The position numbers and the translations under genes are program-made. The notes beneath the pieces are model-generated. The model was given only the letters and a program-made list of their open reading frames with translations, was not told the DNA's origin and searched no databases. A DNA stretch of 32,714 nucleotides from Flavobacteriales bacterium (GTDB lineage Bacteria > Bacteroidota > Bacteroidia > Flavobacteriales_C > GCA-002722245), in assembly GCA_002720635.1 (NCBI GenBank), contig PBJD01000022.1:1-32714 (forward strand), in the 5' to 3' direction. This document shows, piece by piece, positions 1 through 32,714 of the stretch; position 1 is the stretch's first letter, and every line of letters starts with the position of its first letter.

Positions 1-552
1 ACCTTCACTTTGTACCTCAACGGCGTTCAAACGAATCGCTAATTCCGGCATATTAATCGTTGCTGACATAACCAGAATTCTTAAATCCTGACGTAAAACA
101 CTTTGAACCTCTTTAGTAAAAGCCATGGCTAAATCAGCATGAATACTGCGCTCATGAAATTCATCAAATATAATTAGCCCTGTATCTTCCAACGAATTGT
201 CTTGATGAATTAATCGGGTTAAAATTCCTTCTGTGACTACTTCTAACCTCGTTTTTTTTGATATTTTCTGTTCAAATCGAATTCGGTAGCCCACTGTTTC
301 GCCCACCTGCTCTCCCATCATATCAGCCATTCGTATTGCAACAGTTTTTGCCGCCAACCTGCGAGGTTCCAACATAATAATTTTCTTCCCTTTTAACCAC
401 TGTTCCTCCAAAAGCGCAATGGGAAGCAAAGTACTTTTTCCTGCTCCTGTTGGTGCCTTGATAATCAATGTGTTTCGATTATTCAGCCCCTCTTTAACTT
501 CTGGAATTACTTCAGATACAGGTAAATTGAAATGGTTATACGTGAATGACAT
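1..552 (-). CDS. hrpB: ATP-dependent helicase HrpB, N-terminal part (3' end beyond window)
   Basis: This gene is not in the ORF track because it has no stop in the window. Reading the minus strand from the ATG at 552 gives 184 uninterrupted codons to base 1. The protein has a Walker A motif APTGAGKST near residue 35, the EPRRLAA motif Ia, a DEFH box (DEAH-type motif II) followed by ERS, and the SAT motif III. This order and wording match the DEAH/RHA helicase HrpB, which is usually about 820-840 residues, so roughly three quarters lies outside the window. It is a cytoplasmic NTP-dependent RNA helicase of poorly defined role. A good promoter lies just upstream (590-619). It is divergent from the Fur-family gene. 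The family call is firm; only the choice between HrpB and a related DEAH helicase is open. Confidence 0.9.
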   Translation of the reverse strand, partial: MSFTYNHFNLPVSEVIPEVKEGLNNRNTLIIKAPTGAGKSTLLPIALLEEQWLKGKKIIMLEPRRLAAKTVAIRMADMMGEQVGETVGYRIRFEQKISKKTRLEVVTEGILTRLIHQDNSLEDTGLIIFDEFHERSIHADLAMAFTKEVQSVLRQDLRILVMSATINMPELAIRLNAVEVQSEG

Positions 553-589
553 TGTTGCAAAGGTCGACAATTATTTGATTTTCCTTTTG

Positions 590-619
590 CAAAAGTATTT
601 TTACTAAAAGGAATTCAAA
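590..619 (-). promoter_or_regulatory. promoter of hrpB
   Basis: On the minus strand TTTG (619-616) is followed after 18 bases by TACTTTTG (597-590). This fits the Bacteroidota -33/-7 pattern TTTG-N(17-21)-TAnnTTTG. The predicted transcript starts around 584, about 30 bases before the hrpB ATG. The -33 end touches the palindrome at 619-635, so a protein bound there could affect this promoter too. Confidence 0.65.
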
Positions 620-635
620 TGCAACGCTGTTGCAT
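619..635. promoter_or_regulatory. 7-3-7 palindrome, candidate Fur-family operator
   Basis: ATGCAAC-GCT-GTTGCAT is a perfect inverted repeat with 7-base arms and a 3-base centre. It lies between the divergent hrpB and Fur-family genes, abuts the hrpB -33 element, and covers the likely -33 region of the fur promoter. Size and position fit a dimeric repressor site used for autoregulation. The ORF track's fur start (ATG at 619) lies inside it, which argues against that start. Binding is inferred, not shown. Confidence 0.5.
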
Positions 636-658
636 ATATATTTATTTATGTATTTTTA
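628..658 (+). promoter_or_regulatory. weak candidate promoter of the Fur-family gene
   Basis: TGTTG (628-632), in the right arm of the palindrome, is followed after 18 bases by TATTTTTA (651-658), which differs from TAnnTTTG at the last base. The ATG at 664 is only 5 bases downstream, so the transcript would have almost no leader. The spacing is right but the -7 element is imperfect. Confidence 0.35.
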
Positions 659-663
659 CCTTA

Positions 664-1077
664 ATGAGCGAGTTTAAAGAAATACTAAAAAAACACGGTT
701 TAAAATTCACCGAAAACCGAAAAGTGATTTTAGAACAATTTGTTTGTAAGAATTACGCATTGTCATATAGTGAAATTGATTCTCTGATTCAAAAAAAACT
801 GGACAAGGTTACAGTTTACAGAACTCTAAAATCATTCGAAGAAAATGGAATTATTCACCAGGTAATTGATGGAAGTAACCAAATAAAGTATGCTTTGTGC
901 AATTCTGCATCATGCTCATCCAATCATCAGAACGACGCGCACATCCATTTTAAATGCGATCACTGCGAAAAAACGTATTGCTTGAATGATATCCCTACGC
1001 CTGAGCTGGTCTTACCGAAAGGATACTCAATTGCGAAACAAAACGTTTTTGTTCAGGGTAGATGCCATAATTGTTGA
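664..1077 (+). CDS. Fur-family metal-responsive transcriptional regulator (possibly Zur-like)
   Basis: The 137-residue protein has the Fur layout: an N-terminal winged helix with the recognition stretch TVYRTLKSFEENGII (about residues 50-64), then a metal-binding dimerisation domain with AHIHFKCDHC and a closing CHNC. The two CxxC pairs form the structural zinc site of this family. The track's longer form (start 619) adds a poor hydrophobic tail and begins inside the palindrome, so I use ATG 664. The family regulates iron, zinc or peroxide responses. The short divergent form with H-x-H before CxxC resembles zinc-uptake (Zur) members, but the metal cannot be settled from sequence alone. No metal transporter is adjacent. 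It probably represses itself through the palindrome at 619-635. Confidence 0.85.
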   Translation: MSEFKEILKKHGLKFTENRKVILEQFVCKNYALSYSEIDSLIQKKLDKVTVYRTLKSFEENGIIHQVIDGSNQIKYALCNSASCSSNHQNDAHIHFKCDHCEKTYCLNDIPTPELVLPKGYSIAKQNVFVQGRCHNC

Positions 1078-1125
1078 TTCTGTAATCAGACTAAAAGATT
1101 ACTTCAAATAGAGGTGAAAACAAAC

Positions 1126-2247
1126 TTAAGTAGAATCGCGAAAAGAGATCTCTGAAACAATAGGATAATGATCACTCAGCTCTTTTTTTACCAAATGAAA
1201 ACATTTGGTTTGTAAGTCAGGAGAAGTCATTATATAATCAATTCTCATAAATGGATAACCGCTTGTGTGCGTTACGCCTAGTCCCCTTCCTGAAACAAGG
1301 AATCCATCAGTTAAATGATTGGATAATTTATCATAAACAAAAGATATCGGTATCTCATTTAAATCACCACAAAGTATAACAGGATAGGGACTATTGACAA
1401 TTTGATCATTAACTAATTCAACTTGTTTAGCTCTTTTCTTAAATCCTTCATTTAATGTACTCAATAAATCCTTTGTTTTAATAATATTTATAGTTTCAAT
1501 AGTACTGTCTTTAAGCCCCCTTATGTATTTATAATGCTCTTTACCCAATTCAAAACTTTGAAGATGCACATTTAAAACGCGAACCGTATCATTACCTTTT
1601 TTTAAGTCGCTTATTAAAACTCCATTATTTTTTGAGTTTTTAAATGCAAAAAATTCTTTGTAGACAATTGGAATTTTTGAAAATGTAGCCATTCCGTAAT
1701 GATTTCCTTTCTCTTTAAAACTGTAAAAGTCATTTACGTACTTATAGCCTTGTTTTTTTCTAAATTCTTTTTTTGTTTTATATCTTCCTGATGGTTGATT
1801 AAAAAATTCTTGAAAACAAATTACATCTGGATTTTCAAATCGAATTGATTTATATATACTATCCAGTATTAAGCCTTTATCTTTTCTTTCCTCCCATTCA
1901 GCCCATTCCTCTCTTTTAATCCAGTTATACACATCGAACAATCTGACGTTATAACTCATTACACGTATGTCACCACTCTTCTGTAGAAAATTTAACGCAT
2001 ACGTGTCTTTCAGTCCAAAAAGTCCAATCACTAAAAACCCACCTGAAATAAGCCAATATTTCTTTTTATAAAAAACCAGAAACAAATAGGACATATTCAG
2101 TAACAACCAAAGTGGAGCAGAATAGGCAATAAATGGTGCTAAACTAAATGTATCAGGAGATATTTTTGTTATAAATAATCCAAGAACAATCATTGCTCCG
2201 GAAAACCAGTAAACAAATTTGAATGTCTTTTTTATAATTTTTTTCAA
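1126..2247 (-). CDS. membrane-anchored endonuclease/exonuclease/phosphatase (EEP) family protein
   Basis: The N-terminal third holds about three hydrophobic segments, followed by a complete EEP domain: MSYNVRLFD (Asn), CFQEFF (catalytic Glu), NVHLQS, CGDLNEIP (Asp and Asn), and C-terminal SDHYPI (His). These are the metal and catalytic residues of the DNase I/inositol-phosphatase fold, facing either the cytoplasm or periplasm. The substrate is unknown. The track starts at a TTG at 2295, but that TTG forms the -33 element of a promoter whose -7 is at 2265-2272. I therefore prefer the TTG at 2247 (LKKIIKKTFKF), which matches how homologues begin as I remember them; the first in-frame ATG (about 2193) would cut into the first membrane segment. 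It lies downstream of a lipoprotein gene on the same strand but probably has its own promoter. Confidence 0.8.
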   Translation of the reverse strand: MKKIIKKTFKFVYWFSGAMIVLGLFITKISPDTFSLAPFIAYSAPLWLLLNMSYLFLVFYKKKYWLISGGFLVIGLFGLKDTYALNFLQKSGDIRVMSYNVRLFDVYNWIKREEWAEWEERKDKGLILDSIYKSIRFENPDVICFQEFFNQPSGRYKTKKEFRKKQGYKYVNDFYSFKEKGNHYGMATFSKIPIVYKEFFAFKNSKNNGVLISDLKKGNDTVRVLNVHLQSFELGKEHYKYIRGLKDSTIETINIIKTKDLLSTLNEGFKKRAKQVELVNDQIVNSPYPVILCGDLNEIPISFVYDKLSNHLTDGFLVSGRGLGVTHTSGYPFMRIDYIMTSPDLQTKCFHLVKKELSDHYPIVSEISFRDST

Positions 2248-2264
2248 CTTTTGTAATTCGACCG

Positions 2265-2295
2265 CAAAAATAAAGCTTCTAGAGTCTTGATACAA
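2265..2295 (-). promoter_or_regulatory. promoter of the EEP-family gene
   Basis: On the minus strand TTG (2295-2293) is followed after 20 bases by TATTTTTG (2272-2265), an exact TAnnTTTG -7 match. The predicted RNA start is near 2258, about 10 bases before TTG 2247. This makes the ORF-track start at 2295 untenable for this transcript. Confidence 0.6.
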
Positions 2296-2341
2296 TTAAT
2301 GGTGAAGATTTTTCAACTGATGATAAGAGATTAAATAAAAA

Positions 2342-3241
2342 TCAATCTACTATACTATCCCTGATACTGGTGGTTTTAGCTTGAATTTTTTTGAACAATT
2401 CCTCAGATATATCAACTTTTAAAGTTTTTATCACTCTTGCTTTTTCAACTGTTTTAGTTGCAGGTTCATAATGTAAATGAACGTTATCAAAAATACTTTC
2501 AAGCTTGCTCAATTTAGATATTAACGAACTAAATTGTTTGTCATTACAATCTTCCAACATTTTAACTAAATTTGACAATGCAGGTTTTTGTTCTCCAATT
2601 TTTTCCCATATAACTGACGCGTGATTTGAATCCGTTTCTAAATTTACAGCAATGTACAATCCCTCCAACCAGGCTCCAGCTAAAATTGCCTTGGCTATAA
2701 TTGGCCTTTCATTATCCTGCAAATACAAATCAGTATCTACATAGGTTGACGAAACAATATCAATTAATGAATCTTTATTACTCATATTCTCCTCCAAACG
2801 CATCATAACCTCTTCAGTAAAGACACCTTGAATATTTAACTCTTCAGAGATGGCTTGGGCAGAACCCATAAATTTCAGAGCCTCCTGAGGATAATCAAAC
2901 ATACTTGTAAAGCTTAAATCAGCAAAATAAACGCCTAGATTTAACGCTCTGTTGTAGTCCGTAACGTAATTTGAAACAGAATTCGGGTTATTCAATATTT
3001 CCACATCATAAATTGCTTTTGTTTGATGTAAAATGTCGGCCATTTCAACTGGCGAAGGAACGGAATAAACAACTTTTGAAGCATTTTTCAACTCCTTTAA
3101 AACTCTGGCAGAAACAATTCTTTCTTCCTCTTCGAAAGAAGTTTCTTCTTCAGTAAACATATCTAATGATCGATTATCTTGATTATCTTCCCCGCAAGCT
3201 AAAACTAGAATTACTACAATTGAATAAATTAGTTTTTTCAT
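2342..3241 (-). CDS. uncharacterised lipoprotein, Bacteroidota-conserved type
   Basis: The 299-residue protein begins with a lipoprotein signal (hydrophobic IYSIVVILVLA then Cys at residue 16, lipobox VLAC), followed by an acidic linker rich in Glu. The rest looks mostly alpha-helical, with segments such as NLGVYFADLSF and AILAGAWLEGLYIAV typical of a lipoprotein type I have seen repeatedly in this phylum without known function. Acidic residues right after the lipidated Cys (CGEDNQDN) resemble the surface-export signal described for some Bacteroidota lipoproteins, so it may be outer-leaflet exposed. The start ATG is clear. It is divergent from the glycosyltransferase gene at 3516. I see no enzyme motif and assign no function. 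Confidence 0.75.
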   Translation of the reverse strand: MKKLIYSIVVILVLACGEDNQDNRSLDMFTEEETSFEEEERIVSARVLKELKNASKVVYSVPSPVEMADILHQTKAIYDVEILNNPNSVSNYVTDYNRALNLGVYFADLSFTSMFDYPQEALKFMGSAQAISEELNIQGVFTEEVMMRLEENMSNKDSLIDIVSSTYVDTDLYLQDNERPIIAKAILAGAWLEGLYIAVNLETDSNHASVIWEKIGEQKPALSNLVKMLEDCNDKQFSSLISKLSKLESIFDNVHLHYEPATKTVEKARVIKTLKVDISEELFKKIQAKTTSIRDSIVD

Positions 3242-3466
3242 AAATATCCAGATATTAAGATTTATTTACTTTATTTGAACAATATTGTTACGTTTAATCA
3301 TCTGTAAATCTATTATAATTTCCTTAAACTAAAGCGGTATAAAACTATTTTATACACACTCTGTAAAAATCAACAAAACGGATAAGGTTTTAACTTGATA
3401 AACATAGTATTTAGATTATTAATAAGCCCTATTTAAGTTAGAAAACAAAAAGTTTAGGATAATGCT

Positions 3467-3474
3467 TAATTTTG
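3467..3474 (+). promoter_or_regulatory. -7 element upstream of the GT2 gene
   Basis: TAATTTTG matches TAnnTTTG exactly. I see no clean TTTG at the right distance upstream. The element lies after the ORF-track ATG (3462) and 41 bases before ATG 3516, which supports the shorter protein. Confidence 0.45.
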
Positions 3475-3515
3475 TTGAAATGTCACAAGAGTCACTTGAC
3501 GTTTTAAAAAAAAGT

Positions 3516-4280
3516 ATGTCTAGAATTTCAGCAGCTATAATAACCTACAATGAAGAAAAAAATATCGAAAGATGTATATCTTCTCTTGTTAATGTTGCGG
3601 ACGAAATTGTTGTAATTGATTCCGGATCAGAGGATAAAACACGAGAAATCGCGTTAAAACTTGGGGCTAAAGTTATCATAAATAAATTTGAAGGGCATAT
3701 TCAACAAAAGAATTTTGCCATAACTCAAACATCAAATGAGTGGATAATTTCATTAGATGCCGATGAAGCCTTATCGAATGAGTTAAATAAGTCTATTGTT
3801 AAAATAAAAAGAAAACTAGAAGGAGACGGTTATAAATTCAACAGATTGACTAACTATTGTGGGAAATGGATAAAACATTGTGGATGGTATCCGGATACAA
3901 AACTTAGGCTATTTAAAAAAGGTAAAGGAAGTTGGAGAGGAAAAAATCCACACGACAAATATATTTTAGATAGTGGAAAAGAAATTTATTTAAACGGGGA
4001 CATACTTCATTATACTTTTTATGAAGTAAGTGAGCACAAAGCACAAATTAAAAAGTTCTCGGAAATTTCGGCTCAATCACTTTTTGAATTAAATAAAAAA
4101 TCAAACTGGACCATAATTATTGGAAAAACTATTTTTAAATTCATTCGAAATTATTTTTTAAAACTTGGGTTCCTGGATGGAATTACGGGTTTCCACATAT
4201 GCAGATTATCCGCACACGCAACATATTTAAGGTATTATAAACTTCTAAAACTGCAGAAAAACAATGTCCAAACTTCCTAA
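3516..4280 (+). CDS. family 2 glycosyltransferase, WaaE/KdtX-like (LPS core)
   Basis: The protein from ATG 3516 is 254 residues, the usual size of WaaE-type enzymes. It opens with SRISAAIITYNEEKNIERC, the GT-A nucleotide-sugar binding start, followed by DEIVVIDSGSEDKT and the metal-binding DADEA motif (LDADEALS). The C-terminal half has the conserved basic stretch KLRLFKKGKGSWRG and a HYTF segment. Such enzymes transfer a sugar to lipopolysaccharide inner core at the cytoplasmic face of the inner membrane. The track start at 3462 adds 18 residues unlike the family and lies before the -7 element. The stop overlaps the next glycosyltransferase by 17 bases, so the two are co-transcribed. The exact sugar is not predictable. 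Confidence 0.88.
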   Translation: MSRISAAIITYNEEKNIERCISSLVNVADEIVVIDSGSEDKTREIALKLGAKVIINKFEGHIQQKNFAITQTSNEWIISLDADEALSNELNKSIVKIKRKLEGDGYKFNRLTNYCGKWIKHCGWYPDTKLRLFKKGKGSWRGKNPHDKYILDSGKEIYLNGDILHYTFYEVSEHKAQIKKFSEISAQSLFELNKKSNWTIIIGKTIFKFIRNYFLKLGFLDGITGFHICRLSAHATYLRYYKLLKLQKNNVQTS

Positions 4281-5362
4281 TGTGCTGCATATCTCAACAC
4301 CAAAAAGTTGGCGAGGAGGTGAACAGCAAGTGGCCTACCTATATGAAGAGCTGGAGCAAAAAGGAATTACTCAATATATTCTTTGCAGAAAAAATAGTGC
4401 AATGGCCAAAAGAGGAAAATCTAAAGGTTGGAATATTATAGAATGTCGTAAAACGATTGCAGTTGATCCATTTTTTGCTCGAAAAGTAAAATCAGTATGT
4501 AAACAAAAACAAATAGATATTGTTCACGCCCACGATTCTCATGCTCATTCATCTGCAGTTATATCTGCTTCTTTATTCGCCAACACAACCCCTATAGTAG
4601 TAAGTAGAAGAGTTGATTTTGCAATTAGCAGAACCTCCATAAAAAAATACAACCACAAAAATATTAAGCGTATTATTTGTGTATCTGAAGCTGTAAAAAA
4701 ATTAACCGAACCCGATATTAAAAATAAGTCTGTTTTAAAAACCATCCACTCAGGAATTGATTTAAGTAAATTTTCATTAACCGAAAAAAAAAACTGAAAA
4801 ACTTCGTAAAGAATACAATATTCCTGATGATATTCCTTTAATAGGCAATGTGGCTGCCATCGCACCGCATAAAGACTATTTTACATTTATAAATACAGCA
4901 GAAGAACTGATAAAAAGAAATCTGGAAGCGAAATTCTTTATTATTGGAACAGGTCCATTGGAAGAGGAAATCAAAAAATATTGTGCTCAAAAACAACTTG
5001 ATAAACACATTATTTTCACCGGTTTCAGAACTGACATAAAAGAAATATTACCTGAACTTACTGTATTTTTAATCACAAGTGAAACAGAAGGTTTAGGCAC
5101 TTCTATTATCGATGCTTTTGCCTGTAAGGTTCCCGTTGTAGCAACTCGAGCAGGCGGAATTCCCGAGATCGTTAAACATGAAAAAAGTGGTTTATTGGCT
5201 GATGTAAAAGATGCAGGTGAACTAGCAAATCAGATTGAACGAATTTTAAGCGGAAATTTAGACAAAAAAAAAATAATTGAAGGTCAGCAAAGAATATTAC
5301 AAAATTTTTCAAAATCCGTGACCGCTGAAAAAACATTACTCGAATATCTTTCAATACAATAA
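4264..5362 (+). pseudogene. family 4 glycosyltransferase split by a frameshift in an A10 run
   Basis: Two track ORFs (4264-4797 and 4850-5362) are the two halves of one GT4 enzyme. The first carries the acceptor-side domain with STPKSWRGGEQQVAYL and ends SLTEKKN-stop. The second frame, read upstream of its nominal GTG start, continues TEKLRKEYNIPDDIPLIGNV without a stop back to the A-run. With 9 rather than 10 A the join reads SLTEKKTEKLRKEYN, giving about 366 residues, normal for GT4. The second half holds FIIGTGPLEEEI, the FTGF strand and SETEGLGTSIIDAF, the nucleotide-sugar site (with Asp in place of the usual second Glu). Partner of the upstream GT2 in envelope glycan synthesis. It may be a true mutation, a sequencing error, phase variation or slippage-rescued expression. 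Confidence 0.82.
4784..4793 (+). other. A10 homopolymer at the GT4 frameshift
   Basis: Ten consecutive A lie between CCG and CTG. In the upstream frame this gives GAA AAA AAA AAC TGA (stop). Removing one A restores the downstream frame. Runs of this length are prone to polymerase slippage and to sequencing indels. Confidence 0.85.
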
Positions 5363-5418
5363 GCAAATAATTCATTTTTTAAAAATCTCCTGATTTAAAA
5401 CTACATTAGCTGCGAAAT

Positions 5419-5438
5419 CTTTCCACAATCTATCCACA
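5419..5438. other. two DnaA-box-like 9-mers
   Basis: CTTTCCACA (5419-5427) and CTATCCACA (5430-5438) start 11 bases apart, about one helical turn, in the 125-base space after the GT4 gene. The second matches TTATNCACA at 8 of 9 positions, the first at 7 of 9. There is no dnaA or AT-rich unwinding element to support an origin. Confidence 0.25.
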
Positions 5439-5464
5439 ATAGGTTTTTGGGCTGAATGAGTTAT

Positions 5465-5472
5465 TATATTTG
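5465..5472 (+). promoter_or_regulatory. -7 element of the 5488 gene
   Basis: TATATTTG is an exact TAnnTTTG match, 15 bases before ATG 5488. A TTTG at 5446-5449 is at a short 15-base spacing. The track's TTG start at 5470 is part of this element, so it is not a start codon. Confidence 0.5.
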
Positions 5473-5487
5473 CCTAAAATCAATGCT

Positions 5488-5865
5488 ATGACAGTAAATT
5501 TTAACATTCATGCAGCTGAATGGGAGTTTGAAGAGGAATTACCTTTTGATATTGTTACCGTAAAGGATGAAACCGGAGATTTCAATCTGCCTCTTTACGA
5601 TAAAGATGATCATGAAACAGCAACAGTAACGATGAAAAACTGCAGGATTATTGAACTTATTGGTGATGATGAATCATTTCTCGTTGTTATTGAAAAAGCA
5701 TTGATTAAGGAAGAAAATATTTTTGATGTCGAAAATACCGACCGCGTTTTTGAGTTTGTCCTGCACCCGGATTTACCTCTTTGGAAAGAAGGTGAAGATA
5801 TTGGTGTATTTTATAGTTGGAAAAACCTTCCTGAAAGTTTAAAAGAAATGAAATTTGGTAAATAA
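5488..5865 (+). CDS. small acidic hypothetical protein
   Basis: The protein from ATG 5488 is 125 residues, acidic, with no signal peptide or membrane segment, so it is probably cytoplasmic. It starts MTVNFNIHAAEWEFEEELPF and has several alternating hydrophobic stretches that suggest beta strands (for example ESFLVVIEKALI, VFEFVLHP). I do not recognise a family. I use the ATG at 5488 because the track's TTG at 5470 belongs to a -7 promoter element. The MazG-like gene follows after 6 bases and is probably co-transcribed, which hints at a housekeeping nucleotide-related role but proves nothing. Confidence 0.72.
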   Translation: MTVNFNIHAAEWEFEEELPFDIVTVKDETGDFNLPLYDKDDHETATVTMKNCRIIELIGDDESFLVVIEKALIKEENIFDVENTDRVFEFVLHPDLPLWKEGEDIGVFYSWKNLPESLKEMKFGK

Positions 5866-5871
5866 AAAATT

Positions 5872-6276
5872 ATGGATTCAGTAAAAGATATTCACGCATT
5901 AATCGGCTTTGTAGAAAAGTTTCACGATTCCTTTGGAATTTCAAACAATTATGAACCTACAACTCAACTTTCTCAACAAGATATTCAACTTCGTTTTGAT
6001 TTATTGAAAGAAGAGAATGAAGAATACATTAACGCTGCAAAAAGTGGAGATATGGTTGAGGTAGCTGACGCACTTGGTGATTTAATGTATATTCTTTTTG
6101 GTACAATTATGAAACACGGTATGCAGCATAAAATTGTTGAAGTATTCGAAGAAATTCAAAGAAGTAACATGAGCAAATTAGGGGAAGATGGAAAACCAAT
6201 TTACAGAGAAGATGGAAAAGTTTTAAAAGGCCCCAATTACTTTAAGCCAAATATCAAATCGATTTTAAATCAATAA
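5872..6276 (+). CDS. MazG-like / phosphoribosyl-ATP pyrophosphohydrolase-family protein
   Basis: The 134-residue protein is all-helical, with LLKEENEEYINAA (the ExxE metal-binding helix) and EVADALGDLMYILFG (the ExxD helix), the signature of all-alpha NTP pyrophosphatases. These enzymes hydrolyse NTPs or dNTPs to NMP and PPi using Mg2+, often cleaning up non-canonical nucleotides. The C-terminal tail with KLGEDGKPIYREDGK is the version seen in stand-alone Cof-like/PRA-PH-like proteins; it is not HisE in context, since no his genes are nearby. The start ATG is 6 bases after the previous stop. The exact nucleotide substrate is unknown. Confidence 0.85.
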   Translation: MDSVKDIHALIGFVEKFHDSFGISNNYEPTTQLSQQDIQLRFDLLKEENEEYINAAKSGDMVEVADALGDLMYILFGTIMKHGMQHKIVEVFEEIQRSNMSKLGEDGKPIYREDGKVLKGPNYFKPNIKSILNQ

Positions 6277-6304
6277 TACAAATGATTTTTTCGTTTATAC
6301 TGAT

Positions 6305-6769
6305 ATGACAACCTTTTTTAGATATTTTACTCTTTTAGTTGCCGTTATTTCTTTGGAAAGCTGCATCGCTTTTAAGGACCTGGAATTCAAAGGGATATCA
6401 AACCACAAGATAGAAGAAATGTCTTTCAAAAATGGAATTAAACTAAATCTGGGGGTAAAACTGGCCAATCCTAATTGGTTTGCCATAAAGGCCAAAGGAG
6501 GAGAGATAAAGGTAAAAGTAAATGGTATTAACTTAGGTAAATTTAAAATGACCAGACCCGTCAGAATACCCAAAAAGAGCGATGGAATTCTGGAAATTGG
6601 CATTGAATCCAAACTTAAAAATCTGCTTGGTGGAGGATTGCTATCCTTAATCTCTATTGCATCAAAAGGCGGCAAACTAAAATTAGAACTTGAGGGACAT
6701 GTTCATGCTGCAGCACTTGGATTATCTAAAAAAATTAAAGTTTCAACAACAGAATACATAGGGCTTTAA
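6305..6769 (+). CDS. LEA-type (LEA14/WHy-like) lipoprotein
   Basis: The 154-residue protein has a short hydrophobic signal and a lipobox-like SLESC, with Cys at about residue 20. The mature part has the LEA14-like pattern: LNLGVKLANPNWFAIKAKGGEIKV with the conserved N-P pair, then NGINLGKF, then a beta-strand repeat ending KLKLELEGHVHA. This fold is a single immunoglobulin-like beta sandwich found in periplasmic or outer-membrane lipoproteins of Bacteroidota; the function is not established. It follows the MazG-like gene by 28 bases on the same strand. The antisense ORF 6295-6675 is a shadow. Confidence 0.75.
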   Translation: MTTFFRYFTLLVAVISLESCIAFKDLEFKGISNHKIEEMSFKNGIKLNLGVKLANPNWFAIKAKGGEIKVKVNGINLGKFKMTRPVRIPKKSDGILEIGIESKLKNLLGGGLLSLISIASKGGKLKLELEGHVHAAALGLSKKIKVSTTEYIGL

Positions 6770-6770
6770 C

Positions 6771-6813
6771 ACGTACACAATTAAACGTACTATAAAATAC
6801 GTATTTAACCGTA
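6771..6813. repeat. phased ACGTA repeats upstream of the 6860 gene
   Basis: ACGTA occurs at 6771, 6785 and 6799, exactly 14 bases apart, and CCGTA follows at 6809. They lie in the 90-base space between the LEA lipoprotein stop and the 83-residue ORF. Regular spacing in a non-coding gap suggests a repeated protein-binding site, but chance in AT-rich DNA cannot be excluded. Confidence 0.35.
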
Positions 6814-6859
6814 ATATTTTTTTACATTTAATCGCCTGTTTTAAGTATGACTCCTCCCT

Positions 6860-7111
6860 ATGAAAAATTTAGAAGGTTTAGTAGAAAAATATATAAAAGA
6901 ATGCAATCCTGAATTCACTACTATAGATGACCTGATTATAAAAGAAATGCATGATGAACCCTTAAGTAATAATCAACTGAAGGCAATTCAAAATTTTTAC
7001 AGAATGCGTATTAAATACTTAACATCTGCAGTTAACGAAACTAAGTTTTCCAAAATGACATTTTTAGTACGATTGGCGGCAAACTTAGTTCCGTACAAAG
7101 ATTTCATTTAG
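6860..7111 (+). CDS. 83-residue hypothetical protein
   Basis: The protein is small, likely helical and cytoplasmic, starting [19 protein letters not shown] and ending [12 protein letters not shown]. It has no signal peptide and no motif I recognise. Its coding character is supported by an ATG start and by fitting the gap exactly up to pgk: its TAG overlaps the pgk TAA tail to tail (7108-7111). The upstream region carries the phased ACGTA repeats. It could be a regulatory or adaptor protein, but nothing in the sequence says so. Confidence 0.6.
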
Positions 7112-8298
7112 TTTAAAATCGCATCAACACCCGGAAGAACTTTTCCTTCCAAAAGCTCTAATAATGCTCCTCCCCCTGTAGAGATATAAGAAACTTGATC
7201 TGCCAACCCATACTTATTTATTGCAGCAACAGAATCTCCCCCCCCGATTAAAGTAAATGCTCCATTTTTTGTTGCCCGAACAACTGAATTAGCAATTGCT
7301 TTTGTTCCTTCACCAAAAGCATCTAATTCAAAAACACCTACGGGACCATTCCACAAAACTGTTCCTGATTTTTCAATTACATCACCAAAAATCTTTCTTG
7401 ACTCGGGGCCACAGTCTAAACCTTCCCAACCGTCAGGAATTTTGCCAGCAGTGGCAACTTGGGTATTCGCATCATTAGAAAAATTATCAGCTACTATTGA
7501 ATCAACCGGTAAATATATATTAACTCCTTTTTCTTCAGCTTGTTTCAAGACATCAAGAGCAGTTTCTAAAAAATCATCCTCTACAATTGAATTTCCTATT
7601 TTACCGCCTGTTGCTTTTGAAAAAGTATACCCCATTCCGCCCCCAATAATCAAATTATCGACTTTACTTAGCATTTGTGTGATAATTTGAATTTTTGAAG
7701 ACACTTTTGACCCTCCCATAATTGCAGTCAAAGGTCCTTTTCCGGATTTAATTGCCTTATCAATACTTTCCAGCTCTCCAGCCAGTAAAAGTCCAAACAT
7801 TTTATCATTAGGAAAAAATTTAGCCACTATAGTTGTAGATGCGTGTGCTCTATGCGCAGTTCCAAAAGCATCATTAACATAACAATCAGCAAGTTGAGAT
7901 AATTGTTTAGCAAATGCTTCATCACCAGCGGTCTCTTCTTTATAAAACCTTAGATTTTCCAGTAAAAGCACTTCTCCTGAATTTAACTCAGATGCAACTT
8001 TATCAACGTCTGTCCCAACGCAGTCCGATATAAATTTAACCTCAACACCTAAATTTTCAGAAACACTTGATACAATATGCTTCAGAGAGAATTTATCTTC
8101 GGGGCCATTCTTGGGTCTGCCAAGGTGAGACATTAAAATAGCACTTCCTCCTTTCTCTAAAATAGTCTTTATTGTGGGAACTGCGGCTTTGATTCTTGTA
8201 TCGTCACTAACATTAAAATCCTCATCCAAAGGGACGTTAAAATCAACTCTAACAATTGCTTTCTTTCCTGAAAAATCATACTCTTTTACACTACTCAT
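7108..8298 (-). CDS. pgk: phosphoglycerate kinase
   Basis: The 396-residue protein has the full family length and signatures: [10 protein letters not shown] at the N-terminus, [10 protein letters not shown] with the substrate-binding basic residues, [43 protein letters not shown] and [11 protein letters not shown] for the nucleotide. It converts 1,3-bisphosphoglycerate and ADP to 3-phosphoglycerate and ATP in cytoplasmic glycolysis and runs backwards in gluconeogenesis. It is transcribed alone, divergent from holB, with an exact -7 element at 8347-8354. Its stop overlaps the 6860 gene tail to tail. Confidence 0.98.
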
Positions 8299-8346
8299 AT
8301 TGATTAAAATGTTTCTTTTATAAAAAAATGCTTAACGATTTCAGAT

Positions 8347-8354
8347 CAAATTTA
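8347..8354 (-). promoter_or_regulatory. -7 element of pgk
   Basis: CAAATTTA on the plus strand reads TAAATTTG on the minus strand, an exact TAnnTTTG match. It predicts an RNA start about 40 bases before the pgk ATG. No clear -33 TTTG is seen. Confidence 0.45.
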
Positions 8355-8476
8355 AATAATCTGTTTGGGAATAACTTACGATTACTAATTTAACTTAAAT
8401 AAAAAAACAAAAAACATTCTTCATAAGGTCAGGTCAGATATGCTTTAAATGCCACCGATTAATTGATTGGAAACTT

Positions 8477-8484
8477 TATCTTTG
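8477..8484 (+). promoter_or_regulatory. -7 element of holB, near-leaderless transcript
   Basis: TATCTTTG matches TAnnTTTG exactly and ends only 7 bases before the holB ATG at 8492. If used, the mRNA begins at or next to the start codon. The -33 region is weak. Confidence 0.5.
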
Positions 8485-8491
8485 AGATTAT

Positions 8492-9625
8492 ATGTTATTC
8501 AAAGATGTAATCGGACATAACGACACAAAACTGAAGCTGATTAAAAGCGTTCAAAAAAAAAGGATCAGTCATGCTCAATTATTTCTGGGAATAGAAGGAA
8601 GTGGAAATTTTCAATTAGCATTAGCTTATGCTCAATACATAAATTGTGTAAATCCCGAATCTACTGATTCATGCGGTAAATGTTCCAGCTGTATTAAATA
8701 TAAAAACAAACAACATCCAGATCTCCATTTTTTTTATCCTTCAGCTGTTGGAAATGAACTAAAAAAAGACCCCTCCAGTAAAAAACTCATAAAACCCTGG
8801 GTTGATTTTTTAAATAAAAAAGAATATTTCACCTTAAACGATTGGATGAACCACATTGGTGCAGGAGAAAAATTATCTCAGCTAAATGTATTGGATAGTC
8901 AAGATATACTTAGAACGGTTTCTTTAAAAACCTTTGAAGCCAAATTTAAAGTAATAATTATTTGGTGGCCAGAACGCATGAATATATTTTGTTCAAATAA
9001 AATATTAAAAGTTTTAGAAGAACCAAACCCTAACTCTGTTTTCCTGTTGGTAGGATATAATACTGATGAACTTTTATCTACTATAACATCAAGAGTTCAA
9101 ATCATTAAAACAGGAAGATTAAGTGATAATGAAATTATAAAAGGATTAATTAAAAAAGAAGGAATTCCTGAAGATCTGGCCCAATCTATTTCCACATTGG
9201 CGAATGGAGATTTTTCAAAAGCATCAGACCTGGTAAACACCCCTGAAAGCAAGGAACAGTTTATTGATCTTTTTCAAAACTGGATGCGTATTTGTTATTC
9301 TGCTGATTTTTTAAAAATTGACAAATGGATTAATGAAATTGATAAACTAGGTCGAATTGCCCAAAAAAACTTTTTAGAATATGGATTAAAAATGTTCAGA
9401 GAGTGTCTGATTTACAATTACGTTAATCCAGAAATAAACCGTTTAAACGAAAGAGAAAAAAAATTCAATGCAAATTTTGCCAGGTTTATACACGGGGGAA
9501 ATATTCTTGAAATTATAGATGTTTTTGAATATACTCATACAGCTATCGGAAGAAATGCAAACAGAAAGATAGCATTCATGAACCTTAGTTTAAATATTTG
9601 TAATCTCCTTAAATCAAAACCTTAA
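8492..9625 (+). CDS. holB: DNA polymerase III subunit delta'
   Basis: The 377-residue protein starts with MLFKDVIGHNDTKLKL and SHAQLFLGIEGSGNFQLA, the clamp-loader AAA+ opening with a degenerate Walker A in which the Lys is replaced by Asn39. This loss is normal for delta', which does not hydrolyse ATP. Four cysteines (Cys52, 61, 64, 67) form the zinc module, with DSCGKCSSC clearly visible. KVLEEPNPNSVFLLV and the TITSRVQ segment (arginine-finger region) follow. It is part of the clamp loader that places the beta clamp at replication forks. The start ATG is supported by the -7 element just upstream. A glycosyltransferase gene follows after 68 bases. Confidence 0.9.
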   Translation: MLFKDVIGHNDTKLKLIKSVQKKRISHAQLFLGIEGSGNFQLALAYAQYINCVNPESTDSCGKCSSCIKYKNKQHPDLHFFYPSAVGNELKKDPSSKKLIKPWVDFLNKKEYFTLNDWMNHIGAGEKLSQLNVLDSQDILRTVSLKTFEAKFKVIIIWWPERMNIFCSNKILKVLEEPNPNSVFLLVGYNTDELLSTITSRVQIIKTGRLSDNEIIKGLIKKEGIPEDLAQSISTLANGDFSKASDLVNTPESKEQFIDLFQNWMRICYSADFLKIDKWINEIDKLGRIAQKNFLEYGLKMFRECLIYNYVNPEINRLNEREKKFNANFARFIHGGNILEIIDVFEYTHTAIGRNANRKIAFMNLSLNICNLLKSKP

Positions 9626-9693
9626 TTATTTAACGAACCAAATTGAATTTTTCACTTAAACTCAAAATTATTATTCAATAGCATTTAAACAAC

Positions 9694-10746
9694 ATGATCA
9701 TATTGTTTGCTGGAAAATACACGGGAGAGTACAATAGAGATAAAATAATTTTCGAAGGTTTACAAAAACGAAACGATGTTAAAATCATTGAATATAAATT
9801 CAACAGAAAAAAAGATTTTAATCGAGAAAAATTCTCCACCCTTAACAAACAATGTGATATAATATACTGCCCTTGCTTTTCTCATAAATTTGTAAGACTA
9901 ATTAAAAAAAACGCCACAAAACCAGTTGTTTTTGATCCACTCATCTCTAATTATTTAACAAAGGTTTTCGACTATAAAAATGTTACAAGACGATCTCCGA
10001 GAGCATTTAGAAATTATCTTAAGGATAAGATGGCATTTAATGCTGCCGATATACTTATAGCAGATACAGAGCAACACAAGACATACTATCACAAAACATT
10101 TGGAATCTCTCTCGAAAAAATTCACATACTTCCTGTTGGAGCAAACACATCATTATTTAAACCAATAAAAAGGAAACCTAACCACCCTCTAATAATTGGA
10201 TTTTATGGAGGATTTATACCATTGCAAGGAACAAAATTCATTATTGAAGCAGCGAATATTCTAAAGAAAAATACTTCGATTTATTTTAAACTAGTCGGCA
10301 CGGGATTTGAATATGAAAAAATGCAACAACTGGTTGGGGATTTAAATCTTAAAAATGTTCATTTTGAAGGTTGGATCAGTTACAATGAACTACCCGAAAA
10401 AATTTCAAAATTTGATATTTGTCTGGGAATTTTTGGAGACACAATAAAAGCAAATTTAGTCATCCCAAATAAAATTTACCATTATGCAGCCATGGGTAAA
10501 CCCATTATAACAAAGAACTCTGAGGCTATTAAAGAAATTTTTACAGAAAATAAAAACATCAAACTTGTAAATAATAATGGCAAAGATATAGCTGAAAAAA
10601 TTTTAGAAGTCGCAGAAAATTCAGATAAACAAAATGAGCTTGGTAAAAATGCGAGAAAACTTGCTGAAGCAGAATTTAATGAAAATAAAATTGCAGAAAA
10701 ATTAGTTGCTATTTTTAAAACGATTCAAGCAAAAAAAAGCATTTGA
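9694..10746 (+). CDS. family 4 (GT-B) glycosyltransferase
   Basis: The 350-residue protein has a GT-B layout. An N-terminal acceptor domain opens with IILFAGKYTGEY. A linker HILPVGANTSLFKP, typical of GT4 enzymes, leads to the C-terminal nucleotide-sugar domain with IGFYGGFIPLQGTKFIIEA, FKLVGTGFEYEKM, NVHFEGWISYNELP, and VIPNKIYHYAAMGKPIIT, where the usual E-x7-E is partly replaced. It acts at the cytoplasmic face of the inner membrane on a lipid- or glycan-linked acceptor; donor and acceptor are unknown. It is intact, unlike the GT4 gene at 4264. It is downstream of holB on the same strand and convergent with hemD. Confidence 0.85.
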   Translation: MIILFAGKYTGEYNRDKIIFEGLQKRNDVKIIEYKFNRKKDFNREKFSTLNKQCDIIYCPCFSHKFVRLIKKNATKPVVFDPLISNYLTKVFDYKNVTRRSPRAFRNYLKDKMAFNAADILIADTEQHKTYYHKTFGISLEKIHILPVGANTSLFKPIKRKPNHPLIIGFYGGFIPLQGTKFIIEAANILKKNTSIYFKLVGTGFEYEKMQQLVGDLNLKNVHFEGWISYNELPEKISKFDICLGIFGDTIKANLVIPNKIYHYAAMGKPIITKNSEAIKEIFTENKNIKLVNNNGKDIAEKILEVAENSDKQNELGKNARKLAEAEFNENKIAEKLVAIFKTIQAKKSI

Positions 10747-10784
10747 AAGACACTTTTTTATCTTTTTAAAAAAAATAAATTTTC

Positions 10785-11531
10785 TTAATTGAATTCTCTT
10801 ATATATGCCTCTATCGCTCCCGTCATAGAGGGAGCATTTGGTGCAGGTGCAGCTATGTTTATTTCCAAACCAGCATTCAGTGCCGCCTTTTTAGTTGTTT
10901 CACCAAAAACAGCAATCCTTGTATCATTCTGTTTAAACTCAGGGAAATTTTTAAATAAAGATTCAATTCCTGCTGGACTGTAAAACACCAAACAATCGTA
11001 AAATACATTTTCCAAGTCACTTAAATCACTAACAACTGTTTTGTAAAGAATTACTCTTTGATAATTAATTTCCGCAGCTTTAAGCTGTTTAGGGATTACA
11101 TCTTTTAAAATATCTGAAGATGGCAATATGTATTTTTCGGACTTATGCTTTTTAATCAATTCCATTAATTCCGTAAATCTTTGACGACCATGAAAAATCT
11201 TCCTCTTTCTGTAGACCACATGTTTTTGCAAATACAAAGCAACAGCTTCAGAAACACAAAAATACTTCATGGAATCAGGAACGGAATATCTTATGTTTTC
11301 ACAAATTCTAAAAAAATTATCTACTGCTGTTCGAGATGTTAAAATAACAGCCGTAAAATCAGAAAAGTTTATTTTTTGTTCACGAAATTCTTTTGTATCA
11401 ACTCCTTCTACGTGAATAAAAGATCTAAAATCAACTGTAACATCGTGCTTGTCACTCAACCCAAAAAAAGGTGATTTATTATTTTCTGGTTTTGGCTGTG
11501 AAACCAAAATAGATTTAATTGCTTTCCCCAT
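10785..11531 (-). CDS. hemD: uroporphyrinogen-III synthase
   Basis: The 248-residue protein has the two-lobed HemD pattern: IKSILVSQPKPE at the start, AVILTSRTAVDNFF (lobe 1 S/T-R loop), KYFCVSEAVALYL, KYILPSSDILKDVIPKQL, YDCLVFYSPAGIESLF and RIAVFGETTKKAALNAGL. It closes and inverts ring D of hydroxymethylbilane to make uroporphyrinogen III for haem synthesis in the cytoplasm. Sequence conservation is low across this family, but the motifs and the adjacent DUF4271 gene, a pairing I recall in Flavobacteriia, agree. It is the last gene of the YceI-DUF5777-DUF4271-hemD run, 12 bases after DUF4271. Confidence 0.85.
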   Translation of the reverse strand: MGKAIKSILVSQPKPENNKSPFFGLSDKHDVTVDFRSFIHVEGVDTKEFREQKINFSDFTAVILTSRTAVDNFFRICENIRYSVPDSMKYFCVSEAVALYLQKHVVYRKRKIFHGRQRFTELMELIKKHKSEKYILPSSDILKDVIPKQLKAAEINYQRVILYKTVVSDLSDLENVFYDCLVFYSPAGIESLFKNFPEFKQNDTRIAVFGETTKKAALNAGLEINIAAPAPNAPSMTGAIEAYIREFN

Positions 11532-11543
11532 TAATTTTAATTT

Positions 11544-12251
11544 TTACTGAGTTAAAATGCTCAATATTGGATCCGAAAAAACCTTAATTACCAATGCAAC
11601 AGGCAAAATTTCGAGGGTGCAAATATACAAAAACGAGTAAAAATATGGAATATTTCCACCCTTAATTCCTAACAAAAAACCATTTTTACACCTTAAAAGC
11701 AGGTAAAAACAAGAAATAGAAACAATAATCATTAAGGAAATTTCCTTTAAAGGGAGACTAAAATTATATAGTATTAAAAATGGAAATAAAATTAAGCCAT
11801 ATACCTTGTCTTTAGCTCCTAGCTGCCTCAAAGACAGATCTGTTAAACGCTCTTGATGAAAAACCTTACCAATTAATTTCCTGATAATATATTTGATTAT
11901 AAATAAAAGACCAACCGTTCCGAACGATAAAAAGACCCCTCCCGCAGTTTTGGGAAAACTAATATAAGTTGAATCAAATGAAAGAAAATTGAAAACCAGG
12001 ATAGTCAATACAAAAAGAAAAAAAATAGTTAACCATATTCCAGCCTTTTTATTCCTGTTAGATTCTGAAATGTTATTTTCATTCAGATTTTTTGGACTAA
12101 TGCTCGCCAATAATATTTTACTGATATAAGATCGGAAGCTATAAGAAATAAAAACGAGAAGTAAGAAAAGTAATAAAAAGCTAACTCCAATTATTGGACT
12201 AACAAAATCTTCGCGAACCAAAGGTTCTTTTATTTGATTAAGCTCATTCAT
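11544..12251 (-). CDS. DUF4271 integral membrane protein
   Basis: The 235-residue protein has a short polar N-terminus and about six hydrophobic segments: near residues 20-40, 72-92, 102-122, 150-165, 170-187 and 205-225. A conserved loop with SLRQLGAKDKVYGLILFP is present. This matches DUF4271, a Bacteroidota-specific family of unknown function often next to hemD. Its ATG directly follows the DUF5777 stop with no gap, so the two are translationally coupled. Confidence 0.8.
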   Translation of the reverse strand: MNELNQIKEPLVREDFVSPIIGVSFLLLFLLLVFISYSFRSYISKILLASISPKNLNENNISESNRNKKAGIWLTIFFLFVLTILVFNFLSFDSTYISFPKTAGGVFLSFGTVGLLFIIKYIIRKLIGKVFHQERLTDLSLRQLGAKDKVYGLILFPFLILYNFSLPLKEISLMIIVSISCFYLLLRCKNGFLLGIKGGNIPYFYSFLYICTLEILPVALVIKVFSDPILSILTQ

Positions 12252-13145
12252 CTATAAACTGAAAAAACGAGAAATTCTAAATCCCAATTTAAATTCGCCA
12301 TCTCCCCAGGAATCAGATTCAGTATCTAACAAATCCTGAAAAATTAATCCCGATGAATTGGATAAATTAATATGAAAAACATGTCCGCCCGTTTCCAGTT
12401 CAATACCACATGAAAGCGGGTGATCATATTTATAATTAATACTGTTTCTTAATTCTCCTAAAGTATTATTATACTCTCCAACAACAGAAAGCTTCCTGGT
12501 TATTCGATAACGAGCACCACAACCTATACTAAATAAATCATTCACCTCTTTAAGTCCATTAAAACCAACGGATTGAACAACTAAATTCTGATGATAATGA
12601 GATACACTGAACAACACTGAAAGTTTATTATTTAATTTGCTACCGATGATCACTTGATTAATGAATGAAAATCTATGCGCAATTTTGGAGAAATTTCCAC
12701 TCGGATCTCTTTTAGGAGTAAACGCAGTATTACTTAAAATTACAGCAGTAATCGGTGTGGATCCTTTTTTTTGTTTTAAGAATTTATACTTCAGCAAACC
12801 ATCAATATTTTCATTGGTTTTACTTCTCCCGATACCAATCTGAAATTCTTCTGTAACACCATAATCAAAAGAGAATCTAATATTAGAAGCCCTGTCCAGC
12901 CCAAAAAGAGAGTGACCTCCCCCTGATTGTCCTCCAATATTCCCAAATCGATGAGATATTTTAAAATCGAGCACACCTTTTCGTTCTGTTTCGGTTGTAT
13001 ATGAATTTATAAGCATTGGAGATTTCCATGTTGAACGAACAAAAGAAACTTCATTATCTGCCTCAGCTTCAAGAATAGCCAGCATATCGTTTTGTCCAAA
13101 GGAAATTTTCGAACAAAATAAAAACACCAATAAAAACCTAATCAT
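12252..13145 (-). CDS. DUF5777 family outer-membrane beta-barrel protein
   Basis: The 297-residue protein has an N-terminal signal peptide (MIRFLLVFLFCSKISFGQ) and then many amphipathic strands with alternating aromatic residues, such as DFKISHRFGNI, NIRFSFDYGV, FQIGIGRSKTNENIDGLLKYKFL and FKLGFRISRFFSL ending in aromatic Phe near the C-terminus. This is the DUF5777 family, beta-barrel proteins often next to YceI or cytochrome genes. It is probably in the outer membrane. The start overlaps the YceI stop by 4 bases (ATGA). Transported substrate unknown. Confidence 0.8.
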   Translation of the reverse strand: MIRFLLVFLFCSKISFGQNDMLAILEAEADNEVSFVRSTWKSPMLINSYTTETERKGVLDFKISHRFGNIGGQSGGGHSLFGLDRASNIRFSFDYGVTEEFQIGIGRSKTNENIDGLLKYKFLKQKKGSTPITAVILSNTAFTPKRDPSGNFSKIAHRFSFINQVIIGSKLNNKLSVLFSVSHYHQNLVVQSVGFNGLKEVNDLFSIGCGARYRITRKLSVVGEYNNTLGELRNSINYKYDHPLSCGIELETGGHVFHINLSNSSGLIFQDLLDTESDSWGDGEFKLGFRISRFFSL

Positions 13146-13687
13146 TTAGACACAACCTCTTGATATTCAATATAAACCGTTACTTCAACGACCTCTGCAA
13201 TACTTTTAATTTTTATGGAAGGAATTTTAATTCCATGGTCTGCCACCTGAATGGCAAATTTCGCCTCTACACTTACTTTTCCGTCCTTAACAAGGATTTG
13301 ACCTTTAATTTCCCGATTTTTTTCAACACCATGAATCTTAAGTACGCCCTTTACAGTTACAGGATAACTGCCATCGTTTTTGATATCAAAATCGCCTATT
13401 ATATCTCCATTTAAAGTTGCTTTTGGAAATTTATCCGATTCAATATAATCTTCATTGAAGTGTTCTTGCATCATTGGATTTTTAAAAATGAATGTATTTG
13501 GCTTCATCAAAACCACAATTTTTTTCTCGGCTGCATTAAATACTGATTTACTCTTTTTGCTTTCAGCATAAATATCTTCCAAAGGAGCATCCGATAAGAA
13601 ACTAATTTTTGAAGTTGTAGATTGAAACAATTGTCCATTGGCAAACAGAGAACCTAAAATCAAAATTAATCCTAAAATATTTTTCAT
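13142..13687 (-). CDS. YceI-family periplasmic lipid-binding-like protein
   Basis: The 181-residue protein has a signal peptide (MKNILGLILILGSLFANGQ) and a lipocalin-like YceI domain: STTSKISFLSDAPLEDI, NPMMQEHFNEDYIESDKFPKA with the conserved H-FN-DYIES-KFP core, YPVTVKGVLKIHGVEK and a final strand VEVTVYIEYQE. YceI proteins bind isoprenoid-type lipids in the periplasm; the ligand here is unknown. It is the first gene of the four-gene operon ending in hemD. No exact promoter is visible, but TTATTTTG at 13720-13713 is one base from the -7 consensus and sits at the right distance. Confidence 0.88.
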   Translation of the reverse strand: MKNILGLILILGSLFANGQLFQSTTSKISFLSDAPLEDIYAESKKSKSVFNAAEKKIVVLMKPNTFIFKNPMMQEHFNEDYIESDKFPKATLNGDIIGDFDIKNDGSYPVTVKGVLKIHGVEKNREIKGQILVKDGKVSVEAKFAIQVADHGIKIPSIKIKSIAEVVEVTVYIEYQEVVSK

Positions 13688-13736
13688 TATTATAATTTAC
13701 TTGGTTAAATAGCAAAATAAAAACTTTTTAAAAAAA

Positions 13737-13753
13737 TTGGCATTTATTGCCAA
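13737..13753. promoter_or_regulatory. 6-5-6 palindrome between the YceI operon and the kinase gene
   Basis: TTGGCA-TTTAT-TGCCAA is a perfect inverted repeat in the divergent space, and another TGCCAA lies at 13790-13795. Size and place fit an operator for a dimeric regulator acting on either gene set. No regulator is identified. Confidence 0.3.
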
Positions 13754-13874
13754 ACTCTTTTAATACAAGAATCCTCAAGTCAATTTCTTTGCCAAATTTA
13801 CGCCTAACAAAGAGATAAGTTAAACAATTAATTTATGATTTTTATTTGTTTCTTTAACAAAGAACAATCATGCT

Positions 13875-16793
13875 ATGAAAAAACATAATTTTAGTGACCT
13901 TTTTGAAGGATCCGGTGAGGGCATCATAATTACCAATAATAAGACCGAAATTGTTTATCATAACTCAATTATTCTGGAAATGCTTCCAAATCTTCCAAAG
14001 GCTCCTTTAAAAAGTGATTTCAATAATTTAATCAATTTAGACTGCGTATTTGATCAGGAAATAAGTTATAATTTGTTTGAGCTCGATCATCTTATATTCG
14101 CAACAAAAAGTAAGTTTTCAATAGAAAAACAAAATTATTTCCTGTTCAGAGTTAAAACATCTGATAAGGATTCTGTTGAACGAAGACTTTCTTTTTTCCT
14201 TAATAATATTGATGAAATAGTATACACGGAGAAAATAATAAAAAATGAACGAGAAAGTGTTGGCTACATAAGTAAAGGGATTGAAAAAATAACCGGAATT
14301 TCAGCTGAAGAAATGATCCTTCAAAATAAACTTCCCTTTGAATTTACATGTAATTCTGATAAGGAAAAACTAAACGAATTCATAATCAAAGTAAACCTTA
14401 CCAAAGAACCGGGAAAACATCAATTCAGAATACAAAACAAATTCAAAAAATTCAACACCTGGGTTGAATTATCTATTTATCCTCAAATTTCAAAAGAAGA
14501 TGATCATTTTGCCAATTTTGGTGTAATAAGAGATATTTCAAAAGATATTGAAGCTGATCAATTACTTCGACAAAGTGAGCTTAAGCATCGCTTGCTTTTT
14601 AGTGAAGCAAACGATGCCATTATAATTTTTAAAGATGTTGAAATGGTTGATTGTAATGAGAAAACTCTTTCAATGTTTAATGCCCGAGGATTTATCGAAA
14701 TAGCAGGAAAAAAGCTCTACGAATTAATGCCTGAAAAACAACCCAATGGTGAAGATTCCATTTTAAACTACCATTATCACATGCAAAATGCTTTAGCAGG
14801 TGAATCACAATTCTTTTATTGGCGTCATTCGAAATTAACAGGAGAACAGTTTGACTGTGAGGTAAGTATTAATAGTTTTACCGTAGAATCCGATTCCTAT
14901 GTTCAGGTTATCGTCAGAGACATTACCCAGAGAAAGATTGCTGAAGAACAAAAAAATCAATCAATAAAAAGTTATTTTGAAATCTTCAATTCAAGCTCTG
15001 ATCTTATCTTTATAGTTGACAGTCAAGGAAAGGTTATTGATGTAAATCAAACTGTTTTAAACACATATGAAACACCTAAAAACTCAATTGTAGGAGAGTT
15101 TTTTGAGCAGTTAGGTGAATTAAAAATCATCAACGAAGATGATTTAATGAAAATAGGAAAAGCATGGGCCGGAGAACCTCAAAAATTTGAATGGCATTGC
15201 AAAACAAGTAGTGGAAGCAATATCCCTCTTGAAATGATTCTTCATCCAGGAACTTATTTTGGAAAAGAAGTAATTATAGCAAGTGGAAGAAACATAAGTG
15301 AAAGGCTGGAATACGAAATGATTATGAAAGAGAGTGAATCCCGATTCAGGACACTCGCTTCCCATGCTCCAATTGGTATCTTTCTAACAGACAAGCAAGG
15401 AAATGCTGTTTATGTTAATGACAAATTAAAAGAAATAGCTTACTATCCCAGTGTTGATGGATTCATGGAAAATTGGTTGTCAAAAATTCATCCTGAGGAT
15501 CGTGGAAAAATTCAAACTCATATTAATCTTACTCAAAAAGATAATCATCAGCAATATGAATACAGGATAGTCCCCAAAAAAGGAAATGAGCGATGGGTGA
15601 AAGTTCAAGTCAACTTACTTAAAGATACCAGTGATGAAGTAATTGGTCGTGTAGGTACAATAGAAGATATCACCAAAGAAATTAAATCCGCTAAAATTGC
15701 AAAAGAGGCAGAAAAAGATAAATTAAGGGCTGAATTTGCTGAGGAAACAACCAGAAAACTTCAAAAAGAAATTGATGAAAGAATCGCTGCCGAAGAAGAA
15801 TTAAAATCTGCTAAGGAATTGAACCAATATATTATTGATTCATCAACGGATATGATTATTGCAACAGACATAAATGGTAAAATAACAGAGTTTAATCAAG
15901 CTGCAACAGAAGGATTTGGATATACTACATCAAGTATAATTGACACTCCTGTCAACCCTCTTTTCGCTAAGGACCTAAACCGTGAAGAAATTCTAGAGCG
16001 TGTTTTAAACGATGGAAAATGGAGTGGAGAAGTCCTTTGCAGAAGAGCAGACACTTCAACTTTCATAGGGTACCTTTCTGCATCTATTCTTTCAGGCCCT
16101 GAAAAAGAAGCTATAGGAACTATGGGGGTTTTAAGAGATATTACTGAACTTAAAAAAGCTGAAGAGGAACTTAAAAACAACATTCATCAGAAAGAAATTT
16201 TACTTAAAGAAGTACATCACCGTGTTAAAAATAATTTACAAGTAATTAGCTCTATATTAAATCTTCAGACTGGTTATATTAACGATGAGGATACATTGGA
16301 TGTTATTCGAGAATGTCAAGACAGGATAAAATCAATGGCTTTTATCCATGAAAGTTTATATCAAAAAGAAGATTTTGCAGAAGTAAATTTTGCGGAGTAT
16401 TTGCACAATCTTTGCAACAATATTTTATACTCCTATATGACACCAAACAGAAATATTAAATTGGATTTTGATATTGAGGATATATCCCTATCTTTAGACT
16501 CAGCTATTCCATGTGGATTAATAGTTAACGAACTGGTTTCCAACTGTTTTAAGTACGCGTTTAAGGATTTAAAAAATGGAGATATAAAGGTAACACTGAC
16601 CAAAAATAAAGACAATAACAAACTCCTTATTGTGCACGATTCTGGTATAGGGCTACCTGAAGATTTAAATATTAAAACTAATGATTCATTAGGTTTACAA
16701 TTAGTTTGGATGTTAGTCGATCAAATTGATGGAGAAATTAAATATGAATATGCTTCTGGAAGTAAATTCATTGTTAACTTTAAACGAGATTAA
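13875..16793 (+). CDS. soluble multi-PAS sensor histidine kinase (HisKA_2 type)
   Basis: The 972-residue protein has no membrane segment or signal peptide, so it senses in the cytoplasm. I count six PAS-like modules: about 5-90 (degenerate), 100-225, 234-355, 365-475, 488-600 and 651-760, most ending in the PAC-type DIT/DIS motif (VIVRDITQRK, GTIEDITKEI, GVLRDITELK). A coiled-coil near 604-650 separates the fifth and sixth. The output is HisKA_2: LKEVHHRVKNNLQVISS with the phospho-His in His781/His782, then an HATPase with N-box VNELVSNCFKYAF and G-box VHDSGIGLPE. This kinase type phosphorylates a partner regulator; the LytTR regulator 8 bases downstream is the obvious partner. Ligands of the PAS domains are unknown. 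Confidence 0.93.
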   Translation: MKKHNFSDLFEGSGEGIIITNNKTEIVYHNSIILEMLPNLPKAPLKSDFNNLINLDCVFDQEISYNLFELDHLIFATKSKFSIEKQNYFLFRVKTSDKDSVERRLSFFLNNIDEIVYTEKIIKNERESVGYISKGIEKITGISAEEMILQNKLPFEFTCNSDKEKLNEFIIKVNLTKEPGKHQFRIQNKFKKFNTWVELSIYPQISKEDDHFANFGVIRDISKDIEADQLLRQSELKHRLLFSEANDAIIIFKDVEMVDCNEKTLSMFNARGFIEIAGKKLYELMPEKQPNGEDSILNYHYHMQNALAGESQFFYWRHSKLTGEQFDCEVSINSFTVESDSYVQVIVRDITQRKIAEEQKNQSIKSYFEIFNSSSDLIFIVDSQGKVIDVNQTVLNTYETPKNSIVGEFFEQLGELKIINEDDLMKIGKAWAGEPQKFEWHCKTSSGSNIPLEMILHPGTYFGKEVIIASGRNISERLEYEMIMKESESRFRTLASHAPIGIFLTDKQGNAVYVNDKLKEIAYYPSVDGFMENWLSKIHPEDRGKIQTHINLTQKDNHQQYEYRIVPKKGNERWVKVQVNLLKDTSDEVIGRVGTIEDITKEIKSAKIAKEAEKDKLRAEFAEETTRKLQKEIDERIAAEEELKSAKELNQYIIDSSTDMIIATDINGKITEFNQAATEGFGYTTSSIIDTPVNPLFAKDLNREEILERVLNDGKWSGEVLCRRADTSTFIGYLSASILSGPEKEAIGTMGVLRDITELKKAEEELKNNIHQKEILLKEVHHRVKNNLQVISSILNLQTGYINDEDTLDVIRECQDRIKSMAFIHESLYQKEDFAEVNFAEYLHNLCNNILYSYMTPNRNIKLDFDIEDISLSLDSAIPCGLIVNELVSNCFKYAFKDLKNGDIKVTLTKNKDNNKLLIVHDSGIGLPEDLNIKTNDSLGLQLVWMLVDQIDGEIKYEYASGSKFIVNFKRD

Positions 16794-16801
16794 TTAGTAA
16801 T

Positions 16802-17566
16802 ATGGCAAATACCAAGGTATTTATTTTAGAAGATGAAAACATTGTGGCAAAAGACATTGAACAAAGTCTTAAAAAATTAGGATATGATGTTGTTGGTGTA
16901 GCCTCTTCTGGAGAAAAAGTAAAGGAACTTTTAAATGAAGGATTAAAACCAGAAATCTTCTTGATGGATATTATGATAAAAGGAGATATGGACGGTATAG
17001 AAGTTGCAGAATATGTAAAAGAAAAGTATAATCTACCTGTTATTTTCTTAACCGCATATGCTGATGAAAACACACTCTCAAAAGCAAAAATAACCGAGCC
17101 TTACGGTTATATTTTAAAACCATTCAAAGAAATTGATTTACATACTACAATTGAAATGGCATTGTATAAACATCAAAAAACAGCTGAGATGAAAAAAGAG
17201 CTTGATGTTTATTCAACTCTTGTTAGCGAATCCAAGAACGGAAAAGACTATATTTTTGTAAAAAACAAAAGTAGATTAATCAAAATAAGTGTAGAAGACC
17301 TATTTTATGTTGAAGCATTAAAAGATTATGTAAACTTTCATTCTCGTCATGGAAAATATACAATTCACAGTACCATGAAAGATGTAGAATCAAAATTACC
17401 TGCTAAATTTTTCGCTAGAGTACACCGATCATTTATCGTTAATTTAGATAAAATCCTATCTATAGAACACGTTAACGGAAGACTTCAACTTGAAGGGTTA
17501 GAAAAATCCGTTCCTATCGGCGGATCATATAAAGATGAACTTTTAGAAAAATTCAACCTGTTATAA
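16802..17566 (+). CDS. LytTR-family response regulator
   Basis: The 254-residue protein has a receiver domain (residues 1-125): FILEDEN acidic pocket, phospho-acceptor Asp56 in FLMDIMIKG, FLTAYAD and LKPFKE with the conserved Thr and Lys. The C-terminal LytTR DNA-binding domain (about 155-254) contains KISVEDLFYVEALKDYVNFH and FARVHRSFIVNLDKI. It binds promoter DNA as a dimer when phosphorylated. It starts 8 bases after the PAS kinase stop, so the two form a two-component system. Target genes are not evident. It is tail to tail with thrC with only 7 bases between. Confidence 0.95.
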   Translation: MANTKVFILEDENIVAKDIEQSLKKLGYDVVGVASSGEKVKELLNEGLKPEIFLMDIMIKGDMDGIEVAEYVKEKYNLPVIFLTAYADENTLSKAKITEPYGYILKPFKEIDLHTTIEMALYKHQKTAEMKKELDVYSTLVSESKNGKDYIFVKNKSRLIKISVEDLFYVEALKDYVNFHSRHGKYTIHSTMKDVESKLPAKFFARVHRSFIVNLDKILSIEHVNGRLQLEGLEKSVPIGGSYKDELLEKFNLL

Positions 17567-17573
17567 TACTCTA

Positions 17574-18866
17574 TTATATTTTATCTAACAGATACTGTTT
17601 AAACTCATTAAAATCCGGTTTAATCAAAGTCGCAACTTTATCTCTTCTCATATATTCCTGGAGCCTTTCAGGCACATCAATCTTTTGACCAATCACTGGT
17701 TCAACAACATCTCCAAATTTAGCAGGATGTGCCGTTTCCAAGACAATACCTTGAACATCATTTGATTTTTGGTATTCTTTTACCGCCATATAGCCAATAA
17801 CTCCATGAGGTTCCATAAGATATCCCGTTCTGGAGATTACATCTCTCATACCTTCTTTTGTTTCCTCATCACTAAAAGCGTATCCCACCATTGACTCTTT
17901 TACCTTTTCCCAATCCCCTCCATGCAATTCCAATATTCTTACAAAATTGGACGGGTCACCAATATCCATAGCATTGGAAATCGTTGGAATAGATGGGCGA
18001 GCTTTGTAGATCCCCGTTCTTAAATATTCTGGAACCACATCGTTGGCATTTGTTGCTCCAATAAATCTAGCGATAGGAAGGCCCATTTGTTTAGCAAACA
18101 TACCCGCAGTTAAGTTTCCAAAATTCCCTGACGGGCAAGAATAAACGACAGGTTTCGTTTTATCTTCCAATTGCTCGTATGAACCAAAATAGTAAAATGA
18201 TTGTGGTAAGAAACGAGCAACATTAATTGAGTTAGCAGAAGATAATTTCATAGCTGCTCTTAATTCAGGATCATTGAACGCCTGTTTAACCATTGCCTGA
18301 CAGTCATCGAATGATCCTTCGACCTCTAAGGTAGAAATGTTCTGCCCCATTGTGGTAAGTTGCTGCTCTTGAATTTTAGATACTAACCCTTTCGGATAAA
18401 GGATTACAACGTCAATTCCTTCCACTCCCAGAAATCCAGAAGCAACAGCTGATCCAGTATCACCAGAAGTAGCCACAAGTATCGTTATCTTTTCTCCGCT
18501 CTCCTGAACAAAATGTGATAAACATCTTCCTAAAAAACGTCCGCCTACATCTTTAAAAGCACAAGTTGGACCATGCCATAATTCCAGGGAGTAAACATCC
18601 TTTTCAACCTCAACAATTGGCAAAGGGAAATTTACAGTTTCAGAAACAATTCTTTTTAAATCTGAATCAGGTATTTCACCATCGACAAACCTTTTTGCAA
18701 CTTCATATCCCAGCTCCTCAACAGAAGCTCCGGAACCAATTAATCCCTTTGGTAACTCATCAATTCTCTCAGGAAAATATAACCCACCGTCAGGGGCCAA
18801 TCCTCTTATTACAGCATCCTTAAAGGATACTTTTTCAGAATTTTTTCTTGTACTGTAGTATTTCAT
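17574..18866 (-). CDS. thrC: threonine synthase
   Basis: The 430-residue protein is a PLP enzyme of fold type II. It has MKYYSTRKNSEKVSFKDAVIRGLAPDGG at the start (fungal/bacterial long-type N-terminus), the PLP-lysine motif GPTCAFKDVGGR, the SGDTGSAVA phosphate loop, SANSINVARFLPQ, and PSGNFGNLTAG. It converts O-phosphohomoserine to threonine. The gene begins in the thrB stop (TAATG at 18868-18864), so it is coupled to thrB and is the last gene of the thrABC operon. Confidence 0.97.
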   Translation of the reverse strand: MKYYSTRKNSEKVSFKDAVIRGLAPDGGLYFPERIDELPKGLIGSGASVEELGYEVAKRFVDGEIPDSDLKRIVSETVNFPLPIVEVEKDVYSLELWHGPTCAFKDVGGRFLGRCLSHFVQESGEKITILVATSGDTGSAVASGFLGVEGIDVVILYPKGLVSKIQEQQLTTMGQNISTLEVEGSFDDCQAMVKQAFNDPELRAAMKLSSANSINVARFLPQSFYYFGSYEQLEDKTKPVVYSCPSGNFGNLTAGMFAKQMGLPIARFIGATNANDVVPEYLRTGIYKARPSIPTISNAMDIGDPSNFVRILELHGGDWEKVKESMVGYAFSDEETKEGMRDVISRTGYLMEPHGVIGYMAVKEYQKSNDVQGIVLETAHPAKFGDVVEPVIGQKIDVPERLQEYMRRDKVATLIKPDFNEFKQYLLDKI

Positions 18867-19792
18867 TACCCTATAACTTTAGCCCCTTCAGAATTAACCT
18901 GAGAAACATGAATTTCGAAATCAACGCCATATTGAGTATACACATCACCCATTGCCGCCTTTACTTTATTTGCGGTTTCTTCCCCTTTAGACAAACCAAA
19001 AATAGAAGGTCCAGAACCTGAAATAGAACAACCTAAAGCCCCAGCTTCAATAGTTGCCCTTTTAACTTTTTCATAACCGGGTATAAGAATTGAACGAATT
19101 GGCTCAATAACAACATCTACTAATGATCGCCCTATTAAATCATAGTCTTCAGAATATAATCCCGCAACTAAACCTCCAACATTACCCCATTGAGTAATTG
19201 CTTTGGAAAGATCAATACCTCCCTTTAAAACTCTACGAGCATCCCTTGTCTTTACCTCCAGTTGAGGATGAATAACTGTCGCCCAAAGCTCTTTTGGAGA
19301 ATCTATTTTAATAATATCCAAAGGTTCGTAAGACCTTACCAAAGTAAAACCACCACAAATTGAAGGTGCTACATTATCCGCATGCGCGACACCAGTTGCA
19401 CAACGTTCTCCTTCCATTGCAAACTTAACCAACTCTTTTTTTGTGAAAGGAGTTCCTAATAATTCATTTACAGCAACTACTGCAGCTGCTGAACTGGCTG
19501 CTGAACTTCCAATTCCACTTCCTGGCTTTACGCCTTTAGTTAATTCGATTTCAAAACCTTGATCAGATCCTAATTTATCCAAAAGTGCTTTCACTGCCAC
19601 TCCAGCTACATTTTTATCAGCTGCAAGAGGCAAATTTTCCGCATTATGACAAGCAGTAATTACAATATCGTTTTTATTAGTTTTTGTAACCAACGCCTCA
19701 TCACCCGGGTAATCCAAGGCCAAACCTAAAACATCGAAACCACATGCTACATTAGCAACAGTTGCTGGGGCAAATACTTTTAACTGATTCAT
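18866..19792 (-). CDS. thrB: homoserine kinase
   Basis: The 308-residue protein is a GHMP kinase with APATVANVACGFDVLGLAL at the N-terminus, the ATP loop VKPGSGIGSSAASSAAA, and the C-terminal GCSISGSGPSIFGL glycine motif. It phosphorylates homoserine with ATP, giving O-phosphohomoserine for ThrC. It starts 3 bases after the thrA stop and its stop overlaps the thrC start by one base, so all three are translated from one mRNA. Confidence 0.97.
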   Translation of the reverse strand: MNQLKVFAPATVANVACGFDVLGLALDYPGDEALVTKTNKNDIVITACHNAENLPLAADKNVAGVAVKALLDKLGSDQGFEIELTKGVKPGSGIGSSAASSAAAVVAVNELLGTPFTKKELVKFAMEGERCATGVAHADNVAPSICGGFTLVRSYEPLDIIKIDSPKELWATVIHPQLEVKTRDARRVLKGGIDLSKAITQWGNVGGLVAGLYSEDYDLIGRSLVDVVIEPIRSILIPGYEKVKRATIEAGALGCSISGSGPSIFGLSKGEETANKVKAAMGDVYTQYGVDFEIHVSQVNSEGAKVIG

Positions 19793-19795
19793 TTT

Positions 19796-22228
19796 TTAAT
19801 AGTTAGCAATTCTTACAATGTCCGCAAAAACCCCTGCGGCAGTGACTCCCGCTCCTGCCCCCGCTCCTTGAATAACCATGGGTTGTGAAACATACCTATC
19901 TGTATACAATGCTACTGTATTATCAGTTCCTTGCAAATTATAAAATGGATGAGTTGAGTCAACGGCTTGCAATTCAACAGTTGCTTTTCCATCCTCATAC
20001 TTAGCAATAACTCTTAATTTTCTATCTTCAGATTGAGCATTTCCAACCATTTGTCGGAAAGTTGATTCGTCATTCTTTAACAACTGGAAAAAATCTTCCA
20101 CAGTATCTACTTCGAAGCAAGCTTTAGGAAGAATATCTTTTACCTCTATATCATCAAATTCCATTTTAATTCCTGCTTCACGAACCAGAATTAATATTTT
20201 ACGTTTAACATCCACGCCTGATAAATCTATTCTTGGATCTGGCTCAGTATACCCTTCCGTTTTTGCCTGCATTACAACATCATGAAAAGTATTACTTCCA
20301 TCATATGTATTGAAAATAAAATTTAATGATCCAGAAACTGTAGCCTCTATTTTTTGAATTCGATCTCCAGAATGAACCAAATCGTTAATGGTCCCAATTA
20401 CCGGAAGACCTGCTCCAACATTTGTTTCATACAAAAACTTAACATTATTCTTCAAACATATTGCTTTAAGTTCTTGATATAATTCATAATCCGAAGAGCA
20501 AGCAATTTTATTTGCAGTAACAACATTAATATTATTTTCCAACGCTGTTTTATATACTGATGCAATTTCATAATTTGCCGTACAGTCAACAAAAACAGAA
20601 TTTCTTAAATTTAATTCAGAAATTTTATCAATTAAAATATCTTTCTCAAAAGCATCTGAAGAAGCATCCACTTTATCTTGCCATCCATCAAGATCAATTC
20701 CTTCAGAATCCAGCAACATCTTTTTTGAATTTGCCAGCCCAGCAACACGAACTACAATATTTGAATTTTTCTGTAACACTTTTTGTTGTTGCTTTACCTG
20801 CTCAACTAAAGTTCCTCCAACATTACCTACACCAACCACAAAAAGGTTGAGCACTTTGTTTGATCCTTCAAAATGGTTTTCATGAAGTACATTTAATGCT
20901 TTTTTAACATCTTTTTCTTCTATCACTGCCGAAATATTTCTCTCTGATGATCCTTGAGCAATAGCTCTCATATTTACTCCATTACTTCCAAGTGTGTTAA
21001 ACATTTTTCCACTCACATTAACCTGTCCACTCATCTTTTCACCAACTAAGGCAATAACCGACAAACCAGTTTCAACTCTTGGACTATTAATTTTTCCTGT
21101 TTGAATTTCAAACTCAAATTCTTCTTTAACCGCATCAACCGCAAGGGTTATATCTTCTGGGTTAATTGCAAATGATATTGAATGCTCAGATGATGCCTGA
21201 GTAATTAAAATAATATTCACTTTCGCTTTGGAAAGAGCACCAAATAAACGAGCTGATATTCCAGGAATACCAATCATACCGGAACCACTTAAACTCGCAA
21301 GAGCTATCTTGTCAATTGAACTAATCCCTTTAATCGGCATACCTTCATCAGCACTTGCAGTAATTAAGGTACCTTGATCTTCTGGAGAAAAAGTATTTTT
21401 AATTTTTAGAGGAATTCCTTTTTTGTAAACAGGCAAAATTGTTGGCGGATAAATAACCTTCGCTCCAAAATGAGAAAGCTCCATAGCTTCCTTATAAGAA
21501 GCAAACTTGACCGGGAATGCAGATTTCACCTTCCTTGGATCCGCAGTATACATACCGCTAACGTCGGTCCATATTTGTAATTCAGCAGCATTTGATCCTG
21601 CTGCAAACAAAGCGGCAGAGAAATCAGACCCACCTCTTCCCAAAGTAGAAGTTACTCCCTCCTCTGTAGAAGCTACAAAACCAGGAGCAACAAATACATT
21701 TGAACTGCTCGACTCAAAAAATTCTTGAATTTTTTTATAAGTTCTGTCATACAAAACAGTAGCTCCTCCAAATTCAGTATTAGTTGATATCAATGATTTT
21801 GAATCGACCAATTCGGCTCCAATGGATTTACTAAGTAAAATGGACGAGAGTGATTCTCCAAAACTAACAATATAATCAGATGTTTTAAGAGACAGCTCTC
21901 TAACAAGATAAACTCCATTTAATATATCTTCTAATTGGTTTAAAAGAACTTTAACATTAGCAATCACTCCACTTTGCTGATCAATTGTAATTAATTCCCG
22001 AATCGCATCGAAATGTTTGTTTTCGATTTTTTTTACAATTTCTTTATACGAACCATCTCCATTCGCAGCTAATTGACTTGCAGCTAAAAGTTTATTGGTG
22101 ACTTGCGTCATAGCTGAAACAACTACAATTATCCTATCATCTTTTGCCTCATTAGCAATTATATTTTTCACCTTTTTGATAGATTCTGCTGTCCCTACAG
22201 ATGTTCCTCCAAATTTTAAAACCTTCAT
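19796..22228 (-). CDS. thrA: bifunctional aspartate kinase / homoserine dehydrogenase I
   Basis: The 810-residue protein is a full-length ThrA. The N-terminal aspartate kinase (1 to about 290) has MKVLKFGGTSVGTAESI, SFGESLSS and TLGRGGSDFSAALFAA. The central regulatory part (about 310-455) holds two ACT-type segments (IALASLSGSGMIGIPGIS and VIALVGEKMSG), the site of threonine feedback in relatives. The homoserine dehydrogenase (about 465-810) has VVGVGNVGGTLVEQ for NAD(P), TANKIACS, GAGLPVI and PDPRIDLSGVDVKRKI. It catalyses the first and third steps from aspartate to threonine. It is the first gene of thrABC and is preceded by a probable attenuator with a Thr/Ile leader peptide. The ATG at 22228 matches the family start exactly. 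Confidence 0.98.
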   Translation of the reverse strand: MKVLKFGGTSVGTAESIKKVKNIIANEAKDDRIIVVVSAMTQVTNKLLAASQLAANGDGSYKEIVKKIENKHFDAIRELITIDQQSGVIANVKVLLNQLEDILNGVYLVRELSLKTSDYIVSFGESLSSILLSKSIGAELVDSKSLISTNTEFGGATVLYDRTYKKIQEFFESSSSNVFVAPGFVASTEEGVTSTLGRGGSDFSAALFAAGSNAAELQIWTDVSGMYTADPRKVKSAFPVKFASYKEAMELSHFGAKVIYPPTILPVYKKGIPLKIKNTFSPEDQGTLITASADEGMPIKGISSIDKIALASLSGSGMIGIPGISARLFGALSKAKVNIILITQASSEHSISFAINPEDITLAVDAVKEEFEFEIQTGKINSPRVETGLSVIALVGEKMSGQVNVSGKMFNTLGSNGVNMRAIAQGSSERNISAVIEEKDVKKALNVLHENHFEGSNKVLNLFVVGVGNVGGTLVEQVKQQQKVLQKNSNIVVRVAGLANSKKMLLDSEGIDLDGWQDKVDASSDAFEKDILIDKISELNLRNSVFVDCTANYEIASVYKTALENNINVVTANKIACSSDYELYQELKAICLKNNVKFLYETNVGAGLPVIGTINDLVHSGDRIQKIEATVSGSLNFIFNTYDGSNTFHDVVMQAKTEGYTEPDPRIDLSGVDVKRKILILVREAGIKMEFDDIEVKDILPKACFEVDTVEDFFQLLKNDESTFRQMVGNAQSEDRKLRVIAKYEDGKATVELQAVDSTHPFYNLQGTDNTVALYTDRYVSQPMVIQGAGAGAGVTAAGVFADIVRIANY

Positions 22229-22257
22229 TTCTATTTTTTTAAATTGTTTCGAACTGC

Positions 22258-22394
22258 GCGCCTAAGGCGCAAAAATATTGAATTATGTCGTGACTAAATA
22301 ACGATTTAGTCAGAAATAACGATAGTAGTATATTATATGTGAAAATTACGCCCCAAAAGGGGTGATAATAGCGATAGCGATAGTGGTAATTATC
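22258..22394 (-). promoter_or_regulatory. candidate thr attenuator hairpins
   Basis: Between leader peptide and thrA, the minus-strand RNA can form several stems: GAUAAU...AUUAUC across the Thr/Ile codons (22394-22364), CCCC-UUUU-GGGG at the end of the leader ORF (22362-22351), a 9-base stem with loop CGUU (22312-22291), and GCGCC-UUA-GGCGC (22270-22258). GGGGCG of the leader end could also pair with CGCCUU of the last stem, giving mutually exclusive structures. None is followed by a clear U-run, so an intrinsic terminator is not proven. Confidence 0.45.
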
Positions 22395-22432
22395 GATGTG
22401 TTTTGAATTGTATTTATGCTATTATTTCTCAT
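22346..22432 (-). CDS. thrL: threonine operon leader peptide
   Basis: This 28-codon ORF is too short for the ORF track. It reads MRNNSINTIQNTSIITTI then AIAIITPFGA and stop. Thirteen of 28 residues are Thr (5) or Ile (8), the amino acids made from the homoserine branch, as in the known thr leader peptide of enteric bacteria. It lies directly after an exact -7 element and upstream of thrA, and is followed by alternative hairpins. Its role would be to stall the ribosome when charged Thr- or Ile-tRNA is scarce and so allow transcription into thrABC. The gene symbol is by analogy; the sequence is not homologous to enteric thrL. Confidence 0.75.
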   Translation of the reverse strand: MRNNSINTIQNTSIITTIAIAIITPFGA

Positions 22433-22440
22433 TTACATCT

Positions 22441-22448
22441 CAAATATA
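22441..22448 (-). promoter_or_regulatory. -7 element of the thr operon
   Basis: CAAATATA on the plus strand reads TATATTTG on the minus strand, an exact TAnnTTTG match. It ends 8 bases before the leader-peptide ATG, so the RNA would start almost at the leader ORF. No clean -33 TTTG is seen. Confidence 0.55.
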
Positions 22449-22495
22449 CAAAGAAAAACCAAATTAAATGTAAACCGTAAATTAGCTATTCATTA

Positions 22496-23233
22496 ATGCG
22501 CAGAAAAATCACCATATTATTTTTCATGTACTCTCTAATATTTTCGGGATGTTCTCCAAAATTTCATGACAGTTATAGCGGAAAAGGAGACGGAAGAAGC
22601 TATAAAATCAGGTTTAATGATTCCTACGGAGGAGGAAGTGGGAGAAGAAGCCAACTGGGATATAAAGATTCATACCGTGGTAGAACTGGTGGACGAAAAA
22701 ACCAAATGCGCTATCGAGATGCATACAGCGGACAAGCAGGTGGACGAAGAAGCCAAATGAGGTTCAGGGACACATACAGTGGAGTAACAGGTGGACGAAA
22801 AAATCAAATGCGATTCAGAGATTCTTATGGTGGAAGTAGTGGACGAAAAAATCAACACGGATTTAAAGATTCTTACGGAGGGGAAAATGGACGAAAACGA
22901 CAACATGGTTTCAGGGATTCTTATGGAAGTAAAAGTAAAGGCAGAAAAGGACAACTTGGATTTAAAGATTCCTACAGCTCTGCTAACTCCAGAAAATTAA
23001 ACTCAAAATTTAAAGATTCATACAGTTCAAATAATTCGAGAAAATTAAACTCAAAATTTAAAGATTCATACAGCTCAAAACAAATCGGTAATTCTGAAAG
23101 CAAAAGTATTATTGGAATTAAATTCAAACTATTTAAAAAACGGGATAGTTATAACTCTCCCTCCAAAAAACATAAAATTCCCAAAAAAAAGAAAAAAATA
23201 AATCGTTCAACTCGATTTGAAGGAATGAAGTAA
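22496..23233 (+). CDS. basic DSY-repeat lipoprotein of unknown function
   Basis: The 245-residue protein has a lipoprotein signal (hydrophobic ILFFMYSLIFSG, then Cys19). The mature protein is almost wholly tandem repeats of 16-18 residues with the core [FY]-[KR]-D-S-Y-[SG]-G and a following GGRKNQ- or GRRSQ-type linker; I count twelve D-[STA]-Y cores between residues 25 and about 220. It is very rich in Arg, Lys, Gly, Ser and Tyr, with a poly-Lys patch (IPKKKKKINRS) near the end, so it is strongly basic and probably disordered. I recognise no family. Such a protein could bind a polyanion such as LPS, peptidoglycan-linked polymer or DNA at the envelope; this is inference. It is divergent from thrABC; a thioesterase gene follows after 56 bases. 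Overlapping ORFs in other frames are repeat shadows. Confidence 0.78.
   Translation: MRRKITILFFMYSLIFSGCSPKFHDSYSGKGDGRSYKIRFNDSYGGGSGRRSQLGYKDSYRGRTGGRKNQMRYRDAYSGQAGGRRSQMRFRDTYSGVTGGRKNQMRFRDSYGGSSGRKNQHGFKDSYGGENGRKRQHGFRDSYGSKSKGRKGQLGFKDSYSSANSRKLNSKFKDSYSSNNSRKLNSKFKDSYSSKQIGNSESKSIIGIKFKLFKKRDSYNSPSKKHKIPKKKKKINRSTRFEGMK
22568..23152 (+). repeat. tandem repeats coding for the DSY motif
   Basis: Units of 48-54 bases recur through the lipoprotein gene. Spacings of 51 bases are seen for the GGTGGACG segments starting at 22688, 22739 and 22790; the last units are 48 bases. The best-preserved pair is 35 identical bases at 22991-23025 and 23039-23073. Earlier units have drifted more. Confidence 0.85.
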
Positions 23234-23289
23234 TATGAAGAATATATTTTGATTTATAAGATAGTTGAATAATTGCTTAATTTAGAGGT

Positions 23290-23799
23290 ATGAAATCAAC
23301 AACTGCAAAAAGCACTTTTGCTTCAGCAACACACATCGTTTTGCCAAACAATACAAATACCCTGGGAAACTTAATGGGAGGACAACTTTTAAACTGGCTT
23401 GACGTTATTGGCGCAATAAGCGCTCACAGACATTGCCGAAGAGTAGTTGTTACTGCATCCGTTGGAAAAGTTGCTTTTCAAAAACCTATAAAACTGGGTG
23501 ATATTGTAACACTTGAAGCAAAAGTTTCAAGAGCATTTACTTCAAGTATGGAAGTTGTAATGGATGTTTGGGTTGAAGATCATATAACAGGTGATAAAAA
23601 AAGACACAATGAAGCTATTTTCACCTTTGTAGCGGTAGATCAAATTGGACGCCCAATTGAAGTCCCGGAGTTAATTCCAGAATCAGATCAAGAAAAAGAG
23701 CGTTATAAAGGAGCGTTAAGAAGGAGACAACTTAATTTGATTATGGCTGGAAAAATGTCTGCAAAAGACGCTATTGAACTAAAGTCCTTATTTCAATAA
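23290..23799 (+). CDS. acyl-CoA thioesterase (hotdog fold, YciA/BACH type)
   Basis: The 169-residue protein is a single hotdog domain with LPNNTNTLGNLMGGQLLNWLD, the N-terminal motif of the YciA/ACOT7 group with the catalytic Asp in NWLD, and VGKVAFQKPIKLGDIV with a mid-domain strand. ALRRRQLNL near the C-terminus is also typical. It hydrolyses acyl-CoA to free acid and CoA in the cytoplasm; chain length cannot be told. It starts 56 bases after the repeat lipoprotein and is followed after 15 bases by the M23 gene. Confidence 0.92.
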   Translation: MKSTTAKSTFASATHIVLPNNTNTLGNLMGGQLLNWLDVIGAISAHRHCRRVVVTASVGKVAFQKPIKLGDIVTLEAKVSRAFTSSMEVVMDVWVEDHITGDKKRHNEAIFTFVAVDQIGRPIEVPELIPESDQEKERYKGALRRRQLNLIMAGKMSAKDAIELKSLFQ

Positions 23800-23814
23800 A
23801 CTTAGGATAAAAGG

Positions 23815-24654
23815 ATGAAAAAAAATCAAGATGAAAAAAGATCCCTTTGGCAACGGTTAAAAGTTCGCTACCACCTATCCATCGTTAATAAAAATTTATT
23901 TCTTGAAGTTTACAGTAGAAATATTTCCCTTGGAAGATTAATTCTTTTGATAACGGCAAGCACTCTTTCCGTAAGTTTACTTACTTATTTAATAATAGCT
24001 TTCACACCCGTTAAATCCTATATAATTCCGGGTTATGAATCCGCATCAGATCATGCTTATTTAATAGAAAACACCAAACAACTGTTCAGACTTCAAAAAA
24101 AAGTTCAAAGTAAAATTGAATACAGTTTAAAACTCGATTCTACCTTTCAAGATTTTGGAATTCCACTTGACTCTATAAACAACGCAACATTTGAAAAGGT
24201 AAATTTAGAGGCAAGAAATAATGAATTATTACCCGATGGATTTATCAATCTCTCCTTTTCAGAAGAATCGAAATCTTTAGCCTATTTTCATTTTTTCAAA
24301 CCAATTACAGGACTTATATCAAAAGAATTAAAAATAAATGAAGGTCATAATGGAATAGATATCGTGGCTGAAAAAAATGCCGGTGTAAAGAGCACTTTAA
24401 ATGGAAAGGTCATTTTATCGGCATGGACAGTAGAAACAGGACATGTTATTGCCATCCAACACAGCAATGATTTAATTAGTGTTTACAAACATAATTCTGT
24501 TTTATTAAAAAAAGAAGGAGCCATTGTCAAAGCAGGAGAGGTAATTGCTATTGTTGGAAATAGCGGAAAATTCACAACAGGACCTCATTTACATTTCGAA
24601 ATATGGTTTAAAGGCTCTCCCTTAAACCCAGAGGAAGTAATTAATTTTGAATAA
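23815..24654 (+). CDS. M23-family peptidase (peptidoglycan endopeptidase), membrane-anchored
   Basis: The 279-residue protein has a cytoplasmic N-terminus, one membrane segment (LILLITASTLSVSLLTYLII, about residues 39-58), a helical linker and a C-terminal M23 domain. The zinc motifs are HNGIDI (His and Asp) and GPHLHFEIW (HxH). Active-site residues are therefore intact, unlike the degenerate EnvC-type regulators. It would cut peptide cross-links in the periplasm or activate cell-wall enzymes. Together with a thioesterase before it and a zinc-ribbon membrane protein after it, it forms a short plus-strand operon. Confidence 0.88.
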   Translation: MKKNQDEKRSLWQRLKVRYHLSIVNKNLFLEVYSRNISLGRLILLITASTLSVSLLTYLIIAFTPVKSYIIPGYESASDHAYLIENTKQLFRLQKKVQSKIEYSLKLDSTFQDFGIPLDSINNATFEKVNLEARNNELLPDGFINLSFSEESKSLAYFHFFKPITGLISKELKINEGHNGIDIVAEKNAGVKSTLNGKVILSAWTVETGHVIAIQHSNDLISVYKHNSVLLKKEGAIVKAGEVIAIVGNSGKFTTGPHLHFEIWFKGSPLNPEEVINFE

Positions 24655-24690
24655 AAAACCATTAACAACAAATACCACAATTAAACAAAA

Positions 24691-25185
24691 ATGAATTGCC
24701 CTTCTTGCTCAAAAAAAATCAACCCAAAAGCTATAAGATGTCCATATTGTAAAACTGTATTGGTATCTAAAGAAAAATTTTCCGAAACGGTAAAAAAGCG
24801 AAAAGAAAAATCCTTGGAGACAGAAAAAAAAGACTTTATTAAGTCTGGAAGAAACACATTGTTGATTGTTGGCGGTTTAAATATAATCCCACTATTCATT
24901 TATCTTTCTCAAGGAGATGATCTGTCAGCAATTATTCAAGGCATTATTGCTGGAATTTTCTTAGGACTAGGTTTGTTAGCCACAAAGGCTCCATATGCAG
25001 CTTTACTCTCAGGGATAATTGTATATCTATTGGTAATAGGCCTCTCAGCACTTGCAGATCCAGAAAGTATTGTTAAAGGTATCTTTGTTAAAATAATTGT
25101 TATTTATTATCTCTTTAAAGGTATGCTTGCAGCCAATAAATTCAAGAAAAAATACAAAAACAAAGACATACTTGATGCTGCTTAA
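24691..25185 (+). CDS. zinc-ribbon integral membrane protein
   Basis: The 164-residue protein starts with a double CxxC zinc ribbon (NCPSCSKKINPKAIRCPYC), then a Lys-rich linker, then about four hydrophobic segments (roughly residues 55-70, 78-96, 101-122 and 127-147) and a Lys-rich tail. The zinc ribbon is probably cytoplasmic. I do not know its function. It is 36 bases downstream of the M23 gene and may share its transcript. It is convergent with the SLC13 gene. Confidence 0.75.
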   Translation: MNCPSCSKKINPKAIRCPYCKTVLVSKEKFSETVKKRKEKSLETEKKDFIKSGRNTLLIVGGLNIIPLFIYLSQGDDLSAIIQGIIAGIFLGLGLLATKAPYAALLSGIIVYLLVIGLSALADPESIVKGIFVKIIVIYYLFKGMLAANKFKKKYKNKDILDAA

Positions 25186-25262
25186 AAATAAATTTTAATC
25201 CAACCAAAGAACACATTTAAAAGAGCCTATAACGAATATTACATATTGGATAAAGACACGAT

Positions 25263-27056
25263 TTAAAAGTAAATCAGCTTTAAAATGATAAGTGTCGACA
25301 CCATGAACAAGGCTGTTAAAGGAAATCCAAATTTAAAGTAGTCCTTGAACTTATATCCACCCGGACCATATACCATTAAATTGGTTTGATATCCAATGGG
25401 AGTTAAAAAAGTTTTAGAACCCGCAAAAGCAACACAAAAAAGAAAAGGTTTGTAATCATAACCCTTTAATTCTGCAAAACTTAAAGCAACTGGAAGAATT
25501 ATAGAAACCGCGGCAATATTGGTCATGTATGCAGCCAGTAAATTGGTAATTAAATATACACCCGCTAAAATCCCCATTATACCCAAGGGTTCCAGTATAG
25601 TCAATCCTTCGGTTGCTATAAACTTAGCAGCGCCACTTTTGTCCATAGCCACACCTATGGAAAGAGCACCCCCCATTATCGCTATTAAATTAATATTAAT
25701 AGCTCGCTTTACCTCACCAAACAAAACAACTCGCGTTAACAATAAAAACACAAATAGAAGTAAAAGTGACTGAAAAAGACTCAATAAACCAAGTGCAGGA
25801 AGAAGAATAGCAATAACTGTTGAAATAATTAATGAAGTTGACTTCTTTCCATCAATATCTTGTAATTGGCGAACATTGGAAATCAACGTAACTTCTTTTG
25901 CCTGAGCTATTCTTTTATAAAAATCATGTCCTGCTACACATAACATCATATCTCCTTTTTGCAGAGTCATCTCACCTATTTTACCGTACAATTTCTCACC
26001 ATCTCTTCTTACTGCAATAATAGCCGCATCAAATTTAGCTCTAAAATCAGTATCTTTTATTTTCTTCCTTGATAAGGATGAGTTATAAGGGACAATCACC
26101 TCAACCACTTCTTTTTTACGCTGTAATTTTTCCAGATCATTAGGCATCTCCAAGCCCAGATCCAAATTCACGATATCGGCAATATTATCAGTTTCTCCGG
26201 CAAATATTATATAATCTCCGGCACGCATAATCTCCTTTGGCCCGGGAGCTGTTCTTACCTTATCGGGACGAACAATTTCAACTAAATAAAGTCCTTTTAA
26301 ACTTCTTAAATTTGACTCTCCGATTGTTTTTCCAACTAAAGGAGATTTTTCCGTTACTAATAAATCAACTAAATATTCTCTTTTGTTTTTATGAAAATTG
26401 GAAATCATACCTGTATTGTCAGGAAGAATCTTTTTGCCAAAAATTAAAATATATACTATTCCGATCAATACAAGAGGAGCCCCTATTTGAAAAAAAGAAA
26501 ACATAGTAAGTCCTGCAGAAGGACCAATTTCACCAACTACAATACTATTAGCAATTAAATTAGTAGATGTCCCTATAAGAGTTAGCCCGCCACCCATTAT
26601 TGCGGCAAAAGATAGTGGGATTAATAATTTTGAGGGAGAAATATTATTCTTTTTTCCCCAATCAACAACATAAGGTAATAATAATGCAACCAATGGAGTG
26701 TTATTCATAAACCCTGAAAAAAGAGATACGTAAGCAGTCATTTTAAAAGTGAATTTGAAATAACCTTTTGTTTTCAAGAATAAATTCTGAAAGATATTTT
26801 CAATTACCGGACTCCTTTTTAAGAATTGGCCTATAACCAATAACATTATAATAATTGCTACCTGTTCATCAGCAAAGGACGACAGCACATCATTGGTTGT
26901 TATAATACCCGGAAATACCAAAAGTCCAACGGCACCCAAAAAAGTAATAGAAGTATTGTAAATCTCCCGATACAAAAAAATAATTGTTAGCAGAACTACT
27001 CCAATTACGTAAATGTGGATTCCTAAATCGCTAATATATTCACTCAATTGAAACAT
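25263..27056 (-). CDS. SLC13-family permease with two TrkA-C (RCK_C) domains
   Basis: The 597-residue protein has an N-terminal membrane block (about 1-205) with LTLIGTSTNLIANSIV, the SLC13 sodium/anion-site motif; two RCK_C domains in the middle (about 215-300 and 308-390, containing LVGKTIGESNLRSLKGLYLV and SRKKIKDTDFRAKF); and a C-terminal membrane block (about 405-597) with GGALSIGVAMDKSGAA and GYQTNLMVYGPGGYKFKDY. This is the YfbS/SdcS-like layout. It moves anions such as sulfate or dicarboxylates with sodium or protons; the substrate cannot be predicted. RCK_C domains suggest ligand gating. Its own promoter lies just upstream. Confidence 0.9.
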   Translation of the reverse strand: MFQLSEYISDLGIHIYVIGVVLLTIIFLYREIYNTSITFLGAVGLLVFPGIITTNDVLSSFADEQVAIIIMLLVIGQFLKRSPVIENIFQNLFLKTKGYFKFTFKMTAYVSLFSGFMNNTPLVALLLPYVVDWGKKNNISPSKLLIPLSFAAIMGGGLTLIGTSTNLIANSIVVGEIGPSAGLTMFSFFQIGAPLVLIGIVYILIFGKKILPDNTGMISNFHKNKREYLVDLLVTEKSPLVGKTIGESNLRSLKGLYLVEIVRPDKVRTAPGPKEIMRAGDYIIFAGETDNIADIVNLDLGLEMPNDLEKLQRKKEVVEVIVPYNSSLSRKKIKDTDFRAKFDAAIIAVRRDGEKLYGKIGEMTLQKGDMMLCVAGHDFYKRIAQAKEVTLISNVRQLQDIDGKKSTSLIISTVIAILLPALGLLSLFQSLLLLFVFLLLTRVVLFGEVKRAININLIAIMGGALSIGVAMDKSGAAKFIATEGLTILEPLGIMGILAGVYLITNLLAAYMTNIAAVSIILPVALSFAELKGYDYKPFLFCVAFAGSKTFLTPIGYQTNLMVYGPGGYKFKDYFKFGFPLTALFMVSTLIILKLIYF

Positions 27057-27066
27057 AAATCACCGA

Positions 27067-27074
27067 CAAAGTTA
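27067..27074 (-). promoter_or_regulatory. -7 element of the SLC13 gene
   Basis: CAAAGTTA reads TAACTTTG on the minus strand, an exact TAnnTTTG match ending 10 bases before the ATG at 27056. The predicted transcript has a very short leader. Confidence 0.5.
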
Positions 27075-27242
27075 GCAATACTAATAAAAGTAATTTTTAA
27101 CCTGTAAATTTTCCGGTGTAAAGGCCCTATATATTTAAATTAAGTTTGTTAATAACTTGTCAATAAACCAGTTGAAAAAGAAGACTTTTTATTTGTAATT
27201 TCTACTAGTTAAAATATTTATCTTTATCATCTTACTGATGAA

Positions 27243-28343
27243 ATGAATATTCGTTTAGAAAAAATAGCAAAAGAGCTTCTTATTGATTATGACTGTGTCA
27301 TTATTCCCGAATTTGGTGGATTCATAACGCATTACAGACCCGCTCTACTTGAGCCGAATAAAAACATAATACTTCCTCCTGGCAAAAGTGTATCATTTAA
27401 TTCAAAACTTTGTAAAAATGATGGTTTACTTGCACAAAATGTCGCCTTAAAAACAGGATTGAATTATAATGACGCCTTAAAAGCTATTCAACTCAAAGTT
27501 CTTTTTTGGGAAAATGAATTAGAAAAATCCAAATATTTAGAACTGGAAGGGCTTGGATCTTTCATATTAAACGAAGAAGAAAATTTGGTTTTTGAGCAAT
27601 TTAACGAAACAAATTTTTCCTGTGATGCTTTTGGTTTAACAAATGTGCATGCGTCGCCAATAGAAAGAGTCGGTCTTACACAAAGAATTGAACGTGGTTT
27701 AGATCAAAAAAAGGCATCACCAAAGATTATAAAGACAATTAGAATCACAAGTGCAGCTGCTGCGGTAATTCTGTCGGGAATTTTTATAGGTTTTCAATTA
27801 ACGAAAAGTTATACAACCGAAAATTTAAGTTTAAGTTTTACGCCTGTTATTAAAAGTGATACCCCCAAAAAAAGTGTTGATAAAAAAACGATTGAGTTTG
27901 TTAAGCCAAATACAAATCAGAAGGAATATAAAGAATTCGGAGAAGTACTTACCAAAGAAGATGTTCAATGCTTCAAGGACTATGGACATTTAAAAGAACC
28001 TGAAAATCTCAAAAAGATAAAAGAAATTCAAGCAGAAAAAGCAATTATTGAGGCCAAATTTAATTCCATAAAAAAAATAAATCCAGCAGATAAAATAAGT
28101 AAAACTCCACAGGAACCTAAATTTCACGTAATAGCTGGTTGTTTTGGTGTTGAAGCGAACGCAACCAAGATGGTTAAAAAACTCAAAAATGAAGGTTTTA
28201 AAGATGCTCGACTAGCCGGAAAATCAAAATCTGGATTACTTCGAGTTTCTTATGGCTCATATCATAAAAAAATTGTGGCTCTTAAAGCACTTGCAAAAGC
28301 AAAATTATCTCATAATGTAAACGCATGGTTAGCTAAAGACTAA
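27243..28343 (+). CDS. HU-CCDC81 / SPOR-domain membrane protein
   Basis: The 366-residue protein has a cytoplasmic N-terminal part of two HU-like segments (residues 1 to about 140) with YDCVIIPEFGGFITHYRP and LEGLGSFILNEEE, the pattern of the bacterial HU-CCDC81 pair. A membrane segment follows (about 170-188, SAAAAVILSGIFIGFQL). A periplasmic linker with two cysteines leads to a C-terminal SPOR domain (about 288-366), with FHVIAGCFGVEANATKMVKKL and GLLRVSYGSY. SPOR domains bind glycan strands stripped of stem peptides at division sites, so this protein may link a cytoplasmic DNA-like or protein partner to the septum. This is a known Bacteroidota family with unknown precise role. Confidence 0.88.
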   Translation: MNIRLEKIAKELLIDYDCVIIPEFGGFITHYRPALLEPNKNIILPPGKSVSFNSKLCKNDGLLAQNVALKTGLNYNDALKAIQLKVLFWENELEKSKYLELEGLGSFILNEEENLVFEQFNETNFSCDAFGLTNVHASPIERVGLTQRIERGLDQKKASPKIIKTIRITSAAAAVILSGIFIGFQLTKSYTTENLSLSFTPVIKSDTPKKSVDKKTIEFVKPNTNQKEYKEFGEVLTKEDVQCFKDYGHLKEPENLKKIKEIQAEKAIIEAKFNSIKKINPADKISKTPQEPKFHVIAGCFGVEANATKMVKKLKNEGFKDARLAGKSKSGLLRVSYGSYHKKIVALKALAKAKLSHNVNAWLAKD

Positions 28344-28682
28344 CTTTTCGCTGGCAAAACTCTCTAAATTAATCGTTAATTAGTTCATTAATCAAAAAAT
28401 CTTATTTCGATTTATAGACATAAAGCAAATATTTATTTGTAAAACCTGATTTTTAATTACTTTTTACACATTTAAAAAAAAACAACAGAATTATATTTTG
28501 ATAATTATGTTTCTTTATGTGAATAGGCAAATTTTATTTTGAACAACTCTAATTCTATACTATCTTTGTGCACGCTATTTTAAAAATGGTTAGAAGCGTG
28601 AATAAACTTAATTGATAAATCTCAAAGTCAAAACAGTGTTTATACTGCGTAGCCATTCATATTTTGAATAAATTTTTAGATA
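28344..28682 (+). other. 339-base non-coding region with leader of the DAHP synthase gene
   Basis: No gene is visible. The first 190 bases are very AT-rich without clear structure. A strong promoter lies at 28538-28568 and the remaining 114 bases are a 5' leader. At the RNA start, CACGCT (28571-28576) can pair with AGCGTG (28595-28600). Two very short ORFs are present: MVRSVNKLN (from ATG 28587) and a GTG-started 11-codon ORF (28636-28671) with two Phe and one Tyr. Whether any of these controls aromatic synthesis is unproven. Confidence 0.5.
28538..28568 (+). promoter_or_regulatory. strong promoter of the DAHP synthase/chorismate mutase gene
   Basis: TTTG (28538-28541), a 19-base spacer and TATCTTTG (28561-28568) match the Bacteroidota -33/-7 consensus at every defined position. 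It is the best promoter in the window and leaves a leader of over 100 bases. Confidence 0.75.
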
Positions 28683-29789
28683 ATGAGTTTGGATAATATT
28701 AAAAGAATTAAAGATTGGGGATTAGGAATAAAAGATCATATGATTGTTTCTGGCCCTTGTAGTGCTGAAACTGAAGAGCAGGTATTGAGTACGGCCAGAG
28801 AAGTTTCGAAAGATGGAAGAGTCAATGTACTTAGGGCAGGTATATGGAAGCCAAGAACAAGACCTGGTTCTTTCGAAGGAATTGGAGAGGTTGGTTTAGA
28901 ATGGCTAAATAAAGCAAAGGCAGAAACTGGATTATTAACCGCTACTGAAGTTGCAAATGCTGCTCATGTTGAAGCATGTTTAAAAGCAGGAATTGACATC
29001 TTATGGGTTGGTGCAAGAACCACAGTAAACCCTTTCTCTGTTCAGGAAGTAGCTGATGCTTTGAAAGGTGTTAACATTCCTGTACTTGTAAAAAACCCCA
29101 TTAATCCGGATTTAAGTTTATGGCAAGGAGGGTTGGAGCGAATTGCTTCTGCCGGTATCACAAGGTTAGCTGCCATTCACCGAGGGTTTTCTACTTATGA
29201 AAAAACACCATTCCGAAATTTACCAAAATGGGACATGGCTATTGAAATGATGAGAAAATTTCCTCAAATAGATATTATAAACGACCCGTCACACATTGCA
29301 GGGAATAGAGACCTGTTGCCTTATGTATGTCAAAAAGCAATTGACTTAAACATGGAAGGGTTAATGATTGAATCTCATATTTCCCCATCAGTAGCATGGT
29401 CAGATGCCGCCCAGCAAGTTTCACCGAGTGGTTTAACCGAATTATTAGACAGTTTAACCTTTAGGCAGGAATCCGTAGAAACAGCAGATGCAAATCAACT
29501 GGACTCATTGAGAAAAGAAATCGATGAACTGGATGATGATATTTTCCAAAAAATTGCATCGAGGATGAACGTGGCAGACCAGATTGGAAAATACAAAAGA
29601 GACAATAGTGTTACTATTTTGCAAGTTGATCGATGGGAAGAAATTGTTAATAAAAGAGTTTCATTAGGTGTTGCTATGGGATTAGATGATAATTTTGTCA
29701 AAAATTACTTGAAATTAATTCACAAAGAATCTATACGCCGTCAAAACCTCGTAATGAATGAGGTTCAAGCTGAGTTGGCTGGAAAATAA
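28683..29789 (+). CDS. bifunctional 3-deoxy-7-phosphoheptulonate synthase / chorismate mutase type II
   Basis: The 368-residue protein fuses two enzymes. Residues 1 to about 262 are a class I-beta (KDO8P-synthase-like) DAHP synthase with VSGPCSAETEEQ, AGIWKPRTRPGSFEGIG, PVLVKNPINPD and NDPSHIAGNRDLL. Residues about 268-368 are an AroQ chorismate mutase, with LRKEIDELDDDIFQKIASRM, IGKYKRDN and ESIRRQN. They catalyse the first step of the shikimate pathway and the chorismate to prephenate step. In such fusions the mutase part often confers prephenate or chorismate feedback. The gene has a strong promoter with a long leader and ends at a clear terminator, so it is a single-gene unit. Confidence 0.95.
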   Translation: MSLDNIKRIKDWGLGIKDHMIVSGPCSAETEEQVLSTAREVSKDGRVNVLRAGIWKPRTRPGSFEGIGEVGLEWLNKAKAETGLLTATEVANAAHVEACLKAGIDILWVGARTTVNPFSVQEVADALKGVNIPVLVKNPINPDLSLWQGGLERIASAGITRLAAIHRGFSTYEKTPFRNLPKWDMAIEMMRKFPQIDIINDPSHIAGNRDLLPYVCQKAIDLNMEGLMIESHISPSVAWSDAAQQVSPSGLTELLDSLTFRQESVETADANQLDSLRKEIDELDDDIFQKIASRMNVADQIGKYKRDNSVTILQVDRWEEIVNKRVSLGVAMGLDDNFVKNYLKLIHKESIRRQNLVMNEVQAELAGK

Positions 29790-29802
29790 ACCATTAGTAA
29801 TT

Positions 29803-29833
29803 AAAAAAGGCCAGGATCTCCTGGCCTTTTTTT
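29803..29833. terminator. bidirectional intrinsic terminator
   Basis: A6, then GGCCAGG-ATCT-CCTGGCC, then T7: a perfect 7-base GC-rich stem (extended by A-T pairs) with a 4-base loop. It lies between the convergent DAHP synthase gene and ruvB and has a T-run on both strands, so it can end both transcripts. Confidence 0.93.
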
Positions 29834-29864
29834 GTTTGATTATCATAGAAAATTCAGATTCTAA

Positions 29865-30890
29865 TTAAGAAAACAAATCCCCTTGAGATCCTCTAAAATT
29901 AATCCCTAAATGTTTATAAGCTTGTTCGGTAGCCTCTCTTCCTCTTTGTGTTCTATTAATAAACCCTTCTTTAATTAAAAAAGGCTCATATACCTCTTCA
30001 ATGGTTCCTGCGTCTTCACCAACAGCAGTTGCTATTGTATTTATGCCTACCGGACCGCCTTTAAACTTGTCTACAATGGTTGCAAGAATCTTAATATCCA
30101 TATCATCAAGACCATTTTCATCAACATTCAGTGCTTTCAAAGCATTATTGGTTACTTTCATAGTTATTGTGCCATCACCTTTTATTTGAGCAAAATCACG
30201 CAATCTTCTTAATATAGCATTTGCAATTCTTGGTGTACCCCTGCTTCTTCTCGCAATTTCAAAAGCAGCATCTTCATTGATAGGAACATTTAACAAATGT
30301 GCAGAACGTAATATAATTAAGTGCAACAATTCTGCATCATAATATTCCAGCCTGCAATTAATTCCAAAACGGGCTCTAAGAGGAGATGTTAACAATCCCG
30401 AACGTGTTGTAGCACCAATTAAAGTAAAGGGCTCCAAACCTATTTGAACGGTCCTGGCATTTGGTCCTGAATCAATCATTATATCAATTTTGTAATCTTC
30501 CATAGCTGAGTAAAGGTATTCCTCAACTACAGGACTCAATCGGTGAATTTCATCAATAAACAAGACATCTCCTTCTGCTAAATTGGTAAGAAGACCTGCC
30601 AGATCTCCTGGTTTATCAAGCATTGGACCAGAGACCAATTTGATATTGCTACCCAGTTCATTAGAAATGATATTCGCTAATGTCGTTTTACCCAAACCAG
30701 GGGGGCCATGCAATAAAACGTGATCCAAAGCCTCTTCTCTTTTTAAAGCTGCTTGAACAAACACAGATAGATTATCCAATACTTTTTTTTGACCGGTAAA
30801 GTCTTCAAACGTTTTTGGGCGAAGAACTCTTTCAAATTCTACTTCAGGACTTGATAGATTTTCTCCCGAAGGATCTAGTGCTTCATTCAT
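29865..30890 (-). CDS. ruvB: Holliday junction branch migration helicase RuvB
   Basis: The 341-residue protein is a standard RuvB: an AAA+ core with [15 protein letters not shown] (Walker A), [15 protein letters not shown] (Walker B) and the beta-hairpin region after it, [18 protein letters not shown] (sensor 1/arginine finger), [16 protein letters not shown] (sensor 2) and a C-terminal winged helix with [17 protein letters not shown]. With RuvA it drives ATP-powered branch migration of Holliday junctions in recombination repair. ruvA and ruvC are not adjacent. It lies 32 bases downstream of an unknown gene on the same strand and is probably co-transcribed with it. Confidence 0.98.
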
Positions 30891-30922
30891 TGGTCATACT
30901 TAGTTATTGTTCTTAACATCTA

Positions 30923-31648
30923 CTATTGATACTTTCTGGATAATAATGATTGTAACTTCTGATAAGGTTCTTCATCTAATAACCAACTTCGCTTTTGAGC
31001 AACCTCTGTCAGCTTATCCTTAGCTTCAGTTAATGAGACACAATTGTTCAACTCCTCGATTGTTTTTAAAAACTGTTCCGTATTGCCATCGAAAAGTTCA
31101 TTTGTGAATAAAAATTTTTCATTGATTCCAATAGCACTGTTTAAATTCTCAATTTTTTTGCGTGCTAATTTTGCGGCCAAACTATTGTCTTCTTCCTCTT
31201 GAGAATCATAAAGTAAACCAGAGGAATTTGATGATATAGCAGATGTAATTTCATTCTCCAATTGCTCAACAATTTCTTCGTGAGAGGGTATATCATCTAT
31301 AGTTTGTCTATCTTTTTCTATTTTCGGTTTTTCTGCCTGAGTATACTCCAAAGCTTCGTTAAACCCTTCTTCTATTTCGTGTTCAACTTCTACAGAATTA
31401 GAAACCTCAGGTAAAGGCTCTTTTTCTTGTAATTGAATTTCTAATTGCTCACTCTTTTTATTCTGTTCATCAAACAAAACATACGATAAAATAACAGAGC
31501 CCTCATGGAGTTCTCTAGCATCTTGAATCAACTCTCTTAACAAAGATTTGTTTACACTTCCTCCTAAGCTTTCTATTTTTGCCAAATTAGTATTGATGGC
31601 TTTTTGATTTGTTTTTAATTGCTGAATAACTTCTAAAAAACTGCTCAT
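30923..31648 (-). CDS. uncharacterised acidic protein, Bacteroidota-conserved C-terminus
   Basis: The 241-residue protein has a helical N-terminus (residues 1-60), an acidic, low-complexity middle rich in Glu and Ser (about 65-160), and a conserved-looking C-terminus with INEKFLFTNELFDGN and FLKTIEELNNCVSLTEAKD. I recall this C-terminal pattern from uncharacterised Bacteroidota proteins but know no function. It has no signal peptide or membrane segment. It is just upstream of ruvB on the same strand. A small inverted repeat, AAGTGA-GTAT-TCACTT (31708-31723), lies about 60 bases before the start; no exact -7 element is visible. Confidence 0.7.
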   Translation of the reverse strand: MSSFLEVIQQLKTNQKAINTNLAKIESLGGSVNKSLLRELIQDARELHEGSVILSYVLFDEQNKKSEQLEIQLQEKEPLPEVSNSVEVEHEIEEGFNEALEYTQAEKPKIEKDRQTIDDIPSHEEIVEQLENEITSAISSNSSGLLYDSQEEEDNSLAAKLARKKIENLNSAIGINEKFLFTNELFDGNTEQFLKTIEELNNCVSLTEAKDKLTEVAQKRSWLLDEEPYQKLQSLLSRKYQ

Positions 31649-31906
31649 AACAAAACGGTTGTTTAATAAATTTAACTTTTAATTCCCATATATAGCATCC
31701 AAACCACAAGTGAGTATTCACTTATTCAAGTTAACAAAGTAAACTATTCAGTTGAAATTTCAGTTCAAAATTAGCCGAACCAACATTCAAAACTTCATTA
31801 TAATTGTTATATCCAATAGCATGCCAACTCAATAATCTAGTCAGTATTGTTAATTTTTGAAAATAGTATGATGGAATAAAAAAGAAAAAGTATAGAACCT
31901 TAAAAA

Positions 31907-32407
31907 CTATTTGCTCTCGTTTACAATATAGTTAATCTTTAAGGCGGAAGCGTCTCTTAACTCCTCTTTTACCTCACTGACAATTCCTAGTTTTGTTTTT
32001 TTATCAACCTTTAAGCAAACTACCATTTTTTTTGCTTTCGAGGCTCCAATTTGAGGATCAACTTCAGAATAGCTCGCTTTAATACTAGCTCTTTTTTCAT
32101 CCAGAAACATTCGAATATCCTTTTTGCTTTTTATAGCATCATTGAGCTGTATTGACGTTTTATCTCCATAGGTTTTCTGTAAAGACTTTACAGGTACTCC
32201 CAACTGAATATAGGCAGTAGGGGTTTTATCTTCCAACTTACCTGTTTCAGAGGCAGTCGGCAGTTTTACCATTACACTGGCTTCATTGTCTTTAGATTTT
32301 GTAGCTACCATAAAAAAGAACAAAAGCATGAATACAATGTCCGGTAGGGACGCTGTCGAGATACCGGGCTCTATTCTTTTCTTCTTGCCGTCGTCGAATT
32401 TAGACAT
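31907..32407 (-). CDS. ExbD/TolR-family biopolymer transport protein (second copy)
   Basis: The 166-residue protein begins with a short basic cytoplasmic tail (MSKFDDGKKKRIEPGISTAS), then the single ExbD membrane helix LPDIVFMLLFFFMVATK with the conserved proton-path Asp (LPDIVF), then a periplasmic domain ending KEELRDASALKINYIVNE. With ExbB-type proteins, ExbD uses the proton gradient to energise TonB-dependent outer-membrane transport. It is the downstream member of a tandem ExbD pair, 14 bases after the other. Residues 80-130 are longer than in enteric ExbD, as is usual in this phylum. Confidence 0.9.
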   Translation of the reverse strand: MSKFDDGKKKRIEPGISTASLPDIVFMLLFFFMVATKSKDNEASVMVKLPTASETGKLEDKTPTAYIQLGVPVKSLQKTYGDKTSIQLNDAIKSKKDIRMFLDEKRASIKASYSEVDPQIGASKAKKMVVCLKVDKKTKLGIVSEVKEELRDASALKINYIVNESK

Positions 32408-32421
32408 ATTTATTTTCTTTT

Positions 32422-32714
32422 TTATTGAACTACCGGTGCTTCGGAAATATTTTCTTTGTACACCATTTTCAACATTTCTCTTTCTTGCAGAGTCAGGTCT
32501 TCCCAGCCTCTATTCAAAACTTTCTTAGCTAAATCGCTTCTTAATGCAGTATACGCTCGCTTTAAATGATCCTTGAGAAGAATATACGTATCATACTCAG
32601 CTCCCTGAGTAGCCTGCATATTTACAACGTGCTCTGATTTCCTAAAGTCATCTCCAAAAACCTGCAGAGCTTTTAACCTTAATTCAGATTTTCTTAACTT
32701 TCTTTTGGCAGAAG
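32422..32714 (-). CDS. ExbD/TolR-family biopolymer transport protein, C-terminal part (5' end beyond window)
   Basis: The ORF track shows only 65 residues from an internal ATG, but the minus-strand frame is open to the window edge: SAKRKLRKSELRLKALQVFG and onward into VVNMQATQGAEYDTYILLKD. The visible 96-97 codons match the C-terminal region of the first ExbD of the Bacteroidota tandem pair, including the EYDTYI stretch and a helical insertion (EDLTLQEREMLKMVYKENISEA). The membrane helix lies outside the window. It is followed after 14 bases by the second ExbD. Confidence 0.75.
   Translation of the reverse strand, partial: SAKRKLRKSELRLKALQVFGDDFRKSEHVVNMQATQGAEYDTYILLKDHLKRAYTALRSDLAKKVLNRGWEDLTLQEREMLKMVYKENISEAPVVQ

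Follow-up and report, generated by a model that had tools for sequence, protein, structure and literature searches.

A predicted lipoprotein with evenly spaced aromatic-Asp-Ser-aromatic cores in the sampled genomes of one Bacteroidia family

The lipoprotein gene and its surroundings

The window, by which we mean the whole 32,714-nucleotide stretch of Flavobacteriales DNA analysed here, carries a gene for a putative repeat lipoprotein, the parts of which are listed in Table 1. The coordinates, the reading frame and the lipobox with its Cys19 that had been given in an initial annotation were all recovered when derived again from the sequence as given. The doubt then raised over the frame can be set aside: an alternative frame is ruled out both by the 7–24 stops in each of the remaining five frames over the gene and by purifying selection on the annotated one. 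Comparison with the closest congener, G002, gave a dN/dS of 0.136 with dS near saturation, and the close pair G001/G003 gave 0.134 with dS unsaturated (0.31). Because dN/dS is ∼0.13, we conclude that the frame is a real protein-coding gene under purifying selection. The neighbouring thioesterase, thrA and M23 genes have values of 0.02–0.10; the lipoprotein gene changes faster than these neighbours, yet is clearly constrained.

Table 1. Features discussed in the text; positions are those of the window unless preceded by another label
Feature	Position	Strand	Basis
Repeat lipoprotein gene	22496..23233	+	Open frame, 245 aa + stop; dN/dS 0.13 versus congeners; homologues in 10/10 family genomes
Predicted type II signal peptide, lipobox I-F-S-G-C	22496..22552	+	Hydrophobic stretch; Cys invariant in 10/10 homologues; no LES acidic residues after it
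Codon of Cys19 (predicted lipidated)	22550-22552	+	
Array of eleven units, core [FY][KRHN]D[STA]Y	22562..23137	+	Core positions and spacing; unit statistics; TRF period 48-51
Twelfth core (KRDSY) and Lys-rich C-terminal tail	23138..23230	+	Congener alignment; AF2
CGTAAATTAG, possible promoter element	22476..22485	+	Upstream alignment; just before start codon
Thr/Ile-rich 28-codon leader peptide (MRNNSINTIQNTSIITTIAIAIITPFGA) before thrA, stem-loops after it	22346-22432	-	
Ferritin and short-form loci	L021 7192-8104; L022 5954-6859; L023 6761-7664; L020 6514-7417		
Short-form gene of G005, meeting a run of 11 A	L010 1360-2143	-	
659-residue predicted exported protein of G004	L097 1774-3753	+	

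In the host genus the lipoprotein gene is divergent from thrA in all five genomes, and a 4HBT thioesterase gene lies next to it in four of the five. In G000 (the window genome), G002 and G003 it is upstream of, and on the same strand as, the thioesterase gene and then a gene of the M23 cell-wall peptidase family, neighbours that give a weak hint of an envelope context. The short form of the gene, found in a sister genus, lies 22–31 bp downstream of a ferritin gene in four of five genomes, in an operon-like arrangement; G009 gave no ferritin match and has a gene for a 1041-residue protein of no assigned family upstream of the short form. Where ferritin genes were found in the congeners, they sit on contigs other than that of the lipoprotein gene. 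Because the neighbourhood differs between the genera (thrA/thioesterase versus ferritin), context says little.

The upstream element CGTAAATTAG, which may act as a promoter element for the lipoprotein gene, is conserved in three congeners out of five and reads CGTAAA--AG in the remaining two. On the thrA side, a leader of the same type is present in all five congeners, ending in ITPFGA, ITPFGV or ITPIGV. Together, leader and stem-loops resemble an attenuator by which threonine/isoleucine would control the thrABC operon; the leader region gave no Rfam match at the gathering score.

Repeat architecture, composition and predicted location

Twelve D[STA]Y cores were counted in the protein, at residues 25, 42, 58, 75, 92, 109, 125, 141, 158, 174, 190 and 217, with core-to-core spacings of 17, 16, 17, 17, 17, 16, 16, 17, 16, 16 and 27. 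The count bears out the initial description of about twelve units and a Lys-rich tail, the cores being mostly 16–17 residues apart. Ten units of the array are 16–17 residues long and the eleventh precedes the longer 27-residue interval; this final interval and the tail have no repeat likeness. Two cores depart from DSY, one being DAY and the other DTY. Shuffling of the mature sequence (20,000 shuffles) produced a mean of 0.17 cores and a maximum of three, as against the actual twelve, and TRF reports a matching tandem repeat in the DNA with periods of 48–51 bp. Of the 73 units in the count, 65 have an aromatic residue at position 1 and 68 a Ser or Thr at position 4, with Asp at position 3 and Tyr or Phe at position 5; the counting pattern demanded the Asp and the final aromatic, whose frequencies are hence inflated. 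The tail motif IPKKKKKxxRSTxFEG is near-invariant in an alignment of the five congeners, is missing in the short forms, and was not seen in the other open frames of the 1.46 Mb of sequence examined.

The mature protein (227 residues) is strongly basic, as had been claimed, with a pI of 10.7 and a net charge of +44. Its main residues are Ser (16.7%), Lys (15.0%), Gly (14.1%), Arg (11.5%) and Tyr (6.6%), so that Lys, beside the Gly, Arg, Ser and Tyr first described as dominant, is as prominent as Gly and Arg. Set beside 181 predicted exported proteins sampled from the clade, the highest two of which have +0.233 and +0.156, the protein with its charge per residue of +0.194 would come second. In the homologues described below the net charge lies between +40 and +51 for the long forms and between +15 and +18 for the short forms, with a pI of 10–11 throughout. 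Separately, the 659-residue protein of G004 has an N-terminal region that, judged only by eye, resembles a transglutaminase; the rest of the chain is very rich in Lys, and the net charge is about +100.

The mature lipoprotein is predicted to be disordered, in line with the initial annotation. A charge-hydropathy plot places it on the disordered side and far from the dividing line, and AF2, run on a five-row alignment so shallow and repetitive that failure by itself is no proof of disorder, gave a mean pLDDT of 44.9 with the signal helix as sole structural element. Residues 221–240 reached a pLDDT of about 75 with no secondary structure.

Read by eye, the N-terminus MRRKITILFFMYSLIFSGC is that of a signal peptidase II substrate, with basic residues, a hydrophobic stretch and a lipobox ending in Cys; the lipobox, and the retention of its Cys in all ten homologues, support the prediction of an exported, lipid-anchored protein. 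Lipoproteins of Bacteroidota are marked for surface export by acidic residues roughly at +3 to +6 from the Cys (PMC5080379), and SPII proteins without this signal, the LES, have been classed as periplasm-facing (PMC11885536). Taking as LES at least two acidic residues within approximately this +3 to +6 range, with a polar or basic residue before them, we found none in any of the five long forms, in which residues +2 to +6 are SPKFH, SPKFH, HTKFK, NPSFK and NPTFK; in the short forms an acidic pair, DD, appears no earlier than +7/+8. Because the published surface-export signal is absent, an orientation towards the periplasm is the better prediction, although a criterion drawn from published Bacteroidota may differ in the host lineage. 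SusD proteins, as a source of the clade's own LES, are not present in its genomes. The absence of an LES from all five long forms leaves unsupported the surface location that binding of extracellular DNA or outer-leaflet LPS would require, and weakens both ideas.

Distribution of the family and the question of O-glycosylation

Searches of Pfam (best E-value 1.7), NCBIfam and PDB were all empty for the window protein, in agreement with its first description as belonging to no recognised family. Homologues were present in all ten sampled genomes of the host's family, which comprise two genera with five genomes each: the host genus has a long form in all five (204–228 mature residues, 9–12 cores) and the sister genus a short form in all five (83–100 mature residues, 4–5 cores). 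The window genome (78% complete) holds a single copy and no paralogues. A profile of all ten homologues found no carrier among 385 further genomes of the class (395 searched), a search of a phylum sample with a long-form profile added none from 395 genomes (396 searched), and one viral-contig scan likewise gave none. Scanning GTDB species contigs at the protein level matched two congeners only, both recorded as metagenome-assembled ‘Flavobacteriales bacterium’. Among the genomes searched, the comparison with Bacteroidota suggested at the outset places the homologues in one taxonomic family only, and the repeat lipoprotein is a conserved, clade-specific new protein family of recognisable kind rather than an orphan.

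Identity between the genera is about 32%, yet the 16–17-residue period is retained in both, and spacing is 15–18 everywhere but in the two closest long forms, where the last interval departs from that range. The linker reads G-R-[KR]-x-Q-x-G in the host genus and is made of Ser/Thr and Lys in the sister genus, where Gly is only 5–10%. The likeness to SYGG/RGG domains that had been remarked on thus holds for the host genus and is lost in its sister, which shows that such a resemblance can arise by accident of composition within a single genus. Because the linkers change and Gly falls, it is core, spacing and charge that endure; the constants across genera are an [FY]-x-D-[ST]-[YF] core every 16–17 residues and positive charge, and not the RGG/SYGG composition. 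In the pairs G001/G003, G006/G008 and G006/G009 the best match of every unit is the unit at the equivalent place, which argues that the array is not rapidly reshuffled; unit order is blurred in more distant congeners.

Past the 11-A run met by the short-form gene of G005, a second frame with the same repeats stays open for ∼180 codons, without a common start codon, and ends in a tail resembling that of the long forms. This frame could represent a slippage product, a decayed extension or an assembly error.

Bacteroidota O-glycosylate exported proteins at D(S/T)X (papers including PMC10897501), the third position of which is never R, H, K, W or Y in glycoproteomes (PMC10897501). The D-S/T-aromatic cores could be read as such sequons, which would make the protein a periodically glycosylated, mucin-like lipoprotein; we consider this very unlikely. 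We called frames in ∼1 Mb from G002, G004 and G006 plus the window, and a simple signal rule of our own divided the proteins into predicted exported and cytoplasmic sets. D[ST][LIVMAT] occurred at 1.96 times expectation in 181 exported proteins versus 1.17 times in 486 cytoplasmic ones, with values of 1.17 and 1.03, respectively, for a reverse-motif control. Because of this enrichment in exported proteins beyond the control, the lineage most likely has a general O-glycosylation system. In each of the five short forms a single canonical D[ST]V follows the lipobox directly. However, nearly all units have Tyr in the third place of the D[ST]X triplet, exported proteins of the clade show no enrichment of D[ST]Y (1.12 times versus 0.90 times in cytoplasmic ones), and canonical sequons are lacking from the window protein, every D[ST]X in it being DSY or DTY. 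On these three grounds the sequon reading was mostly rejected, and the DSY array is probably no sequon array. In the same exported proteins D[ST]C is over-represented (2.28 times, 13 sites) and D[ST]G under-represented (0.38 times), a bias that may mark the lineage's own sequon preference.

Possible role in the envelope and comparison with known systems

The function of the lipoprotein rests on inference. Tentatively, and with a probability of about 0.4, we favour an outer-membrane-anchored, periplasm-facing, disordered and multivalent cationic spacer or glue acting on peptidoglycan or an anionic envelope partner. Lipidation and disorder are predicted here, and we infer the outer-membrane location, the periplasmic orientation, the peptidoglycan ligand and the spacer role. 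The lipid anchor would hold the protein to the outer membrane, facing the periplasm, where the basic flexible linkers would bind peptidoglycan, itself anionic, or an anionic partner; the repeated aromatic-Asp-Ser-aromatic cores would supply evenly spaced contact points, and unit number would set the reach of the chain. We favour this role because of the invariant Cys, the missing LES, the strong charge, the disorder, the retained period and the purifying selection, and CotG, discussed below, offers a precedent for a repeat-built cationic spacer. OmpA-domain matches number 7–21 per family genome and, with such proteins so plentiful, any tether role of the lipoprotein would be additional, never the sole membrane-wall link. 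Counting against a spacer or glue is the invariant core Asp, which plain charge attraction to peptidoglycan does not explain.

The chief rival, possible though doubtful, is that the repeats are tandem short linear motifs, each [FY]xD[ST][YF] core docking on a specific folded envelope partner (candidates include beta-barrels, OmpA-domain proteins and secretion components) and the basic linkers serving as spacers, so that multivalency would matter and charge would not. Survival of the core, Asp included, across genera while the linkers go from Gly/Arg to Ser/Lys speaks for docking, as do the narrow range of spacing outside that one last interval and the near-invariant tail of the long forms, such as is expected of a docking motif; but a partner is neither known nor predicted, the Asp and aromatic frequencies are those inflated by the counting pattern, and positive charge is likewise kept in all forms. 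Docking and glue differ in whether core mutants would matter. A bolder idea, which we think unlikely, is that this family-level Bacteroidia lineage has evolved a core envelope component peculiar to it, in which evenly spaced [FY]xD[ST][YF] motifs on a lipid anchor serve as a molecular ruler, or as a multivalent ladder for docking, from outer membrane to cell wall, with a length class set for each genus. The view taken initially, of a surface cationic adhesin or matrix protein on LPS, extracellular DNA or anionic surfaces, or of Tyr-Arg condensates, agrees with the Tyr, Arg, Gly and Ser composition, the strong charge and the predicted disorder, but with the surface-export signal absent and the Gly/Arg-rich composition lost in the sister genus it seems quite improbable.

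We have described what appears to be a clean clade-specific envelope protein family, with ten carriers in ten genomes and none found outside among those searched, in which a repeat lipoprotein seems to have been built by unit duplication and held by purifying selection. The regular spacing of its cores is more than a purely disordered chain would need. Should the wall or a fixed partner prove to be its ligand, the lipoprotein would offer a tractable example of envelope tethering or spacing in Bacteroidota without a folded domain; we found nothing direct in the literature on disordered repeat lipoproteins of this phylum.

Eukaryotic RGG/SYGG RNA-binding domains share with the long forms only their richness in Gly, Arg, Ser and Tyr and their predicted disorder, whereas the lipoprotein is predicted to be exported and lipid-anchored, keeps a strict 16–17-residue period and loses that composition in the sister genus. 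RcsF of Escherichia coli, which to our knowledge has no repeats, differs in its folded signalling domain and has no sequence relation to the lipoprotein. It does resemble it as an outer-membrane lipoprotein with a positively charged disordered linker beside the lipid anchor (PMC7553776). The spore-coat protein CotG is disordered and supercharged, with cationic repeats serving as a spacer, and CotG-like proteins arose separately in different species via minigene elongation (PMC9765600). Like the window lipoprotein, CotG, a surface-layer protein with a net charge of about +57, is small and intrinsically disordered, and its tandem repeats are positively charged (PMC9765600). By prediction the window protein shares the supercharged, disordered and tandemly repeated character of CotG-like proteins. 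It differs in that CotG is a Firmicutes spore protein dependent on the CotH kinase, with repeats of 6–7 residues as against 16–17, and no sequence relation between the two was found. Unlike the lipoprotein, CotG presumably has neither signal peptide nor lipid anchor. That the lipoprotein is a CotG-type kinase substrate, with CotH-like kinases phosphorylating Ser and phosphate balancing the charge, is extremely unlikely: CotH-family genes occur in seven of the ten genomes, the window genome included, and the lipoprotein is Ser- and Lys-rich as is CotG, but these genes lie on contigs other than the lipoprotein's, and G004, G005 and G007 (95–100% complete) keep the lipoprotein with no CotH match. 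Since three of ten carriers, all at least 95% complete, lack CotH, it is no obligate partner here, and CotH-dependent phosphorylation as a requirement was rejected. Unrelated to the lipoprotein in sequence, anchor and repeat length, CotG would nevertheless be its closest working analogue.
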